Assembly: GCA_001604135.1 (NCBI GenBank) | Contig: LVAT01000010.1 | Location: forward strand, 124,001 to 188,000 | From: Clostridiales bacterium Firm_14 | GTDB lineage: Bacteria; Bacillota; Clostridia; Saccharofermentanales; Saccharofermentanaceae | Direction: 5' to 3' | Length of the DNA stretch: 64,000 nucleotides | In this document: piece by piece, positions 1-64,000 of the stretch | Layout of the letters: each line of letters starts with the position of its first letter | How positions within the stretch are numbered: position 1 is the stretch's first letter | Made by a program: the position numbers and the translations under genes | The notes under the pieces: model-generated | The model's database searches: none | Told to the model about the DNA's origin: nothing | The model's input: only the letters and a program-made list of their open reading frames with translations

Positions 1-484
1 TCTTCTTGGGCTTCTTGCCCCATACTTCCTTTCTGTGCTGAAGATGGATTCCGATGTGGCCGATGCCTAAGATAATGGATCCTAAGATCATGATGATGTT
101 GCCGCCGTAGATTCCGAGAAGGAAGAATGCAACGACAGGAAGAGATGCGCCCGGCACTGCAATGCCGAACATGTTCCTATAGAAATCCTTCATGGTCTTT
201 TCAGATTTGAAGTAACGGATCCAGAAGATCTCGTATATCACCATGCAAAGGAAAGATAAGAGGAGCACAACGCTCCAGAATGTGATCTTGTGAATGTTGA
301 AGTTTGAGAAGAAAAGCGCTGCAGGCGTTACGATGAACTGTCCCACACGCTCGAAAATGAGAAGCACGGTGTTTTCTTTCTTTGCATTCTCATAATCCTT
401 CGGTTTGTTCTTCATCCAGATAAAGTTCGGAACGAAGAGCATTATCAGCCATATAAGGCCAATATAAGAAAAGCCTATTTTCAT
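1..484 (-). CDS. Multi-spanning membrane protein, partial at window edge
   Basis: This frame opens with ATG at 484 and stays open for 161 codons to the left edge, so the C-terminus is missing or lies just outside. I do not recognise the family. The visible part has about four or five hydrophobic segments (roughly residues 5-23, 48-62, 70-92, 113-130 and 131-147) and ends in a basic, Lys-rich stretch (WGKKPKK), as expected of a cytoplasmic tail. A GGGGG run 7 nt before the ATG could act as a weak Shine-Dalgarno site. The two-helix protein gene 503-742 lies 18 nt upstream on the same strand, so the two are probably co-transcribed. Function is unknown; a small integral membrane partner protein is all the sequence supports. 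Confidence 0.7.
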   Translation of the reverse strand, partial: MKIGFSYIGLIWLIMLFVPNFIWMKNKPKDYENAKKENTVLLIFERVGQFIVTPAALFFSNFNIHKITFWSVVLLLSFLCMVIYEIFWIRYFKSEKTMKDFYRNMFGIAVPGASLPVVAFFLLGIYGGNIIMILGSIILGIGHIGIHLQHRKEVWGKKPKK

Positions 485-502
485 TTTTTATCCCCCAGAA
501 TT

Positions 503-742
503 CTAGTCTATATGTTTTTTCTTGTTCTCTTTGATTGCCCTCTCATTGAGCACCTTGTCCTGGTGCGCTTCAATGATGAGAAGGACCGTTAGCACGATAA
601 GGATGAGCCCCGCAATTCCGGCAAAGATATAAGCCGGTATCTCCCATCTGACCAGATAGAAAACCAGAGCAATGGCCGCAATAATACCAAAAGCCGCCAG
701 CATCTTTACTCCGGGCTCAAGCATGTTCAACTTATGTTTCAT
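503..742 (-). CDS. Small two-helix membrane protein
   Basis: This 79-residue protein has two hydrophobic helices, about residues 15-33 and 38-60, followed by a charged tail rich in Lys and Glu (NERAIKENKKKHID). No catalytic motif is visible and I do not recognise a family. It lies just upstream of the membrane protein running off the left edge, in the same direction, and is probably the first gene of that operon. A role as a small accessory subunit of the downstream membrane protein is inference from position only. Confidence 0.6.
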   Translation of the reverse strand: MKHKLNMLEPGVKMLAAFGIIAAIALVFYLVRWEIPAYIFAGIAGLILIVLTVLLIIEAHQDKVLNERAIKENKKKHID

Positions 743-747
743 GAATT

Positions 748-885
748 TTAGAGATCCCTATGCATCAGTAATTCATCGTGAAACGGTCCGTCATAATGCT
801 TCCGTGCATCATAACGTTGTGCGGACCTAAACAGACCGCACGCCCTGCCGTCTTTTGGCAGGATCTTCCTTTCTTCGAATTTCAT
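748..885 (-). pseudogene. Short ORF resembling a decayed GNAT N-terminus
   Basis: A 45-codon frame starts at ATG 885 behind a good purine-rich site (CAGGGGGAAACAGGA). Its first residues, MKFEERKILPKDGRACGL, resemble the start of GNAT acetyltransferases, which often read K-I-x-L-K-D-G-R-x-C-x-L-R. After this the similarity stops and the frame closes at 748 without any acetyl-CoA-binding motif. I infer a truncated or frameshifted remnant of an acetyltransferase gene. It lies between the racemase gene and the small membrane protein gene, all on the minus strand. A real 45-residue peptide cannot be excluded. Confidence 0.3.
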
Positions 886-905
886 TCCTGTTTCCCCCTG
901 TATAT

Positions 906-1598
906 TTACTTGACCGACATTTCGATCAGCTTTCTTATATGGATCTCGACTGCATCAAAGCATGCGACCGGACAGTTATCCGGATTAAGTATCAGCGGAA
1001 GCTCAGTGCATCCCAGGATGACGCCTTCAATGCCGTTTCCTTCCTTCATTCTGTTAATTACATCCTGAAGTTCTTTAAGCGTGGACTCTTTGACGATGCC
1101 CTTTTCGAGCTCTTCAAAGATCCTTTTTGCAACGAGCTTTCTGTCTTCTTCCGATGGCACGAAAACCTCGATCCCCGCTTCTCTCAGATCCTTCTTCATG
1201 TAATCCTTTTCCATCGTGAAAATGGTACCGAGAAGTCCGATGCGCCTGATGCCCTTGGATGCTGCTTCTTCTGCAACAGCCTTGGGAATGCTTACGATCG
1301 GCTTATTGAACCTTGCGGCGAGTTCGTCGTATACGACATGCATCGTGACCGCAGTAAGAGCGATGACCTCCGAACCGCTCTTATCAAGGCAGTCCAGCTT
1401 CTCATAGAGGTAATCTGCAAGGAGGTCAAACTTGCCCTCTGTTACATAGTTCCATGCCCTGGTGAAATTAACACTCTCGATCGCGATGTCAGGCATTGCC
1501 TCACCATTTGTAATGCGATCGATCTCAGTGTTTAAGATCTTGTAGTACATCAACGTCGACTCGGGACCTGTCCCGCCGACTAAACCAATCTTCTTCAT
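906..1598 (-). CDS. Aspartate/glutamate racemase family protein
   Basis: The protein has 230 residues, the usual family size. It begins with the family hallmark KKIGLVGGTGPEST and carries the C-terminal catalytic motif GCTELPL with Cys197. Members are cofactor-independent racemases using two thiols in a two-base mechanism. Here the first site reads ALTAVTMH (residues 80-87), where classical enzymes have Cys-Asn-Thr; the position aligned to the first Cys is Ala83 and the Asn is Val84. A one-cysteine variant could be a racemase of altered specificity, an epimerase-like enzyme or a non-racemising relative. The gene appears monocistronic or the first of a minus-strand run towards 1. Confidence 0.85.
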   Translation of the reverse strand: MKKIGLVGGTGPESTLMYYKILNTEIDRITNGEAMPDIAIESVNFTRAWNYVTEGKFDLLADYLYEKLDCLDKSGSEVIALTAVTMHVVYDELAARFNKPIVSIPKAVAEEAASKGIRRIGLLGTIFTMEKDYMKKDLREAGIEVFVPSEEDRKLVAKRIFEELEKGIVKESTLKELQDVINRMKEGNGIEGVILGCTELPLILNPDNCPVACFDAVEIHIRKLIEMSVK

Positions 1599-1676
1599 TC
1601 TCTAAAATCCCCTGATTTATTGGCTTTCAGAATTATAGCACGTAACTATGTAATTTCTGTGTCTGCACGAAAAATC

Positions 1677-2285
1677 TTACAATCGGAAATTTATATAGTT
1701 CGCAGTGACTCTTCCGTCAGGACCTAGAATAAACTTTGATATGGAGCCCGAACGCCCGCTGAAACGCGCTTTGCTTAAATCTTCGAATTCGAATCCCATG
1801 ATCATCGCCTGCAGAAAACCTAATGTGCATCCGTGAGATACGATAAGGATCTTCTCATCGGGATCTGAGATGATCTTCTCATAAAAAGGCTTTATCCTGT
1901 TCCACAGATCCCTGTCGGATTCAGCATCATCGAAAGGCCTGTAATCAGGATCGTAGCCTTCTCCGGACTTGATCTTGTGCTCGTCAAACCAGTCCCAGGG
2001 CTTGCCGTTGCCCGCGCCTGCATTGACTTCTCTTATCAGTTCGGAGATCACAAGCGTCAGATGAAGAGTCTTATTGATCTCTTCTGCTGTCTGGAAAGCA
2101 CGCGCGAGGTCAGAAGTATACATGACAAAACCGTCGGCGCAGCCTTCGCCTAAAAGCCATTTACCGATCTCAAAGGCCTGATTTCTGCCGTTTTCCGTGA
2201 GCTGCCAATTGCCCCAGGCACCTGCGTGCCCGTTCAAGTGATGTTCAGATTCAGTGTGCTGAACGGTGATGATGGTCTTCTTCAT
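1677..2285 (-). CDS. Histidine phosphatase superfamily protein
   Basis: This 202-residue protein belongs to the histidine phosphatase (phosphoglycerate mutase-like) fold. The N-terminal motif reads VQHTES with the probable phospho-acceptor His10; the usual RHG has become QHT, a variation known in the family but affecting the phosphate-binding Arg. The other pocket residues are present: Arg62 in SDLARAF, Glu86 in the middle of the chain and His151 in the closing motif VSHGCTLG. The substrate cannot be told from sequence; small phosphorylated metabolites are typical. The gene stands alone on the minus strand and is divergent from the SulP transporter gene. Confidence 0.85.
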   Translation of the reverse strand: MKKTIITVQHTESEHHLNGHAGAWGNWQLTENGRNQAFEIGKWLLGEGCADGFVMYTSDLARAFQTAEEINKTLHLTLVISELIREVNAGAGNGKPWDWFDEHKIKSGEGYDPDYRPFDDAESDRDLWNRIKPFYEKIISDPDEKILIVSHGCTLGFLQAMIMGFEFEDLSKARFSGRSGSISKFILGPDGRVTANYINFRL

Positions 2286-2470
2286 TTATTCTTACCCCCA
2301 TGCCGGATGCCGCCTGCGTCCGACAGAGATATTATATAGCATCTTCTCATTTCGTATTATGTTCTTTCTTAAAATGCTGTTACATTCGTGCAAATTATTA
2401 ATTGATACTAACTGCCCCTATTCATATAATTTCGAAGTTTGAGTTTATAAGAGTATTAAAGAGGGTCTGT

Positions 2471-4135
2471 ATGAACGAATTTAAACCTAAGCTTTTTTCA
2501 GTAATGAAGAACTATTCCGGTTCCCAGCTCGTAAAGGATATCGTAGCGGGAATCATCGTAGCAATCATCGCTCTGCCTTTATCCATTGCACTTGCGATCG
2601 CATCAGGCGTCGGTCCTGAGGCAGGTATCTATACCGCGATCGTCGCAGGATTCATCGTATCTTTATTGGGCGGAAGCAGAGTCCAGATCGCAGGCCCTAC
2701 GGCAGCTTTTGCCACCATCGTTGCAGGCATCGTCATGAAGGACGGCAGAGAAGGCCTTATGATCGCAACGATCATGGCGGGCATCATCCTCATCATCATG
2801 GGTATCTGCCGCTTCGGAAGCCTTCTTAAATATATTCCCGACCCGATCACAACAGGCTTTACCGCAGGCATCGCAGTCACCCTCTTCATCGGACAGATCA
2901 AGGACTTTACAGGCATCTCATACCAGAACGGCGAGAAGCCCATCGAGACAGGCGAGAAAGTAATGGCCCTCATCAAGAATGCCGTAACGCTCAACTGGCA
3001 GGCAGTCATGGTAGGCGCGATCGCCCTCGTCATCCTCATCGTATGGCCCATCTTCTTCAAGAAGATCCCCGGATCTTTCATCGCGGTAATCGTCACTGCA
3101 GTTATCGTTGAGGTATTCCATTTAGACGTTAATACTATCGGAAAGCAGTTTGCAGATATCCCTGCAGGCCTTCCTCCGTTCAGCGTTGACTTCACAGTAT
3201 TCACTTTCGAGAACATCAGAGGACAGCTCACAAATGCTGTAACCATAGCTTTCCTTGCAGGCGTTGAGTCACTTCTTTCCGCAGTCGTTGCAGACTCCAT
3301 GATCGGTTCCAAGCACAGACCTAATGCAGAGCTCGTTGCACAGGGCTTAGGCAACATGGCATCCGCATGCTTCGGCGGTATACCTGCCACAGGCGCCATC
3401 GCAAGAACTGCAGCCAACATCAAGAACGGCGGTAAGACACCTATCGCCGGCATGGTTCATGCCGTAACACTTCTTGTCGTAGTCGTATTCCTCATGCCCT
3501 ACGCCAAGCTCATCCCGATGCCCTGCATCGCGGCTATCCTTTTCCAGGTCGCATACAACATGAGCGGCTGGAGAAGATTTGTTAAGCTCGTTAAGAGCTC
3601 ACCCAAGAGCGACATCGTTGTCCTCCTTATCACTTTCGCACTCACTGTTATATTCGATCTCGTCGTAGCTATCGAAGTAGGCGTGCTCCTTGCAGCAGTC
3701 CTCTTCATGAAGAGAATGAGCGAGGTTACACAGGTTGAAGGATGGAAGAATTTCGATCCTGAGAACGATCCTGACAGCATCGACTTAAGAGAGCTTCCTG
3801 AACACACTCTCGTATATGAGATCTCCGGTCCTATGTTCTTCGCATCAGCAGGCAAGATCTTGCAGATCTCACCTAAGGAAGATACAAAGGCTCTCGTGCT
3901 CCGTATGAGAAGCGTAAGCACGATCGACGCGACAGCCATGAAGAACCTTGAACTCCTTAATGAGGATTGTCAGAACAGAGGCGTACAGCTCATCATGTCA
4001 CACGTCAATGAGCAGCCCATGAAGGTCATCCGCAAGGCAGGCTTCTACGATAAGCTCGGAGAAGAGAACTTCTGCGCACATATCGACGATGCTCTTGCCA
4101 GAGCCCAGAAGATCTCAGCTCCCGCAAAGCAATAA
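2471..4135 (+). CDS. SulP/SLC26 family anion transporter with STAS domain
   Basis: From the ATG at 2471 this is a 554-residue SulP permease. The start is chosen because GAGGG lies just before it and because the protein then begins MNEFKPKLF, as usual for the family; an in-frame upstream start at 2402 would add an unlikely 23-residue extension. The membrane domain (about residues 30-410) contains the SulP features GPTAAFATIVAG and a helix-rich core with about 12-14 segments. A cytoplasmic STAS domain follows from about residue 440, starting near LVYEISGPMFFASAGKI. Such proteins move sulfate, bicarbonate or dicarboxylates; the substrate cannot be assigned here. No sulfate-assimilation genes are adjacent. 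Confidence 0.92.
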   Translation: MNEFKPKLFSVMKNYSGSQLVKDIVAGIIVAIIALPLSIALAIASGVGPEAGIYTAIVAGFIVSLLGGSRVQIAGPTAAFATIVAGIVMKDGREGLMIATIMAGIILIIMGICRFGSLLKYIPDPITTGFTAGIAVTLFIGQIKDFTGISYQNGEKPIETGEKVMALIKNAVTLNWQAVMVGAIALVILIVWPIFFKKIPGSFIAVIVTAVIVEVFHLDVNTIGKQFADIPAGLPPFSVDFTVFTFENIRGQLTNAVTIAFLAGVESLLSAVVADSMIGSKHRPNAELVAQGLGNMASACFGGIPATGAIARTAANIKNGGKTPIAGMVHAVTLLVVVVFLMPYAKLIPMPCIAAILFQVAYNMSGWRRFVKLVKSSPKSDIVVLLITFALTVIFDLVVAIEVGVLLAAVLFMKRMSEVTQVEGWKNFDPENDPDSIDLRELPEHTLVYEISGPMFFASAGKILQISPKEDTKALVLRMRSVSTIDATAMKNLELLNEDCQNRGVQLIMSHVNEQPMKVIRKAGFYDKLGEENFCAHIDDALARAQKISAPAKQ

Positions 4136-4145
4136 TTGACACCCG

Positions 4146-4208
4146 TTCCTTTTGCTTTAAACTATTTACTTGTAGGGATTATTTTTTCGAATAGTTTTGC
4201 AAAAGGAA
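4146..4208 (+). promoter_or_regulatory. Long hairpin covering the ribosome-binding region of the 4218 gene
   Basis: The arms 4146-4166 and 4190-4208 are inverted repeats. The outer TTCCTTTTGC pairs with GCAAAAGGAA and the inner AAACTATT with AATAGTTT, with a small bulge. The right arm contains AAGGAA, part of the purine-rich region before ATG 4218. It may end SulP transcripts, although no clean T-run follows, or it may gate translation of the downstream gene. Confidence 0.4.
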
Positions 4209-4217
4209 TAAGGGAAA

Positions 4218-5432
4218 ATGGCAACTTTATGTAAAAACTGCAGCCACGCACTGGTATTTAATCCGGAAACACAGAAGCTGGAATGTTCTTACTGCGGAAG
4301 TTCATTCAAAGCTGAAGAGATCGAATCAGAATCCAAGAAGTACAGACAGGACTTACAGGCCGAGTCTATGGATACGATCTATGGTGAGACCGACGGCAAG
4401 TACATGGACTGCTATGTCTACACATGCGCTGAGTGCGGCGGCGAGATCATCATCAACGGAAGCGAATCTTCAACGAACTGCATCTACTGCGGCAACCCAA
4501 ACGTTGTTTTCAGCAGGATCGCCAGACAGAAGTGCCCTGACTATATCCTGCCTTTCAGCATCACAAAGGATAAGGCAGTCTCTCTAGTTCGTGAGCATCT
4601 TAAGAAAGGCATCTTCGTTCCCCATAAGATCAAGAAGGTCAATATTGACTATGTCAGAGGGATCTATCTTCCCTACTGGCTCATAAATGCCGAATTCTCG
4701 GGCGCGGTCGTTCTCAGTGGACAGGTTCAAGAAGGCAAACATACCCGCACGTATTATTTCGGACGCGCCGGAGATATAAATATCAAGAATCTTCCGATCG
4801 ATGCCTCGAAAATGGTATCCGATGAGAGCACAGCAAGACTTGAGCCCTTCAGCATGACACGTCTTAAGCATTTTGATGAAGATTATCTCGCAGGCTTTTA
4901 TTCAAACGTGACGGATATCACATATTCTGATCTGAGATCATCCGCTCTTAAGAGGGCAGAGGAATACTTTGAAGATGAAGCGATACACGACTGCCATGTG
5001 GATAACCCGAAGATCATCAGAGCGTACCCTTCAATAAAGCTCAATAACGACTTGATCTATGCCATGCTTCCCGCGTGGTTCATCTCATTCAAATATAAGG
5101 GAAAACATCACACGATACTTATTAACGGCGACACCGGCAAAGTCGTGTGCGGAATCCCATGGAATAAGATCCTGTTCTATTCACTTCTGATAGGACTCGG
5201 CATCCTTACAACGGCCGCAGCTTTCTTTTTATTTAAATATACTCTTCCTCTCGTCATGGCAGCGGGAAGATCACGTTCTGGCAGCAAAAGCGGAAAGCTG
5301 ATAGCCTATCTCGTCGTAGGCATAATCGCACTGTTCACGACGGGTATAAGAAAAGTCGTAAAAGTAGTCAAGAACATAAAACTTACTCAGGACAGAGATA
5401 CGTTCAACTTCATGAAGAAGAGACAGGGGTGA
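4218..5432 (+). CDS. Zinc-ribbon membrane protein (paralogue of the 33804 gene)
   Basis: This 404-residue protein starts with a CxxC...CxxC zinc ribbon (Cys6/9 and Cys23/26) and has a second ribbon around residues 70-95 (CAECGG ... CIYCGN). A conserved middle region follows that begins LPFSITKDKA and includes GIYLPYWL. Two hydrophobic segments lie near the C-terminus, about residues 315-350 and 362-376. The 33804-35045 product has the same order of parts and similar wording (IPFKISKDQA, GVYVPYW), so these are paralogues. The enzymatic role is unknown; the ribbons suggest a protein- or metal-binding cytoplasmic head on a membrane anchor. The next gene starts 4 nt after the stop, indicating an operon. 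Confidence 0.8.
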   Translation: MATLCKNCSHALVFNPETQKLECSYCGSSFKAEEIESESKKYRQDLQAESMDTIYGETDGKYMDCYVYTCAECGGEIIINGSESSTNCIYCGNPNVVFSRIARQKCPDYILPFSITKDKAVSLVREHLKKGIFVPHKIKKVNIDYVRGIYLPYWLINAEFSGAVVLSGQVQEGKHTRTYYFGRAGDINIKNLPIDASKMVSDESTARLEPFSMTRLKHFDEDYLAGFYSNVTDITYSDLRSSALKRAEEYFEDEAIHDCHVDNPKIIRAYPSIKLNNDLIYAMLPAWFISFKYKGKHHTILINGDTGKVVCGIPWNKILFYSLLIGLGILTTAAAFFLFKYTLPLVMAAGRSRSGSKSGKLIAYLVVGIIALFTTGIRKVVKVVKNIKLTQDRDTFNFMKKRQG

Positions 5433-5436
5433 TCAA

Positions 5437-5916
5437 ATGGGCATATATATCATTGATTTATTTGCACTCCTGTTTGCCATTGGTGTGGGCTTCGGCTTAT
5501 CCTGCTGGATCTTGGGAACGCTTCTCGAAAATTCCAACAGCTTCGGTGACAACAAAGGCGACAAACGCTACTACAAAGCCTATGCCAAATTTTCCACAAG
5601 AAAAGACGGGCTGAACACTACCGAGTGCAATAATTTCTGCTACTCATACGGAAAGAATATCAGCAAAGACAGTGATGGCCCTGATGGTCAGGAACCCGTA
5701 AGAAAACTCACTGACGAAGAGATCGCCTTTTATAATCACACCTCTGTCGAGGAAGCTGCCAGGGAGCGTGAGGAACGCATCAAAGATCTTGAAGACAGTT
5801 TCAATATCTGGGAAAGCAGGAATGCCAAAGGCAGTCTCTCAGGTGTGTTCGCCAAACTTGATGAAGAGGAACAGAAATACAACCAAAAGGGCAAAAAAGG
5901 CGTCTCCAGAAGGTGA
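5437..5916 (+). CDS. Hypothetical single-pass membrane protein
   Basis: The 159-residue product has one N-terminal hydrophobic helix (about residues 4-28) followed by a charged soluble region with an acidic, helical segment (around 105-135, rich in E and R) that could form a coiled coil. I do not recognise a family. The gene follows the zinc-ribbon membrane protein with a 4-nt gap and uses AGGGGTGATC at the end of that gene as its ribosome-binding site, so translation is probably coupled. A shared function with the zinc-ribbon protein is likely from position. Its stop is close to the stop of the convergent MATE gene. Confidence 0.65.
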   Translation: MGIYIIDLFALLFAIGVGFGLSCWILGTLLENSNSFGDNKGDKRYYKAYAKFSTRKDGLNTTECNNFCYSYGKNISKDSDGPDGQEPVRKLTDEEIAFYNHTSVEEAAREREERIKDLEDSFNIWESRNAKGSLSGVFAKLDEEEQKYNQKGKKGVSRR

Positions 5917-5925
5917 GATGCCTTT

Positions 5926-7302
5926 TTATTTAACGATATTCTTGACCCAGACGCCCGACCTTACAAAGAAGTAAGCTATAAGGCACTTAACGACTTCCAT
6001 TCCGCGGACGATGGCGATCATCCAGGATACCGAAATGCCTGTATATCTGCTGAGATAATATGCGAGCGGAACTACGAGCACCCATGTATACACGCTGTCG
6101 AAGATGACCGTGATGACCGTGTTGCCGCCTGATCTCATGATGAAGTATGAAGCGTGCGTATAAGCACAGAAAGGCATCATCACGGCAGCGATCAGGATGA
6201 AATTCGATGCCAAATGACGGATATAATCCGAAGTGTTATAGAGCAGCGGGAACACAGGTGCAAGGCCGACCATTATGGCTGCGAAAACGATTCCGCATAC
6301 GACGGTGAATCTTCGCATTGCATAGGCCTTCTTCTTGGCGCCTTCGAGTTCGCCCGCACCAAGTATGTGACCCATCATGATGCCTACGGCTTCACCCATT
6401 GCAAGGAACGCCACGCCCATGAGATTCCAAAGTGTGGATTCGATGTTGATCGCAGCTACCGATACAAGGCTCCTGTATGAATAACACTGGTTGACGGTAG
6501 TCATTCCCAAAGACCATAAAGTCTCGTTAGCCATGAGGGGCAGCGCCTTTAAGAAGAACTTCATTGCCAGTTCCTTCGGCACGGTGAAATTAGTGAATGC
6601 ACCATTTATGAACGGGAAGAGCCTGGAGTTCTTTCCGGTATAGATGACGAGGATACCGAGCTCTACGAATCTTGAGATAACCGTTGCTATAGCGGCACCG
6701 ACGGCGCCGAGCGCAGGAAGTCCGAAGTGTCCGTAGATCAAAAGCCAGTTGCCTGCAAGGTTAACAAGGATCGCTGCAAGCGAAGCAAACATTGGAACCT
6801 TGGTAGAGCCTAAGTCTCTTAACGTGCCCGCATAAGCCTGCGTGATTCCGATCGGAATAAGGCTTATGAGGATGACATGCATATAGTCGACGCCGATCTG
6901 AAGAGTCTCGGCCGCATCAGCGGGATTGCCCTCGCCAAGAAGGAAAAGGTTGATGAGATTTGGTGCCCAGACAAGAAGGATCACGGTACATATCGCTGAA
7001 AGGATCGTGTTAAATACGATCTTGAAGCGGAATGTATAACGGATGCCCTCCGTATCGTCGTTGCCCTTAAACTGTGCAGTGAATATGCCGACGCCGGCAG
7101 TGGCGCCGAAGATGACGAGGTAGAAAACGAATATCAGTTGGTTCGCGATAGCAACGCCTGAGAGCGCATTGGTACCGACCCTCCCGATCATGAGATTGTC
7201 GAGAAGGTTTACGAAGTTCGAGATGCCGTTCTGGATCATCATCGGAATGGCGATCAGAAGGAGCTTCTTGATATAGGATCTGTCTTCCTTAGTACCTGTC
7301 AT
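5926..7302 (-). CDS. MATE family efflux transporter
   Basis: From ATG 7302 the protein has 458 residues, the normal MATE size, and about 12 membrane segments. The N-terminus (MTGTKEDRSYIKKLLLIA) leads into the typical first helix PMMIQNGISNFVN with the LDNLMIGRVG region. A further upstream TTG at 7437 in the same frame would add 45 residues with a first extra hydrophobic segment and no ribosome-binding site, so I reject it. Family members export cationic drugs or metabolites by Na+ or H+ antiport. The gene is divergent from the ECF sigma factor, and the 534-nt space between them holds the inverted-repeat array. Confidence 0.9.
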   Translation of the reverse strand: MTGTKEDRSYIKKLLLIAIPMMIQNGISNFVNLLDNLMIGRVGTNALSGVAIANQLIFVFYLVIFGATAGVGIFTAQFKGNDDTEGIRYTFRFKIVFNTILSAICTVILLVWAPNLINLFLLGEGNPADAAETLQIGVDYMHVILISLIPIGITQAYAGTLRDLGSTKVPMFASLAAILVNLAGNWLLIYGHFGLPALGAVGAAIATVISRFVELGILVIYTGKNSRLFPFINGAFTNFTVPKELAMKFFLKALPLMANETLWSLGMTTVNQCYSYRSLVSVAAINIESTLWNLMGVAFLAMGEAVGIMMGHILGAGELEGAKKKAYAMRRFTVVCGIVFAAIMVGLAPVFPLLYNTSDYIRHLASNFILIAAVMMPFCAYTHASYFIMRSGGNTVITVIFDSVYTWVLVVPLAYYLSRYTGISVSWMIAIVRGMEVVKCLIAYFFVRSGVWVKNIVK

Positions 7303-7486
7303 AATTAGTTTTATATATGTTCCTATTTTTGTCAGTTCGAGAATTTTAGCAAAAGAGAAATAAATAAACAATACAGATATTGGGATAATAATATCAATTC
7401 TACGGTTCGCATGGTTCGCAGAACCGGGTTTGGACAATCAAGAAGATGTCTTCCCTTATCCGGAAGTTGATGCTCAGGAATCAGTC

Positions 7487-7681
7487 GTATCTCAAATATC
7501 CCGAACGAAGAGGTTTGAGATACATTTTCAGAGCTATGTGTATCTCTTTTTGCTGCAATATATCTGTTTGAGATACATTAGTGATACTTTTGTATCTCAA
7601 ACGGCTCAAAAGCAGTCACTTAAGATACATTTTTCGATAATTCTGTATCTCAATAAGATCAATATCCGTTATTTGAGATAC
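7487..7681. repeat. Regular alternating inverted-repeat array (8 copies of a 10-nt word)
   Basis: The word GTATCTCAAA and its reverse complement TTTGAGATAC alternate strictly: + at 7487, - at 7514, + at 7540 (variant ending TTT), - at 7567, + at 7592, - at 7619 (variant CTTAAGATAC), + at 7645 and - at 7672. Start-to-start distances are 25-28 bp throughout, and the 15-17 nt between words differ in sequence. Each minus-plus pair forms a palindrome of about 36 nt with arms GAGATACA/TGTATCTC. The array fills the middle of the 7303-7836 intergenic region, between the divergent MATE and ECF sigma genes. I know no named element of this form. It could be an operator array, a structured RNA or a BIME-like element. 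Confidence 0.85.
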
Positions 7682-7736
7682 AAATGCACTATCGTGCGGC
7701 AAATACCCCAAAAACAAGGTGATGTGGCCCGTCTGA

Positions 7737-7793
7737 TATAATGAGCGAAAAATTTTTCGAAAAAAAGTGTGAAACCGGATATGCTCATTCGTC
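7737..7793 (+). promoter_or_regulatory. Putative promoter region of the ECF sigma operon
   Basis: A TATAAT box (7737-7742) is followed by a perfect 14-bp palindrome CGAAAAATTTTTCG (7746-7759). Further on, TGAAAC (7770-7775) and CGTC (7790-7793) resemble the -35 and -10 words of ECF-type promoters, which would fit autoregulation. The spacing between them is only 14 nt, shorter than the usual 16-17, so this is tentative. Confidence 0.35.
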
Positions 7794-7836
7794 TTATAGG
7801 TGAGATCTCAAATAACACACAAGGAAGGTAAGCTAA

Positions 7837-8325
7837 ATGAACAATGAAGCTGTGTTGAGACTTTTCGATACATATGCTGACGACGCGTTTCGTCTGGCAT
7901 ATTCGTATCTGGGCTCAAGACCTGACGCCGAAGATGTTGTACAGGATGTTTTCGTAAAGCTCATAAGATCCGATATCACAATCACTAAAGGCAAAGAAAA
8001 ATCATATATCCTTACCATGACCGCCAACAGGTGCAGGGACTTTCTCAAGTCCGCGGACGTAGTCTGCAAGGCGCCTTTCGAAGATGCGGCGGACGTAGGG
8101 TCAGACATCGAAATAGATGAAGATGATACGGAAATGTACGATGCTGTATCCGAACTTCCCGAAAAACTCAGAGTCGCGATACATCTTCATTACTACGAAG
8201 GCTACTCCCTGAAAGAGATAGCTGACATCCTGGAAATAGAACCGTCGGCAGTGTCGATGAGACTGACCAGGGCAAAGGAAATCTTGAGAAAACGTTTTAT
8301 GGGAGGTAGCAGCTATGCAGGATGA
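7837..8325 (+). CDS. ECF-type RNA polymerase sigma factor
   Basis: This 162-residue protein has the two-domain layout of group 4 sigma factors. Region 2 spans about residues 9-75 (LFDTYADDAFRLAYSYLG, DAEDVVQDVF) and region 4 about 104-155 (LPEKLRVAIHLHYYEGYS, LKEIADIL, SAVSMRLTRAKEIL). It would direct RNA polymerase to a small set of stress or envelope genes. A good ribosome-binding site (AAGGAAGG) precedes the ATG. The next gene overlaps its end by 11 nt and encodes a single-pass membrane protein, the usual arrangement for a sigma factor and its anti-sigma regulator. The promoter region upstream may be self-regulated. Confidence 0.93.
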   Translation: MNNEAVLRLFDTYADDAFRLAYSYLGSRPDAEDVVQDVFVKLIRSDITITKGKEKSYILTMTANRCRDFLKSADVVCKAPFEDAADVGSDIEIDEDDTEMYDAVSELPEKLRVAIHLHYYEGYSLKEIADILEIEPSAVSMRLTRAKEILRKRFMGGSSYAG

Positions 8326-9223
8326 ATACATTAAAGCTATCGAAAAGATACAGATGGATAAAGACAGGAAAATAGAAATGAGAAAAATATTAGAAAACGA
8401 AATGGCTTCAGCACCCAAGAAGCCTGCTAAGACAACACGCCTTAGCGCAGGCGCAAAAGTAGGAATCGCAGCAGCGGCAGTAACATTATCAATGGGAGCC
8501 CTTATGGCAATCCCCACAACAAGAACGGCAATCTCGGCAAGCGTAAGAGCTCTCTTCCACATGGAGATCCCTGATGGCGCAGAAGACGGATACACAAAGG
8601 ATATGGAAGACAGAGAAAGCCGCGTTGTTCCTACGGATGATGTTGACGAATCAGTAAGAGCAGAGATCGAAGCGGCAGTATCATCACAGGATCAGGCAGA
8701 AGACGATTACTTTAAGACCGTAACCGTAACTGCCGACTATTACTCCGATCCTGAGCTCAACAAGTACGCCAACTACTATGCGCAGCAGGAATACAACATC
8801 ATGGACATCAAGAAGGATTCTGAGTTCTTCGACTGCTACGGCGATCTGAAGACAAACGACTGGTATTCAGACGGATTCTTCGTAACCTATACGCTCGGAA
8901 CCAACGCTCAGCCTACTTTTGGCACGATCTATGTTTTCAAGGCAACGCCCGAACAGCTCGAAGGCTTCATGAAGAACTATTACAACGTCGTATCTTACGA
9001 GCGCAAGGAACACAATCAGGATGCCGTTGCTTATGACGGATTCTGGACAAAGAGCACCGATTCCGACGGAAATGAAGTCTATAAGGCTTCCTGGCTCGGA
9101 CCCGAACCTGAGACGAAGATCCTGCCCTCCGACTGCGCGAGATTTATGAACTTCACTCTCACATACGACGCAGCTAACCAGATCGTTATCTGCACAATTG
9201 AAGAAGGCGGCGGAATCGGCTGA
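8315..9223 (+). CDS. Probable membrane anti-sigma factor / sigma-operon partner
   Basis: The 302-residue product begins with a charged cytoplasmic helix region (about residues 1-40), then one membrane helix (about 46-66, rich in Ala, Gly and Val), then a large acidic extracytoplasmic domain rich in Tyr and Asp. No zinc-binding anti-sigma HxxxCxxC motif is present. The start codon lies inside the sigma gene (11-nt overlap), so translation is coupled, and this topology is typical of anti-sigma regulators of ECF factors. The outer domain is unrecognised and may sense an envelope signal. The assignment rests on context and topology rather than on a diagnostic motif. Confidence 0.65.
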   Translation: MQDEYIKAIEKIQMDKDRKIEMRKILENEMASAPKKPAKTTRLSAGAKVGIAAAAVTLSMGALMAIPTTRTAISASVRALFHMEIPDGAEDGYTKDMEDRESRVVPTDDVDESVRAEIEAAVSSQDQAEDDYFKTVTVTADYYSDPELNKYANYYAQQEYNIMDIKKDSEFFDCYGDLKTNDWYSDGFFVTYTLGTNAQPTFGTIYVFKATPEQLEGFMKNYYNVVSYERKEHNQDAVAYDGFWTKSTDSDGNEVYKASWLGPEPETKILPSDCARFMNFTLTYDAANQIVICTIEEGGGIG

Positions 9224-9257
9224 TATTCTTATAATTTCATAGTGCCCCATACAAAGG

Positions 9258-9287
9258 AGGCTGCCTTATCGCAAGGCAGCCTTTTTT
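9258..9287 (+). terminator. Rho-independent terminator of the ECF sigma operon
   Basis: AGGCTGCCTT (9258-9267) pairs with AAGGCAGCCT (9273-9282) around a 5-nt loop and is followed by a T-run. This is a textbook intrinsic terminator 34 nt after the anti-sigma stop codon. Confidence 0.9.
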
Positions 9288-9431
9288 GCGGCCATGATCC
9301 GGATAGCCGGTGTTTTACACCCGCCAAACGCCTTGGTTGAGTTCTCCTCAACTGCCCGTTGTTTGAAAATCTCCGGAAACAGAAATACCATATGCTTAAG
9401 ATGCATGCACAACTGATGTAGGAGATGAAAT

Positions 9432-10478
9432 ATGGCAAAGACAATAGGAAACAACATTAAGTCCTTCCGCAAGAACAAGGGCTTCACGCAGGAGGAATTA
9501 GCGGACCTTCTGAACGTCACACCTCAGGCGGTAAGCAAGTGGGAGTCGGAAAACGGACTTCCGGACACATCGATGCTGATCCCTCTGGCGCAGGTCTTAG
9601 GCGTAAGCACTGACGCGATCTTGGGCTACGATTCGCTCTCCGAGAATGAAGAGATAATCGCGAGAGTAAAAGAGACCGTAAACGGCATGAAGAACAGTGA
9701 TGAAGGAAGAGCCCAAAAGGCCCTGCGCATTGCAGAATACCTCTCCACAGAGACGACTCTCAATCCCGGGTGCTTTGAGATCATAAAGGATTATGCAAAG
9801 GAGACCGCGAACCTCAGCATGTACGCAGATCCGGTGCTCGAGAACTGCTTTCCTGATGATCAGGAAAGGATCTATAAGATCTATAAGGATGCCATAAGGA
9901 AAGGCGCTTATCTCATCGGTCACAGCAATGACAGGAACCTCATAGAGGTCACCCATTATGCGGTCGCCTGGATCTATATCCACATGAAAGACTTCGACAA
10001 TGCAAGGGCTCATATCAATGTGCTGCCGAGCATCAAGACCGGCGCGATCGCAGAGAAGATAGGAATGGAACTCACGTTCTTCGAGAGCGGGTTCGAGAAG
10101 ATGAAGGACGATATCGCTGACAGTTCGGTACTGCTTTTCGATGCGGTCGCAAGCTTCCTCAATACTATCGCGCAGGACTACGGCTGGTACGCAGAAAAGG
10201 ATGAGGCGCTCGAAGTAATCGGATGGTGCGAAGGGATAATCAAGGCATATGCATCAAGAAAGGATACCGTCGACATGAACCACTACATGAGGATCAGAAG
10301 AAGCCTTGCTTTCTTCAGGCTCGTTGCCGTAAAGAGATCGGGCGATGACGAAGGCGCGGTAAAGCTCTATAACGACTTTAAGGAAGAGATCGACATGGAA
10401 GACCTGACGGATGAACAGAAACAGACGGTAATGGATCTTCTTAATAACGACATCTCACACTACGGACAATACACTTAA
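9432..10478 (+). CDS. XRE family transcriptional regulator with helical C-terminal domain
   Basis: The N-terminal 60 residues of this 348-residue protein form an XRE/Cro helix-turn-helix (IKSFRKNKGFTQEELADLL, then TPQAVSKWESENGLPD). The rest (about 75-348) looks all-alpha, with repeated aromatic and Ala-rich helices suggesting TPR-like folding, and probably acts as the sensing or dimerisation part. GTAGGAG lies 7-9 nt before the ATG. Regulators of this shape often bind a peptide or sense metabolic state, but the ligand cannot be read from the sequence. The gene is alone, between the ECF operon terminator and a bidirectional terminator at 10501. Confidence 0.88.
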   Translation: MAKTIGNNIKSFRKNKGFTQEELADLLNVTPQAVSKWESENGLPDTSMLIPLAQVLGVSTDAILGYDSLSENEEIIARVKETVNGMKNSDEGRAQKALRIAEYLSTETTLNPGCFEIIKDYAKETANLSMYADPVLENCFPDDQERIYKIYKDAIRKGAYLIGHSNDRNLIEVTHYAVAWIYIHMKDFDNARAHINVLPSIKTGAIAEKIGMELTFFESGFEKMKDDIADSSVLLFDAVASFLNTIAQDYGWYAEKDEALEVIGWCEGIIKAYASRKDTVDMNHYMRIRRSLAFFRLVAVKRSGDDEGAVKLYNDFKEEIDMEDLTDEQKQTVMDLLNNDISHYGQYT

Positions 10479-10500
10479 GAACAGCAGCAGCTCCATAACA

Positions 10501-10537
10501 AAACCCCCGTATCCTGTTATCTTGGAACGGGGGTTTT
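10501..10537. terminator. Bidirectional intrinsic terminator
   Basis: AAACCCCCGT (10501-10510) pairs with ACGGGGGTTT (10527-10536). A T-run follows on the plus strand and TTTTGTT follows on the minus strand. It lies between the convergent XRE gene and the GGDEF gene and can serve both. Confidence 0.85.
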
Positions 10538-10555
10538 AATATGCATTTTTTAAGT

Positions 10556-12391
10556 TCAGCTTCTGCCCTTTTTCTTCGCTTTCTTCTCGAGATACATCGC
10601 TTTGTCGGCCTTCTTCATCGACTCGCCGACGCCGTGCCAGTCCTGGACCTCGCACGTTCCGATACTTGCGGATAACTCGAAAGGATATTTGCCGGACTGG
10701 TTGACCTGCCTGATGTTGTTCCTGACATTTCTTATGAACTTTCCTACTCTTCCGAGCTCGGAGATAACAAGGACCGCTTCGAATTCGTCGCCGCCCATTC
10801 TCGCTACGAACTCACCCTGGTTGAGCGCCTTATCGATACACTGGGCAGTCTCCTTGATCGCATCGTCACCTGCGTTATGTCCGTAGGTGTCGTTTATGAT
10901 CTTAAGGTCATCCATGTCGATGGAAACTACGGCGATCTCTTTTAACATCCTGCCTTCTTTATCGAACTTCTCGGAGATCTTCTTCTCGAAGCCGCGCCTG
11001 TTAAGCGTCTCGGTAAGAGGGTCCGTGATATAGAGGGTCATGACATCGGAGATACCGAAGAGCTTCTCGTAGAGCTCGAACTTGTTCATGTTCGCAGCTA
11101 CCTGCGTCAGGAGATATTCGACTTTGAAGTTGATGAAATTCGGCATGCCGGTATCGAATACCGCGACAAGATAACCATAGACTTCGTTCTTATATGCAAG
11201 CGGGAAATGAACTCTCATTCCGTGCTTATCATCCTCAAATCCGTCAGGAAAAACCTTATCGCTGGAATACGAGATGCTGCAGACCTTATTGTCTCCCCTG
11301 TGGATAAAATAGGCCACAAGTTCGCGGCTTTCTTCCCTGTATCTGCAGATGTAGCAGGACTTGATGCTGTCTATGGTCTTAAACTGTTCGAGCGTCAGTT
11401 CCATGCCGGCGTCTTTCGTGAGCGCGCCCTCGAAAAGATCGCTGATGACAACATAATCTCTCATGTTCTCGGTGTTGATCGATATCGTCGCCGAGAGATT
11501 CAGCAGTTCGGAGTATACATCTCTCTCGACAAAGAGGTCGCCGGTGCTCTCGCGGAGAACGATCGTACCGGGAATATAGATGTTGAGATCCGGCTTATTA
11601 CCACCGATTACTTCTTCCAGAACATCTATTGCAGTGTCAACGAATTCGTCGTTTGAGATCTCGATCGTCGTGATCGAAGGAATGTGTTCAGCAGAGCTTA
11701 CGGCATTGTCCACGCCGCTGATCATGACATCCTGCGGTACCGAATAGCCGCGCTTGCGGAGTTCGTTGCAGAGAGCGATCGCTTCATAGTCGTTCGAGCA
11801 GATGATGGCTTCAGGGAGCTTGCCGCTCTTCTTGATGAAGAAATCAGCCATCTCAGGACCCTGGTCTGACCAGTAATTGCCGTGGAAGATCTTCTTCTCG
11901 TTTACCTTGTAACCTGCTTCATTCATGGCATCTTCGAAGCCCATTCTACGCTCGAACGAGTCATCGAGATCGTCTCTGCCGGTTACAAAACCGATATCCT
12001 TCGTCTTGCATTTCGAGATAACATGAGCTGCAATATCGTGCATCAACGCTCTGTTGTCGGGTACGACATTATAAAAACCGGGGATCTCCGCTCTGACGCA
12101 GACGACCGGCGGTGCTTCATTATCGGACAGCAGATCTTCTACAAGATCCTTGGCAACACCCTCATGGATAAGCGTGTCATAGCACAGGATGACACCGTCA
12201 TAATCATGGACGTTCGGCAATGTCAGTATGCTCTTAAAACCATTGACATGGAGAGGGTTCGTAGTAGGCATGGAGCAGATTCCGAAGACATCGATCCTGT
12301 AGCCCTTTTCGCGGGCATAGTAATCCAGTCGCTTCAGAATTCCCAAAGCAAAGTCTCTATACATGTCGCCGATAAAAACACAAATTTTCAT
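10556..12391 (-). CDS. Diguanylate cyclase with LacI-type periplasmic-binding-like sensor domain
   Basis: This 611-residue protein joins a LacI/PBP-I-like ligand-binding domain (about residues 1-285, starting MKICVFIGDMYRDFALGIL and containing SGVDNAVSSAEHIPSITTIE) to a middle region (about 290-440) and a C-terminal GGDEF domain (about 445-605). The signature GGDEF is intact at residues 533-537, preceded by LTETLNRRGFEKK and DTYGHNAGD, so it should make c-di-GMP. No RxxD inhibitory site is seen at the expected place. There is no helix-turn-helix and no signal peptide or membrane segment, so the sensor domain probably binds a cytoplasmic sugar or metabolite. A TATAAT lies only 6 nt before the ATG and no Shine-Dalgarno site is visible, suggesting a leaderless mRNA. 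Confidence 0.88.
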   Translation of the reverse strand: MKICVFIGDMYRDFALGILKRLDYYAREKGYRIDVFGICSMPTTNPLHVNGFKSILTLPNVHDYDGVILCYDTLIHEGVAKDLVEDLLSDNEAPPVVCVRAEIPGFYNVVPDNRALMHDIAAHVISKCKTKDIGFVTGRDDLDDSFERRMGFEDAMNEAGYKVNEKKIFHGNYWSDQGPEMADFFIKKSGKLPEAIICSNDYEAIALCNELRKRGYSVPQDVMISGVDNAVSSAEHIPSITTIEISNDEFVDTAIDVLEEVIGGNKPDLNIYIPGTIVLRESTGDLFVERDVYSELLNLSATISINTENMRDYVVISDLFEGALTKDAGMELTLEQFKTIDSIKSCYICRYREESRELVAYFIHRGDNKVCSISYSSDKVFPDGFEDDKHGMRVHFPLAYKNEVYGYLVAVFDTGMPNFINFKVEYLLTQVAANMNKFELYEKLFGISDVMTLYITDPLTETLNRRGFEKKISEKFDKEGRMLKEIAVVSIDMDDLKIINDTYGHNAGDDAIKETAQCIDKALNQGEFVARMGGDEFEAVLVISELGRVGKFIRNVRNNIRQVNQSGKYPFELSASIGTCEVQDWHGVGESMKKADKAMYLEKKAKKKGRS

Positions 12392-12397
12392 GACATC

Positions 12398-12403
12398 ATT
12401 ATA
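12398..12403 (-). promoter_or_regulatory. -10 box directly upstream of the 10556-12391 gene
   Basis: TATAAT on the minus strand ends 6 nt before the start codon at 12391. Transcription would begin at or next to the A of the ATG, which predicts a leaderless transcript. TTTTCA lies about 17 nt upstream as a poor -35 candidate. Confidence 0.4.
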
Positions 12404-12559
12404 CTAGGCGTTATGAGGCCTGAAAAGACTGTATTTATGGCCTAAGAATACCCTTGCCAAGTCACTTTCAGAGCATTGGCGGAATAAGACTGTAATTTGA
12501 TGATTTTGTCAAACAAAGATGATATTATTAATCTAATTCTTTAAGGGAGGATTAAGGGT

Positions 12560-13198
12560 ATGTACTGTAACAAGTGTGGAAACCAATTGGATTTTGATGC
12601 CGCTTTCTGCAACATTTGCGGCACACCGGTCGAAAGGGACGATCAGACATCAAACCTGTCTGTCGAAGAGAGCATCGCACTCGCGGATAAGCTCAAGACA
12701 AGATACGCACAACTTGAGAAGCTTGAACGTGAAGTCGCTGATAACGAGAAGAGGATCGCAGGTCCTTTGAATCTGAATTACAGACAGTTTTCTTTTTTCA
12801 GATTCTATTGGAAGTTCCTTGTGTTCGCCGTAATATCTTTCTATGTATTGCTCATCATTATGGTCGCTACTGATTTCAATGGTATTGTAACCTTTCTGAC
12901 TATAGCCGCACCGCTCGGATTCATAATCACCGGAATATTTCTTGCAATTAAAAGGCGTAATGAAGAAAACTATGCCATTTCTCTGGGAAACGAAGAAGTC
13001 AGACAACAGAGAAAAAAGCTCGAGGAAAAAACTTCTGAGCTTAAGAAGACCTTGAATGCACGCAGGAAGGACATTACCGAATTCAACGATATCGTTCCGG
13101 CACAGTTCAGAAAGTCCTCATCAATGGCACAGGTAAAGGCTCTCCTTGTAGCAGGAAAAGTGTCAAATCTGATGGAAGCTTTCCGCTTGCTGAAGTAA
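12560..13198 (+). CDS. Zinc-ribbon, two-helix, coiled-coil membrane protein
   Basis: The 212-residue product opens with a zinc ribbon (Cys3, Cys6, Cys17, Cys20; CNKCGN ... CNICGT). An acidic helical region follows (about 33-63), then two membrane helices (about 74-97 and 102-123) and a C-terminal coiled-coil stretch (about 135-175). Residues 33-212 resemble the whole 18023-18592 product, including the ending (DIVPAQFRKSSSM versus DVIPATHRTSEQM), so the two are paralogues and this one has gained, or the other lost, the ribbon. Function is unknown. GGGAGG precedes the start. Its last 36 nt overlap the end of the convergent glycerate kinase gene. Confidence 0.75.
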   Translation: MYCNKCGNQLDFDAAFCNICGTPVERDDQTSNLSVEESIALADKLKTRYAQLEKLEREVADNEKRIAGPLNLNYRQFSFFRFYWKFLVFAVISFYVLLIIMVATDFNGIVTFLTIAAPLGFIITGIFLAIKRRNEENYAISLGNEEVRQQRKKLEEKTSELKKTLNARRKDITEFNDIVPAQFRKSSSMAQVKALLVAGKVSNLMEAFRLLK

Positions 13199-14272
13199 CA
13201 GCGCTTCGGCAGTCTCTTCAACACTTTTGATCGCTTCGCTCGTCTCCATTGAAGGATGCATGAGCGGAGCGATTTTTGTAAAGCCCGCCTTAATGCATTC
13301 CTCGTATCCGTCACCTGTGATACCGCATATTCCGATAACGGGTTTGCCGTATTTTACTCCTGCCTGCATTACCTTATACGGAGCCTTCCCGTTAAGCGTC
13401 TGTCTGTCTATCCTGCCCTCGCCTGTTATTACGATGTCGCATTCACGGATAAGTTCTTCCAAACCTGTAATGTCCATTACGATCTCTGCGCCGGACCTTA
13501 ATTCCGCGCCGAGAATGTTTTTCAATGCAAAGCTCATTCCGCCCGCAGCACCGGTGCCTTTCTCGTAAGGATCAAAGCCTGTAAGTTCAGCATAGTTTTT
13601 GAGCCAGCTGTCCATCTCTTCGCAGGATTTCTGTGATGCGCCTTTCTGAGGTCCGTATACAAAACTCGCACCGTCAGGTCCGCACAAAGGATTGGTAACA
13701 TCACTTGCTGCAATGATCTTTATGTCTTTGCAGATGAGCCATGAAAGATCAGCTTTGTATAGGTCTTTTAGTCCTATGGCGCCCTGCTTTATCTCATTGC
13801 CGTTCTTGTCCCGGAACCTCGCGCCCAGTGCCTGAAGCATGCCTGCGCCGCCGTCATTTGTCGCGCTTCCGCCGATGCAGATAACGAGCTTTTCAGCGCC
13901 ATTTAAGACCGCGTCCTTCATGAGTTCACCGACGCCGTATGTAGTAGTCAGATACGGGTCACGTTCATCTTCTTTCAGCAATGTAAGTCCTGCTGCTTTT
14001 GCCATCTCGATATATGCGGTCCTGCTTAATGGCTCATAGATATAAGATGCTTCAACAGGTTTCCCGAGAGGTCCTGTAACCGTAAGATTCTTAGTTATTC
14101 CTCCGATGTAAGGAGCTATCGAATCTATCGTTCCTTCGCCGCCGTCTGCCAACGGAAGCACGGTGACGTCTGCATCAGGGCATGCACTCAGGATGCCGCG
14201 TTTTACGGCATTTCCGGCTTCCAATGAAGTAAGGCTTCCTTTAAAAGAATCAACGGCAACGACAGCCTTCAT
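13163..14272 (-). CDS. Glycerate kinase (GlxK/GarK-type, Pfam Gly_kinase family)
   Basis: From the ATG at 14272 the protein has 369 residues, the normal length, and begins with the family signature MKAVVAVDSFKGSLTS followed by LPLADGGEGT. Other family marks include CIGGSATNDGGAGMLQALGA and VITGEGRIDRQTLNGKAP. It phosphorylates D-glycerate with ATP to 2- or 3-phosphoglycerate. The longer frame starting at 14320 is rejected because that ATG lies inside a TATAAT promoter box; an ATG at 14281 is an alternative. It converges with and overlaps the 12560 gene by 36 nt. No glycerate- or glyoxylate-forming genes are adjacent, so its pathway here is unclear. Confidence 0.92.
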   Translation of the reverse strand: MKAVVAVDSFKGSLTSLEAGNAVKRGILSACPDADVTVLPLADGGEGTIDSIAPYIGGITKNLTVTGPLGKPVEASYIYEPLSRTAYIEMAKAAGLTLLKEDERDPYLTTTYGVGELMKDAVLNGAEKLVICIGGSATNDGGAGMLQALGARFRDKNGNEIKQGAIGLKDLYKADLSWLICKDIKIIAASDVTNPLCGPDGASFVYGPQKGASQKSCEEMDSWLKNYAELTGFDPYEKGTGAAGGMSFALKNILGAELRSGAEIVMDITGLEELIRECDIVITGEGRIDRQTLNGKAPYKVMQAGVKYGKPVIGICGITGDGYEECIKAGFTKIAPLMHPSMETSEAIKSVEETAEALLLQQAESFHQI

Positions 14273-14318
14273 CCCTGACATATCAGATCTTAAACCCGCC
14301 TTATATCTTATTGCTGCC

Positions 14319-14324
14319 ATTATA
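14319..14324 (-). promoter_or_regulatory. -10 box of the glycerate kinase gene
   Basis: TATAAT on the minus strand, about 47 nt before the start at 14272. It overlaps the in-frame ATG at 14320 and so argues against that start. No clear -35 box is visible at 17 nt. Confidence 0.45.
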
Positions 14325-14362
14325 CCTTAATCTGACCTTGCAGGTTTTTCGCAACGCGGTTG

Positions 14363-14368
14363 TATAAT
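14363..14368 (+). promoter_or_regulatory. -10 box of the DUF2809-like gene
   Basis: TATAAT, 25 nt before ATG 14394, with a TTGCAG word 19 nt upstream as a weak -35. It is divergent from the glycerate kinase promoter. Confidence 0.4.
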
Positions 14369-14393
14369 TGTCTTCATAAGGCAGGTATGGAAA

Positions 14394-14765
14394 ATGAGAA
14401 GACTGGTATTCGGGATCCTATCACTATTACTGCTCGGCATCGAAGTGCTGATCGGCCTGTTCGCGCACGGATGGGTCAGGAGTTATCTGGGCGACGTCCT
14501 TGTCGTCATACTCATCTACACCATCGTCAGGACCATCATCCCCTACAAGATCAAAAAATGGTATGTGCTGCCTACGGTGATCCTGGCGTTCTCATTCATC
14601 GTTGAATTTCTGCAGCTGTGGGGCTTCTGCGACCGCCTGGGCATAACAAACCCGTTCCTCAGGATAATCATCGGAACGGGCTTTTCTTGGATCGATATCG
14701 CAAGTTACTGCATCGGGATCATACCGTGCTATGTGAGTGAATATCTGCTGCATCGCCCGAAATAA
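14394..14765 (+). CDS. Small four-helix membrane protein, DUF2809-like
   Basis: This 123-residue protein is almost entirely hydrophobic, with four membrane helices (about residues 4-24, 31-48, 57-76 and 96-114). The pattern RSYLGDVLVVILIY followed by a C-terminal helix starting near FSWIDIASYCIG resembles the DUF2809 family of small membrane proteins. No biochemical function is established for that family. The gene has its own promoter and converges closely with the zinc-ribbon gene at 14799; a weak GCCC/GGGC hairpin lies between the stops. Confidence 0.7.
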   Translation: MRRLVFGILSLLLLGIEVLIGLFAHGWVRSYLGDVLVVILIYTIVRTIIPYKIKKWYVLPTVILAFSFIVEFLQLWGFCDRLGITNPFLRIIIGTGFSWIDIASYCIGIIPCYVSEYLLHRPK

Positions 14766-14798
14766 AAAGGGCAATCCTGCGATGTTTTAATCTGCTGT

Positions 14799-15341
14799 TT
14801 ATTCTGCCGTAGGAGTCTCAGCCTTGGAACCGCAGGCAGAGCAGAACTTTGAGCCGGGCTTAAGAGCCTGACCGCAGAATTCACAGTACTGAGTCTGCTG
14901 AACAGGTGCCTGATAGGGATTCTCTACATGAACGAATTCCTGAGGCTGTGAAGACTGGCCGGGCTGCTGCATGTATGCAGGGGTATTAGTATTATTGCCA
15001 AACGCAGCGGTGTTATAAGGCTGTCCTGGCTGATATCTCTGCACGCTGGGATCAACATAATCGCCCTGAGGACCAAACTTCGCACAAAGGTAAGAAATAA
15101 GTGCACCAACACCGGCAAAACCATAAGCGAACAATATAGCCGTTAATCTGCCACCGGAATTTTCAGAAATATCACCGTTTGACGAAAGCACCACAAAGGT
15201 TCCGACAATCGCACCGATGAACTCCATAACGATCCACAATATGATCGTAAGCGCAATGTAGCCGCCCGGTCTTCTGCCTCTGGCGATTGCGTTGTTCTTG
15301 TTGACTTTGCAAAGTCCGATTATCGCAAATACTTCCAGCAT
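14799..15341 (-). CDS. Two-helix membrane protein with C-terminal zinc ribbon
   Basis: The 180-residue product has two membrane helices (about residues 27-50 and 66-87), a disordered Pro/Gln/Asn/Gly-rich linker (about 95-150) and a C-terminal zinc ribbon (CEFCGQALKPGSKFCSACGS). This is the reverse order of the 12560 product, where the ribbon is N-terminal. The Gln-rich linker is common in such membrane ribbon proteins. Function is unknown. The start is supported by AAAGGAGAG. Upstream lies a 20-nt motif (15416-15435) that recurs before the lipoprotein gene at 22023. Confidence 0.75.
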   Translation of the reverse strand: MLEVFAIIGLCKVNKNNAIARGRRPGGYIALTIILWIVMEFIGAIVGTFVVLSSNGDISENSGGRLTAILFAYGFAGVGALISYLCAKFGPQGDYVDPSVQRYQPGQPYNTAAFGNNTNTPAYMQQPGQSSQPQEFVHVENPYQAPVQQTQYCEFCGQALKPGSKFCSACGSKAETPTAE

Positions 15342-15415
15342 AATACTCTCTCCTTTGAATTCACAAAATTAATTAAGGCTATAAAACCCCTTTGGTACAA
15401 ATTGTATCAATTGTG

Positions 15416-15435
15416 TTGGGAAAATACGAGAGAAA
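15416..15435. repeat. Dispersed 20-nt motif, copy 1
   Basis: TTGGGAAAATACGAGAGAAA matches the sequence at 22079-22098 at 19 of 20 positions. Read on the minus strand, both copies lie upstream of a minus-strand gene. It may be a shared operator or a chance A-rich match. Confidence 0.4.
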
Positions 15436-16590
15436 TTATCTCTCTTTCTTGTGATCCTTATAGTAGTCGTCCTTGTCCTTGTACATCATCTTATCGATGA
15501 CGACAACGAGATCCTGGGTGTCTTCCTTGCTGAAGTCAAAAACACGACCTCCGACAGCTGCAGAAAGCTTGTATGGCTTGCCGGATCTCTCATTATATTC
15601 CTCGACTGCTTCAGCGGTCTTTTGCTTGTAGAGTTCGATATCAGACTCTTTACCCTTGTAAACGAGAGCTACAAATTCATCTCCGGCAAACCTTATAACG
15701 GTTCCTACCGAACCGAAAACATCGTTCAGGATGCCGGCAAATGCGATAAGAGCCTGGTCGCCTTCTTCATGTGAATAGTTGTCGTTTATCTTCTTAAAGC
15801 CGTTGAGATCGAGCATGTAGGCAACGATCTTTTCCTTGTGCTTTTTCTGAAGTCTCCTGAGCTCTCTGTCCAACTCAAACCTGTTATATACGCCTGTGAG
15901 CTTATCGATGTAGATACACTCGTTCTGGAAAGCGATAACAATACCTGCCAAAGAGACTGCAAAGCACGCCGGAAGGAGCGAGATGCCGTACATAAATGCC
16001 TGGCCGATCATGCCCAGGAGGATCGGCATAAGAAACTCGATGACCGGGAAATATCGGAGTCCCGGGTTCCTTATCTTGGCAATGATGTAATAAACAAAGC
16101 CATAGACGTTAAGTACTATACCTGTCGCGATGAAGAACATGAACAGATCTCCACGCTTATACTCGTTGTTCATGTCGATCTTAAATACGATCGGCGTAAA
16201 TATGTTGATGATGAGAAGTACGACCTGTATCAGGCAGGCTATCCAGAACACAATGAACTTTTTGTGTGAAGTCTTCCTGTCGATGTGCTTGACGATCATG
16301 TGAACGAGGAAGACGCCTACAAAGGTATTGTATAAATACAGATAGGTATTGCCTGCCAAAAGTATCACACGATAGAACTTAAAAGCCGCACCGAGCTTGC
16401 CGTCGAAACTTGCGACGAGCTGGTCAATGATGCAGTTAGCCACCGACATTATCAGCATGCGCAGCAAAATACGGCTCTCCTCTTTACGGCCGGGCAGATT
16501 CCAACCCCTTGAGACCAGGATGACCAGAAGGATAGCAATGCCGATAAAATCGGCCACTGTTACTGCATAGATGTCGATAATAGGTGTCAT
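15436..16590 (-). CDS. Membrane diguanylate cyclase (GGDEF protein)
   Basis: The first half of this 384-residue protein holds about seven membrane helices (residues about 8-26, 43-58, 72-92, 107-128, 142-160, 175-195 and 198-215), like other seven-helix membrane sensors. A GGDEF domain occupies about residues 225-375 (DKLTGVYNRFELDREL, MLDLNGFKKINDNYSHEEGD). The active-site signature is AGDEF at residues 302-306, a substitution tolerated in known active cyclases. It should make c-di-GMP in response to a membrane or external signal that cannot be named. It is monocistronic, facing the gene 14799 in the same direction. Confidence 0.88.
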   Translation of the reverse strand: MTPIIDIYAVTVADFIGIAILLVILVSRGWNLPGRKEESRILLRMLIMSVANCIIDQLVASFDGKLGAAFKFYRVILLAGNTYLYLYNTFVGVFLVHMIVKHIDRKTSHKKFIVFWIACLIQVVLLIINIFTPIVFKIDMNNEYKRGDLFMFFIATGIVLNVYGFVYYIIAKIRNPGLRYFPVIEFLMPILLGMIGQAFMYGISLLPACFAVSLAGIVIAFQNECIYIDKLTGVYNRFELDRELRRLQKKHKEKIVAYMLDLNGFKKINDNYSHEEGDQALIAFAGILNDVFGSVGTVIRFAGDEFVALVYKGKESDIELYKQKTAEAVEEYNERSGKPYKLSAAVGGRVFDFSKEDTQDLVVVIDKMMYKDKDDYYKDHKKER

Positions 16591-16644
16591 GCTTTGATTA
16601 TACTACCCTATTTGTAAAAATAAATTGAGTAATCGAATCTTTCA

Positions 16645-16678
16645 GAAAAAATAAAGGCTGTCCCACAATGAGACAGCC
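16645..16678 (-). terminator. Intrinsic terminator of the alanine dehydrogenase gene
   Basis: GGCTGTC (16656-16662) pairs with GACAGCC (16672-16678). Read on the minus strand, the stem is followed by TTTATTTTTTC. It lies about 26 nt after the stop codon of the gene. Confidence 0.85.
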
Positions 16679-16703
16679 CTTAAGATTCACCAAACTATTC
16701 TGA

Positions 16704-17816
16704 TCAGATGAGTCCTGCCAGGTCAACGTACTCGATATCCAGAGCCTTGGAAACGTTCTTGTTTACGATCTTTCCGTCATAGCAGTTAACGCCGAGTGCG
16801 ATCGCCTTGTTAGCCTTGGCAGCCTCTTCGAGGCCTGATCCTGCGATCTGAAGGCCGTAACGGAGAGTAGCATTTGTAAGAGCGATCGTGGATGTTCTCG
16901 GAACAGAACCGGGCATATTGCCTACGCAGTAATGGACAACGCCGTCTTCAACGAAGATAGGATCGTCGTGAGTTGTAACTTTTGAAGATTCACCGCAGCC
17001 GCCCTGGTCGATCGCAACGTCTACAAATACAGCGCCGTTCTTCATCTCAGGGAGATACTTACGCTTGAAGAGCTTAGGTGTGGAACCGCCCGGAATAAGA
17101 ACGGAACCGATGACAAGGTCAGCATCCTTTACTGCTCTCTCGACATTGGAATCGTTCGAAACGAGTGTCTGGATGTGTGAGCCGAATCTGTTGTCGAGCT
17201 CTTCGAGTCTCTTAAGGTTAACGTCCAAAATGGTAACATTAGCGCCCATGCCGACAGCGATCTTACAAGCGTTCATTCCTACTGTACCGCCGCCTAAGAT
17301 AACAACATTTGCCTTAGGTGTACCGGGTACGCCTGCAAGGAGGATGCCTTCGCCGCCAAACTTCTTTTCGAGATACTTGGCGCCTTCCTGAATGGAAAGA
17401 CGGCCTGCGATCTGGCTCATAGGAGCAAGGCACGGGAGTGATCCGTCAGCTTCCTGGATAGTCTCATAAGCAACTGCCTTTACCTTGCCTGCGAGGAGAG
17501 CGTCTGTCTGCTCCCTGTCTGCTGCGAGGTGAAGATATGTATAGAGGATAAGGCCTTCTCTGAAGAGCGGATATTCTTCCGGAAGGGGTTCTTTTACCTT
17601 GACCATCATGTCGACGAGAGCCCAGATATCTGCCGCGTTGTCGATTAAAGATGCACCGGCATCGATGTACTCATTGTCAGTAAATCCGGAGCCGACGCCC
17701 GCGCCCTTTTCCATATAAACATGGTGGCCGGCGGCAACATAGGCTCTGACGTTGTCAGGTGTGAGGCCTACACGGAACTCGTTGTTCTTGATCTCTTTTA
17801 CGCATCCGATCTTCAT
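16704..17816 (-). CDS. ald: Alanine dehydrogenase
   Basis: From ATG 17816 the protein has 370 residues, matching the family. The start is chosen because GGAGAAAAAGGATT lies just before it and homologues begin MKIGCVKEIKNNEFRVGLTP; a 32-residue upstream extension lacks such support. Substrate-site residues are visible in VKVKEPLPEEY (Lys) and YTYLHLAAD (His), and the NAD-binding fold is marked by VILGGGTVGMNACKIAVGMG. The enzyme interconverts L-alanine with pyruvate and ammonia using NAD. It stands alone with its own terminator. In anaerobes it often serves amino acid fermentation or alanine supply for the cell wall. Confidence 0.95.
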   Translation of the reverse strand: MKIGCVKEIKNNEFRVGLTPDNVRAYVAAGHHVYMEKGAGVGSGFTDNEYIDAGASLIDNAADIWALVDMMVKVKEPLPEEYPLFREGLILYTYLHLAADREQTDALLAGKVKAVAYETIQEADGSLPCLAPMSQIAGRLSIQEGAKYLEKKFGGEGILLAGVPGTPKANVVILGGGTVGMNACKIAVGMGANVTILDVNLKRLEELDNRFGSHIQTLVSNDSNVERAVKDADLVIGSVLIPGGSTPKLFKRKYLPEMKNGAVFVDVAIDQGGCGESSKVTTHDDPIFVEDGVVHYCVGNMPGSVPRTSTIALTNATLRYGLQIAGSGLEEAAKANKAIALGVNCYDGKIVNKNVSKALDIEYVDLAGLI

Positions 17817-18022
17817 AATCCTTTTTCTCCTTGAGAAAGATTTTTCGCCCGCGCCCAATTCGCGGACAAATATAATTATACGGTATAGATGCAATAATTG
17901 TTTTCTGTTCATTCACACTAAAAACATAAGCAGCGGCTATACCGAACGCATAAACCACGGCATCATCACCAAACATTTTTCTATGATAGAATTATCTCAA
18001 ATCTTTTTGGGAGGGTACGATT

Positions 18023-18592
18023 ATGCCGTTTTCAGAAATGACAAGAGATGAAGCCGTCGCGCTGGCAAGAAAGCTCAGCGGAGAATATGCTGAGATGGAA
18101 AAGATCCGGAAGGAAATGGAAGAGAATGAAGCCATCTTCTCAAAGCCCATACCTGAGCCTGCGAAGCACGCCGCGTTCAAGTATTTCCTGCCATTCCTGA
18201 TCGCTGCGCCTATCGCATTCGCAGTCCTCGGTTCTATCGGCTATTTTGCCTTGAATCTCGGCGGCAGCAGAACCATGAATATGGTCTTTTCTTTCCTGGC
18301 GGTCCTGATCTTTGCCGGTCTTCTGATCTTCGGCGGACGCTTTGCAAAGAACAAGAGAGATGAGATGAATAATCTTGAGATCGCAAAGCACAGAACACAG
18401 GTCGGAAAAATGGACGACCTTAAGAGGAAAACAAATGCTCTTAAGAGCCAGTACAGAACCCTGCAGAATTCAGTTAAGGAATATGAGGATGTGATCCCTG
18501 CAACCCACAGGACAAGCGAGCAGATGGAAAGAGTGGCATCGATCCTTGAAGCAGGTAACGCAAAAGATCTCGAGAGCGCGCTGAAGATCTGA
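18023..18592 (+). CDS. Two-helix coiled-coil membrane protein (paralogue of the 12560 gene)
   Basis: The 189-residue product has an acidic helical N-terminus (about 7-37), two membrane helices (about 53-76 and 85-104) and a charged helical C-terminal region (about 110-150) likely to form a coiled coil. It aligns over its whole length with residues 33-212 of the 12560 product, sharing the starts (DEAVALARKL versus EESIALADKL) and ends, but lacks the zinc ribbon. Function is unknown. GGGAGG precedes the ATG. It has its own terminator and no operon partner. Confidence 0.7.
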   Translation: MPFSEMTRDEAVALARKLSGEYAEMEKIRKEMEENEAIFSKPIPEPAKHAAFKYFLPFLIAAPIAFAVLGSIGYFALNLGGSRTMNMVFSFLAVLIFAGLLIFGGRFAKNKRDEMNNLEIAKHRTQVGKMDDLKRKTNALKSQYRTLQNSVKEYEDVIPATHRTSEQMERVASILEAGNAKDLESALKI

Positions 18593-18614
18593 TCTTAATC
18601 TGATACTTAAAACA

Positions 18615-18643
18615 AAAAAGTCCGGCTCTTGTCCGGACTTTTT
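18615..18643 (+). terminator. Intrinsic terminator after the 18023 gene
   Basis: AAAAAGTCCGG (18615-18625) pairs with CCGGACTTTTT (18633-18643), an 11-bp stem ending in a T-run. Confidence 0.9.
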
Positions 18644-18803
18644 CATTGGGGGCTGTTATGAAGACTATATGAAAAGCATTATTGCTTGGTTGACTACATT
18701 ATTTGCCCCTATCCTGAAACGAACCTGAAATGCGTAAGGAAAAGTTGCGTGAAATCATTTATACTGTCAGAAGGTGGCTAATTAAATTAAGGAGACTATA
18801 CCT

Positions 18804-21476
18804 ATGGAAGGTTATAAATTCTTTGATGAGAACGGCACATTCACACTGGACGATCCCGATCTTTACAGCTACCTGTATTTTCCGGTAGGTGCAACCAGTG
18901 GCATGATGGGATGTCTTACACCCGAACTTGGCGGCGACCTTAAGACTTCCCAGAACACTTTCATACTGGAACCGGTATCCTCCGATAATCTCCACAATAA
19001 CCGTTCGACCAGAAACTTCTGGCTCTATTTGGAAGACGGCACGCTCATTTCCGCTACCGGCGCTTCAGCTTCTGCACATGCGAAAAAGTTTACTCCCGGT
19101 AAGGACGAGGTCACACTTTACGGCGGCCTTTTATGGCACAGATTGGACCGCAAGATCTCAGGCACGGATATCGAGACCGAGATCACAACATTTGTACCCG
19201 TTAATACTTCCGACAGGATCGAGCTTACCCGTGTAAGAGTAATCAACAACGGCACGGTTCCTGTCACCTTCACGCCTACTGCCGCAACTCCGATCTACGG
19301 ACGTTCCGCAGATAACATAAGAGATCACAGGAACGTTACTTCCATGCTCAACCGCATGACGGTAACGGAATACGGCGTCACGAACAATCCGACTCTCACG
19401 TTCGACGAGCGCGGACACAGAAGAAACAAGGTGGTCTACGGCTTCTTCGCTTCTGATCAGAGCGGAGCAAAGCCTGTGTCATTCTGCCCTGTAGCTGAGG
19501 ATTTCATCGGTGAAGGCGGAGCTTTCGATAACCCCGGATTCCCTGTTACCGGCACTCCCGCATCCAGACCGGGCGACCGTGCCGACGGTTTTGAGGCCAT
19601 GGGCGCAGCTATGTTCGCTAAGAAGACGCTGGCGCCGGGTGAAGACACCGATTACTTTTTCGCGCTCGCGATCGACGACATAGATAAGCCCTCCGATACA
19701 GAGGAGGAAATCCTCACCGAATCCGCAAAGCTTGAGAAGATGGCTGTTAAATACCTCTCTCCTGTAGCTTTCGACAACGGCTGGGCTGATAACATGAACT
19801 ACTGGGTCGACAGGAATAACGTCAGGTTCCACACCGGTGACGAGGCCTTCGACAACTGGATGTACTGGGTAGGCGTCCAGCCGATGCTTCGCCGTATTTA
19901 CGGCTGCTCGTTCCTCCCCCACCACGACTACGGCAAGGGCGGCAGGGGCTGGAGAGACCTCTGGCAGGACTGTTTGGCGCTCATCATCATGGACCCTTCG
20001 GACGTAAGGGGCATGCTTGTCGATAACTTCGGCGGCGTCAGATGCGACGGCACAAATGCCACGATCATCGGAAGCAAGAGCGGAGAATTCATCGCTGACC
20101 GTAACGGCATCACAAGAGTCTGGATGGACCACGCAATGTGGCCCTTCATGACCATGGACCTCTATATAAAACAGACAGGCGATCTTAAGATCTTAGACGA
20201 GACGGCTCCCTATTTCATCGACCGCCAGGTAATGCGCGGCGAGGAACTTCTCGATAAAGACACCGATCTTTCCGGCATACGCTGCGAAGGAACGGTCATG
20301 GAGCACCTCCTCCTTCAGAACTTCGCCGCTTTCTTTGATGTAGGCGAGCACGGACACATGAAGCTCCGTGGAGCTGACTGGAACGATGCTCTCGACATGG
20401 GCAAGGACAAGGGTGAGAGCGTTGCCTTCACGGCAGCTTACGCAGGCAACTACAAAAAGCTGGCTTCGATCCTCAGAGAGTACAAAAAGGTCTTCGGAAA
20501 GGCTTCGATCGAGGCTTGTGAAGAGCTCGAAGGCCTCCTTGGTGTCTACGAGGCAAATAAGCTTCAAGGCATGCTGTTGAGCTATTGTAACAATGTTAAA
20601 ACAGGATTTACGGGTTCTAAGAAGGCATTTGACATCGACCTCCTTGCAGACGACCTCGACAAGAAGGCTGACTGGATAATTTCCCACATCAGGGAGACAG
20701 AATGGTTCACTGACAGCGAAGGTTATTCCAGATATAACGGCTACTATGATAACAGCGGAAACGCATTAGAGAAGAACGGCAACAAGCACGGCAAGCCCGC
20801 CATGATGCTCACGGGCGAAGTCTTCACTGTCATGTCAGGCGTTGCGACCGACGAACAGATCCCTGAGATCGTCAGATCGGCTGACAGATACATCTACGAT
20901 CCTTCGATCGGAGGATATAAGCTCAATACTGATTTCCATGAAATCAAGACCGACATGGGCCGCATGTTCGGCTTCTCCTACGGCCAGAAAGAAAACGGCG
21001 CGGTCTTCTCGCACATGACCGTAATGTTCGGCAATGCCCTTTATTCCAGAGGCTTTAAGGAAGAAGGCTGGAAGGTCCTTGGAACTCTCTACCGCCATGC
21101 AACAGACTTTGAGAAGAGCAAGATCTATCCCGGCGTTCCTGAATATTTCGATCCCAAGGGCAGAGGCGTTTACCACTACCTCACGGGCGCGGCAAGCTGG
21201 CTCATGCTCACAGTCCTTACAGAGATGTTCGGTATAAAGGGTTCTTACGGGTCGATGGTATTTGAGCCGAAGCTCCTGCCTTCGCAGTTCGACTCAGACG
21301 GTAAGGCATCAGTCGAATTCGAGTTCAACGGAAAGCCGGTCACAGTCGTCTACAAAAAGGGCGCTGACGCTTCAGAAGTAAAGTCGATCACAGTCGACGG
21401 TGCTCTTGTAAGCGAAGGCACCAACGTGCTTCCCAAGTATAAGATCGGCAGCGTGATCGAGATAGAACTCAACTAA
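18804..21476 (+). CDS. GH94 family glycoside phosphorylase
   Basis: The 890-residue protein has the layout of GH94 disaccharide phosphorylases: an N-terminal beta-sandwich (about 1-290), a linker, an (alpha/alpha)6 barrel (about 330-800) and a C-terminal lid. The catalytic acid motif is intact in RGADWNDALD with Asp near residue 525. Such enzymes split beta-glucosides with phosphate to give a sugar 1-phosphate, saving ATP. The N-terminus (SYLYFPVGATSGMMG, GGDLKTSQNTF) differs from classical cellobiose or chitobiose phosphorylases and reminds me of laminaribiose-type enzymes, but the substrate remains unproven. No sugar ABC transporter or second glycosidase is adjacent. AAGGAG precedes the ATG. 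Confidence 0.9.
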   Translation: MEGYKFFDENGTFTLDDPDLYSYLYFPVGATSGMMGCLTPELGGDLKTSQNTFILEPVSSDNLHNNRSTRNFWLYLEDGTLISATGASASAHAKKFTPGKDEVTLYGGLLWHRLDRKISGTDIETEITTFVPVNTSDRIELTRVRVINNGTVPVTFTPTAATPIYGRSADNIRDHRNVTSMLNRMTVTEYGVTNNPTLTFDERGHRRNKVVYGFFASDQSGAKPVSFCPVAEDFIGEGGAFDNPGFPVTGTPASRPGDRADGFEAMGAAMFAKKTLAPGEDTDYFFALAIDDIDKPSDTEEEILTESAKLEKMAVKYLSPVAFDNGWADNMNYWVDRNNVRFHTGDEAFDNWMYWVGVQPMLRRIYGCSFLPHHDYGKGGRGWRDLWQDCLALIIMDPSDVRGMLVDNFGGVRCDGTNATIIGSKSGEFIADRNGITRVWMDHAMWPFMTMDLYIKQTGDLKILDETAPYFIDRQVMRGEELLDKDTDLSGIRCEGTVMEHLLLQNFAAFFDVGEHGHMKLRGADWNDALDMGKDKGESVAFTAAYAGNYKKLASILREYKKVFGKASIEACEELEGLLGVYEANKLQGMLLSYCNNVKTGFTGSKKAFDIDLLADDLDKKADWIISHIRETEWFTDSEGYSRYNGYYDNSGNALEKNGNKHGKPAMMLTGEVFTVMSGVATDEQIPEIVRSADRYIYDPSIGGYKLNTDFHEIKTDMGRMFGFSYGQKENGAVFSHMTVMFGNALYSRGFKEEGWKVLGTLYRHATDFEKSKIYPGVPEYFDPKGRGVYHYLTGAASWLMLTVLTEMFGIKGSYGSMVFEPKLLPSQFDSDGKASVEFEFNGKPVTVVYKKGADASEVKSITVDGALVSEGTNVLPKYKIGSVIEIELN

Positions 21477-21504
21477 AAGGCAGGCTTCTGTAGCGGAAAA
21501 ATCT

Positions 21505-21547
21505 GAATTACGAATTATGCAAAAATGGCTATTTATCCGTAATTCGT
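21505..21547. repeat. Intergenic palindrome
   Basis: GAATTACG (21505-21512) is inverted at 21538-21545, and an overlapping alternative pairs ACGAATTA (21510-21517) with TAATTCGT (21540-21547). The space between GH94 and the lipoprotein gene (21477-21612) holds nothing else recognisable. No T-run follows, so it is a poor terminator. Confidence 0.5.
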
Positions 21548-21612
21548 CCTCAAAGGAGCAACAAATCCTTAACCGGCAAATTCTATATGCAGCAGATACT
21601 TAACAGCCGTTT

Positions 21613-22023
21613 TCAGGTCCTGTTATATGTCTGCATGTTGCCCTGCCAGGTGACGGTTATCCTTGGGCCGCCAAATGCAAAGCAGTATTCCCAGCCGCCG
21701 TTGTCGTCGGCGCTTCCGATCTGGGATGCCAGCGTTCTGTCTTCGTTGTCGTACTCCATGTCGTAGTCGAACTTCTCGAGAAGTCCCTCTTCATAATGGT
21801 AGAACTCAACCTTGAAGCCCTTGTCGGTCACGTCGTAGATTGTGAAATGCTCTTCTGTGTCGGATGACTGATAACTGCCTTCCCAGCCCTGGGGCTTGGT
21901 CTCAGTGACGGTGACTGTTGTATCTTCGGTCGTCTTTTCGATGACGGGTTCAGGCTCTTTGCCGCATGCTGCAAGGGACAGACCCAAGCCTGCAGCTAAT
22001 AATATTGCTAATATTTTCTTCAT
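21613..22023 (-). CDS. Small lipoprotein of unknown function
   Basis: This 136-residue protein has a lipoprotein signal peptide: MKK, a hydrophobic core and the lipobox LAAC with the modified Cys at residue 20. An acidic Thr/Glu-rich linker follows (about 22-45), then a small domain with WEGSYQSSDTEEHFTIYDV and further aromatic residues that suggests a beta-barrel or lipocalin-like fold. It should be anchored on the outside of the cell membrane. The family is unrecognised. A TATAAT box lies on the minus strand at 22054-22059. Confidence 0.75.
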   Translation of the reverse strand: MKKILAILLAAGLGLSLAACGKEPEPVIEKTTEDTTVTVTETKPQGWEGSYQSSDTEEHFTIYDVTDKGFKVEFYHYEEGLLEKFDYDMEYDNEDRTLASQIGSADDNGGWEYCFAFGGPRITVTWQGNMQTYNRT

Positions 22024-22053
22024 GTTCTTTCTCCGTTTTTTCGCTCAAGGCAT

Positions 22054-22059
22054 ATTATA
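22054..22059 (-). promoter_or_regulatory. -10 box of the 21613-22023 lipoprotein gene
   Basis: TATAAT on the minus strand, about 31 nt before the ATG. The 20-nt dispersed motif at 22079-22098 ends about 19 nt upstream of it, where a -35 or activator site would be expected. Confidence 0.45.
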
Positions 22060-22078
22060 TACGACACGGCAGAACTTA

Positions 22079-22098
22079 TTGGGAAAATATGAGAGAAA
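22079..22098. repeat. Dispersed 20-nt motif, copy 2
   Basis: TTGGGAAAATATGAGAGAAA, a 19/20 match to 15416-15435. It lies just upstream of the promoter of the lipoprotein gene ending at 22023. Confidence 0.4.
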
Positions 22099-22104
22099 AC
22101 CGTT

Positions 22105-22141
22105 TTATCGAAAACGGCTGCTCAAACTGTGTTTTCGATAA
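22105..22141. repeat. 37-nt perfect-arm palindrome
   Basis: TTATCGAAAAC (22105-22115) is perfectly inverted as GTTTTCGATAA (22131-22141) around a 15-nt loop. A short CCGTTTT/AAAACGG palindrome overlaps its left arm. The size matches the units of the arrays at 7.5 and 26.1 kb. The intergenic region 22024-22266 holds nothing else but promoter sequence. Confidence 0.6.
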
Positions 22142-22266
22142 TTGCAACGCAGAATTGGTCCAGCCAGGTCAGTGGCGGCAATTTACCGCACCTCGTAATT
22201 GAAAAGCGTCTGAAAAACTCCTAAAATAACCTAGCTGATAATTAGTTTGGGATGGATTTGCAATAA

Positions 22267-23283
22267 ATGAGTCTCTTGAAGAAAAAGTCTCTATGGCTGG
22301 GCGCGTTGTTCCTGCTGGTGCTTGGCGGCGCGACCGTTTATGTCATTTACAAAGAGCTTGAAGGTCAGGACATCTTGGGAACTCTTAAAAATGCCAATAT
22401 CTGGTGGGTATTGGCTGCTGTCTTGGCGATGGCAGTATACGCGGTCTGCGACGGCATAAATATCAGCAGATGCTTAAAGCTTGCCGGGTACAAGATATCT
22501 TTCGCGCAGATGATGAAGTATTCATTTGCAGGCTTCTTCTTCAGCTCGATAACGCCGTCTTCGACAGGCGGACAGCCGGGCCAGCTATACTTCATGGCAA
22601 AGGACAAGCTTAAGATATCGCACAGCGCATTTACGCTCCTTTGCGCGCTCTTAAGCTTCCAGTGCGCGGCAGTATTCTTAGGCGTTGCGGGCGTCATCTT
22701 TTCGCGCGGCGAAGTCTTCAGTCTTCAGGGCAGATTTGCTTATGTATTCCCGATCGGATTTGCCTTAAATCTCGCGATAATCGCATTCCTTATATGCGTT
22801 CTTTTTACGAGAAAACTTGCCGGTTTCTTCATAGGGATCGGACTGTGGTTCATTAAGGTCAGAGGCATCAAGCCCGGCGAGAGGTTCAAGTTCTTGAGGT
22901 CTTTTGCTTCATACAGAAAGGCTGCAGGCCTTCTTAAGAAGAATAAGATCGTATTCGTTAAGATGCTTATCACTTCGCTCGTGCAGCTGATCCTCTTCCA
23001 CTCGGTCACTTTCCTGTGCGCACACGCCATAGGATGCACGGATCTCGAATGGTTTACGGTGCTCCGAACTCAGTCATCACTTTTCATATCGGTATCTTCA
23101 CTGCCGCTTCCCGGCGCTGCAGGCGTTACGGAATACGGCTATGCGTTATTCTATGCGGATCTTATTCCGAGCTGTTTATTGGGAAGCGTCATGCTCCTGT
23201 CGCGTTTTGTAAGCTTTACGCTGCCGCTTGTAATGAGCGGATTGGGACTGGCGGCTCTCTCGATCAAGCCGTCGAAAAAATGA
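22267..23283 (+). CDS. Flippase-like membrane protein, YbhN/LPG synthase TM family
   Basis: The 338-residue product has about eight to nine membrane helices and the family pattern in the N-terminal half, including the conserved stretch SSITPSSTGGQPGQLYFM (about residues 96-114) and LPLPGAAGVTEYGY near the C-terminus. This domain is related to the flippase part of MprF and to YbhN proteins, which handle lipids or lipid-linked sugars in the membrane. The aminoacyltransferase domain of MprF is absent. The adjacent, convergent GT2 glycosyltransferase hints at envelope glycolipids, but the stops touch and the genes are on opposite strands, so they are not co-transcribed. Confidence 0.85.
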   Translation: MSLLKKKSLWLGALFLLVLGGATVYVIYKELEGQDILGTLKNANIWWVLAAVLAMAVYAVCDGINISRCLKLAGYKISFAQMMKYSFAGFFFSSITPSSTGGQPGQLYFMAKDKLKISHSAFTLLCALLSFQCAAVFLGVAGVIFSRGEVFSLQGRFAYVFPIGFALNLAIIAFLICVLFTRKLAGFFIGIGLWFIKVRGIKPGERFKFLRSFASYRKAAGLLKKNKIVFVKMLITSLVQLILFHSVTFLCAHAIGCTDLEWFTVLRTQSSLFISVSSLPLPGAAGVTEYGYALFYADLIPSCLLGSVMLLSRFVSFTLPLVMSGLGLAALSIKPSKK

Positions 23284-24318
23284 TCAGTTAAATCCGAAGA
23301 GCTTTCTTGCTATCTGGTAACCTAAGCGGTGCAAGGGATAGCTTATCCAATGCGGCCATTTGCGGACAGGTCCTATCATGTGCTTTGTAAACGGTCCCTG
23401 TGTGATCCACTTGTAGTATGCGGGGCGCTTTTGCTCGATCTCATCTAAGAAAGACTGCATGACCTGTTCGTCTTCTTTTGTGTGAAGACGGAGCAGGAAT
23501 GAGACTGTCGCAAGCGTGACTATCTCCGTGTAGTAGTACAGATATTCGCGCTGCGCTTTGTTCGTTAATGAATCCGTATCAAGTTCATAGAGCATAAGGC
23601 GGTTAACCTTGAGCTGCTGGTCCATGCGGCTCAACATGACCTTCTCATTAACGGACTGGTCCTCACGGCCGATGAAATAACGGTAAAGATCGACATCAAG
23701 GTAGTACATCTTCTCTACCTTCATCATGGGGTAGCATACGAAGAGGTGATCTACATAGAAAGTGTGCTTGGGAAGCTTCATTCCGCTGTTTCTGGCAAGC
23801 TCGGTGCGGTATGTCGCAGAGTGCATCAGGATATAAGAACCTGTCGCCCACTTGCCGACTTCATCCCATCCGAAGAGCCTGCCGACAGGAAGCGTCTTGC
23901 GGTAATTGATCGGACATCTCTTACCCTTATTGACCTTCTCATATACGTAATTGGTGATCACGAGATCTGCGGCCTTTTGGGGATCGCGCATTTCCTCAAG
24001 AACATTTAAAAGCTTGAGCAGTGAATCCTTTTCGAGCCAGTCGTCTGAATCGAGCACTCTGAAATAAAGGCCTGTAGCTGCGCTAAGACCTGCCATTACA
24101 GCATCGCCGTGACCGCCGTTCTCTTTCCTTATAAGACGGACGGTATCCGGATATTTCTCTATATATTCCTCAGCGATCCCGGAAGTGTCATCTGTCGAAC
24201 CGTCATCAACAACGATTACTTCCACCTGCTCCTTACCCGGCAGAAGGCTCTCAATAGCCCTTCTGACATAATCCTGCGAGTTATAGGAGGGGATCGCCAC
24301 AGTTAAAAGCTTTTGCAT
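23284..24318 (-). CDS. Glycosyltransferase family 2 protein
   Basis: This 344-residue enzyme begins with a GT-A domain typical of GT2: LLTVAIPSYNSQDYVRRAIE, then VEVIVVDDGSTDDT, and the metal-binding motif FRVLDSDDW (DxD-like, residues about 87-95). The C-terminal half is helical with no clear membrane segment. It should transfer a sugar from a nucleotide-sugar to a lipid or polymer acceptor at the cytoplasmic face of the membrane. Its stop directly abuts the stop of the flippase-like gene on the other strand, with no room for a shared terminator. The acceptor is unknown. Confidence 0.9.
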   Translation of the reverse strand: MQKLLTVAIPSYNSQDYVRRAIESLLPGKEQVEVIVVDDGSTDDTSGIAEEYIEKYPDTVRLIRKENGGHGDAVMAGLSAATGLYFRVLDSDDWLEKDSLLKLLNVLEEMRDPQKAADLVITNYVYEKVNKGKRCPINYRKTLPVGRLFGWDEVGKWATGSYILMHSATYRTELARNSGMKLPKHTFYVDHLFVCYPMMKVEKMYYLDVDLYRYFIGREDQSVNEKVMLSRMDQQLKVNRLMLYELDTDSLTNKAQREYLYYYTEIVTLATVSFLLRLHTKEDEQVMQSFLDEIEQKRPAYYKWITQGPFTKHMIGPVRKWPHWISYPLHRLGYQIARKLFGFN

Positions 24319-24437
24319 TAACCCAAACTACCCTTTCCACAATAAACCGATAGTCATTATATCATCAGGAGCGAAAAGTTCTACCTTTGAGAAAAATGTA
24401 TATTATGTTTGATATAAATGCCTCTGTTTATCAGACA

Positions 24438-25274
24438 TTATCCGGTTTTTTTGCGCGGTTTTCTTAATGTTCCCAAAAGGATCTCGACACCTGCCAGAGG
24501 AATAGCGGTAATAAGGCCGGCAACAAGTATCCTGCCCTTGATCTCGTTGTTATAAGATCCTACCCATGCTTTCGTAAATTCTGCTGAACAGTAATTCGAA
24601 GCAGGATAGTAATACATCAGTTCCATCTGAAGATTGGAAGCATCAGACTTGTTCTTTGTGGTTATCAGCATACTCACATCTGATGTGGCATCGTCTTTTA
24701 CAAGATAATCGTGAAGCTTTTTATTGAATTCTTCCCACGTCTCCGGATCGTACTCGTAATACAGGAAATAATCCGGCTCTTCACTGACCTGCTCGACTTT
24801 TTCCTTGCTTATTCTGAAGACAACATATTTCGAATTTGGAAGCCTGGCATCATGAGGGATCTCAATGCCGAATACCGATCTCATGCCTGACGGGTCTCCG
24901 TAAAAGATGTATGCATCATACGGAACTGCAGCCTTAAGAGTCTCTCCTGAATTGATCCTTTCAGAGAACTCGGTAAAAGCGGCATCGTCAAAGATGAAAA
25001 GGCTCTTAACCCCGTCCATTTGAGAAATGTCAGGCACTGTTTCATAAGTAATAAGAGCCGTATCATCAATAGGCTCAATGCCTCTTGCTTTGGCATACCT
25101 CTGATTCAGTTCGCCGAATTCCCTGTCAACCGCATATACATAGAGCGAGCTTGAATCAGGAACTTCGTCCGTACTGCGGTTTATGATGTAGTAAATGCCT
25201 GCAACGGTTCCGAACACGATGAAGACCGCGAACGGGATCGCTGCCATCAGTATCAATAAGACTTTCGAACGCAT
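24438..25274 (-). CDS. Membrane protein with two helices flanking an outer domain
   Basis: From ATG 25274 the product has 278 residues. The start is chosen because GGGGG lies 8-9 nt upstream; the longer frame at 25301 has no such site. One membrane helix lies at the N-terminus (about 5-25) and one near the C-terminus (about 250-268), followed by a basic tail LRKPRKKTG. The region between them is probably extracytoplasmic. The general plan resembles that of the 41719 product. I do not recognise the family. Confidence 0.7.
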   Translation of the reverse strand: MRSKVLLILMAAIPFAVFIVFGTVAGIYYIINRSTDEVPDSSSLYVYAVDREFGELNQRYAKARGIEPIDDTALITYETVPDISQMDGVKSLFIFDDAAFTEFSERINSGETLKAAVPYDAYIFYGDPSGMRSVFGIEIPHDARLPNSKYVVFRISKEKVEQVSEEPDYFLYYEYDPETWEEFNKKLHDYLVKDDATSDVSMLITTKNKSDASNLQMELMYYYPASNYCSAEFTKAWVGSYNNEIKGRILVAGLITAIPLAGVEILLGTLRKPRKKTG

Positions 25275-25330
25275 AATATCTACCCCCTGCTGTTTTTCCA
25301 TAGCTAGACCATTGTATCACCTTTTATTGA

Positions 25331-25336
25331 TATAAT
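25331..25336 (+). promoter_or_regulatory. -10 box of the 25367 operon
   Basis: TATAAT, 30 nt before ATG 25367. No good -35 word is visible at 17 nt. Confidence 0.4.
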
Positions 25337-25366
25337 TGGAGAAACGTTCATTGCAGGAGGGTTAAC

Positions 25367-25732
25367 ATGACAAGGCAAGAGTTCTTCAAATCACCTAAAA
25401 TGAAAGCGATCAGCAGCAACATTTTTTCTTGTGCAGTCTTAGGCTATGTAATTGCCGGTCTGACCCTGTACCTCGACGTAATAAGGAGCGGCAGGTATTT
25501 TTCCATCGCTACGGTTGTTGTCTTACTGGCCTGCTCGCTTCTGATCCACCTTCTTCAGAGCAGAGTTGCTGCAATAGTCCTTACCGCATACTCAGGCCTG
25601 GTCGTCTTGATCACACATACAATCAACGGACAGTACAGCGGCTGGTGGGTCGTATTGATCGGTGTCTATGCGATCATCTTCACATTCAAGTTCCAGAACG
25701 CATGGCAGCAGGAGAAGGAATTCGGAGAATAA
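25367..25732 (+). CDS. Small four-helix membrane protein
   Basis: The 121-residue protein has four hydrophobic helices (about residues 20-37, 43-60, 66-84 and 91-108) with short loops and charged ends. No motif is recognisable. CAGGAGGG before the ATG is a strong ribosome-binding site, and a TATAAT box (25331-25336) is visible upstream. The ACT-domain gene begins 5 nt after the stop and is surely co-transcribed. A link between the membrane protein and amino acid sensing is possible but only by position. Confidence 0.65.
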   Translation: MTRQEFFKSPKMKAISSNIFSCAVLGYVIAGLTLYLDVIRSGRYFSIATVVVLLACSLLIHLLQSRVAAIVLTAYSGLVVLITHTINGQYSGWWVVLIGVYAIIFTFKFQNAWQQEKEFGE

Positions 25733-25737
25733 TCATT

Positions 25738-26103
25738 ATGGATCTTAAGCGTTTACCCTATCAGTTCACCGTCTGCAAATTGAATTCCACAGCTGACCTC
25801 GTGTCAGACAAGGAATTCTGGTTCGCGGCACGCACTGACGAAGAAATATCACTTGTCTGCAAGACTTCCGACTGCCCCTTGGAAACGCTCGAAAGAGATG
25901 ACGGCTGGCGCGGCTTCCGCATCGAAGGAGTGCTGGACTTCTCACTCATCGGGATCCTGTCTAAGATATCTGCCATCCTCGCGGAAAACAAGATAGGGAT
26001 CTTCGCCGTGTCGACATATAACACTGACTACATCTTAGTTAAGGAAGAGAACTTCGAGAAAGCGATTTCCGTATTGGCTGAGAGCGGCTATAACATCGTG
26101 TAA
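25738..26103 (+). CDS. ACT domain protein (CASTOR/ACT_7-like)
   Basis: Starting at ATG 25738, 5 nt after the preceding stop, this 121-residue protein has the two-part ACT fold of the CASTOR/ACT_7 group. The second half is clearly ACT-like: GFRIEGVLDFSLIGILSKISAIL, then IGIFAVSTYNTDYILV. These small free-standing ACT proteins are thought to bind amino acids as regulatory modules. The longer frame that begins at 25429 runs over the upstream gene and is not used. A hairpin that can act as a terminator follows at 26112-26152. Confidence 0.85.
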   Translation: MDLKRLPYQFTVCKLNSTADLVSDKEFWFAARTDEEISLVCKTSDCPLETLERDDGWRGFRIEGVLDFSLIGILSKISAILAENKIGIFAVSTYNTDYILVKEENFEKAISVLAESGYNIV

Positions 26104-26111
26104 GAGCAAAT

Positions 26112-26221
26112 ACCTACTTGAAACGTGTTTTTGACCTTCAGGTAGGTTTTTTCTCATTTTATTCCGTACGCGAAAGATCTGATCTACCTACCTGAGACAC
26201 GTTTTTCGCTTTCAGGTAGGT
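26112..26221. repeat. Pair of related 36-nt palindromes; the first also serves as terminator
   Basis: ACCTACTTGA (26112) pairs with TCAGGTAGGT (to 26147) and is followed by TTTTTT, so it can terminate the ACT operon. A second copy, ACCTACCTGA (26186) with TCAGGTAGGT (to 26221), has the same arms and a similar loop containing CGTTTTT. Arm starts are 25 nt apart in each unit and the units are 74 nt apart. The second copy has no T-run on either strand. Confidence 0.75.
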
Positions 26222-26225
26222 AAAG

Positions 26226-26317
26226 TCCGGTCAGATTACTGAATTGTTATCTGGAACTGCGGATTCTCGCCTCCGGTCAGATTACTGAATTGTTATCTGG
26301 AACTGCGGATTCTCGCC
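26226..26317. repeat. Perfect 46-bp tandem duplication at the 3' end of the CPBP gene
   Basis: The 46-nt block starting TCCGGTCAGATTACTGAATT at 26226 is repeated exactly at 26272. The second copy holds the last codons and stop of the minus-strand protease gene, so the first is a non-coding duplicate just downstream of the gene, next to the palindrome pair. Confidence 0.9.
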
Positions 26318-27466
26318 TATTGCATTGTCGCCGGTTTCTACCGAGATCACGTAATGGTCGGCCTGCAGACTTACTTTGTATGTGAGCATGCGGACTGCGC
26401 CTTGCGGAACTTCAGCGTTGATGATGTTAGATCCCTTATCGCCGTCTATACTGACTTTGTAATCGCCTCCAGCGTTTGTGAGGATTACGACTACTGTGGC
26501 TTCGCGGTCTTCATCGACCGTAAAGTCGAGTATGGCAGAATCATCATCTTCTGCTGCTACGGTATAGCCGACGGTCGAATTGAGGAGCATGTTTTTCGTG
26601 CTTGTTGCGACATTGAGCACAATGCCTGTAATAAACATTACGGCTGAGAGGATTCCGGCATAAAGGAATCTGGTCTTCTTGTGGCCTTCGGGATTTACGA
26701 GCATCATGCCGAGCGTGATAAGGACAGGTGATGCGAATGCGAAAACAAGATATCCTCCGATAAGCGATGAATAATCGATCGAGGAAGGTGCTGATGCATT
26801 AGCAAAGTCGCTGAGAAGATATGTGATCGTCACTGAGATGAAGTTATTCGTAAAATGCATCAGCATGGACAGGATGATGTTATTTCTCTTTACTACAACG
26901 AAGCTCAGGAGCATGCCCAAGAACATCGTTGTCAAGAATCTTAAGACTGACATGTGGTTGATGCCGAATAATAAACCCATGATGAGTACGATCAGCCAGT
27001 CGCGCTTCAGGCTTCTGAAGTTGCTTAAGATCGCGCCTCTGTGGATCGCTTCCTCAGAGATTGCAGGGATAAGCGCCACGACGATAACGGCCATCGGATA
27101 GTTCAGAGATTCATATAAGAAAGAAGACAAGTCACCGACTTCACTGGTGCTCCAGGGGAAGATCGTTCCGGTAAGCGCAACAAGTACCAGCGACAGGGGA
27201 AATGCGCCGAGAACAAGCAGTATGCTTCCGAAGATTTCTCTGACCTTGGGCTTCTTGACAGGGAATACTTCCCTGATCTTCACTTTGCGGATCAGACAAT
27301 AGATCACAGCGACCGCCAGAAAGCCGAATTCAGTTATCAAGAGACCCGGTATTCCGAGGTTCTGCTGAAGCGGCGCGAAGGCGAAAATAAACAATGCCAT
27401 TACTGCTGCGAACAGTACTATTCCCATCCAAGGGCGCAGTCTGCCCTGATTACTCAGTTTTTCCAT
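26282..27466 (-). CDS. CPBP family intramembrane metalloprotease (CAAX protease-like)
   Basis: From ATG 27466 the protein has 394 residues. The start is set by GGAGGAATTACTT directly before it; that GGAGG lies inside the first codons of the longer frame at 27481, which is therefore less likely. Eight or so membrane helices carry the Abi/CPBP motifs: SEEAIHRGAI (EExxxR) near residue 140, FGINHMSVLRF (FxxxH) and HFTNNF. A C-terminal outer domain of about 100 residues (from about 300) is Val- and Asp-rich and looks like a beta-sandwich. It is the last gene of a PadR/DUF2812/CPBP operon, and its last codons are duplicated downstream. Its substrate is unknown. Confidence 0.88.
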   Translation of the reverse strand: MEKLSNQGRLRPWMGIVLFAAVMALFIFAFAPLQQNLGIPGLLITEFGFLAVAVIYCLIRKVKIREVFPVKKPKVREIFGSILLVLGAFPLSLVLVALTGTIFPWSTSEVGDLSSFLYESLNYPMAVIVVALIPAISEEAIHRGAILSNFRSLKRDWLIVLIMGLLFGINHMSVLRFLTTMFLGMLLSFVVVKRNNIILSMLMHFTNNFISVTITYLLSDFANASAPSSIDYSSLIGGYLVFAFASPVLITLGMMLVNPEGHKKTRFLYAGILSAVMFITGIVLNVATSTKNMLLNSTVGYTVAAEDDDSAILDFTVDEDREATVVVILTNAGGDYKVSIDGDKGSNIINAEVPQGAVRMLTYKVSLQADHYVISVETGDNAIGENPQFQITIQ

Positions 27467-27514
27467 AAGTAATTCCTCCATATTTGCGGTTGTATATTGT
27501 GGTTTCAGGAACGG

Positions 27515-28081
27515 TTATTCGTGTATCTTACGTTCCTTTTTAAGTTTTCCGGTGTTCACGAAGATCTTGACCGTGGCGATCGTTGCCAGCGTGAACAGTA
27601 CGAACATTACGATCGAGCAGATAAGATTCAATGGTAAGATGAATCCCCTGCCGATGCCTATCCAGAGATTAAGCAATGCTGCGAAAAGCGTCATGACCAT
27701 AACAAAGATCATGTATCCTGACATTACCCCCATTCCTTTGATCTGGGAGTCGATATCCGAGTAGATGTCGATGCCTTCAGGGTAATCTGCCTTAAGAGCC
27801 CTCGTGTATACCCAGCATGCGCCGGGATAGTTGATGTAGCAGACGACCTTGATCCCCATCTCTTCCAGGAACTTAAGATACTTTACGTTCTCCACGCTCT
27901 CGCCCCAGCCTTTGAGGAAAAGAGTCTTGTACACATAGAGATCCGGCTCGGTCTCATCGAATTCGAAAGTGAGCCTTCCTGCATGCTCAAGTGAATATCC
28001 GTGTGAAGCCATCTCATTGATCCAGGCCTGCTCTTTCTCGAGCTGCCAGACCCAAAACAGTTTATGAATGACTCTGCGCAT
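27515..28081 (-). CDS. DUF2812 domain membrane protein
   Basis: The 188-residue product has the DUF2812 layout: an N-terminal soluble domain of about 110 residues (KLFWVWQLEKEQAWINEMA, then WVYTR near its end) and two membrane helices (about 122-147 and 150-173) followed by a basic tail. The family has no assigned biochemical role but commonly sits beside PadR regulators, as here: the PadR gene stops 2 nt upstream. It is thus probably under PadR control and may be the regulated membrane effector. Confidence 0.85.
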   Translation of the reverse strand: MRRVIHKLFWVWQLEKEQAWINEMASHGYSLEHAGRLTFEFDETEPDLYVYKTLFLKGWGESVENVKYLKFLEEMGIKVVCYINYPGACWVYTRALKADYPEGIDIYSDIDSQIKGMGVMSGYMIFVMVMTLFAALLNLWIGIGRGFILPLNLICSIVMFVLFTLATIATVKIFVNTGKLKKERKIHE

Positions 28082-28083
28082 TT

Positions 28084-28395
28084 TCAGTTTCCTCCCAAGA
28101 TCCTCTTGCCGTTGTCGACCAGTTCAGAGAGTCTGTCCAATTCTTCCTTAAGTACAGCCTGACCATTCTTGGTGATCACGTACTCCTTCTTACGGCTCTC
28201 CGGGTTTTCCGGCAGGGCATCGATCCACCCCTTCTCTACGAGCGAATTAAGCGCTCCGTATAATGTGCCCGCAGCAAGCTTCACACGCCCGTTCGAGAGC
28301 TCACCCACATTCTGGATTATTCCGTATCCGTGAAGCGGTTTCTGAAGCGACAACAGTATGTAGAAGACTGCTTCGGTTAACGCTAACTGTGGCAT
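28084..28395 (-). CDS. PadR family transcriptional regulator
   Basis: This 103-residue protein is a short PadR-type winged helix: LTEAVFYILLSLQKPLHGYG, then LAAGTLYGALNSLVEKGWI and a C-terminal dimerisation helix (QAVLKEELDRLSELV). Members repress their own operons and are released by small ligands or envelope stress. It is the first gene of an operon with DUF2812 and the CPBP protease. AAAGGAGG lies before the ATG. Three tandem copies of a TATATCG/CGATATA palindrome lie 17-66 nt upstream, which is a convincing set of autoregulatory operators. Confidence 0.92.
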   Translation of the reverse strand: MPQLALTEAVFYILLSLQKPLHGYGIIQNVGELSNGRVKLAAGTLYGALNSLVEKGWIDALPENPESRKKEYVITKNGQAVLKEELDRLSELVDNGKRILGGN

Positions 28396-28411
28396 TTCCT
28401 TTATCCTCCTT

Positions 28412-28461
28412 TATATCGACCTCCGATATATCGTAGTCCGAGTATATCGTCCCCCGATATA
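28412..28461. promoter_or_regulatory. Triple palindromic operator of the PadR operon
   Basis: Three copies of a 17-19 bp palindrome (TATATCG, 4 nt, CGATATA) overlap or adjoin: 28412-28430, 28427-28444 (less perfect) and 28443-28461. Centres are about 15 nt apart. The site covers the expected promoter region of the minus-strand padR gene. Confidence 0.75.
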
Positions 28462-28560
28462 GTTGTCAAGAGCCTGTAAAAAACTTTTCATATTGCGGAA
28501 AAAGTCGCCTTCGCTTAAAGTGTTACAATGTCGTAAGAAAAATAATAAAAGGAAAATACT

Positions 28561-30618
28561 ATGCTTCTCAAAGAACTCAAAAAAGCTAAAGGCGCCATAA
28601 TCAACTTTCTTCTTCTGGCTTTTTTCCTCATCTATTTCGGAAGGGCTGAGATCGGTTCTTCAAAGACCGCTTATCTGATCGTAGGTGTTTTCGCGATCAT
28701 TGCATTTGCGGTAAATCAGTTCGTCCGCTTTAAGAACGTTGATGCAACGCCCAAAAAGCGCGATAAGACTGAGCTCATCACGCTTATCGTGGCAGGAGTT
28801 CTTTTCGGGCTCATAGTAATGCTTGCAAATTACGCAATGTTCCTTCCTTTGATCATGTGGCAGAGAGTCATCATCGCAATACTGCTCTTCTGCTCATCTT
28901 TCGTCGTATTTATCGATATTTTCCTGTTTGTTGAGAATATCCTGTCACAGATAGAACTCAGAAAAGACAATGCTCCCTGCAAGCCCTGGATCTGGTTTGC
29001 AGTATTCTTCGTGCTCCTTGCGGGAATCTATCTTACTGTTTTCTATCTCTGCTCTTATCCGGGACAGATCTGCTCTGACAGCTTGAACCAGATAAAGCAG
29101 GTGCTTCACGGTGACTATTCCAACCACCATCCTGTATATCAGACATGGCTCATCGGACTGTTCATGAACATAGGCATGAACTGGTTCACAGACATCAATG
29201 ATGCAGTCGCAACGTATACCGTCTTCCAGATACTCTTCATATCCGCCTGCACTTCGTTCATGCTCACGACAATGATCCAGGCCGGCAGCAGAAGGATCTT
29301 CACGATCGCCTGGCTCGTCTGGTTCATGCTGACGCCTTGCCATGTGATATTCAGCTTCACGATTTGGAAGGACAGCATCTACGGCGCGATCGTATGCCTC
29401 TTCACCGTCGCATTGTTCAGGATCATCAAGAACATCGGCAAAAAACAGCTTACAAATTATATTCTCCTGAGCCTGTCAGGCATCGGGTTCAATCTCTTAA
29501 GGAGCAACGGCATGCCTGCGTTCATCCTGCTGCTCGTCATTTTACTTATTGTTTTCTTCGCGAAAAAGAAGAACCGTAAGCCAAGTGAGGAAAAGAACAA
29601 GAGGTCCGTGATAATCCTCTGCTGCCTCGGTGCTCTTCTCGCAGCCATGATACTCAAATTCCCTGTCCTTAAGGCAAAGAACATCCCTCAGGCTGACACC
29701 ATCGAGATGCTCTCCATACCCGTACAGCAGATCACAAGAGTCGCATGCGAGCACCACCTCACCGCAAAAGAGCGTGCAGTCATGGACAGGATCGGCAATA
29801 TCGAGAAGATGGTCGAGCGCTATAACCCCAGGATCTACGACTATGCAAGAGACGTCATCCGTTACGAGGGACATCAGGAATATATCAAGGAACACCCTGT
29901 AGAGTGCTTCAACCTCTGGCTTTCCGTAGTCTCAAGACACCCGCTTATCGCAATGGAGGCATGGATCGACCAGACCTCAGGATACTGGAATCCGGGCAAC
30001 TATTACTGGATGAAGTGGTGGGACGGCGTCTGCGAAGAAGAAGACCTGCACCTTATCGTAAAATCGCCGAAGTTCAACGACTTCTTCCATAACTACGTAA
30101 AAGCATTCACGGACGACAACTCAGTCCTCATACTGACCTACAACGTAGGCCTCCACATGTGGATCATCCTGTTCTCAACAGTCTACTGCATCTACAAGAA
30201 GCGTAAGGATTACATCTTCGCCCTGCCGGCACTCTGCCTTTTGGGCACTCTCCTTATAGCAACTCTCATGCACGATGAATTCAGATTCGGCTATGCATTC
30301 TACACGTGTCTCCCGATCATCGTATTCAGCTGCCTGGGATATAAGAAGGCAGATACATCTGATGAGGCAGCATCCGCAGCAGAAGGCGCATCAGCCAGAG
30401 CAGAGAAAACTCCGAAGAGCCTGAAGGAGAGCATGACAGAGAACGCGTCGAAGCTCTGGGAGAAGATCAAGGTAAAGGTCGATGCGAAGCTCGGTGCAGA
30501 GAGCGGATCTGATGCCGGATCTGTTGTTGCAGCAAACGGCAAGGCTAAAGCTGATCCGAAGGCCGCATCAAAGCCCAAGTCAAAAGCAGAGGCTGATCCT
30601 GACCTTATAGATGATTAA
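28561..30618 (+). CDS. Large membrane protein, DUF6020-like, with charged C-terminal tail
   Basis: The 685-residue protein has about 12 membrane helices between residues 15 and 590. It contains the pattern LCSYPGQICSDSLNQIKQVL followed by NHHPVYQTWLIG, which I associate with the DUF6020 group of GT-C-like membrane proteins. Such proteins are thought to transfer sugars from lipid carriers, but this is inference. The last 90 residues form a soluble Ala/Lys/Ser/Glu-rich tail (from about 597) of low complexity and unusual for the family. Two adjacent genes on the same strand follow after 66 nt. Confidence 0.75.
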   Translation: MLLKELKKAKGAIINFLLLAFFLIYFGRAEIGSSKTAYLIVGVFAIIAFAVNQFVRFKNVDATPKKRDKTELITLIVAGVLFGLIVMLANYAMFLPLIMWQRVIIAILLFCSSFVVFIDIFLFVENILSQIELRKDNAPCKPWIWFAVFFVLLAGIYLTVFYLCSYPGQICSDSLNQIKQVLHGDYSNHHPVYQTWLIGLFMNIGMNWFTDINDAVATYTVFQILFISACTSFMLTTMIQAGSRRIFTIAWLVWFMLTPCHVIFSFTIWKDSIYGAIVCLFTVALFRIIKNIGKKQLTNYILLSLSGIGFNLLRSNGMPAFILLLVILLIVFFAKKKNRKPSEEKNKRSVIILCCLGALLAAMILKFPVLKAKNIPQADTIEMLSIPVQQITRVACEHHLTAKERAVMDRIGNIEKMVERYNPRIYDYARDVIRYEGHQEYIKEHPVECFNLWLSVVSRHPLIAMEAWIDQTSGYWNPGNYYWMKWWDGVCEEEDLHLIVKSPKFNDFFHNYVKAFTDDNSVLILTYNVGLHMWIILFSTVYCIYKKRKDYIFALPALCLLGTLLIATLMHDEFRFGYAFYTCLPIIVFSCLGYKKADTSDEAASAAEGASARAEKTPKSLKESMTENASKLWEKIKVKVDAKLGAESGSDAGSVVAANGKAKADPKAASKPKSKAEADPDLIDD

Positions 30619-30650
30619 GTAATTTTCACGCTTCAAAAGCTCACGTGCTG

Positions 30651-30656
30651 CGTTAT
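30651..30656 (+). promoter_or_regulatory. -10 box of the 30685 operon
   Basis: TATAAT followed by G, 28 nt before ATG 30685. No clear -35 word is present. Confidence 0.4.
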
Positions 30657-30684
30657 AATGTGCTCTAAAAAGTGAGGATGTCAT

Positions 30685-31230
30685 ATGAGAGCATTAGTCA
30701 TTAACTGCAGTCCCGTAAGAAACGGCGCCACAGCCGAGATCGTTAACATCATAAGCACGGAACTCAGCTCGCGTTACGATACCAAAAGCATCTGCATAGA
30801 CGATTATTCCTTTGCTTTCTGCAAAGGGTGCCGCGCCTGCCATAAGACCGCTTCATGCGTAATGGAAGACGCTCAGGTCATCCGTGACATCATGAACGAA
30901 TTCGACGAAGCTGACATCATCGTGTCCGTCGCACCTTCCTACTGGGCAGACATTCCCGGCCAGTTCAAATCCTTCATAGACAGGGTTACTCCCTGGTGCA
31001 ATACCCATGAACCTCATGCCACGATCAAGCCCGGCAAAAAAGGCTACGCTGTCGCTCTCCGCACCGGTCCCAACATGCCCGAGTGTGAGCGCCTGATCGG
31101 CAGCATCGAACACTTCTATGGGCATCTTGAGATCGAACGTGCAGGGCACCTGGGCCTTACTTCGATCGAATACAAAGAGAACGTCGAGCCCAGAAAGGCC
31201 GAGATAATAGAGTTCTGCAAGAATATCTGA
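30685..31230 (+). CDS. NADPH-dependent FMN reductase / flavodoxin-like protein
   Basis: The 181-residue protein begins with the flavodoxin-like FMN site: VINCSPVRNGATAEIV. A cysteine motif FCKGCRACHKTASCVMED follows (about residues 50-68), as in the iron-sulfur flavoprotein/FMN reductase group, and then SVAPSYWADIPGQFKSFIDR. It should bind FMN and reduce small molecules or quinones with NAD(P)H. The spacing of Cys is not that of a full 4Fe-4S site, so a cluster is uncertain. It lies 9 nt before the 31240 gene. Confidence 0.88.
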   Translation: MRALVINCSPVRNGATAEIVNIISTELSSRYDTKSICIDDYSFAFCKGCRACHKTASCVMEDAQVIRDIMNEFDEADIIVSVAPSYWADIPGQFKSFIDRVTPWCNTHEPHATIKPGKKGYAVALRTGPNMPECERLIGSIEHFYGHLEIERAGHLGLTSIEYKENVEPRKAEIIEFCKNI

Positions 31231-31239
31231 TCACGCCCC

Positions 31240-31806
31240 ATGAAGCGCAAAGTCACGCCGGAAGAACGCGAGATACTTCTCAATAATCCCGAACTGGTCA
31301 TGTTCGAGCCTTACGCTGCGTTCAAGACTCACCGCGCATCGCTCTTTAAGACCCTCATCCCGCCTGTTATCGTTGCCGTAATAACAGCATTGATAATCTT
31401 GTTATTCCCGGACTTCGTTAACAGCCATGAGACGGTCTTTGCCGCGACCGCGACCCTGCTTCTCATCGCCGCGTGCGCATTCCTGCCGTTCTTCTACTTT
31501 TTCCTGGACGACCGCGCATATAAGAAGGCACGTGAGACTCACTATGCCAAATATCTGAAAATGCTGCTGCCCGAAGATCTCGAGTGCAACATCGCGACCA
31601 TTAATTGGATCGAAGTCCAGAAGGCCGAGGGCGGCTGGACCGTCGACGGCAAAGAAGGCTACTTAAGCTATAGCAGCTTCGTCAACTACTTTAAATTCGA
31701 GCCTCAGACTGAAGTGGCATTTGTCACCGGCAAGAAGTTCTTCGCGTACATAAAAAGGGATCCGAAGACTGAAAGCTTATATCTGAACTTCCCTGTCCGC
31801 GACTGA
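31240..31806 (+). CDS. Two-helix membrane protein, unrecognised (YcxB-like layout)
   Basis: The 188-residue protein has two membrane helices (about residues 39-58 and 66-88) followed by a soluble C-terminal domain of about 90 residues, rich in Tyr and Phe (GYLSYSSFVNYFKFEPQ). The layout resembles YcxB-like membrane proteins, but no residues decide this. It is probably co-transcribed with the flavoprotein gene. Its last 30 nt overlap the end of the convergent ABC-F gene. Confidence 0.65.
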   Translation: MKRKVTPEEREILLNNPELVMFEPYAAFKTHRASLFKTLIPPVIVAVITALIILLFPDFVNSHETVFAATATLLLIAACAFLPFFYFFLDDRAYKKARETHYAKYLKMLLPEDLECNIATINWIEVQKAEGGWTVDGKEGYLSYSSFVNYFKFEPQTEVAFVTGKKFFAYIKRDPKTESLYLNFPVRD

Positions 31807-33237
31807 CTCAGAGAACGTCCTGTCGTGCTCAACAAAGAGCATTGTAACATTGTTATCTTTTACCAGACGCTCGATCTCCTGCCTCATATAGACGTCAATG
31901 TAGTTCAAAGGCTCGTCCCAGAGATAGAGGTCGGCATGCTCGCACAGTGAAAGGGCGATCATGACGAATTTCTTCTGCCCGAGAGACAGCGCGGAGACGT
32001 CTCTGTACAGCATCTCCTTCGTAAATCCCATCTTGATCAGGATCGTCGAAAAGATCGTCTTGTCGCATCCGCGTTCACCGGCAATGTCGTACAAGGGGCC
32101 CTTAAGAGACGAAGTGTCCTGGCCGACATAAGAGATCTTCAGGCCGGGCGCTATGTAGATATCGCCTTCTGCAGTTATTCCCTCAGCTTCACCAAGGCCG
32201 GCCAGATACTTTATCAGCGTACTCTTGCCGCATCCGTTTTTGCCCTGCAGGGATATCTTGCATCCTCGTTCTATGGTGAGGTTAAGACCTGCGACGATAG
32301 GCTCGCCGTAACGCAGCAGAGTCACATCCTTAAGGATTACAGGCATCTTGTTGTGGTGCTCCGTGCCCGTGATCTTAAGTGTCTCAGTGCGCTCAAGATC
32401 CTTAAGAAGGCTCTGCTTCTCCTCTAATTTGCGTTCGTTTCGCTGTTCGAGGTTCTTTGACAGTGACATGAGTTTCTTGGATTTTGCACCTTCATATGCC
32501 CTTCTGAAATGGTCCTCGGCGACCTTGGAAGGAGCCTTGCTGCGGTTCTTATATCCCTCCGCTTTTGAAGACCACTGCGCGTTTTTCTTCATGGCGGCAT
32601 CAATGGAGCTCATCTCTTTTCTGAGCTGGTCGTTCCTTGCGCGCTCGCTTTCCATGCGCTGCTCGTTGTTCTCCCACCAGACTGAATATGAAGCTCCGAC
32701 GAGCTCCAGACCAGTCTTGGTTATGACCAGAGTGTGTTCAGTACAGCGGTCTAAGAATGCTCTGTCGTGCGATATCAGGATGAAGCCGTCCTTCGATGCA
32801 AGATAGTCGGCGACTGCCTCACGGCCGACCCTGTCCAGGTGGTTTGTCGGCTCGTCGATCAGGGGGTAGATACCGTCGGCAGCAAAGAGATTTGCCAGCA
32901 TCAGCTTGGTGCGTTCACCGCCTGATAAAGTCTCCATGGGGCGCCACATAATGTCAGGATCGGCACCCATGAGATTCAGCTCTTTGCGGACCCTCCAGTC
33001 CTCATTATCGGGCAGTTCTTCCATGGGGAAAAGGATGGTCTCCGGCACTCCGGTGATCGTCCCGCTGTAAGGGAGTTCTCCCCGGAGGAGCTTGAAAAAC
33101 GTAGTCTTTCCCCTGCCGTTCCTGCCCGCCAGGGCAAGTTTCCAGGAAGTATCCAGAGTTATGGTGACGTTGTCAAATAAGGTCTTCTCAGACCCGTCGT
33201 ATCCGAATGTCAGATTATTGATGTTAATTGTTGGCAT
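31777..33237 (-). CDS. ABC-F ATPase, Lsa/VmlR-type ribosome protection protein
   Basis: From ATG 33237 (AAAGGAGG upstream; a longer frame to 33333 is rejected) the protein has 486 residues and two ABC domains without membrane helices. The first has GRNGRGKTTF, LSGGERTKLML and LIDEPTNHLD; the second has GKNGCGKST, LSLGQKKFVM and LWDEPLNYID. The variant DEPLNYID and the long charged linker (about residues 200-285, many Lys/Arg/Glu) are typical of Lsa-, Vga- and VmlR-type ABC-F proteins. They displace lincosamide, streptogramin A or pleuromutilin antibiotics from the 50S subunit. An attenuator-like leader lies upstream. Its end overlaps the 31240 gene by 30 nt. Confidence 0.9.
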   Translation of the reverse strand: MPTININNLTFGYDGSEKTLFDNVTITLDTSWKLALAGRNGRGKTTFFKLLRGELPYSGTITGVPETILFPMEELPDNEDWRVRKELNLMGADPDIMWRPMETLSGGERTKLMLANLFAADGIYPLIDEPTNHLDRVGREAVADYLASKDGFILISHDRAFLDRCTEHTLVITKTGLELVGASYSVWWENNEQRMESERARNDQLRKEMSSIDAAMKKNAQWSSKAEGYKNRSKAPSKVAEDHFRRAYEGAKSKKLMSLSKNLEQRNERKLEEKQSLLKDLERTETLKITGTEHHNKMPVILKDVTLLRYGEPIVAGLNLTIERGCKISLQGKNGCGKSTLIKYLAGLGEAEGITAEGDIYIAPGLKISYVGQDTSSLKGPLYDIAGERGCDKTIFSTILIKMGFTKEMLYRDVSALSLGQKKFVMIALSLCEHADLYLWDEPLNYIDVYMRQEIERLVKDNNVTMLFVEHDRTFSESVADREVQI

Positions 33238-33240
33238 AAT

Positions 33241-33307
33241 GCCTCCTTTCGAAAAGGCCCCATGCCGGATAAATCTAAAGCCGCGACACAAGGAAGCGGC
33301 CGCGGCT
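33241..33307 (-). promoter_or_regulatory. Attenuator-like terminator and Shine-Dalgarno hairpin before the ABC-F gene
   Basis: Read on the minus strand, AGCCGCG and CGCGGCT (33307-33279) form a GC-rich stem followed by TTTAGATTT, an intrinsic terminator. Closer to the gene, CCTTT and AAAGG (33258-33242) form a stem holding the AAAGGAGG ribosome-binding site. With the leader ORF 60-80 nt upstream, this looks like ribosome-mediated attenuation induced by antibiotic. Confidence 0.6.
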
Positions 33308-33370
33308 AATAAAAATGCAATATAAATGAACACACAAAAAAGACTTATCCGCGAGGCAGTTATTAAACTA

Positions 33371-33391
33371 TCAGCAGATTGTCTTCCTCAT
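33371..33391 (-). CDS. Leader peptide MRKTIC upstream of the ABC-F gene
   Basis: A six-codon ORF (MRKTIC, stop TGA) starts at ATG 33391 behind CGGAGG 10 nt upstream (spacing 6). The same frame extends back to ATG 33436, giving 21 residues, but that start lacks a ribosome-binding site. Short leader peptides before ABC-F and erm genes stall ribosomes when an antibiotic is bound and release the downstream hairpins. The position and the attenuator-like structure that follows support this; expression is not shown by sequence. Confidence 0.55.
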   Translation of the reverse strand: MRKTIC

Positions 33392-33544
33392 TGGTGTTCC
33401 TCCGTCTTTAAGAATTCTGCCGTGATGATACAGCATGGTTTTCGAGCCGTCAAGAGAGTCTTCTCTAAAAAGCCGTGATCAAAATCACACAGCTTTCACT
33501 CAGAGTTCACTTAGATTTCGCCACATTCGTCCGGGGGGCAATGC

Positions 33545-33645
33545 TATACTTCGGTTGGCAAAAGGGAAAGCGCTGTTCATATCAGGAATGCGCTGGAGAA
33601 GAATAGCGCTTCCCGGAGTGCCGGTAAAGATTCCGGCACGATAAT
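33545..33645 (+). ncRNA. Candidate structured small RNA region
   Basis: A TATACT box (33545-33550) is followed by two hairpins. GGGAAAGCGCT (33564-33574) pairs with AGCGCTTCCC (33605-33614), and GTGCCGG (33618-33624) pairs with CCGGCAC (33633-33639). The T-run after the second is poor. No ORF fits here. It may be a small RNA or part of divergent regulation. The rest of 33437-33803 shows no gene. Confidence 0.3.
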
Positions 33646-33803
33646 ATACCTTTTCCCAAACAACTGACCCCAATTAACTCCAGAGCATTCCGCTCCCTGC
33701 ATATATTTTTATGCGCCCGTTTTTTTGATACAATTATATGGGTGCGCGTTAACTTCGTGCCCACGGATTAAGGGTTTTAAGAAGCATCTTAAGGAGTATG
33801 GGT

Positions 33804-35045
33804 ATGGGTAATATTTTCAATACGAGAAGCGAATTTGATAAGCGCGAAGCGCAGGAGAGGCTCGAGGAGCTGAACGTCTCTTACGGCAACGCTCCTGTTG
33901 CCAAAGACACTCAGAATTCTGCACCGGTGTCCGGCCCTGTAATGATCGATACAGCATCTCTTACAAACCAGACCACGTCAGATAACAAGTGTCCGTCATG
34001 CGGTGCGACTCTGGCTTTCGATCCTGCAACGGGCGGTCTTGTATGTAATTTCTGCGGCACCAACGTTGCATTAAAGACAATGCCGGTTGCACCGGGACTT
34101 GGGTATTCGCTTGCAGATCTCCAGAATAATGCGGGCCGTCATCTCATGCAGACGACGTGCAAGCTCCTTATCTGCGGCACCTGCGGCGGTCAGTTCCTTG
34201 CCGAAAAGAGCTCTCTTTCAGGTCTTTGCCCTTACTGCGGATCCAACTCCATTACCGAGTCGGGCAACACCTCCGGCATGCTGGAACCTACCGGCGTCAT
34301 CCCTTTTAAGATCAGCAAGGATCAGGCCCAGAACATATTCAAGCAGTGGATATCCGCCAGAAGAATGGCGCCCATGGATCTTAAGAAGAATTCTCAGATC
34401 ACGGACCTCGTAGGCGTCTATGTTCCTTACTGGGTCTTCGACTGCGATACATATACGCCTTACAAGGGTAAGTTCGGAAAGACCTATGGCAGCGGCGACG
34501 ACCAGTACACGAAGTACCATAAGGCAGAGGGCGTCTGCAAGATGCCCGTTAAGAACCTGATGCTCGTGGCTTCGAGCAGGCTCGAGAAGGATTCTTACTG
34601 GAAGTCCGTATCCAAATTCGACTTCAACTTCATAAAGCAATACGACCCCAACCTCCTCGCAGGTTTCTGGTCTGAGAGCTATACGGTTGACGGAACAACG
34701 GCATGGCAGACGGCCATGGGCAAGATCTACGACATGATCCACAAGAGCATCAAGAACCTTGAAGATGCTGACGTCGTTGCCAGGATCGATATGAAGCCCG
34801 AAGCTTCAAATGTCCGCGCTAAATATGTCCTGGCACCTATCTGGATCACGTCTTTCGATTACAACGGCACGGTCTACCGCGTCCTTGTAAACGGCCAGAC
34901 AGGCAATATCGTAGGCACATGGCCGAGATCATTAAAGAGAATATTCATGATCATCGGTATCGTCGCAGGTGCGATCGTCGGCACCAGCTTCCTGCGCGTC
35001 TTGATCATGGAGATCGTCAGGTGGATATCTTCGCTCGGTACCTAA
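33804..35045 (+). CDS. Zinc-ribbon membrane protein (paralogue of the 4218 gene)
   Basis: The start at 33804 is preferred over 33798 because AAGGAG (33791-33796) is then 7 nt away rather than 1. The 413-residue product has a disordered N-terminus, a zinc ribbon at about residues 58-80 (CPSCGA ... CNFCGT), a second at about 115-135 (CGTCGG ... CPYCGS), then the family region starting IPFKISKDQA with GVYVPYWVFD, and two or more hydrophobic segments at the C-terminus (about 375-412). The same order is seen in the 4218 product. Function is unknown. It has no operon partner, unlike the 4218 copy. Confidence 0.8.
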   Translation: MGNIFNTRSEFDKREAQERLEELNVSYGNAPVAKDTQNSAPVSGPVMIDTASLTNQTTSDNKCPSCGATLAFDPATGGLVCNFCGTNVALKTMPVAPGLGYSLADLQNNAGRHLMQTTCKLLICGTCGGQFLAEKSSLSGLCPYCGSNSITESGNTSGMLEPTGVIPFKISKDQAQNIFKQWISARRMAPMDLKKNSQITDLVGVYVPYWVFDCDTYTPYKGKFGKTYGSGDDQYTKYHKAEGVCKMPVKNLMLVASSRLEKDSYWKSVSKFDFNFIKQYDPNLLAGFWSESYTVDGTTAWQTAMGKIYDMIHKSIKNLEDADVVARIDMKPEASNVRAKYVLAPIWITSFDYNGTVYRVLVNGQTGNIVGTWPRSLKRIFMIIGIVAGAIVGTSFLRVLIMEIVRWISSLGT

Positions 35046-35156
35046 TCGCTTGATTTTCGCCACATTTAAACATTGAAAGAGAGTATTTACTTGGCTTAAA
35101 TACTCTTATGTGCTGTTCACATGTTTGGGGATAAAAAATAACGGAGAAGTATTTTT

Positions 35157-37526
35157 ATGAGAATACCAATCAAAAGGCTTGGAGCCGCTGTTCTGGCGGC
35201 ATCCTTTCTTGTCTCGATATTTACTTGCGGATGCAGCAGATCTTCAAAAAATGCGATCAAGGACGAATCAGGGCTTGTATTAAGCGGCAAGATGCCCGAC
35301 AAGCTCCCTGACGGACTCTCATGGTATGACTTCACCGAAGATACGGCGATCACAGATTACCTGGCAGAGACGATCGGCGGATATTTCATATCGGACATCA
35401 CATGGTTCTCAGACCACATTTGGGTATTCCTCTCAGAGACTGAACCAAAATTGCCTGTCTATCACATAATGTCTTTCGATAAAGACAATAAAGTATACTG
35501 CGATTTTGTTATCAGGAATGAATTCGGAGACAATATCAGCCTCGAGAGTCTGGTCCTTGGAGACCGCCTGTATATCAGTGCTTACGATTTTGCATCGCGC
35601 GAACAATATCTCTACCCTGTAGATGAGAGCACAGGAAGCATCTCGCCTGACAATAAGGTCGTCCTGACCAAAAACTCACAGGGCAATGATGCATCCAACA
35701 GATTCTGTTTTGCAGGTAACGATGCCGCTGTCCTTAAGCGGGAGCAGAGTACAAGTGTTGAACTTATTGACCTTGCGGCAGGTACAGTAAAAAAGAAAGT
35801 ATCCGTTGATAATATTTCCAGAGATTTCCATATCAAATTTGCAGAGGGTATCCTTTATGCCGGAGATAACAAAGTCATCGTCTGGGGCAGCACGTCCTCA
35901 AACTTCAATTTCGGCCGGATAAGATATTGCCTGGTCGACCTGGAAACAGGCAATATAAGCGCTCTTGACGAGATGGAATATATCAATATCCCGCTCCGCA
36001 ACCTCACTTACTGCAACGGCCATCTCGTAACTGTAACAGACGGCGGCGTTTATAACATTGACGTCGATACCGGCACATGCAAAATGGCATTGTCCTTTAA
36101 TTGCTCTCTCTGCAACAGATATTTAGCCAACAATTCAGAATTAAAGTATGCGGATGATGACACGTTCATCTTCAGTTACACATCAAGTTATTCAGGCGCA
36201 AACCGGATCCCTTTTCCGATCTGCACATTCACCAGAACAGACGAATATCCTGCAGCAGGGAAAAATATCCTTACTGTCGCTTCGACTGAAGACTTGGATT
36301 ACAGCATCTCCGAAGCGATAATGCGCTTCAATCAGGATAGCGATTCGTCATTCATGCTTTTCGATAACAGGTATAAGACTAACAACGAGATCGACTATAC
36401 AAATACCGACAGTACAGACAAAGCAGCACTTAACAGCCTCAATTCTTATGCGTCCGTATCAGACCGTCTGGCAATGGACATTATTGCCGGAGAAGGTCCT
36501 GACATCCTGATCTCCAACGGTGCAAATGAGCAGCTCTCCAAGAAGGATTATTTCATTGACCTCTCTGACTATCTGAAGAATGAGAGCGGTATCAGCGAAT
36601 CTGATTTTTTCACGAATGCCATTGAAGCTTCGAGATTCAACGGCGCCCTTTACCAGATGCCCATATGCTTTTATGTTGACGGCTTCCTGGCTCCTTCTGA
36701 CACAACAGGCGGCAGGAACGGCTTAACGTTCGAAGAATACCTTGCAATGGTAAAGACAGCCTGTAACGGCGCTGATCCCGTATACGATCACCAGCTTTCT
36801 TTCTCGAGAACCGAGGTCGCAACAAAGCTCTTCGCGAACACGAGCGAGAAGTATATCAATGACGGAAAGATCAATGTGGACTGCGAAGATTTCAAGGCGA
36901 TCCTCGACTACTGCAAAGACCTTCCCTCCAAAGGATATTACGAAGGCAAAGACGTCGATGCCGAATGGGAAGACATTATGATCTCTAAGGAGAACATGCG
37001 CGTCCAGCCCGCCGTGATCTACGACTTCTACGAGTTTGAAGCATTTGCCGAGAAGTTTAATGACGCGGTAATCTTAGGCTATCCTTCCGTTGACGGCAGG
37101 ACCGCAACTATCGGTTCTGACATGGCAGTCTCAATCTCTTCACATACCGGTGATGAGAGCTCCTGCAAGAAGTTTGTGAGCATCCTTCTCTCGGAAGATA
37201 TCCAGAAGACCCTCTACATGAATATCCCGATCAACAAGAAATGCGCCAGGGATATCGCGCTTATGGAGATTGCCGAGAACAACAAAAATGTTGATGCAAA
37301 CGAAGGCAAAAAGTTTGCAAAAGCAGGAAAGAAACTTGATGCCGCGCTCGCCGATGCTTATATAGGACAGCTCTCCACGGCAACAACTTCCGCCTTTATC
37401 TACCACAGCATCTCACTCATTATCTATGAAGAGATCCCGGCATACTTCGAAGGCCAGAAGTCATTCGAGGACGTCGCGAAAGTAATTAATGACAGAGCGC
37501 AGAAAGTTCTGGATGAGAGGAAATAG
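35157..37526 (+). CDS. Lipoprotein: beta-propeller-like domain plus extracellular solute-binding domain
   Basis: The 789-residue protein has a lipoprotein signal with the modified Cys at residue 26 (FTCGC). Residues about 50-360 show repeated short beta-strand blocks (for example LVDLETGNISAL, NIDVDTGTCKMAL) like a beta-propeller. Residues about 370-789 resemble a type 1 solute-binding domain (VASTEDLDYSISEAIMRFN, then GAL-YQMPICFYVDG and DMAVSISSHTGD). The ending IPAYFEGQKSFEDV is nearly shared with the 50929 product. Neither ABC permeases nor sugar enzymes lie beside it. A role in binding or sensing glycans outside the cell is plausible. The start is preceded by ACGGAGAAG. Confidence 0.82.
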   Translation: MRIPIKRLGAAVLAASFLVSIFTCGCSRSSKNAIKDESGLVLSGKMPDKLPDGLSWYDFTEDTAITDYLAETIGGYFISDITWFSDHIWVFLSETEPKLPVYHIMSFDKDNKVYCDFVIRNEFGDNISLESLVLGDRLYISAYDFASREQYLYPVDESTGSISPDNKVVLTKNSQGNDASNRFCFAGNDAAVLKREQSTSVELIDLAAGTVKKKVSVDNISRDFHIKFAEGILYAGDNKVIVWGSTSSNFNFGRIRYCLVDLETGNISALDEMEYINIPLRNLTYCNGHLVTVTDGGVYNIDVDTGTCKMALSFNCSLCNRYLANNSELKYADDDTFIFSYTSSYSGANRIPFPICTFTRTDEYPAAGKNILTVASTEDLDYSISEAIMRFNQDSDSSFMLFDNRYKTNNEIDYTNTDSTDKAALNSLNSYASVSDRLAMDIIAGEGPDILISNGANEQLSKKDYFIDLSDYLKNESGISESDFFTNAIEASRFNGALYQMPICFYVDGFLAPSDTTGGRNGLTFEEYLAMVKTACNGADPVYDHQLSFSRTEVATKLFANTSEKYINDGKINVDCEDFKAILDYCKDLPSKGYYEGKDVDAEWEDIMISKENMRVQPAVIYDFYEFEAFAEKFNDAVILGYPSVDGRTATIGSDMAVSISSHTGDESSCKKFVSILLSEDIQKTLYMNIPINKKCARDIALMEIAENNKNVDANEGKKFAKAGKKLDAALADAYIGQLSTATTSAFIYHSISLIIYEEIPAYFEGQKSFEDVAKVINDRAQKVLDERK

Positions 37527-37574
37527 TATCAGCCGTTAGCCCGAAGTCTTCATGCGCCGTTAATTATTGCTGTA

Positions 37575-38780
37575 TCAATAATTAACGGCGCATGGGTCAA
37601 TGGTTTCTCCTGTAATTGCATTTACGATAACAGGATCTCTGTCCGCGCTGTCTGAGCCCATAGCCTTATAATTTGAATGCATATAGAAGACCCAGAACGG
37701 ATAAAGATATGTTTCATAAGTATCACTTGTGGTTTTTTCATCACTAAAGATCTCATTGCTCATATCATAGACAGTGACCACAAGGTAGACCAGTTCAGCG
37801 GCATATATATGTGTCTCTTTGTTCTCTGATAACCGCTCTATTATTATCGGTTTGGCCTTATCAAAAGCCTGTTCAACGGACATGACCGGCTTGCTCTTCA
37901 AATAGACTTCAGCGTCTTTCTTGTTAGCTGTATAGCAATGCACTTCATAAATATCCCTGCCGTCATAGAATTCAATCCATTCCTCGTTTTCAATGGTAGT
38001 TGTCTGCTTCATTGCTTTATCGTAACGCAAGCAAAATAAGTCCGCATTCGCCGGCAAGCCGACGATTATTCCGTCTATAACACGCCTTGTTACATAGTAG
38101 TCGAATGGCCTTCCCTTGATAGTGTCAAGGATGTAATCTCTTCTGTTGGATGGGTTATCGTAATCAATCTCATAAAGATCAGTATTTGTCGGCGGATAGG
38201 TAAATCTTAATGTGTAGTCTCCGAAAACCGCTTCAGGAAATGCTGATCTGATCTTTGCCATTTGCTTATAATCAGCATTATCAAGCCTTACCATCGAATC
38301 GTTTACACTGTTTCTTTCTGCTTTGGATAAGACCTCTTCAGTACCCGTTTCACTGTTATGTCCTATTATGCACGTCAGTGACGAATATGCCTGAAATAAA
38401 CAATCTGTCCATCCTTCGACCGGATTATAATGAACACTCGCATCTTCATAAGAAGGAATTATCCGGTAAACATTTGCCGTCTCAGGGTATCCATATGTCA
38501 GCAGTTTTCCGTCCAGCTGATACTCTTTGCCTGCTTTTATATATTTGATCGCAAACGAATGGTTATCCTGGTCAGTCTCAATACGCAGCTGTTCATAGTC
38601 AGTACCGGATATTGCAGATTTTTCAGCAGAAGATTCTGTTTCTTCCGTGTTCCCGCCGGATAACGGAATTCCTGCCAGCGACTGGTTCGCAGAATTGTTG
38701 TCAGAGCATCCTTGTGCTATCAATGCACATAGAACCGCCATAATGACGATTGTTCTTTTAGCTTTATCAAAATGCTTCAT
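37575..38780 (-). CDS. Lipoprotein of unknown function in SBP operon
   Basis: The 401-residue protein has a signal peptide with the lipobox IAQGC (Cys25), an acidic Ser/Glu-rich linker and a large globular domain rich in Tyr and Asp. No family is recognised. The start ATG overlaps the stop of the 38777 gene by 4 nt (ATGA), so the two are translationally coupled and the products probably work together at the cell surface. A stretch near residues 300-315 (VEQAFDKAKPIIIERL) and the final part resemble a small PepSY-like or regulatory fold, but this is weak. Confidence 0.75.
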   Translation of the reverse strand: MKHFDKAKRTIVIMAVLCALIAQGCSDNNSANQSLAGIPLSGGNTEETESSAEKSAISGTDYEQLRIETDQDNHSFAIKYIKAGKEYQLDGKLLTYGYPETANVYRIIPSYEDASVHYNPVEGWTDCLFQAYSSLTCIIGHNSETGTEEVLSKAERNSVNDSMVRLDNADYKQMAKIRSAFPEAVFGDYTLRFTYPPTNTDLYEIDYDNPSNRRDYILDTIKGRPFDYYVTRRVIDGIIVGLPANADLFCLRYDKAMKQTTTIENEEWIEFYDGRDIYEVHCYTANKKDAEVYLKSKPVMSVEQAFDKAKPIIIERLSENKETHIYAAELVYLVVTVYDMSNEIFSDEKTTSDTYETYLYPFWVFYMHSNYKAMGSDSADRDPVIVNAITGETIDPCAVNY

Positions 38781-40945
38781 TTATAGTTCTCCGATACGTA
38801 AAGATCTAATCTGGACTGGAACGTTTTTGCAATTTCCTCCGGGCTTTTGTTCTGATAGTAATAAGCGTTGACCTCATCACAAATAATGTTATATAAGCCC
38901 CAGTCATATGAGATCACAGAATTAATGCTTAAGACCATCTCCCGGTAATCAGAAATGATCCAGCCGGGAACGGCTTTCTGTCCTCTTACAATGCTTTTCC
39001 AAACAACTTCATTATCAGAAACCGAATCAGGATGAGCCGCATATTTGCAGTGGTCTTCAAATACATTGCTTTTTACCGGATTATTACCATTGATTATTTC
39101 GATCTCCTGGACTTCATCTGTCAGCATGTATTTGATCAATTGCCAACAAGCTTCCTTGTATTTTGAGTCGCTTGATATTGCCACAAGGCCATCGGTCTGT
39201 GCAGCACGGGAGGATCCGTTTATAGACGGGAATCCTAAATAAACAAAACTGTCATTCAGGCTGCTCTCAATATATGACAGATCATAAAGATTGCCCAAAT
39301 AAGTTCTTCTGCATGTCAGATGCGTTCCATTATGAACTGTGTCCATGTCAGCTATGCTATTCTCAGATAAACCAAACGAGATGCCGTATTTAACTGAATA
39401 CTCGACTATTTCTTTTAATTGTTCTTCAGATACTATATGCGCACCGGACGAGTTGTCCACCAAGTCACCCAGAGAATAGCGAATGATCTGATCAGCATAC
39501 TCTGCTGCCTCCATATCGCCTCTGACAGGAATGTTTTTCTTTTTGGCAAGCTCATCAACCTGCTTATATGTTATGTTTTCGTCGCTAAAATCCGCCTTGC
39601 GGCCGAAATCTCCATCGAAATAAAAGGCCGGGAAGATCTGATAGCATGCCCCGTTCTTAACGATAGTGTCCTTAATCGAAGGGATCAGATCATCCATGCT
39701 GAAATCCGTATCCTTCTCAATGAGCGGCATCATGTCTGTTACCAGGCCGGCATTGTACATATACCTGTAGTCGAAATTTGCTCCGTAGTATATGTCCGGA
39801 GCGCCGCCCTCACTAAAGTGCTTAATCAGTTTGGCAATCTGTGACTGTGCCTCAATGCCGGATCCATATGCATATTCATTCCAATAGTCTTCCAGAAATA
39901 CTCTGTATTCATTCTGTGAAGTGTTAAATCTATATACTGCCCATTTAATTGCCACGGAAAAATCAACGCCGTATCCGCCAATAGTTATTACCTTTCTGTT
40001 GGCATTGTTTTCTGCGGGCAGATTGTTGAAAATGATCAGTTCGATCTCATTATCGTTATATGCATACAGTCTTCCGAATCTTAAGTTGTCATACGCCAGA
40101 TTTAATTCATAACGTGCCGCCTTGTACGCGGGCTTAATATCAACATAATTCCATTCTGTAACAGGCATCAGCATCTTTGACTTGGTGTCAATGTAATAAA
40201 CGCCTTTATCAGAAAAGAAAATACCGTTGTTTATTTCAAAGCTTTCCAGATCAGCGGAGCTGCTCTCCAGAATCTTCTCCAGTCTGCTCTTATCAAAATC
40301 TGCTTCATAACAGATTAGCTTTCCGTTTTTGTTTGCCATGAGATAATACGTTCCGTCCTTCTGATAGAACGATATGGCATTAGCTATTTCATTTCCTTTT
40401 ATGCGGCCGGACTCATTTCCTTCTTTGGAATAACGTGTAAGACTGCCGGCAGACATTTTTACATATCCTTCATCAACTGAATAAAAACCCATGGTGATTT
40501 CATCAGTGATCTCTTCGTTAATGACCTTCCCGCTGTTAATATCGATCACATAATCGGTATTGGAACTCTGATCCGAACAATACAGTCTGTCATTTTCAAT
40601 TACCGCCTGATTGCCCGAATGAGCACACTTAACGGGCAATGAAACATTACTTACTTCATTGCCGTCTGAATCTATCTTATATAGCCTGTAATACTCTTCG
40701 GGACCATCTGTCTTTTCATCTGACTTCTCCCCATATACTGTCAGATAATAATATCCATCAGAATAAATGCTGGATCTCATGGCCTGTCTGTAACCCTCAA
40801 CAGCAGGCACTCTGAATGAGCTGCAGCCATACCAGTAACTGTCAGTGCTGACCGGTTCGCTGTTCTTGTTGCAGGCACATGTGCCCATGACAAATGATGC
40901 AATTAATACTATAGAGGCTAATGATCTTAATGCTTTGCTATTCAT
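38777..40945 (-). CDS. Lipoprotein: beta-propeller-like domain plus solute-binding domain
   Basis: This 722-residue protein is the third and most diverged of the propeller/SBP lipoproteins. The lipobox is GTCAC (Cys25). The N-terminal part (about 40-330) contains repeats with VIDINSGKVI and YYIDTKSKMLMPV. The C-terminal SBP-like part (about 335-722) includes SVAIKWAVYRFNTSQ, APDIYYGANFDY and DGLVAISSDSKYKEACWQL. The last residues (SPEEIAKTFQSRLDLYVSE) match the ends of the 35157 and 50929 products in pattern. The downstream lipoprotein gene is coupled by a 4-nt overlap. No permease gene is present in the operon. Confidence 0.8.
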   Translation of the reverse strand: MNSKALRSLASIVLIASFVMGTCACNKNSEPVSTDSYWYGCSSFRVPAVEGYRQAMRSSIYSDGYYYLTVYGEKSDEKTDGPEEYYRLYKIDSDGNEVSNVSLPVKCAHSGNQAVIENDRLYCSDQSSNTDYVIDINSGKVINEEITDEITMGFYSVDEGYVKMSAGSLTRYSKEGNESGRIKGNEIANAISFYQKDGTYYLMANKNGKLICYEADFDKSRLEKILESSSADLESFEINNGIFFSDKGVYYIDTKSKMLMPVTEWNYVDIKPAYKAARYELNLAYDNLRFGRLYAYNDNEIELIIFNNLPAENNANRKVITIGGYGVDFSVAIKWAVYRFNTSQNEYRVFLEDYWNEYAYGSGIEAQSQIAKLIKHFSEGGAPDIYYGANFDYRYMYNAGLVTDMMPLIEKDTDFSMDDLIPSIKDTIVKNGACYQIFPAFYFDGDFGRKADFSDENITYKQVDELAKKKNIPVRGDMEAAEYADQIIRYSLGDLVDNSSGAHIVSEEQLKEIVEYSVKYGISFGLSENSIADMDTVHNGTHLTCRRTYLGNLYDLSYIESSLNDSFVYLGFPSINGSSRAAQTDGLVAISSDSKYKEACWQLIKYMLTDEVQEIEIINGNNPVKSNVFEDHCKYAAHPDSVSDNEVVWKSIVRGQKAVPGWIISDYREMVLSINSVISYDWGLYNIICDEVNAYYYQNKSPEEIAKTFQSRLDLYVSENYK

Positions 40946-41021
40946 GTTTTCCCCATATTGATTAAATAATTTTGCCTTGTCCTATATGGTCTGCAGGACA
41001 AGGCATTTAATTATTCAAAAA

Positions 41022-41459
41022 TCAATAATACTCGCCGATACTAAAAGTCATTTTTATTCCTACATCTTTCTTAGTACCGTTATCAAGCACAAATTTTTGG
41101 TTGCCGGGATTAGGAGCTAAGTAAGGACCCCAACGCTTTGGCGTGTTAACTTCACATACATTTCGACCGCTGACTTTCACTTTCAGATTAGATAAATATG
41201 CGCCTGTTGCAAGACCTGAATAGTGTATATAAGAAACAGAATACTTATACATAAAATAATCATAATCATTATTTCTATACGTGAACATGTCTTTTGACTT
41301 TTTAGATGCAACATCAAGGTTGACAGTTTTACTATATAATCCGAACCAGTATTGCGGGTCTCCTGTTCCACCGGCAGCGTTGCTCATTGCTGTACAGCCT
41401 GCCAGTATGCTGGCACATGCTAATACTGATACTGCTTTTTTGATGACATTTGTTTTCAT
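41022..41459 (-). CDS. Small lipoprotein or secreted protein
   Basis: The 145-residue product has a signal peptide ending in the lipobox ILAGC (Cys22), followed by a Gly/Asn-rich start and a Tyr-rich domain (YDYFMYKYSVSYIHYSGLA) ending FSIGEYY. It is likely a small beta-rich surface protein. I do not recognise the family. It lies 76 nt upstream of the 40945 gene in the same direction and may be the first gene of that operon, though the gap leaves this open. Confidence 0.7.
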   Translation of the reverse strand: MKTNVIKKAVSVLACASILAGCTAMSNAAGGTGDPQYWFGLYSKTVNLDVASKKSKDMFTYRNNDYDYFMYKYSVSYIHYSGLATGAYLSNLKVKVSGRNVCEVNTPKRWGPYLAPNPGNQKFVLDNGTKKDVGIKMTFSIGEYY

Positions 41460-41560
41460 AGATTATCCTCCACATTAATATTTGTGACCGCGTCGACCAC
41501 ATGTACTTCGATATAAATACCGAATGCAAAGGCTTATATCAATAGTTTTTCCGAAACTCA

Positions 41561-41590
41561 GGGATAAAGTAAAAAATCGAGGGATAAAGT
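41561..41590. repeat. 20-bp-spaced direct repeat
   Basis: GGGATAAAGTAAAA occurs at 41561 and 41581, exactly 20 bp (two helical turns) apart, in the divergent space 41460-41718. It may be a tandem operator for either flanking gene. Confidence 0.45.
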
Positions 41591-41718
41591 AAAATTTCCT
41601 CAAATAATGTTGATTAAAATGGCCCAAAAAGCAATCGCAATTCACGAAATTACAAATGCTATAATGTTCCTGTCGGTTTGGGAACTTTTCACTTGTTGTA
41701 ATTAGGGGTGTTACTGTT

Positions 41719-42375
41719 ATGAGTGGTCTGCGCACAACTTTTAGGATAGTTTATTTGATCACATGCAGGCCGAAGTTAGCTCTCTTTCTTGGCGGAATAA
41801 CATCGCTGCTTCTCGGATCACTGGGTCTCTTCTTCGGTGTCAGATATGTTATCGGTGATTTCTCGAAGGTCGATCTGAATTTCCCGACGGCTGATTTCAA
41901 TTCGATAGGAGACTACACCCGAATTACCGGCAGTACGAATAACGCCTGGGGATGCTTTTACGACAACAATAAGACCTGCTATTACATAATTCCGAAGTTT
42001 GATGATAACAATGACCCGAAAAACATCGTGCAGGTACTCGTCGTAAGGATAGAATCCGGTGATTTCAATGCATGGAAAAATCTCTCGAATTCCACAAAGA
42101 AAAGGTTTTCCCACGTGTCGGTAGATCTGGCATCACCAATCCACGTTGACGGATATGCGCACGCGATGAATCCTGCATTATATGATTACGCCATAGACTA
42201 TCTGCAAAGTGTCGGATTCTCCCATGACGATGCAAACAAGGTGCTGGTACCATACGTTGTCACCTACGATTCGGCAAATAAATATTCGACACTCACTTTC
42301 GGAGGAATCTTTGCCGTATTAGCGATCGTATGCTTCTTTGCCTGGGTCGCGAAAGGAATGAACTTCAGGGAATGA
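41719..42375 (+). CDS. Membrane protein with extracytoplasmic domain, two helices
   Basis: The 218-residue product has a membrane helix near the N-terminus (about 20-45), a soluble region of about 140 residues and a second helix (about 190-210) with a short basic-acidic tail. Its outer part (VRIESGDFNAWKNLSNSTKK ... DYAIDYLQSVG) is similar in pattern to the N-terminal outer domain of the hydrolase at 43585, so they may share a family. The family itself is not recognised with certainty. It is transcribed alone, divergent from the 41022 gene. Confidence 0.65.
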   Translation: MSGLRTTFRIVYLITCRPKLALFLGGITSLLLGSLGLFFGVRYVIGDFSKVDLNFPTADFNSIGDYTRITGSTNNAWGCFYDNNKTCYYIIPKFDDNNDPKNIVQVLVVRIESGDFNAWKNLSNSTKKRFSHVSVDLASPIHVDGYAHAMNPALYDYAIDYLQSVGFSHDDANKVLVPYVVTYDSANKYSTLTFGGIFAVLAIVCFFAWVAKGMNFRE

Positions 42376-42410
42376 TCTCCTGTAGATCATCTCTGTAACG
42401 GAGACACGTT

Positions 42411-43568
42411 TCAGTCCAATACCGAACCAACCGATGCATAATTAGGTGATACGCTGATTATGAAATAGTATTTCTCTTCGAGTTCCTTGGCGATCTTCAT
42501 GAGCTCTTCATAAGTCTTATCCTGTTTGAACTCGATCTGGAAATCGCTCGTGATCTCAAGATAACCTACAATCTCGGCATCTAATTCTTCGCATATCTTT
42601 TGTATCTTTTCCTTATCGTTGGGAGTGCCCATGGTACAACTGATAAGAAGCTGGTTCTTCACATATCTTATGCCGGTCTTCTCATCGGTGACTATGTCAT
42701 CCTTGCCGGAATCCTTATAGTAATTGTCGCCTATATCGATAAGGCCGTCAGCATTTGTTTCTTTGGCTTCTTCAGCCTTAGGACCCAGCATGAAATGCTT
42801 TCTTTCGGTTTTGTTGGTGCACTTTACCGATACCTTATCAAAGCCGTCGTTGGTAGGATAGATCTCGACTCTGAATATGCATCCGTTGACTTCATTATAT
42901 TCAGCATAAGCCCGGTAATTCTTTCCTTTTTCCAGCGGTTTGTGGTCAACCGGATCTCCGAATATCTCCGTGAGTTCTTTTTCGAGCATGGAATAGTATT
43001 GCTGCATCTCTTCAAGCGTAAAACCGGTCTCAAGAGTAGACGTCTCATTCTTGTCATTTGAATTGGCAAATTCGACTGTATGAACACACCCGTGTTCCTG
43101 ATTGGCCGTAAAGAAAAACCTGTTGAACGTAAGGCTGCCTTTTGTTACAGGATACATATTGTAATCGTAATTGTAGAAGTTCTCTCCCTTCGGATCCTCT
43201 TCATAAGAAGTCATCCAGCCCATGTATGAGCTCTCGAAAGACTTCTCATAGTAGTCCTCAACCATCGCTGCAGTCATGTATACTTGCTTGCCTGTAATGC
43301 TCTGCATGAATTCACAAAGGTCAGCGACCTCACTGCTGCCATATTCGGCTGCTTCGGTCACTCTTGTCGGTCCGTGCTCTTCTCCATACAAATCAACGGT
43401 TGTCTCTGTTGTGCTCTCAGAGGGAGTGACATCAGTCTCAGTTGTATCAGCAGTGGTGGCTGAGGTTTCAGATCCGCTTGTCTCAGGTTCAGGCTCAGTC
43501 TTGTTGCTGCAGGCAGCATTAGCAAAAACAAGGATTGGGGTAAGTAACGCTGCGATCACTTTCTTCAT
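42411..43568 (-). CDS. Lipoprotein of unknown function, Thr/Glu-rich linker
   Basis: The 385-residue product has a lipobox NAAC (Cys20) and then about 45 residues rich in Thr, Ser and Glu, a flexible stalk as in Gram-positive surface lipoproteins. The rest is a globular domain with no recognised motif, ending with a region (LDAEIVGYLEITSDFQIEF, then EKYYFIISVSPNY) that looks like a small alpha-beta fold. It starts 16 nt after the stop of the Ntn hydrolase gene and is surely in the same operon. A shared outer-surface job is likely. Confidence 0.7.
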   Translation of the reverse strand: MKKVIAALLTPILVFANAACSNKTEPEPETSGSETSATTADTTETDVTPSESTTETTVDLYGEEHGPTRVTEAAEYGSSEVADLCEFMQSITGKQVYMTAAMVEDYYEKSFESSYMGWMTSYEEDPKGENFYNYDYNMYPVTKGSLTFNRFFFTANQEHGCVHTVEFANSNDKNETSTLETGFTLEEMQQYYSMLEKELTEIFGDPVDHKPLEKGKNYRAYAEYNEVNGCIFRVEIYPTNDGFDKVSVKCTNKTERKHFMLGPKAEEAKETNADGLIDIGDNYYKDSGKDDIVTDEKTGIRYVKNQLLISCTMGTPNDKEKIQKICEELDAEIVGYLEITSDFQIEFKQDKTYEELMKIAKELEEKYYFIISVSPNYASVGSVLD

Positions 43569-43584
43569 ATTATCCCTCCACGGA

Positions 43585-45213
43585 TCACTTCAGATCCTTT
43601 GCGCTGAACGTGTAAACCTTCGTATAGTCGGCATCAAGGCAGATGCTGACGGTGAAGTCTTCAAGATTATAGACACAGGACCACTCGGTTATGGTTTTGT
43701 TCTTGACCTTGCCGAGCAGTTCCATAGCCTGTTCTTCCGTGGCTTTCCGGCTGTCGCCCAGGCATTCTTCCATTGTTGGAAGCCTGCCGTCAGGCAAGCC
43801 TTTGTTATAGAATTCTCCGGGTGCAATAACACTGTTGGTGCAGCAGGCATGTTCTGTTACGACCATCTCATTATCAAGCCATTCGACAACAACATATCTG
43901 CCGGTCCTGTCAGTGATGAAGAGATGGTATGTTACGCCATCAGGCGAATGCATATCGTATGAGCCGAGCAGTTCAAGCGCCTCGTCAACCGATGCGCATT
44001 TATCGAGGATCGCTCTTACTGCGCAGTAGATCAGAAGATCAGGCTTGCCATTATCCTGATGCACCCCTTCGATATTCAGCTCCAGGATCCCTGCGCCTAC
44101 GCCTTTCTCGTTCATGCCGTCCACGATCACATAAGGAGTAATGACCATCAAGAGTCTGCCCAAAGGAGAATCAGGACTTATAGGATAATTCCGGCTGACA
44201 CCAAAAACGCCGAGATCGGCAACGCCAATAGACTCGTAGCAGCCTTCAGGATGTGAATATACGAGCAAGGTGTCTGTCTCCGGATAATCAAAATTGCGTC
44301 CGAAAAGATGCTTGCCTTCAGGTGTTACAGCCGCAAAAGCCGCACATCCGGATTTCTCCAATTCAAAGCGCGGCCTGATCCCATATAAATGGTTGCTGAA
44401 GATCCAGTCGAGAAGTTCTTCGATGGTCTGAGAATCAGAACCGAGCATACCGTCAGTATCTGTGCATTCGAGATTCTTCATTATGTATAGACCGTCGCCC
44501 GCTTTCTTTACCGTCAGCATGGTCCTGATGTGATTAAAGAGCATGACGGAAGGAACAATGATCATAAGTCCGTATACGATAGGCAGGACGATCCTTTTCT
44601 TAAGCTTGAAAACAAAGCAGATCTCTACTATCAGTGAGAGCAGGAAAAGAATTGCACCGGCAGGAATGAAAGGCATCCAGTTAAATGCCCTGACAGAAGT
44701 TACTTTGAAGCAGTAAGGCAGCACCGGCAATAATTCCGTTATCAGTCTCTCATGGAATTGCTCTAATGTTCTGCCTGCCCAGGATCCGTCTTCAACTTTG
44801 TTGTAGTAAATATAATCGTATTGCCTGTACATACTCTCGGCGACTTCATTGTATTCAGCATCACCTAAAGCTCTTAACCTGCCCTCAATGGTTATATGCT
44901 GTCCGATCTTCGAATAGTAAAGATTCCTGTCTTTCTCGCTAAGAGCTGAAAGGTCCAGAAGGATCATTGCAACCCTCTCCTGGTCGCCAAAATTCTGCAG
45001 CGCCGAATTCTTAATATCCAGATCATCGTAATCGACCTTGATGTCAGTCTTGTAGCTCTTGCCGAGATCTTCCTTGCTTATGTTCCAGCAGTCAAAATCC
45101 TTTTTGAAGAGCCCCACGAACCAGCCTCCGAAAAATCCCGCCAATACAAGCAGGATACCCGTCAACATTACCAAAGCCGTGATGATTATCGCTTTTTTGT
45201 TTCTTTTCCTCAT
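43585..45213 (-). CDS. Membrane-tethered Ntn hydrolase of the linear amide C-N hydrolase (choloylglycine hydrolase) group
   Basis: The 542-residue product has three membrane helices (about 9-30, 175-195 and 205-230); the first outer domain lies between helices 1 and 2. The C-terminal half is a choloylglycine/penicillin V acylase-like Ntn hydrolase: the nucleophile Cys290 in KSGCAAFAAV, then LFGRNFDYPE (Arg and Asp), DGMNEKGVGAG and CTNSVIAPG (Asn), all typical positions. It should cleave an amide bond in a lipid, bile salt or acyl amide outside the membrane. Because the nucleophile is internal, autoproteolysis before Cys290 is needed to activate it. It is the first gene of an operon with the 42411 lipoprotein. 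Confidence 0.85.
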   Translation of the reverse strand: MRKRNKKAIIITALVMLTGILLVLAGFFGGWFVGLFKKDFDCWNISKEDLGKSYKTDIKVDYDDLDIKNSALQNFGDQERVAMILLDLSALSEKDRNLYYSKIGQHITIEGRLRALGDAEYNEVAESMYRQYDYIYYNKVEDGSWAGRTLEQFHERLITELLPVLPYCFKVTSVRAFNWMPFIPAGAILFLLSLIVEICFVFKLKKRIVLPIVYGLMIIVPSVMLFNHIRTMLTVKKAGDGLYIMKNLECTDTDGMLGSDSQTIEELLDWIFSNHLYGIRPRFELEKSGCAAFAAVTPEGKHLFGRNFDYPETDTLLVYSHPEGCYESIGVADLGVFGVSRNYPISPDSPLGRLLMVITPYVIVDGMNEKGVGAGILELNIEGVHQDNGKPDLLIYCAVRAILDKCASVDEALELLGSYDMHSPDGVTYHLFITDRTGRYVVVEWLDNEMVVTEHACCTNSVIAPGEFYNKGLPDGRLPTMEECLGDSRKATEEQAMELLGKVKNKTITEWSCVYNLEDFTVSICLDADYTKVYTFSAKDLK

Positions 45214-45302
45214 GCGCTTACCCCATACTGATCAACAACCGCGCTGCAAAAACAGTTTACTATTATCCGAAACAAATGTATATAAATCCTCTTCCGGTGG
45301 CA

Positions 45303-45758
45303 TTATAAGCTTCTGACTGATATGATCTCCTGAATTATCGGTTCGTCATTAACAATTTCCAAAAAGGATAATTTGCCATTGGTTAATCCTATCGATATGA
45401 ATTTATCCGAAGATAAAACATAGCCGTATCTGACCGTTTTTTCGATTGTCTCATCAACAAAATCAGGCTCACCAAACACTTCCGAAACATTGATTTCCCC
45501 GCCAAACCGGAGCTCTATCCCCAGACGTTCCAATAAGATATTTGCTGTTTCTTCTATATCATTACCGGTAATATCAAAGAACCAGACAGCAACAGTCTTC
45601 GACAGATCTTCCCATCTTTTGAAGAAATTAATACGCCATCCTAATAATTCAGCAGATCCTTTTGTCCCGGCATATTCGATCTCCTGTTCCGTTATGTCGT
45701 ATTCCGTCATTAATGCCTTTAGGCTGAGATTGCTTATGTCTAAATCCTTGATGTTCAT
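45303..45758 (-). CDS. Hypothetical soluble protein
   Basis: The 151-residue product has no signal peptide or membrane helix. It contains alternating beta and alpha segments (ELLGWRINFFKRW, AVWFFDITG, ANILLERLGIELRF) and ends in IIQEIISVRSL. I do not recognise a family. It is 89 nt upstream of the hydrolase gene in the same direction and could be its operon leader gene, but a gap of this size allows a separate promoter. The base composition is more AT-rich than neighbours. Confidence 0.6.
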   Translation of the reverse strand: MNIKDLDISNLSLKALMTEYDITEQEIEYAGTKGSAELLGWRINFFKRWEDLSKTVAVWFFDITGNDIEETANILLERLGIELRFGGEINVSEVFGEPDFVDETIEKTVRYGYVLSSDKFISIGLTNGKLSFLEIVNDEPIIQEIISVRSL

Positions 45759-45894
45759 TTGCTGCCTTTATCCTTGCCTCCGGATATACAAAAACAATTC
45801 AGGATAAGGATAACAAACAGAATATCTTCCAATCAACTGTCTGACCGGCATGATATAATCCTGATATTGATTTTTGAAAAGTACAGGGGGAAAT

Positions 45895-46395
45895 ATGGAT
45901 ACATTTTCAGAAGCACTTTTAAGCGGGAAAACAAATAAGATACCGGAAGAATTTGACTGGTTCGCACCATTGCTCGGAGACTGGGACTGCGACTATTATG
46001 ACGAGTATGTCAAAGGCGAGAAGCGCCATGTAAAAGGCGAATGGATCTTCAGACGCGTATTGGAAGGAACAGGTGTTCAGGACATCTTCATCTTCCCTTC
46101 CAGAGCCACCAAGGAAGACCATCCCGAGCCCGACGGCGAATACGGTTCATCACTTCGCATGTTCAACAGGGACAAGGAGTGGTATGACGTTGTCTACACA
46201 TGTGCAGGCACCATGAAGAGACTTACCTTCAGGAAAGAAAACGGCAACCTGATCGGCAAGGTATTGGACGAAGAGAGCACCTACTGGATCTTCTCAGACA
46301 TCACGGAAAACAGCTTCCACTGGGAGTATGTAATGTATAAGCAGGACGGATCCCGCGAACTCGTTTGCGAGAAATTCGGCAAGAGAATCTCCTGA
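45895..46395 (+). CDS. Hypothetical protein, DUF1579-like beta-barrel
   Basis: The start at 45895 is supported by CAGGGGGAAAT directly before the ATG; the frame continues 7 codons upstream without such a site. The 166-residue product includes FDWFAPLLGDWDCDYYDE at about residues 21-38 and later strands ending GSRELVCEKFGKRIS. The pattern L-L-G-x-W-x-C followed by regular strands suggests a lipocalin-like or DUF1579-like fold that may bind a small hydrophobic ligand. No signal peptide is present. It is the first of three closely spaced plus-strand genes. Confidence 0.65.
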   Translation: MDTFSEALLSGKTNKIPEEFDWFAPLLGDWDCDYYDEYVKGEKRHVKGEWIFRRVLEGTGVQDIFIFPSRATKEDHPEPDGEYGSSLRMFNRDKEWYDVVYTCAGTMKRLTFRKENGNLIGKVLDEESTYWIFSDITENSFHWEYVMYKQDGSRELVCEKFGKRIS

Positions 46396-46423
46396 TCAGC
46401 GGCCGCAGTACAACGAACGGATC

Positions 46424-47725
46424 ATGTTTTGGAACAAGCCTGAAGTAAAGATCATAAAAGAGATCGACACTACCGAGCAGTGGTGGTGCAGTTCAGCTGT
46501 TCTGTTTTCGGTAAAGAACGGAAAGAATACCATCTGCGACAGATTCGGAGAGATGGATAACGATTACGAATACTATGCTCAATTACAGCTGAATGGGAAA
46601 CCCTTGGCGCAGGGAAAATATCCTGAATATCCCACCGGCGCGGCCATGCTGGCAACAGGTTACGGCATAGAAAACATCGACTGTCCGGAGCTTGAAGCCG
46701 CCAGAACAAGCATAAATTCAGAGTTTGTGAATATTATGGATTCGGCAGAGAAGATAAAGCCTTTTCTTGGTCTGTTAAGAGACGGTTATTATGCGCTTGC
46801 AGATACATTGTGTTTTCCGTCGGACGGAGAAGGTCATTTCTTTTATGAAGTTCCCAACGAACTGAAGTATTACAATGCCGCCTGTTACGGATACTACCGG
46901 GATTTCAATTGCATTCATCATTTTCCGTTGTTCCTGTATCCTACGCAGTCTTCTTCGCTCATAAACAAAGAGCGCGTGGACTACTATGCGGATATGATGA
47001 AATCTGAGAAGGAGCCGCCGAGAGCACTTGCTTATCACATGTACGGGTTTATGAATCTGCTCCTTGACGGGCATCATAAGGCATGTGCTGCTGCAAGTCT
47101 GGGTAAATGCGTCAGGTGCCTTACGATCATTCCCTGTGATGCAAGTAATTATGTTGAAGCCACAGTTATAAGAGGAGTCAGCTATAAGATCTGCAATCCC
47201 CAGATAAAGACACTTATGTTTGCAGGCCTTAAGTTCGATGCAGAAGAAGAAATACATTATCTTGATGTTCATAAAGAGCCGTGGGCAACAAGCAATATCT
47301 CTTTCCAAAGGTATCCTCTCACAGATACCGCGATCCATTATGGTCCGGCAAAATTTCCGACGGTAAGAGATCTCGCAATTCTCTTGGAGGCTGAGAATGA
47401 AGTTAAGGGCCTGCTCCCGGAATTTGATCCCGATGTCCTTTCACGGCTGAATTACGAAGATACGGACGCGGCTGACAGTTATCTGGAAGCTATTATGCAT
47501 TTTATCTCTTTTATAGATCAGGACTCAGCATACAGACTTGCGAGTTCAATAGTCAGGAAGGGCGACGGATATATGAGACACAAGCGTGTCCGTGCCGCAC
47601 TTTTGCACCTTCTGAATTGCCGCAGTGATGAGACTGAACAGCTGCTTGTGGATTTCTATCTTGATCACGATGAGAGAGATGAGAATTGGGAGCTTGCCAA
47701 CTCTTATTGGAAGGACAGCAAATAA
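46424..47725 (+). CDS. Unrecognised protein with ParB/Srx-like DGHHK motif and helical C-terminus
   Basis: The 433-residue soluble protein has no close family I can name. Its middle contains LLLDGHHKACAAASLGK around residues 212-228, which resembles the Asp-Gly-His-His/Asn-Arg nucleotide-binding motif of ParB/sulfiredoxin-fold domains. The last 110 residues look helical and repeat-like (SAYRLASSIVRKGDGYM, HKRVRAALLHLLNC). It follows the 45895 gene by 28 nt and precedes the MBL gene by 12 nt, so it is the middle gene of an operon. A nucleotide-binding or kinase-like role is inference from one motif. Confidence 0.6.
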   Translation: MFWNKPEVKIIKEIDTTEQWWCSSAVLFSVKNGKNTICDRFGEMDNDYEYYAQLQLNGKPLAQGKYPEYPTGAAMLATGYGIENIDCPELEAARTSINSEFVNIMDSAEKIKPFLGLLRDGYYALADTLCFPSDGEGHFFYEVPNELKYYNAACYGYYRDFNCIHHFPLFLYPTQSSSLINKERVDYYADMMKSEKEPPRALAYHMYGFMNLLLDGHHKACAAASLGKCVRCLTIIPCDASNYVEATVIRGVSYKICNPQIKTLMFAGLKFDAEEEIHYLDVHKEPWATSNISFQRYPLTDTAIHYGPAKFPTVRDLAILLEAENEVKGLLPEFDPDVLSRLNYEDTDAADSYLEAIMHFISFIDQDSAYRLASSIVRKGDGYMRHKRVRAALLHLLNCRSDETEQLLVDFYLDHDERDENWELANSYWKDSK

Positions 47726-47737
47726 CCGAAGGCAAAT

Positions 47738-48334
47738 ATGGAACTTACGGAGATCAAATACGGAAACACAAACACTTTCCTTATCAGGGGAACAAAAGCA
47801 AATCTCCTGATAGATACGGATTATGCAGGAACACTGCCGGCATTTTATAAAGCAATCAAGAATATAGGCATAAAGGTGTCTGATATAGGCTATGTCATGG
47901 CAACGCATTACCATCCCGATCACATGGGTCTCATAAGCGAACTGACGGAGCAGGGCGTAAAGCTTGTGATCATGGAATCACAGCTTCCTTTTGTGCATTA
48001 TTCAGACTATATTTTCGAGAGGGAACCGCATCTGAACTATAAGCCGATAGATGAGAGCAAGGCTTTGATAATCGCACCTTCCGATGCGCACGGTTTCTTC
48101 GAAAATGAGATAGGTGCAGAAGCGGATATTCTGGATATAACAAGCCACGGCGAAGGCAGTATCGCAGTGTCACTAGACAACGGGAAAGTAATAATCGCAG
48201 GCGATCTCGAGCCGCTCGAATACATGGATGCCTATGAGAAGGGCACTCCTTACAGGAACGATTGGGACAGGATACTGCAAAGTTCACCTGAACGCGTCTG
48301 CTACGCGCATGCAGGTTCCAGAGACATCAGATAG
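47738..48334 (+). CDS. Metallo-beta-lactamase-fold hydrolase
   Basis: This 198-residue protein shows the MBL-fold metal sites: HYHPDH (His57, His59, Asp61, His62), SHGEGS (His near 135), GDLE (Asp near 152) and YAHAGS for the last His near 192. The N-terminus YGNTNTFLIRG and LLIDTDY are typical of the glyoxalase II-like branch. Likely a zinc-dependent hydrolase acting on a small ester, thioester or phosphodiester. It is the third gene of a plus-strand operon. Its stop is 3 nt from the stop of the convergent LuxC gene. Confidence 0.9.
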   Translation: MELTEIKYGNTNTFLIRGTKANLLIDTDYAGTLPAFYKAIKNIGIKVSDIGYVMATHYHPDHMGLISELTEQGVKLVIMESQLPFVHYSDYIFEREPHLNYKPIDESKALIIAPSDAHGFFENEIGAEADILDITSHGEGSIAVSLDNGKVIIAGDLEPLEYMDAYEKGTPYRNDWDRILQSSPERVCYAHAGSRDIR

Positions 48335-48337
48335 AAA

Positions 48338-49633
48338 TCATTCTTCGACGTTAACTATCCTTACATAGCGGCTTAACGCATACTCGCCGTCGTGGCATTC
48401 GCCCGGGAAGTATGCACTCATGTCTGAGCTCTTTGTAACACGTATTAGACCGCACCGGGTAAACAGTTCGGCAAGATATTTCCTGTCTTCTGCAGGGCAG
48501 ATGAGGCCTGCGGTCTGAAGATGATATCTGCCTTCGTAAAGGACCTTGCCGATGTTCTCTCTGGGCAGGGGCTTAACGAGAACGTTGCACATCATGGGCG
48601 ATAATTCGAGTTCGCTGTCCGGCGCGATTATCAGGCTGCAGGATCTCCCGCGGATGACATTGTCGTGCCTCTCTTCTTCGCCGAGATAGCTTTTAAGTCT
48701 CTGCGTATAAGATACGAGCGTATCCCTTGCCCTGACGCCGATCTCTTCGGATCTGTTGGCATTTGCGGCGGCTTCAAGGAACGGCAGGAACTTCTCTGCG
48801 AAGGCCTTTACCTCGCTCATGTCAGATGTGTCGACATAGATCACCTGGCAGCTGCTGCAAAGAAGCTGCTTGGTCTGTGCGATATGCTTTGCAAGGCCTT
48901 CTAATTCCTTGCCGGCATCCTCAACTTCATCAAGCTTTGTGATATAGCAAAAGCCCAGTTTCTGACCCCATTCGATTATCTTTACGCCGGTCGGAGCAAG
49001 ACCTCTTACGGCTGCTATTGCCATGTCACTTCCCCACACGCTTATCGCATTGGAGAGTTCAGCCATCTTGCGCATTCCCTGGATGTCTGATGAGGATGTA
49101 TCGAAAACATAGATGTAATCCTTCAGTTCAGGACGGTATCCGATGAGCTGCATTATGAGCTTTAACGACAATCCGTTATCAGCAGACGGAAGCTTTAGAA
49201 TATTGATGTTGCCTGTCATGAGACCTTCGGCAAGAGAGTACGCGGGGAGGAAATCCATGTTGCCTGCGGCGATGTGGAAGAGCACGCCCAGAGGCATCTT
49301 TCTTACTCTGATCTGATTGAATCCTTTGATGTATTCAGTCGTATATTCATAAGTGTTTCCCAGCTCAGTCTCAAGCTTCTTGTGAAGGTGCTCTTTGGAA
49401 AGGAGAGCTTCTGCCTGCTGTTTATATGAGTCGACAACATCAGCCGGGAACGATGCAAGAAGATCATCGAACTTTCCTTCCAGAAGGTCATTCCTTAAGC
49501 ACTCAACGGCTTCGATAACGACTTCGGGTGATAACTGCTTTTTGCCGAGGATCTCCGGGATCCTGTTCTCAAGCTCCGTAAGGAGGCGGTCCTGCTCAGA
49601 ACTCTCGTATGTTTTTCCGTCATACAGGATCAT
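48338..49633 (-). CDS. luxC: LuxC-type acyl-CoA/acyl-protein reductase
   Basis: From ATG 49633 the protein has 431 residues. The start overlaps the stop of the upstream LuxE-like gene by 4 nt (ATGA), with GGGGGTGAAGG before it; the frame extends 14 codons further without support. The LuxC family is shown by RKMPLGVLFHIAAGNMDFLPAYSL and by the catalytic Cys262 in LCSSCQVIYV. LuxC reduces an acyl group, handed over by LuxE, to the aldehyde with NADPH. No luciferase (luxAB) genes are in this window, so the aldehyde serves another purpose. Coupled with LuxE, it forms a fatty acid reductase. Confidence 0.88.
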   Translation of the reverse strand: MILYDGKTYESSEQDRLLTELENRIPEILGKKQLSPEVVIEAVECLRNDLLEGKFDDLLASFPADVVDSYKQQAEALLSKEHLHKKLETELGNTYEYTTEYIKGFNQIRVRKMPLGVLFHIAAGNMDFLPAYSLAEGLMTGNINILKLPSADNGLSLKLIMQLIGYRPELKDYIYVFDTSSSDIQGMRKMAELSNAISVWGSDMAIAAVRGLAPTGVKIIEWGQKLGFCYITKLDEVEDAGKELEGLAKHIAQTKQLLCSSCQVIYVDTSDMSEVKAFAEKFLPFLEAAANANRSEEIGVRARDTLVSYTQRLKSYLGEEERHDNVIRGRSCSLIIAPDSELELSPMMCNVLVKPLPRENIGKVLYEGRYHLQTAGLICPAEDRKYLAELFTRCGLIRVTKSSDMSAYFPGECHDGEYALSRYVRIVNVEE

Positions 49634-50733
49634 ACCTTCACCCCCTGCAAAATGTCTGCCGCGCCGGCAGCGCATGTCTTGATGTCTTCAGGCGCAACAC
49701 GTCCGACGATCTCCAGATAAGGTGACTTTACTCCGCAGGGACATGTGCTTCCGTCGTGAAGGATGCCGAGATCGTCTGTCATGATCGACAGGATCGGCGT
49801 GGCCTTGCAGAGCGGCGAGATAAGATTTACGAGGCCCGTCTTGCCCATCCCGAGAGGCTCTAAAGTATCCGGATCACGGATCACTATATTGCTGTAAACA
49901 GGCACGTGGAAATGGTGCGCTGCGCAGTCCGTATAAAGGATCGGATGCTCTACGGCGCCGAAGAATTCTGTGATGTTCTCCTCATCGATATTGAGTGTTT
50001 TCTTTGCAAGCTTATAGAAGGTCTCCTTGTCCGCAGCCTCCTGATAGAACTGCTTCCAGCCGCCGCCGAGCATAATCCTTGAGTTCTTCGGGAGCTTAAA
50101 TGAGAGTCCTCTCTCCTCCAACAATCTGAACAGGAAAAATGTGTATGAAGGAAATCCCATAAAGCGCACGGGAGCCTTGCCCTTCTCATATTTTTCGAGC
50201 GCTTTGACGATGCCGTCGAAGTCCGGCTTATAACCTTCAGAAGTATGCTTTAAGATGAACTTGCGGCTTATGGCAGGTGCCAGGAACGTAGTAAGATAAG
50301 CCGTTTTCGCGACCGCGGTCTTATTCGAACGGTGAGGCTTATAGCCCATGACGATATAGCGGCAGGGCCGGAAAGACATGATGCCGTGATATCTCGTGAC
50401 CTTTATGGACATGCGCAGAGCTGCCATCAATGCACCGAATTCAAAGCGCACGTGGCTCATCTTTCCGCTCGTACCGGATGACGTAGCCATGACCATATAT
50501 CTGCCCGAACGGAAGTCGTGCTGCTTCATCAGCATCGTGGGAATTATGGGAATGTCGCAGACTCCTTTAATGTCGTGGACGCCCTTGATGCCAAGGCCTT
50601 CGCTGATCTTCTTATAGTCATCACAGTGCGTTATAAGGTGACTGTAATTCTCTTTACATGCATCAAGGAATAACTGCGATCTGGTGCAGTCATAAGGATC
50701 TTTGCTCGCAAAGAGCTTTCTTCTCAGCTTCAT
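49630..50733 (-). CDS. luxE: LuxE-type acyl-protein synthetase
   Basis: From ATG 50733 the protein has 367 residues, the size of LuxE; a 41-residue upstream extension in the same frame is poor and overlaps the intergenic AT-rich promoter region. The family pattern includes PTMLMKQHDFRSG and the AMP-binding motif ATSSGTSGKMSHV, then LGGGWK. The C-terminus CPCGVKSPYLEIVGR resembles the conserved end of this group. LuxE activates a fatty acid with ATP, carries it on a Cys and passes it to LuxC. A 4-nt overlap with luxC shows a two-gene operon. Confidence 0.88.
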   Translation of the reverse strand: MKLRRKLFASKDPYDCTRSQLFLDACKENYSHLITHCDDYKKISEGLGIKGVHDIKGVCDIPIIPTMLMKQHDFRSGRYMVMATSSGTSGKMSHVRFEFGALMAALRMSIKVTRYHGIMSFRPCRYIVMGYKPHRSNKTAVAKTAYLTTFLAPAISRKFILKHTSEGYKPDFDGIVKALEKYEKGKAPVRFMGFPSYTFFLFRLLEERGLSFKLPKNSRIMLGGGWKQFYQEAADKETFYKLAKKTLNIDEENITEFFGAVEHPILYTDCAAHHFHVPVYSNIVIRDPDTLEPLGMGKTGLVNLISPLCKATPILSIMTDDLGILHDGSTCPCGVKSPYLEIVGRVAPEDIKTCAAGAADILQGVKV

Positions 50734-50928
50734 AAAAAACACCCCGAAAACACAAAGCCAACACCGACATTGTTCATTATAACATTTGATTTTTGCTGCA
50801 CGAAGCGGCACGAAAATATCAAACGGCAATTTTAGTAAAGTACACACAAAGTACAAACACCTGTGTTATTCTTCTTTTAGGCGGTAATAAACCAACGTGC
50901 CGTCTGTGGGGAGAAAGGAGTTGGTAAT

Positions 50929-53340
50929 ATGAAATCCCTGAATAAAGTAGCAGCAGTAATGCTGGCTGCTTCGGTTTTGTTATCGATGGCAGCATGCAAC
51001 AAGAAGAAAGAAGGCAGTCACAGCGGTCAGAAGATCTCTGCCAATATGCCATGGTATGATGTGACCGCTTATGATGTCGATCAGGGCTTGGATCCTGAGA
51101 AGAAAGTGCAAAGCGGTTATTCGCAGATGTGCGGTTTTGACGATGATTACATCGTCATTTTAACGCAGGGAAATTACGAGAGACCTGCTGATTTCAACTG
51201 GCAGGAAGATGATTACACCGCTTATCAGATCTCGACAATGTCAATACTCGACAGAAAAACCAAAAGCACCATAAAGACCATCAATCTATATGAGCTGTTC
51301 TCTAGCAACGACTACGTTGAAAGTGCTTCATATGTGAACGGCAAGATCTGTCTTACCGTCAGCGGTTTTGACATGGAGACCTACGCGCAGACCAGAAAAG
51401 ACGTCACAATGGATGTGAAGACACAGGAGATCATTGATACCGTAGACGTAGAAGCAGATGACAAATCAAAGATCGGGTCCTTCAAGATCGGCAAATACGT
51501 TGTGGACTCGCTTGCAGACTGGTCTAATGAGGAACCCAAATTCTTTTTGAACGTTACTTCACCTGATGGTGAGTCACAAACGATCGAGCTCAATGACCCG
51601 GCAAACCCGATAGAGTATGTTGAGAATGTCATTCCGCTCTCCGACAAGAAGGCTTTAGTCACGGCTTATCCCACAGGTTCGGGCTCACTGAAGTTTTTTG
51701 AGCTGGATCTGTCCACAATGGCTCTTTCCGCATCCGAAAAGGGCGAATACGACTGGCTCGACACGATCGGCGTATACAGGATGAAAGGCACCTCCGACGG
51801 TAAGGTATACGATATGTCTCCTGTCGGAATCTCGCTCGTAGATTTCAATAAGAAGACTGAAGAAAAGATCGTTAATCTCAGCTGGTGCGATTTTGACAGA
51901 AACTTATTTGATAACCTTCAGATCGCCGACGTAAACAACGGTTTATATCTTCTCTACGGTGAGAAGAGCGGTGCCCAGCCTTATGGTCATAATTTCTATA
52001 CGAGCAACGGTGAATTCATTCTTCTCGAGCTTAAAGAGGCTTCCAAGAATCCTCATGAAGGAAAAACGATCCTGGAGCTCTACTCCTCATACGGTTATCT
52101 CAGCGAAGAGATCAGCAGAGCAGTACTTAAGTTCAACAAGAGCAACACAGAATACTTTATCGAGGTTGCTGACCGCTACACATCAGAAGTTGACTATGAC
52201 TACAGCAACGTCAATAATGCTGATGATTCAGACGCTGCGAGCCTCAAGTACATGGCCGGCATGAGCAATAAACTTGCAATGGACATCATGAATGGTGACG
52301 GCCCGGACATGCTTCTTAATATCGACTATTACAATCAGCTCAGGAACGACAATTATCTTATGGATATGTCTTCCCTGGTCTCGAACATGAGCAAAGACAA
52401 ATACTTTACCAATGTTCTTGATGTTTCCAGGGTAAACGGCAAGCTCTATAACGTTCCGATCAGCTTTGGCGTTTCCGGAATCCAGACTGATCCCAAGTAT
52501 GCTCCGACATCCGGAGTCGGTTTTACTACTGATGAGTATGCCAAATTTGTTAAGGATGCCTTAAACGGTAAGGATGTTATCTCTAGCGGTCAGGCTCATT
52601 ACTTCGGTTCGCTCTTCAGCAACATGACTAACACATTCATCCAAAACGGCAAGGCTGATTTCTCAGGTCCTGAATTCTCCGCTCTCGCTGAATATGTCAA
52701 AGATAACGTTCCGGAGAAGAGCCCTGAGGATTGGAATAACGGAGTTAACGAGGTCGTTTATGACAGCAGTACTCCCGTTGAGGTCAAGAATGGCGTTTAC
52801 AGTTCGATCGGCAGTTATTATGATTATTTCTCAAACATCGAAATGACTAACGGCTGCGCCAATATACTCGGTCTTCCTTCAATTGACGGCCGCGGCCCCT
52901 CGATCTTCGCCTATGATTCGATCTCAGTATCTTCCCAGAGCAAGTACAAGGATGCCTGCATCGAATTCATTAAAGTTCTGATCTCTGACGATACTCAGAA
53001 AGATCTCGCTTCCAAAGGCTATTTTGTATTAAACCGTGATGCATTCCACGAAGTCGGTCTGAAAGCAGCAGAGTTTTTTAACTCTATCTGTCTGGATTAC
53101 CCTTACGGATATTGGGGCGAAGGCGAGCCTCCGAAGAACAAGGTAAAATTCAATAAAGATCACATCGCAACTTTAGAGAAGACGATCGAATCCTGCTCAG
53201 CCCACAGTTCTGAAGACGCTGCGATCACCATCATCCTGGTTGAGGAAATGCCCGCATACTTCTCCGGCCAGAAGGATCTTAACGAAGTCATCAAGATCGC
53301 TCAGGACAGAGTACAGAAAGTTTTGGACGAGAGAAAATAA
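50929..53340 (+). CDS. Lipoprotein: beta-propeller-like domain plus extracellular solute-binding domain
   Basis: The 803-residue protein has the lipobox SMAAC (Cys23), then ISANMPWYDVTAYDV, much like LSWYDFTEDTA in the 35157 product. The N-terminal half (about 50-370) has repeated strand blocks (MSILDRKTKSTI, MDVKTQEIIDTVD, FFELDLSTMAL). The C-terminal half resembles solute-binding proteins (ILELYSSYGYLSEEISRAVL, DGPDMLLNIDYYN, YNVPISFGVSG). The ending MPAYFSGQKDLNEVIK is nearly the same as in the 35157 product. GAAAGGAG is the ribosome-binding site. No permease genes are beside it. It is divergent from the luxEC operon and closed by the hairpin at 53372. Confidence 0.85.
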   Translation: MKSLNKVAAVMLAASVLLSMAACNKKKEGSHSGQKISANMPWYDVTAYDVDQGLDPEKKVQSGYSQMCGFDDDYIVILTQGNYERPADFNWQEDDYTAYQISTMSILDRKTKSTIKTINLYELFSSNDYVESASYVNGKICLTVSGFDMETYAQTRKDVTMDVKTQEIIDTVDVEADDKSKIGSFKIGKYVVDSLADWSNEEPKFFLNVTSPDGESQTIELNDPANPIEYVENVIPLSDKKALVTAYPTGSGSLKFFELDLSTMALSASEKGEYDWLDTIGVYRMKGTSDGKVYDMSPVGISLVDFNKKTEEKIVNLSWCDFDRNLFDNLQIADVNNGLYLLYGEKSGAQPYGHNFYTSNGEFILLELKEASKNPHEGKTILELYSSYGYLSEEISRAVLKFNKSNTEYFIEVADRYTSEVDYDYSNVNNADDSDAASLKYMAGMSNKLAMDIMNGDGPDMLLNIDYYNQLRNDNYLMDMSSLVSNMSKDKYFTNVLDVSRVNGKLYNVPISFGVSGIQTDPKYAPTSGVGFTTDEYAKFVKDALNGKDVISSGQAHYFGSLFSNMTNTFIQNGKADFSGPEFSALAEYVKDNVPEKSPEDWNNGVNEVVYDSSTPVEVKNGVYSSIGSYYDYFSNIEMTNGCANILGLPSIDGRGPSIFAYDSISVSSQSKYKDACIEFIKVLISDDTQKDLASKGYFVLNRDAFHEVGLKAAEFFNSICLDYPYGYWGEGEPPKNKVKFNKDHIATLEKTIESCSAHSSEDAAITIILVEEMPAYFSGQKDLNEVIKIAQDRVQKVLDERK

Positions 53341-53371
53341 ACCATAAGGTTCTAAATCCATTCAAACAATA

Positions 53372-53400
53372 AGGGGTTGCCGGTATGACCGGCAGCCCCT
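53372..53400 (+). terminator. Probable terminator of the 50929 gene
   Basis: GGGGTTGCCGGT pairs with ACCGGCAGCCCC around a 3-nt loop, one mismatch. The T-run after it is poor (TGCTTCATT), so the strength is uncertain. Confidence 0.6.
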
Positions 53401-53417
53401 GCTTCATTGTAAATGAG

Positions 53418-53445
53418 GAGTGACCCGACGTGCAACGGGTCACTC
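53418..53445 (+). promoter_or_regulatory. 10-bp perfect hairpin before a small ORF
   Basis: GAGTGACCCG pairs with CGGGTCACTC around an 8-nt loop, just before the AAAGGAG ribosome-binding site of the 36-codon ORF at 53460. It may control that ORF or be a second terminator. Confidence 0.5.
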
Positions 53446-53459
53446 GAGAAAGGAGAACA

Positions 53460-53570
53460 ATGAAAACTACACACTTAGAAACACGAGGGGGTTATGGGAG
53501 GTACATGTTTCTGTTGTTGATTGGATTATACATAACCAATGGGGACAGTAACGGGACACAATGCGATTGA
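53460..53570 (+). CDS. Possible 36-residue membrane peptide
   Basis: This ORF has one of the best ribosome-binding sites in the window (AGAAAGGAGAACA before ATG 53460). The product has a charged start (MKTTHLETRGGYGR), one short hydrophobic segment (MFLLLIGLYI) and a polar end. The last part overlaps the motif CAATGGGGACAGTAAC...GGGACACAATG (53537-53563), which recurs widely in bacterial genomes, so the ORF may end by chance within a repeat. It could be a small membrane protein or a remnant. The intergenic space 53341-53637 contains nothing else. Confidence 0.4.
   Translation: MKTTHLETRGGYGRYMFLLLIGLYITNGDSNGTQCD
53537..53563. repeat. GGGGACAG...GGGACAC dispersed-repeat-like motif
   Basis: CAATGGGGACAGTAAC followed by GGGACACAATG. 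Words of the GGGGACAGTAAC/GGGACAC type are known to me from repeated intergenic sequences near HUH transposase genes in diverse bacteria. No transposase is present here, so it would be an orphan copy. Confidence 0.35.
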
Positions 53571-53637
53571 AAATAAAAAATCCTGCATGATATATGCTCG
53601 TTGCTGATATAGTTTTCGCAGAGGTGGAGATAGTCGA

Positions 53638-54273
53638 CTAATTGTCAGGCAGGTATTCCCACACCGAGAACCGCTGCGGCTCCTTGTGGATATAATAGCC
53701 GCCCTCGCGGTATATATCTTCGCGCCTGATAAGGTTCCAGCCGGGTCTGTCATTGAGATAGTAACCGCTCTGGTGGTCCACGTAATAATACAGCTTGATC
53801 TTATGTGTGAGCTGCATTTCGAGAAGGTTTACGAATAACTTAAATGTATCAGTCTCCATGGGACGGTACATAAACAGGACATTATAGTCGTTGTAATCAA
53901 GACCGAATGCATCGCCCTCTACGATCTCGACATTTTTAAACCGGGATGTCCAGCTGCGTGCCACCGAAGCGACTGACGGATTAAGTTCGATCCCGGTGAT
54001 CTTGCACGGACAGTTGTTTCTGAGAAGATAAGCGATGACACGTCCCTTGCCGCAGCCGATGTCGATGAATGAATCATCAGGCTTCGGGTCGAAGTCCTCC
54101 ATGACCTTCGCAAGGCCCAGGTAAGGCGCGGACTGGCTGCCCGTGGCACCGTGGCTTTTCGCGAAAGGCGTCGGAACAAACACACCGAGATTTCTCCCGC
54201 TGATCTTTTTGTCCCTGCCCGCATCTAGCATGCAGGACAGTTTATTGGATATAGCAACTATAGGGTTCAGCAC
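53638..54273 (-). CDS. Class I SAM-dependent methyltransferase
   Basis: The 211-residue protein has the motif I of class I methyltransferases (SFIDIGCGKGRVIAYLL, about residues 68-84), then the acidic end of strand 2 (ITGIELNPSVASVA) and motif with VEGDAFGLDYNDYNVLFMY. The first 60 residues are a helical lead-in. It should methylate an unknown small molecule or protein with S-adenosylmethionine. It stands alone on the minus strand behind a 79-bp inverted-repeat element (54301-54379). Confidence 0.87.
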   Translation of the reverse strand: MLNPIVAISNKLSCMLDAGRDKKISGRNLGVFVPTPFAKSHGATGSQSAPYLGLAKVMEDFDPKPDDSFIDIGCGKGRVIAYLLRNNCPCKITGIELNPSVASVARSWTSRFKNVEIVEGDAFGLDYNDYNVLFMYRPMETDTFKLFVNLLEMQLTHKIKLYYYVDHQSGYYLNDRPGWNLIRREDIYREGGYYIHKEPQRFSVWEYLPDN

Positions 54274-54300
54274 TAGCGAATATTCCTTTATTCGAAAAGG

Positions 54301-54379
54301 ATTTAACTCTCTTTAAGCCACAAGTTCCGCAGAGCGCTCTTCGCTCGAGGACTGTCCGAAGTGGCAAAGAGAGTTAAAT
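54301..54379. repeat. 79-bp element with 14-bp perfect terminal inverted repeats
   Basis: ATTTAACTCTCTTT (54301-54314) is perfectly inverted as AAAGAGAGTTAAAT (54366-54379). Inside are CCAC/GTGG and a GAGCG/CGCTC hairpin, so the whole can fold into one long stem. It lies between corA and the methyltransferase gene on their shared strand. No T-run follows. It may be a MITE-like relic or an RNA processing stem. Confidence 0.7.
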
Positions 54380-54385
54380 TCGTCT

Positions 54386-55297
54386 TCACAGCCACTTTTT
54401 CTTTTTGAAGAATATCAGGCTTATAACTACGATCAGGATACTGAGGACGATCACGACCGGATAGCTGCCCTTCCATTCGAGTTCAGGCATGAAGCGGAAG
54501 TTCATTCCGTACCAGCCTACGATCAGTGTAAGCGGCATGAATATCGTCGTAACGACCGTAAGCACTGTCATGATACGGTTCTGTTTGATATCGAGATGAG
54601 CCTTATAAAGGTCTCGGAGCTGCATCGTGTAGTCACGAAGCGACATCGATTCCTCGTGAAGCCTCTCGGCACGGTTGATAAACAACCTGAAGTATCTTAA
54701 GTTCTCGAGATCGAAAAAGCCGTTCTCGTTCTCTTCGAATTCAGCGGCAAGGTCCATCAGCTGCTCGTAGTGTATGCGCAGGTAACGGATCTCATTTCTT
54801 ATGTCGTTCAGACGTCCGGAAGGAAGGTTCTCATCTCCGTCGATTATCGCCTGCTCCATGGAATCGAGTTCATCCTCATATCTTTCCATGAGCCTTAAGT
54901 CATCTTTTACAATGTAGTCCAGGAAATCATATAAGAATCTCTCGAGACTCGGCATCTTCCACTTCTTGCTCTGCTTGATTCCCTTGATGATATTAAGAGC
55001 GGTGTCGCCGTTGTCGATAAATATGACACCCTTCTCGTCTAATACAAAAGCAAATTTCTTGTCATCGGCAGCCGGGTTCTTCCTGTCGGGTATCGCAAAT
55101 GTGCCTGTAAGAGAATCGTAGTTTACTTCCGCTTTTGTAAGAAAGATCTCTGCAAGGTCAGGATCAAGCTCGATGCCTATCTCAAAGCTGTCCTTGTTCT
55201 TTTGCCATTCTTCGAAATTCATTACGGCAACAAACGGCTTACCTTTTATATCCGAGCGGTCTACCGCCTTTAACGTCTCCTCGATAGTGAAAAACAC
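54386..55297 (-). CDS. corA: CorA family magnesium/divalent cation transporter
   Basis: A GTG start at 55297 is chosen because GGAGG lies 8 nt upstream; the frame can be read from a TTG at 55324 but that start lies before the ribosome-binding site. The 303-residue product has a soluble alpha/beta N-terminal part, a long helical stretch (about 150-240, charged) and two C-terminal membrane helices. The hallmark YGMNFRFMPELEW lies between them. CorA proteins form pentameric Mg2+ or Co2+ channels. A TATAAT box at 55331-55336 is its probable promoter. Confidence 0.92.
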   Translation of the reverse strand: MFFTIEETLKAVDRSDIKGKPFVAVMNFEEWQKNKDSFEIGIELDPDLAEIFLTKAEVNYDSLTGTFAIPDRKNPAADDKKFAFVLDEKGVIFIDNGDTALNIIKGIKQSKKWKMPSLERFLYDFLDYIVKDDLRLMERYEDELDSMEQAIIDGDENLPSGRLNDIRNEIRYLRIHYEQLMDLAAEFEENENGFFDLENLRYFRLFINRAERLHEESMSLRDYTMQLRDLYKAHLDIKQNRIMTVLTVVTTIFMPLTLIVGWYGMNFRFMPELEWKGSYPVVIVLSILIVVISLIFFKKKKWL

Positions 55298-55330
55298 TTT
55301 CAATCCCTCCGCTTTAAGATTCAACTCACA

Positions 55331-55357
55331 TTATACAGCGATATTAAGATCCGTCAT
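55331..55357 (-). promoter_or_regulatory. Promoter of the corA gene
   Basis: TATAAT on the minus strand (55336-55331) with TGACGG about 15 nt upstream (55357-55352). It gives a short leader before GTG 55297. A second TATAAT lies further upstream near 55377. Confidence 0.5.
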
Positions 55358-55427
55358 TGTTTTCTTTCCCAATTATACCTTTTCGCTCCCGGCAGGAAAG
55401 GAAAGTTCGGCTGTTACTGTAATACAT

Positions 55428-55497
55428 GCCCCTTTTTAGGAGGCAACAATTATATAAAAATGCGTTTTTATATAATTGTCGGCCTTTTTTAGGGGCC
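55428..55497. repeat. Long palindrome upstream of corA
   Basis: ACAATTATATAAAAA (55446-55460) is perfectly inverted at 55465-55479 around TGCG. The flanks GCCCC (55428) and GGGGC (to 55496) add an outer stem, with CCTTTTTAGG-like words on both sides. It lies between the corA promoter and the terminator of the alcohol dehydrogenase gene. Confidence 0.65.
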
Positions 55498-55534
55498 GGT
55501 ATTACAGCTTCACGTTTTTCCCGGGTATAACAAA

Positions 55535-55563
55535 GGGGGCATCTCATTTCTGAGATAACCCCC
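55535..55563 (-). terminator. Intrinsic terminator of the ADH/SDR operon
   Basis: GGGGG and ATCTCA pair with TGAGAT and CCCCC (55535-55546 with 55551-55563). On the minus strand a TTTGTT follows. It lies 30 nt after the ADH stop. Confidence 0.8.
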
Positions 55564-55592
55564 GAACTTAGCTTTTTCGCGTGCTAAAAAGA

Positions 55593-56744
55593 TCAGATCA
55601 TTGCCTTATAGATATTTGCGCAGTCTTCCTCATTAAGCGTAACGAAGCCTGAGATCGTGCCGTCACGGCCGTCACCGTAGCAGAGGTTCTTAACGAGTGT
55701 GGGGATGTCTTCTTCCTTGCCGCCCAACTCGCCCAATGTGGAAGGCATGCCGATAGAGATAAGGAATTTCTTAAATGCTTCGATGCCTTCTTCTGCAGTC
55801 TCTACGCCCCAGACACGGTTTGCAACCTGTGTGAAGCGTGCAACATCGTGGTTCATTACATACTTGAAGACAGCGGGCATGGTAACCGCAAGACCTGCAC
55901 CGTGTGCACAGTCATAGAGAGCTGAGAGCTCATGCTCGATATTGTGGCTGTTCCAGTCCTGTGAACGGCCTACGCCGCAGGAATTGGTGTGAGCCATCGT
56001 GCCTGCCCACATGATGTTTGCGCGTGCCTGATAATCGTTGGGATCAGCTATGACCTTGGGGCCTTCGTTCTTCATAGTGATGAGGAGCGCTTCAATGAGG
56101 CGGTCCGTAACTTCAACGTCCTCGGAATTTGTGAGGTAACGCACGTAAAGGTGAGCCATGATATCCGTGATGCCGCATGCTGTCTGGTAAGGAGGAAGTG
56201 TCTGTGTGAGCTCAGGATTTAAGATGCTGAACTTAGGTCTAATGCCCTCGCCGCTTGCGCCGCGCTTAAACATGCCTTCTTCCTTGGTGATAACGGAGTC
56301 GCCGGAGCCTTCGCTGCCTGCTGCTGCGATCGTGAGGACCGTACCAACGGGAAGAGCCTTTAAGATCGGCTTGCCGCAATAGAAATCCCAGAAATCACCG
56401 TCGTAAACAACGCCTGCCGCGATAGCCTTTGATGAGTCGATGGCAGAACCGCCGCCTACTGCGAGAACGAAGTCAACGCCCTCTTTTTGGCAGAGGTCAA
56501 TTCCTTCGTAAACAAGGCCGCTTCTGGGGTTGGGCTTAACGCCGCCCAATTCAACATAGGGAATTCCTTCACCGTCTAGTGAAGCCTTTACTCTGTCTAA
56601 AAGACCTGAACGGACAACGCTTCCGCCGCCGTAGTGGATCAATACCTTTGAGCCGCCGAAATCTTTAACGAGCTTGCCTGCCTCTGCTTCCATATCCTTG
56701 CCGAAAACGAACTTTGTGGGTGAGTAGAACGTGAAGTTTTCCAT
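55593..56744 (-). CDS. Iron-containing alcohol dehydrogenase (butanol dehydrogenase-like)
   Basis: This 383-residue protein belongs to the iron-type group III alcohol dehydrogenases. It begins FTFYSPTKFVFGKDMEAEAG and has the NADP site GGGSAIDSSKAIAAG (about residues 97-111). Metal ligands are seen in GITDIMAHLYVRYL (Asp, His) and ALYDCAHGAGLAV (His). It should reduce medium-chain aldehydes to alcohols with NAD(P)H. It lies 15 nt downstream of an SDR oxidoreductase gene, in the same operon. In principle it could take up the aldehyde made by LuxCE elsewhere in the window, but this is speculation. Confidence 0.93.
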   Translation of the reverse strand: MENFTFYSPTKFVFGKDMEAEAGKLVKDFGGSKVLIHYGGGSVVRSGLLDRVKASLDGEGIPYVELGGVKPNPRSGLVYEGIDLCQKEGVDFVLAVGGGSAIDSSKAIAAGVVYDGDFWDFYCGKPILKALPVGTVLTIAAAGSEGSGDSVITKEEGMFKRGASGEGIRPKFSILNPELTQTLPPYQTACGITDIMAHLYVRYLTNSEDVEVTDRLIEALLITMKNEGPKVIADPNDYQARANIMWAGTMAHTNSCGVGRSQDWNSHNIEHELSALYDCAHGAGLAVTMPAVFKYVMNHDVARFTQVANRVWGVETAEEGIEAFKKFLISIGMPSTLGELGGKEEDIPTLVKNLCYGDGRDGTISGFVTLNEEDCANIYKAMI

Positions 56745-56759
56745 ACATTATCTCCTTTT

Positions 56760-57485
56760 TTATTTGATGCTGTTTACTGCGTCTTCCAGTGTCATTCCTG
56801 CGAAATCCTGTGCGTGGAAGATCTGTCCGTTAATTGTATCGTCAACAAATGCTCCGACGATGACGCCGGGGATCGCACTCTCGGGTGCGTTGGGCGCATT
56901 GGGTCCTCCGAGATCGGTCCTGCACCAGCCGGGATCGGTGAGGTTCATCGCAACGCCTGTTCCTCCGAGCCTTGATGCCATGTCCTTAGTGATCTTGTCG
57001 AGCGCTGCCTTAGCTGCGGAATACCCTGCCTGCTCAGGCTCTTTGTCGATACCGCTCGTCGTATTTACGATGCGTCCGAAGCCGCGTCCGATCATCTTCG
57101 GAAGGAAGTGATAGCAGATCATGGCGGGAGCGATCGTATTAACGTTGAAGCTAACCGTGTAATCATCTGCAGGTGTCTTATAGTATTCGGTCCTGTATGC
57201 GATCTGAAGACCTGCATTGTTCAATACAATGTCGACGTCGACGCCCAGGGAGTCAATGTTTTCGAGCATTTTGAGAACTGAGGGAATATCATTAAGATCA
57301 GCCGATACGGAGTGGCACAAAACGCCCTTTGCCTTCAATTCTTCTTCAAGTGGAGCCGTGTGCGCGGTATCCCTGCTGTGAAGAATGAGGTTGCATCCGC
57401 AGTCTGCCATCTTCAGCGCGGCGAGCCTTCCGATGCCCCTTGCGGCACCCGTGATAAATACCCATTTCCCGCTTAAATCCAACAT
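56760..57485 (-). CDS. Short-chain dehydrogenase/reductase (SDR)
   Basis: The 241-residue enzyme has the classical SDR marks: the nucleotide-binding WVFITGAARGIGRLAALK, the NNAG motif (VLNNAGLQIAY) and the catalytic GYSAAKAALDK (Tyr and Lys) near residue 160. It should oxidise or reduce a hydroxyl group with NAD(P)(H); the substrate is unknown. It is the first gene of an operon with the iron alcohol dehydrogenase, 15 nt apart. The promoter lies in the space to the XRE gene at 57587. Confidence 0.92.
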   Translation of the reverse strand: MLDLSGKWVFITGAARGIGRLAALKMADCGCNLILHSRDTAHTAPLEEELKAKGVLCHSVSADLNDIPSVLKMLENIDSLGVDVDIVLNNAGLQIAYRTEYYKTPADDYTVSFNVNTIAPAMICYHFLPKMIGRGFGRIVNTTSGIDKEPEQAGYSAAKAALDKITKDMASRLGGTGVAMNLTDPGWCRTDLGGPNAPNAPESAIPGVIVGAFVDDTINGQIFHAQDFAGMTLEDAVNSIK

Positions 57486-57586
57486 AAAAGCACCTCGCTT
57501 TTTAATTAGTCAGGTGCTTTCATTGTATCAACATGGGTTATGGTAAATATTCAATTTATCTTTGAATATTATTAAGTTTTTGATTG

Positions 57587-58696
57587 TTATTTATCCATCA
57601 TCTTTTGGCGGTACGGATTATCATCTGTTGCATCGAAGCCCGGCAGCAGGTATTTATCCGGCATGTACTCATGCACATCCAGGTCAAGGAAATAGTTGCA
57701 GAACACGATCGCGCAGTAGGTGATCTTCGTGTTGCCGTCCTGACCTTCAGGGATCATGGCATATACGAATCCGTTATATTCGTCAGAATCCATTGCGACC
57801 AGATCGTAGCCTTCAGGCTCGCCTGTAACCGTGTAGATACCCTTGTAATCATCAATACCGATTGCCTGAAGCCTTGCGATCTCCGCATCATACTTATCTC
57901 CGTAATCGAGCGTCATGTATACAACATACTGGCCGTCCCACGGATTGTAGTAAGTCAGCTGATATTCGGTAACATCTGCTTCGATCTTCTCCGGCATGAC
58001 ATCGAAAAGCTGGTACGTGCCCATCCTGTATTCGCTGTCCTTGTCCTGCTCATTATGAATGTACTTGTTGAAATCCGAAGCGTCCGTACTGACTTCGATC
58101 TTGGCATTCGTATACCATGAGTACACCACCGCAAAAAGGAACACCGCTGCAACCACATAGTGAGTGACTATTGCCATCACCACAATGGTAATGATCTTCA
58201 CAGCTTTTACGGCCTTCCTGTGCTTGGAGAACCGCTGCAGGAGCCCCGTTACATAGAGCGTGAGAATGCACATGACTATAAAGCCTAAAAATGTTGCAAA
58301 TATCGCTCCTGAACGCCTTAGATCCGGCTCATAAGAAATAGTCTGAAGTACTATTGCAAAGATCGTTAATCCTATTCCTATTATCGACAATACCTGAACA
58401 AACCTTAAGAGCTTGCTCTTCTCGCCCGTTGCATAGACCGCCATCTTGTCGGCGACCTCTCTTGTTTCCTGATCCATCATCTCGCTTTTCCTTTCCCCGT
58501 CTATGATCTCCCTGACATCGACATCATAGAAATCGGCTATCTCGACCAGCAATGAGATATCAGGAAGATTGCTGCCCGTCTCCCATCTGGAAACGGTTCT
58601 GTTGCTGACATTGAATTTTGCTGCCAGCTGTTCCTGAGTTAATCCTTTCTCATTACGTAAAGTCTTGAGAAATTGTCCTGTCTTTTTCTGATCCAA
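57587..58696 (-). CDS. XRE regulator with membrane domain
   Basis: A TTG start at 58696 is chosen: GGAGG lies 9 nt upstream and homologues begin with a peptide like MDQKKTGQFLKTLR. The 369-residue product has an XRE helix-turn-helix (LTQEQLAAKFNVSNRTVSRW, about residues 15-40), then four or five membrane helices (about 105-215) and a C-terminal outer domain. This joins a DNA-binding head to a membrane sensor, a layout common in Clostridia. It is divergent from the two-component operon and may respond to envelope signals. Confidence 0.85.
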   Translation of the reverse strand: MDQKKTGQFLKTLRNEKGLTQEQLAAKFNVSNRTVSRWETGSNLPDISLLVEIADFYDVDVREIIDGERKSEMMDQETREVADKMAVYATGEKSKLLRFVQVLSIIGIGLTIFAIVLQTISYEPDLRRSGAIFATFLGFIVMCILTLYVTGLLQRFSKHRKAVKAVKIITIVVMAIVTHYVVAAVFLFAVVYSWYTNAKIEVSTDASDFNKYIHNEQDKDSEYRMGTYQLFDVMPEKIEADVTEYQLTYYNPWDGQYVVYMTLDYGDKYDAEIARLQAIGIDDYKGIYTVTGEPEGYDLVAMDSDEYNGFVYAMIPEGQDGNTKITYCAIVFCNYFLDLDVHEYMPDKYLLPGFDATDDNPYRQKMMDK

Positions 58697-58884
58697 GGTG
58701 TGGGCCCTCCTTTCGACCGGTGTCAGGATACGATGTCCGCGGGAAAAATAACACGACACAAAGCGAGAATTGCCGTTTTTTCACATATTTGGACACGGTA
58801 TGTCTATCAGGTATTATACTATTGTCAGGATTTCAGGTGCATTTCAGGTTGCCCTAATAGACTATGCGAAAGGAGGAATTATCC

Positions 58885-59562
58885 ATGCGTATATTGATCG
58901 CCGAAGACGAAGTCGCTACAGCAAAGGCTCTTAAGCTCCTGCTCGAGAAGGCCAAATATTCCGTTGACATCGTGCACAACGGCAATGATGCATGGTCCTA
59001 TATCTCCTCCGACACATATGAAGTCATCGTGTTAGATATCATGATGCCCGGCATGAACGGCCTCGAAGTCCTTTCTCTTATCCGCAAAAACCACATCACC
59101 ACCCCCGTACTGATGCTCACTGCAAAAGCTGAGATCGAAGACAGGGTAGCAGGACTTGAGGCCGGTGCCGATGATTACCTCCCCAAGCCTTTCGCCACGA
59201 GCGAACTGATCGCAAGGATCAAGGCTTTGGGCAGAAGGAGCGAAAACTATTCCGACTCCCTCCAAAAGGTCGGCAACCTCACACTCGACGGCAACCGCTA
59301 TGAGATGAAGGCCGGCGACAAGAGCGTCAAGCTCACAAATAAGGAATACCAGCTCATTGAGCTCTTCGTGCTGCACCCGGGCTTTGTGTTCTCCACGGAA
59401 CACCTGATGGACAGGATCTGGGGCTTTGAATCAGATTCAGACATCGATGTTGTATGGACACACATCGGATTTGTCAGGAAGAAACTGCGTTCTATCGGAG
59501 CCAACGTCGAGATCAAGACCATCCGCGGCTCCGGTTATTCTCTGGAGGAAATCAAATGCTGA
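58885..59562 (+). CDS. OmpR/PhoB-type response regulator
   Basis: From ATG 58885 (AAAGGAGG upstream; a longer frame at 58864 includes the ribosome-binding site and is not used) the protein has 225 residues. The receiver domain holds Asp7-Glu8 acid pocket, the phospho-acceptor Asp51 in VIVLDIMMPG and Lys near 101 in YLPKPF. A winged-helix OmpR-type DNA-binding domain follows (about 128-222) with RTIRGSGYSL-type ending (KTIRGSGYSLEEI). The histidine kinase gene overlaps by 7 nt, so both are made together. Confidence 0.95.
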   Translation: MRILIAEDEVATAKALKLLLEKAKYSVDIVHNGNDAWSYISSDTYEVIVLDIMMPGMNGLEVLSLIRKNHITTPVLMLTAKAEIEDRVAGLEAGADDYLPKPFATSELIARIKALGRRSENYSDSLQKVGNLTLDGNRYEMKAGDKSVKLTNKEYQLIELFVLHPGFVFSTEHLMDRIWGFESDSDIDVVWTHIGFVRKKLRSIGANVEIKTIRGSGYSLEEIKC

Positions 59563-60782
59563 AAAAACTTCGCTGGCGCTTCATCCTCGCAGCTATGGCG
59601 GCCTTTCTCGCTGTCATCGTCCTGATAGCTGCCCTGGTCAATATCTTTACACATGTGATGATTACCAACCGTATCGACCAGTCCATCGAAATGATCGTAA
59701 ATTCGGATTTCCGCGCACCTCGCGACAATATGCCTGCACCCCGCGGCGGCAATCCTTTCGGAGACCGTCCGGACATGGAATCCGGCTACATGATGCGTTT
59801 CTTCGTTGTTCGTGTCGACGGCACCGGCCAGGCAACATTTCTCTCTATGGACTTCATCGCTTCCGTCGACGAGAACAGCGCATCTGAATATGCAGATAAG
59901 GCCCTCGCCAGAAGATCTGACAAGGGTTATATCGGTAATTACCGTTACCTGAAAACAGAATCTGACGATGCCACGGTCATTATCTTCCTCAATGCCGGCA
60001 GGGAGCTTCAGATCGCAAGGTCTCTTCTCGACCTGTCCATAACAATCTCCGTTTTGAGCCTTACCCTGGTATTCATCCTTGTCGTGATCTTCTCCAAGAA
60101 GGCGATCAGACCTATCGAAAACAACATCAAGCAGCAAAAGCAGTTCATCACTGACGCCAGCCACGAACTCAAGACCCCTCTGACATCGATCTCCACGAGT
60201 CTTGACGTCATAACCGCAGAACACGGCGAAGACGAATGGACCGATAATATCAGGAAGCAGACCGGCCGCATGACCAAGCTCGTCAGCGAGCTCGTCACCC
60301 TGTCCAGGCTCGACGAAGACCAGCCTCTGCCCAACAAGGAGAATTTCTCCTTAAGCAACGCCGCTTGGGAGACTGTCGACATCTATCAGTCCCAGGCCAA
60401 GGGCCGCGGCAAGAAGATGACCATTGATATTGCCGAGAACGTGGATCTCTTCGGCGACAAGTCCGCCATCCAACAAATGCTCTCCGTCCTCTTAGACAAC
60501 GCCGTCCGCTATTCAAATGACGAAGGCGAGATCAAGTTCTCCGTCTGCTCCAAGAAGAACAAGACGCACATCGAAGTCTACAACACCTGCGACTACGACA
60601 CCCCACCGGACGTCAACTTATTATTCGACCGCTTCTACCGCCCCGACTCTTCCAGAAACTCTGAGACCGGAGGCAACGGCGTAGGCCTCGCGATCGCCCG
60701 GGCTGTCACGGAAGCTCATGGAGGCACCATCAAGGCCATCTGCCCCGACGGTAAGAGCATGACGATAAAAGTCACGATCTGA
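59556..60782 (+). CDS. Sensor histidine kinase
   Basis: The start at 59556 lies inside the end of the regulator gene, preceded by GGAGGAAATCAA; the longer frame from 59454 overlaps far into it. The 408-residue kinase has a membrane helix (about 8-32), an outer loop rich in Pro, Arg and Gly (DFRAPRDNMPAPRGGNPF) and a second helix (about 160-182). HisKA follows with His203 in DASHELKTPLTS, and the ATPase domain with DNAVRYSNDEG, VYNTCDYDTPP and GGNGVGLAIAR. It should phosphorylate the adjacent regulator. The signal is unknown. Confidence 0.93.
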   Translation: MLKKLRWRFILAAMAAFLAVIVLIAALVNIFTHVMITNRIDQSIEMIVNSDFRAPRDNMPAPRGGNPFGDRPDMESGYMMRFFVVRVDGTGQATFLSMDFIASVDENSASEYADKALARRSDKGYIGNYRYLKTESDDATVIIFLNAGRELQIARSLLDLSITISVLSLTLVFILVVIFSKKAIRPIENNIKQQKQFITDASHELKTPLTSISTSLDVITAEHGEDEWTDNIRKQTGRMTKLVSELVTLSRLDEDQPLPNKENFSLSNAAWETVDIYQSQAKGRGKKMTIDIAENVDLFGDKSAIQQMLSVLLDNAVRYSNDEGEIKFSVCSKKNKTHIEVYNTCDYDTPPDVNLLFDRFYRPDSSRNSETGGNGVGLAIARAVTEAHGGTIKAICPDGKSMTIKVTI

Positions 60783-60817
60783 GTTGGCTATAACAGTGTT
60801 ACATTGGTGGTTTTACG

Positions 60818-60841
60818 GCCCCCGGCGTTGCGCTTGGGGGC
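60818..60841 (+). terminator. Possible terminator of the two-component operon
   Basis: GCCCCC (60818-60823) pairs with GGGGGC (60836-60841) with a 12-nt loop; only TGTTTG follows. A weak terminator at best. Confidence 0.45.
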
Positions 60842-60868
60842 TGTTTGCCGGTGTGTTTGGGGGAATGA

Positions 60869-60979
60869 CATACGAAAACGGGGTTTTCGATGATTTTGTC
60901 GGTATGTTTTATCGTCTGGCGCCCTTTTGAGGCCTAAACCGACCGACAATTTTGAGCTTTTTCGCGATTTCGTATGACA
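60869..60979. repeat. Nested inverted-repeat pair
   Basis: Four related arms alternate: CATACGAAAA (60869), TTGTCGGTATG (60896), CGACCGACAA (60940) and TTTCGTATG (60968). The outer arms AATGACATACGAAA and TTTCGTATGACATT pair with one mismatch, and the inner TTGTCGGT pairs with ACCGACAA. Unit lengths near 38-40 nt match the palindromes at 7.5, 22.1 and 26.1 kb. Confidence 0.65.
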
Positions 60980-61072
60980 TTCACCCGGCGGCTCTGCAGA
61001 TGTAACGCACTAAAAAATCATTTTCCGGAATTAGTACGCCGCAGCACGATCCCCACACACACCAAATAAAAA

Positions 61073-61098
61073 CGGCCCTGAAGCGAACCTCAGGGCCG
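61073..61098 (-). terminator. Intrinsic terminator of the putP gene
   Basis: CGGCCCTGA (61073-61081) pairs with TCAGGGCCG (61090-61098); on the minus strand TTTTTATTT follows. It is 23 nt after the stop. Confidence 0.9.
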
Positions 61099-61121
61099 GA
61101 AAGTTTTCGAGTAAACAGATA

Positions 61122-62669
61122 TCAGTCGTCGATAGTCTTGTCTGTTGCTCTTGCGAAAATGGCTTCAACTTCCTCTCCGGGAGCCTTGGTGATAATGGTT
61201 ACAACAACTGCAACGAGGAGGCCGCAGATGAAGCCCGGAACGATCTCGTAAACGCCGGTGTTGAATTTAATTGCAGGAATGATCGTGTCTGTGAAGACCA
61301 GGAGCCAAGCGATGTCGGCAACGGCGCCCGCGATGATGCCTGCAACAGCGCCCTTATAGTTAAAGCGCTTCCAGAACAGTGAGAGGATAACGACAGGTCC
61401 GAAGGATGCACCGAAGAGACCCCATGCGTTCTCAACCATGTTCATGATGTCTGCAGCCCATGACTTTTCGTTGTCGAGACCGATGCGTGCGATGAAGAAT
61501 GCAACGACAGCAACGATCAAAACGACGATACGGCCAAGCCAGAGCATTTCCTTGTCGGAAGCCTTGTCCTTGCGGATAAGGGGCTTATAGATGTCACTTG
61601 TGAATGCTGAAGAAGCAACGAGGAGCTGGGAGTCAGCCGTAGACATTGCTGCAGCGATGATAGCCGAGAGCAGGATGCCTGCTATGAAGCCCGGGAAGAT
61701 GTCGCAAACAACTTCAATGAAGATCCTCTTACGTCCGTCAGGAAGGAGGAACTCAGCAAGGGACTGGCCGTTGTTCATGATGTAAGTTCTTCCGAGATAT
61801 GCGATGACTGCAGCTGCGCCGAGAGTAAGGATTACCCAGATGATTGCAACTGTAGCAGACTTCTTGATCTGGGAAGGCTTCTCGATGGACATGAAACGAA
61901 CGAGGATGTGAGGCATACCGAAGTAACCTAAGCCCCAGCCCAAACCTGTTACGATCTCCTGCCAGGGAGCTGCGAAAGGATCAGTACCGAATGCGGAAAC
62001 GCCATCGTTGAAAGCACCGTAATAAACAGCGTCGAAGTGACCTACGGCGTTCATAACGATCGGTACTGCGAGAAGTGCGATGAGCATCATGAGGCCCTGG
62101 AAGAAGTCTGTCCAGCAAACGGCCTTATAACCGCCTAAGAATGTGTAGATGAGGATCAATACTGCGAAGATGATCATAGCGAGGTGCTGGTGTTCAGCGA
62201 ACCAAGGCAGTACTGCTGCGAAAACTGTTGTACCTGCAACGAACGCAGATGCAACATAAACTGTAAAGCTGATGAGGAAGATGACCGCGCATACGACCTT
62301 CAAAACAGAGCTCTTACTTGCGAATCTGTTTGTGAGGTACTGGGGAAGCGTGATCGAGTCGCCGGAAGCTTTGGAGAAACGGCGGAGCCTTGTAGCTACA
62401 AAGATCCAGTTGGCAGCTGTTCCTAATGCCAAACCGACACCGATCCAAACCTGTCCCATACCGAACGCGAAAAGCGAACCGGGGAAACCCATCAAAAGCC
62501 AGCCGCTCATGTCCGAAGCCTGCGCACTCATCGCAGTAACAAAAGGACCCATGTGACGACCGCCCAAGAAATACTCTTTCTCGTCACCGCCCTTACTCTT
62601 GAAGAAGAAATAGATTCCGATAGCAAGGACAACCACGAAATAGAGTATGAAAGCAATAATCTTGTCCAT
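61122..62669 (-). CDS. putP: Sodium/proline symporter PutP
   Basis: This 515-residue transporter has about 13 membrane helices and belongs to the sodium:solute symporter family. PutP marks include YFLGGRHMGPFVTAMSAQASDMSGWLL-type sequence (the SAQASDMSGW stretch at about residues 48-57), ISFTVYVASAF and ISAAAMSTADSQLLV-like sequence (SAIIAAAMSTADSQLLVAS). It should take up L-proline with Na+. AAAGGAG lies before the ATG and a TATAAT promoter box is at 62702-62707. It stands alone with its own terminator. Confidence 0.94.
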   Translation of the reverse strand: MDKIIAFILYFVVVLAIGIYFFFKSKGGDEKEYFLGGRHMGPFVTAMSAQASDMSGWLLMGFPGSLFAFGMGQVWIGVGLALGTAANWIFVATRLRRFSKASGDSITLPQYLTNRFASKSSVLKVVCAVIFLISFTVYVASAFVAGTTVFAAVLPWFAEHQHLAMIIFAVLILIYTFLGGYKAVCWTDFFQGLMMLIALLAVPIVMNAVGHFDAVYYGAFNDGVSAFGTDPFAAPWQEIVTGLGWGLGYFGMPHILVRFMSIEKPSQIKKSATVAIIWVILTLGAAAVIAYLGRTYIMNNGQSLAEFLLPDGRKRIFIEVVCDIFPGFIAGILLSAIIAAAMSTADSQLLVASSAFTSDIYKPLIRKDKASDKEMLWLGRIVVLIVAVVAFFIARIGLDNEKSWAADIMNMVENAWGLFGASFGPVVILSLFWKRFNYKGAVAGIIAGAVADIAWLLVFTDTIIPAIKFNTGVYEIVPGFICGLLVAVVVTIITKAPGEEVEAIFARATDKTIDD

Positions 62670-62701
62670 AACATACTCCTTTGGGGATTGATAACTCCCG
62701 T

Positions 62702-62730
62702 ATTATAACAGACTTCTTTTTTTGACTAAA
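62702..62730 (-). promoter_or_regulatory. Promoter of the putP gene
   Basis: TATAAT on the minus strand (62707-62702), with TTTAGTCA about 15-16 nt upstream as a weak -35, 33 nt before the ATG. Confidence 0.45.
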
Positions 62731-62792
62731 GAGAGTTGATAATAAGGAGATGTCATATGCCGGTCATATGGAATGATGTAATTAAACTATTC

Positions 62793-63155
62793 TCATTCAC
62801 CATAGAGTGTTTCAAAATACTTATCCCATTCTTCAACAGACTTTTGAACCTCTTCTGAATGCGTCAAAGACTGAGGGTGATCATAATCAACATGTGCATT
62901 GTTATATAGTTCAACACCGAAAACTGTAACCACTGTTCCTATTTCAAAATACGAATATCCGTTCTCAACATATATCCTGTGACGCTGTTCAACTTTATAA
63001 ATGGCTCCAAAAGCGACGCTGCAATACATAACCGAGCCGCCATCTTTGAAATCATACTTCCGCGGAAATAAAAGGAACGCCAGAAGAACACAAACAGCAA
63101 TAGAGATTACAACAATAATTATTTTATTTTTACTTTTATCTTGTTTTTTATGCAT
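62793..63155 (-). CDS. Small single-pass membrane protein, tandem family A
   Basis: The 120-residue product has a basic start (MHKKQDKSKNK), one membrane helix (about 11-28) and an outer domain with FPRKYDFKDGGSV ... YKVEQRHR ... GTVVTVFGVELYNNAHVDYD. The 63564 product has the same layout and wording (FPRRYSYLDGGSV, YRVEQRHR, FGIEIYNDVHTDYD), so both are copies of one family. It is followed upstream by the family B gene. Base composition is AT-rich. The function is unknown. Confidence 0.75.
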   Translation of the reverse strand: MHKKQDKSKNKIIIVVISIAVCVLLAFLLFPRKYDFKDGGSVMYCSVAFGAIYKVEQRHRIYVENGYSYFEIGTVVTVFGVELYNNAHVDYDHPQSLTHSEEVQKSVEEWDKYFETLYGE

Positions 63156-63177
63156 AATTCAGCCCATAAAACTAAAC

Positions 63178-63586
63178 TTATTTCATTCCGAACTGCAATG
63201 GTTTATATGCCCACCGCGTATACACATAAGTGCTGGATTTTACTTCAGTTGAAACAATTATACCGTTACTTATATGGTACTCCATATATTTACCATTAAA
63301 TGATATGTTGTATCCAAAAGAGTATGCACTCTGATCAGTCCAAGCAAAAACCTTTTGGATTTCTTCCCTCTTAAAGAATTCGTACACAATACAAGTTGTA
63401 GTATTGATATCAGTATATCCTGCAGGTTTAGCACAATAACACGCCTGAATATCAAGCTGGTTAATCTTACATATTAGGATTCACATTGTTTATTACATCT
63501 TCCGAAGAAATATGGCCATCGTTGTTAGCCTTGATATCAAATTCAATTTTGTTATTTGCACCATCAATTATATGGCGCTGTTTCAT
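63178..63586 (-). pseudogene. Tandem family B gene, apparently frameshifted
   Basis: Two open frames on the minus strand look like parts of one protein. The first (from about ATG 63586) reads ...KIEFDIKANNDGHISSEDV-INNVNPN and stops at 63467. The second begins after a stop near 63475, reads KINQLDIQACYCAKPAGYTD... and runs to 63178, ending TRWAYKPLQFGMK. A shift of one base near 63467-63475 would join them. The partial gene at 63943 ends almost the same way (VKSYRYFF-WWPAYAPLQY), which supports this as a real family. The 5' start is uncertain because the frame overlaps the end of the 63564 gene. A sequencing error could also explain the break. Confidence 0.5.
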
Positions 63587-63914
63587 TATAAGGGTCATGG
63601 GGCGCAACTGCCAAATCATCATAATCCGTGTGCACATCATTATATATCTCAATTCCAAAAACTGATATAACAGTCCCGTTCTCATAATAACCATAACCAT
63701 CAGCGTCTACTGCACCTGGCAGCCTGTGTCGTTGTTCTACTCTATAAATAAATCCAAAGTCAAAGCTTCCATATGCAACTGAACCACCATCAAGATAACT
63801 GTACCTGCGGGGGAACAGCATAAAAATAATCAACAGGACTATAAGTAATATCACTATAAATTTTTTCTTGTTGAATGTATTTTTATTTGTATTTTTCAAA
63901 ATAACCCTCCCCAA
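63564..63914 (-). CDS. Small single-pass membrane protein, tandem family A
   Basis: The 116-residue product begins with basic residues (MGRVILKNTNKNTFNKKK), has one membrane helix (about 19-36) and an outer domain very similar to that of the 62793 product: DGGSVAYGSFDFGFIYRVEQRHR and FGIEIYNDVHTDYDD. The end overlaps the putative start of the frameshifted family B gene. The two A genes alternate with B genes, consistent with duplication of an A-B pair. AT-rich composition is unlike the GC-richer neighbours. The function is unknown. Confidence 0.75.
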   Translation of the reverse strand: MGRVILKNTNKNTFNKKKFIVILLIVLLIIFMLFPRRYSYLDGGSVAYGSFDFGFIYRVEQRHRLPGAVDADGYGYYENGTVISVFGIEIYNDVHTDYDDLAVAPHDPYNETAPYN

Positions 63915-63942
63915 AGAAGAATAATTCTAGTTCAGTATACTT

Positions 63943-64000
63943 TTAATACTGTAATGGAGCATATGCTGGCCACCAGAAAAAGTATCTGTATGATTTAACC
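63943..64000 (-). CDS. Tandem family B gene, C-terminal end only
   Basis: The minus-strand frame enters from the right edge and ends at a TAA at 63943, giving 18 visible residues (VKSYRYFFWWPAYAPLQY). These match the end of the 63178 frame (VKSSTYVYTRWAYKPLQF) closely, so this is the next copy of family B. Nothing more can be said from so short a part. Confidence 0.55.
   Translation of the reverse strand, partial: VKSYRYFFWWPAYAPLQY

Follow-up and report, generated by a model that had tools for sequence, protein, structure and literature searches.

Between two divergent genes of Clostridiales bacterium Firm_14, a 10-bp word recurs eight times in alternating orientation, which raises the question of whether such an array serves the genes beside it, folds as RNA, spreads as a mobile element or acts in some other way. 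The window referred to below is the whole stretch of DNA that was analysed, 64,000 nucleotides of contig LVAT01000010.1 (positions 124,001 to 188,000).

An alternating word array between MATE and ECF sigma factor genes

The array occupies positions 7487-7681, with no strand assigned to it as a whole, and comprises four 37-bp inverted pairs (10 + 17 + 10) with 15-16 bp between pairs. Exact copies of GTATCTCAAA/TTTGAGATAC make up five of the eight words: words 1 (7487-7496) and 5 (7592-7601) on the forward strand, and words 2 (7514-7523), 4 (7567-7576) and 8 (7672-7681) on the reverse strand. The altered words are word 3 (GTATCTCTTT, 7540-7549, forward), for which a paralogous array on contig C16 has GTATCTCTTA at the same index, word 6 (reading GTATCTTAAG, 7619-7628, reverse) and word 7 (GTATCTCAAT, one change, 7645-7654, forward). 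The eight alternating 10-mers of the original prediction were thereby located, but three of them are altered rather than two. Successive words start 27, 26, 27, 25, 27, 26 and 27 bp apart, giving a period of about 52.7 bp; this is not a multiple of three, which speaks against a coding repeat.

Pfam matches bore out the neighbours that had been named. A MATE transporter ORF (MatE, E 3.7e-40) lies at 5926-7437 on the reverse strand, with a true start that is probably near 7303 judging from the alignment with sister species, and an ECF-type sigma factor (Sigma70_r2 and r4_2, E ~1e-13) lies at 7837-8325 on the forward strand; both are outside the element. The array had been thought to fill the space between them, but with the MATE start taken near 7303 and the ECF start at 7837 it takes up 195 bp of an intergenic region of about 530 bp. 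An Rfam search of window positions 5500-9500 gave no match at E ≤ 1. The ECF leader at 7795-7836 carries GTGAGATCTCAAA, including the word-like ATCTCAAA, and this sequence is kept in 10 of 13 compared sister sequences while the remaining three have GTGAGTACTCAAA; conservation of the leader is independent of the array.

Arrays elsewhere in the genome

The pair pattern TATCTCAA-N(12-24)-TTGAGATA has seven matches in the host genome, at six loci (two of the matches are within the window array), and its reversed control has none. A sequence-only 37-bp profile, R1, was built from 30 of the 34 pairs in eight arrays; of the other four pairs, three were set aside for a spacer length other than 17 nt and the fourth as a duplicate. 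At E ≤ 1, the R1 matches in the window are the four pairs of the array only, and these are among its training sequences. Against the whole genome, with 150 of 1376 first-look candidates scored, R1 gave 69 matches at E ≤ 0.1, all of them within 11 clusters and none isolated, which corresponds to at least 11 loci; the eight training arrays match by construction. The clusters lie on contigs C7, C9 (two), C10 (two, including the window array), C12, C13, C16, C18 and C20 (two), with those on C7, C12 and C18 being outside the training set. The C12 and C18 arrays have at least eight words at the usual spacing, and the C7 array is more degenerate. The C18 array, which was discovered through the profile only, has eight words at 28/24-29 spacing, and this layout together with the lack of isolated matches was counted in favour of a dispersed family of arrays. 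A further array in this genome, on C45 (L121:5687-5802), is built on the word CTATCGCAAA and represents a separate type that also occurs on C2 of another genome, G005 (L122).

The arrays lie outside long ORFs, and short ORFs (80-157 aa) overlapping some of them were taken as spurious. By crude ORF calls, in which ORFs overlapping arrays are excluded by construction, 45 arrays lie between convergent (8), divergent (6) or codirectional (18) genes or at a contig end (13); this tally counts the orthologous pairs L061/L137 and L101/L133 twice and scores L058 as divergent through a spurious ORF, where sister comparison shows it to be codirectional. The 13 arrays near contig or fetched-stretch ends lack a gene on one side. 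The assemblies are probably interrupted at such repeats, and the true copy numbers may therefore be higher. Among 17 of the 22 immediate neighbours of the 11 arrays in the host genome that were compared with Pfam, the ECF sigma factor was the sole DNA-binding protein, and there was no transposase. A MatE gene adjoins two of the 11 arrays, those at window 7487-7681 and L056:7031-7226, which may be coincidence.

Arrays in related genomes and at sister loci

The pattern TATCNYAA..TTRNGATA..TATC was found in 15 of 85 genomes of the genus, the host included, against 2 of 85 for the reversed control. Six genomes are rich in it: G056 (70 matches), G016 (53), G052 (37), G042 (26), the host G000 (23) and G035 (12). 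The remaining positive genomes have one to four matches each, and single matches are at control level; single-pair matches in G013, G054 and G066 were rejected, as there are no arrays there. Elsewhere in the order, one match each was obtained from 4 of 103 genomes (control 2 of 103). Five viral matches and most of 30 genome-contig matches showed no chain at array spacing and were taken as chance; the exceptions were L036 and L041, which are arrays from Bifidobacterium, and L047, a pair from G056.

A word-agnostic chain detector found 51 arrays of at least five words in 637 kb of fetched stretches, a number that is not a genome density as the stretches were picked around matches, and none in one block-shuffled control. 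At least two of these chains are doubtful, one of GCTGAGCCT with the look of a coding repeat (L085) and one of loose TAAAACGTG (L129). The claim that the array exceeds chance expectation was upheld by these counts and by the seven pair matches set against none, and a chance origin was rejected on the strength of the reversed and shuffled controls. The detector also recovers words unlike TATCNYAAA. Array types built on CTATCTTAAA/CTATCTCAAA occur in G118, G020, G033 and G050. At L130:6173-6341 in G016, a TTATCCCAA array is adjoined by six TCAGGTAAA words with intervals of 31-33 bp (period 64), and a TCAGG word resembling this type is also present in G055 (L230). Unevenly spaced AGTGGGTA words lie at the start of a fetched stretch of G056 (L107:9-251).

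Sister loci show that array presence differs between close relatives. Of 13 sister ECF loci compared, drawn from 54 matching genomes, six have MATE beside ECF (ECF 92-97% and MATE ~80-84% identical), and the array is absent from the syntenic MATE/ECF region in all six; at the other seven loci, one of them with an incomplete sequence, no array was seen. The segment present here and absent at the orthologous site of the six sisters spans about 7395-7735 (ends approximate, no strand assigned), and no target-site duplication was identified at its ends. Upstream of pyrR (L057), all 13 fetched sisters, which are candidate syntenic sequences and include one of only 663 bp, lack TATC pairs, and one of them (L214) has a four-word chain of another word. 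At a third locus, upstream of a 148-aa gene (L058:6331-6777), 12 of 13 sisters were testable (L225 is incomplete and L226 has another upstream gene). TATC pairs are absent in all 12, and chains of at least four other words are present in eight by a loose detector and seven by a stricter one, against 1 of 120 shuffles for each. These chains (L220, L221, L224 and L227-L231) use CAACTTTT in G129, TGTTCGTC in G118, CGTACAGT in G027, G046 and G069, AAATCAGG in G055, where spacing is uneven, and TCCAGAAA in G033; G005 (L222) has no chain. The different words at this orthologous site indicate that one site has been reused with different words.

Conservation of words and spacers

Words are conserved more than spacers, subject to an upward bias in word conservation that arises because the arrays were found by their words. 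Between the window array and its C16 paralogue, 62 of 70 word positions and 55 of 98 spacer positions are identical (p 6.5e-6). Other array pairs of the host genome gave word identities of 0.71-0.89 and spacer identities of 0.30-0.71 in the 12 comparisons listed (the eight best and four worst). Four copies in G016, in six comparisons, are identical at 120 of 120 word positions each and at 161/175 to 168/174 spacer positions (92-97%, p 0.001-0.085), and orthologous arrays of G056 and G042 are equally identical in words (80/80) and spacers (116/116), with flanks at 285/299. Spacers of the host arrays are nearly unrelated to one another, with identities of 0.29 for inward spacers (shuffled 0.25) and 0.39 for outward spacers (shuffled 0.29).

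Helical phasing of the arrays

A/T content is phased along the arrays. When spacers alone were analysed, each of four genome groups gave its highest A/T power at a period of 10.25-10.5 bp, with z values of 20, 32, 40 and 8 (two arrays contributed to the value of 8), and none of 200 within-spacer shuffles per group reached the observed value. A lesser peak occurs at 12.5 bp in G016. The TATCGTTTT arrays of G052 are an exception: their peak is at 13 bp, and z is -0.3 at 10.5 bp. The 10.5-bp period does hold for single arrays in G016 (the TCAGGTAAA type) and in G005. Much of the period is carried by two features, A/T at the pair centre and A/T beside the words. In the host, all 31 inward spacers of 17 nt have A or T at their centre; across the four groups the A/T fraction is 1.00, 0.91, 0.98 and 0.81 at the inward centre (for the last, 1.00 one base off) and 0.59, 0.29, 0.29 and 0.45 at the outward centre, where the spacer edges are A/T-rich. 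For the whole sequence, the 10.5-bp signal of single host arrays is modest: the eight arrays ranked 0.0009-0.074 among background windows, with 2.5% of these reaching the signal of the window array and 7% that of L119. The sign of the phase is the same in 8 of 8 host arrays; mirror averaging restricts each per-array phase to one of two values and so makes the phases tight, which leaves the sign as the only informative part.

The TATC cores of the words also keep regular distances. In the host genome, they are 31 bp apart in 31 of 34 inward pairs and 21 or 22 bp apart in 26 of 26 outward pairs; the averages elsewhere in the genus are 30.9 and 20.9 bp, with wider spreads of 30-33 and 18-22 bp. 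As 31 and 21-22 bp are about three and two turns at 10.5 bp per turn, the cores of the host arrays lie on one face of the helix. The original prediction had successive words on opposite sides of the DNA, which holds for word centres (2.5 turns) but not for the cores. The facing would depend on where a protein makes contact: at the word centre it would alternate, and at the core it would stay on one face.

Arrays in Bifidobacterium ramosum

B. ramosum DSM 100688 has 73 pairs of the form GTAWCTCAA..TTGAGWTAC and none in the control. Twenty fetched stretches contain 22 arrays, each of 4-10 words, in which successive starts are separated by 28 and 35 bp (by 34 bp in two cases), for a period of 63 bp. 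Core intervals are 31 bp in 72 of 72 inward pairs and 32 bp in 52 of 54 outward pairs, demonstrating that spacing can be fixed to the base pair. Spacer A/T in the 22 arrays again has a period of 10.25-10.5 bp (z 14.7) with the same sign in 22 of 22, but its phase is opposite to that of the rumen genus, with the A/T minimum at the pair centre, and for this reason we do not claim one common mode of wrapping. Crude gene calls place 11 of the arrays between codirectional genes, eight between convergent and three between divergent genes. The pair pattern occurs in 4 of 112 genomes of its genus, B. ramosum included, and the other three have two or three pairs. The common word was rejected as proof of a protein shared by Clostridia and Bifidobacterium, since Bifidobacterium was found through that word and the A/T phase is opposite.

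A putative platform for DNA bending or wrapping

The reading we favour, with modest confidence, is that the window array belongs to a BIME-like family, intergenic, dispersed and apparently fast-changing, whose words are candidate half-sites for a DNA-bending or DNA-wrapping protein. Each 37-bp pair (GTATCTCAAA-N17-TTTGAGATAC) would serve a sequence-specific protein as a two-part site in double-stranded DNA, and pairs at fixed helical spacing, with A/T patches every 10.25-10.5 bp, could together provide a platform for bending or wrapping the DNA. Its role may lie in chromosome architecture or topology, a role already proposed for BIMEs, in mobilisation of the element, or both, rather than in control of MATE and ECF. 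The binding protein, the wrapping and any benefit to the cell are inferred. The Pfam comparison of 17 neighbours, which offered no candidate for the binding protein beyond the ECF sigma factor, counts against this reading. The arrays are concrete DNA baits for finding such a protein. The presence of different words at one locus in several species amounts to a natural experiment, and B. ramosum DSM 100688, being a named strain, is open to tests of binding, bending and deletion.

Copying of arrays between loci

The family is dispersed by copying. Copies at different loci of G016 are 91-95% identical over 408-431 bp (five of six among the comparisons listed), the host genome has paralogous array pairs such as the window and C16 arrays, and at the orthologous locus of G056 and G042 the arrays differ by stretches of whole units, by gain or loss. 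An 18-bp palindrome, TTTTCGAGCGCTCGAAAA, and variants of it lie at one edge of many G056 and G042 arrays (surveyed in L064, L065, L066, L101, L106, L107, L110, L112, L114, L133 and L134), and it also occurs away from arrays (L101:2811 and L133:11249). When edges were compared in G016 and in G056/G042, a shared edge was seen, and neither of the marks of a MITE, terminal inverted repeats and a target-site duplication, was identified. The Y1 (RAYT-type) transposase family, PF01797, has no match in the host genome, which is 99.25% complete, and this ruled out a RAYT/REP identity for G000. Across the genus 21 of 85 genomes are positive for PF01797, including the array-rich G056, G042 and G035, and it was not found in G016 (64% complete), G005 or G052 (78% complete). 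The proposal of a repeat-expanding mobile element is partly supported, since arrays are present or absent between relatives, copied between loci and altered by whole units.

A purely selfish element, in which the words are read only by a putative transposase or recombinase that copies the arrays and no chromosomal function exists, is a possible but rather unlikely explanation. The near-identical G016 copies at unrelated loci would fit it, as would the host paralogues, array-free sister loci, unit gain and loss, lineage-specific words and the many G056/G042 copies with a common edge beside TTTTCGAGCGCTCGAAAA. However, the host genome has no Y1 match and G056, G042 and G035 are the only array-rich genomes with one, no terminal repeat or target duplication was identified, the tested neighbours of the host arrays include no transposase, and words are kept where spacers have diverged, unlike in dead copies (subject to the same ascertainment).

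A bolder form of the favoured DNA-wrapping reading is that the helically phased, protein-wrapping array is itself the conserved thing, while the word is rewritten between species and even within a single orthologous site, as would be expected if the word and its reader protein co-evolve fast. A similar architecture of 31-bp core pairs with two- or three-turn linkers is present in rumen Clostridia and in Bifidobacterium. We put this forward as a speculative and on the whole unlikely proposal.

RNA hairpin or local operator as improbable alternatives

In RNA or single-stranded DNA, the array could instead form several hairpins, or a single long one with interruptions, and serve as a terminator or as an mRNA-stability or processing element. 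The window array folds with z -6.1 on the forward and -6.4 on the reverse strand, none of 200 shuffles being as stable, and its words pair in nested fashion (1-8, 2-7, 3-6 and 4-5); good folding on both strands is forced by any set of inverted words. The spacers do not extend the stems, as in no group are they more complementary than shuffled spacers (z -3.2 to 0.6). Among mismatches of adjacent words in 45 arrays there are 229 G.T, 224 A.C and 231 others, alongside 3046 Watson-Crick pairs. Single arrays are skewed to one wobble sense (17 G.T and 0 A.C in L061, 0 and 16 in L104), which a model of single-strand pairing would fit better. Yet inference of an RNA strand from this skew was ruled out, since the wobble sense does not follow gene direction: in codirectional cases seven agree, eight disagree and three give no call. 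The inward partners of B. ramosum match slightly above random words at two variable positions (0.69 vs 0.54 and 0.82 vs 0.76), but among 72 inward pairs 13 have a mismatch at base 4 of GTAWCTCAA (10 A with T, three T/T), and the words thus vary almost, though not wholly, independently of their partners. The 10.5-bp A/T phase would have no obvious role in a hairpin. With spacers that add no pairing and mismatches that do not track genes, the multi-hairpin RNA that had been suggested is disfavoured, and we consider any such structure improbable.

A cooperative operator for the divergent MATE and ECF genes, although consistent with the location between them, with an HTH_3 (XRE-type) gene nearby (window 9432-10478) and with the MatE gene beside the L056 array, is highly improbable, as the six syntenic sisters lack the array while keeping parts of the ECF leader, and the eight-word layout recurs among ten other loci, most with different neighbours and several convergent.

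Comparison with known systems

The arrays share features with several known systems. NIME/dRS3 elements of Neisseria have a 20-bp inverted repeat around 50-150 bp segments and form intergenic mosaics; they resemble the arrays in combining short inverted repeats with variable segments, but the repeats here are 10-bp words every 26 bp. CRISPR loci also have short conserved blocks and regular spacers, whereas the words here alternate in orientation with 15-18 bp spacers, whole arrays are copied to several loci, and the window array has no Rfam match.

The closest likeness is to BIMEs, which are described as intergenic, dispersed, regularly spaced elements in alternating orientation that form hybrid arrays, vary between relatives, are bound by proteins and have been proposed as chromosome organisers (PMC2817692, PMC6379681). 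The statement in the original prediction that no element of this kind has been described overlooks them (PMC2817692); for alternating-word arrays such as these, searches of one open-access library listed no description. As in BIMEs, and BIME-2 especially, the arrays are intergenic and dispersed, with tandem units and regularly alternating conserved blocks. Binding of gyrase or IHF is a further mark of BIMEs and REPs. REP units are described as short palindromic repeats of 20-40 bp that carry a GTAG or CGTC tag (PMC3733652). In contrast, the block here is a 10-bp word without internal palindrome or such a tag, beginning GTAT, in a 52-53 bp unit whose spacers are kept mainly in A/T phase, and G000 has no Y1/RAYT match. 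As the REP palindrome and RAYT are lacking, we regard the array as working like a BIME and do not call it one; it would represent a BIME-like repeat class in a host genome without a Y1 transposase match.

In E. coli, the DNA gyrase motif seen by Topo-Seq spans 130 bp with nucleosome-like alternation of GC and AT at 10.75 bp, and is a degenerate motif whose two periodic flanks enclose a central region (-16 to 19) (PMC6379681). The arrays resemble it in their A/T period of 10.25-10.5 bp and differ in having a recurrent sequence-specific word. By this analogy, gyrase may be considered a candidate ligand of the arrays.
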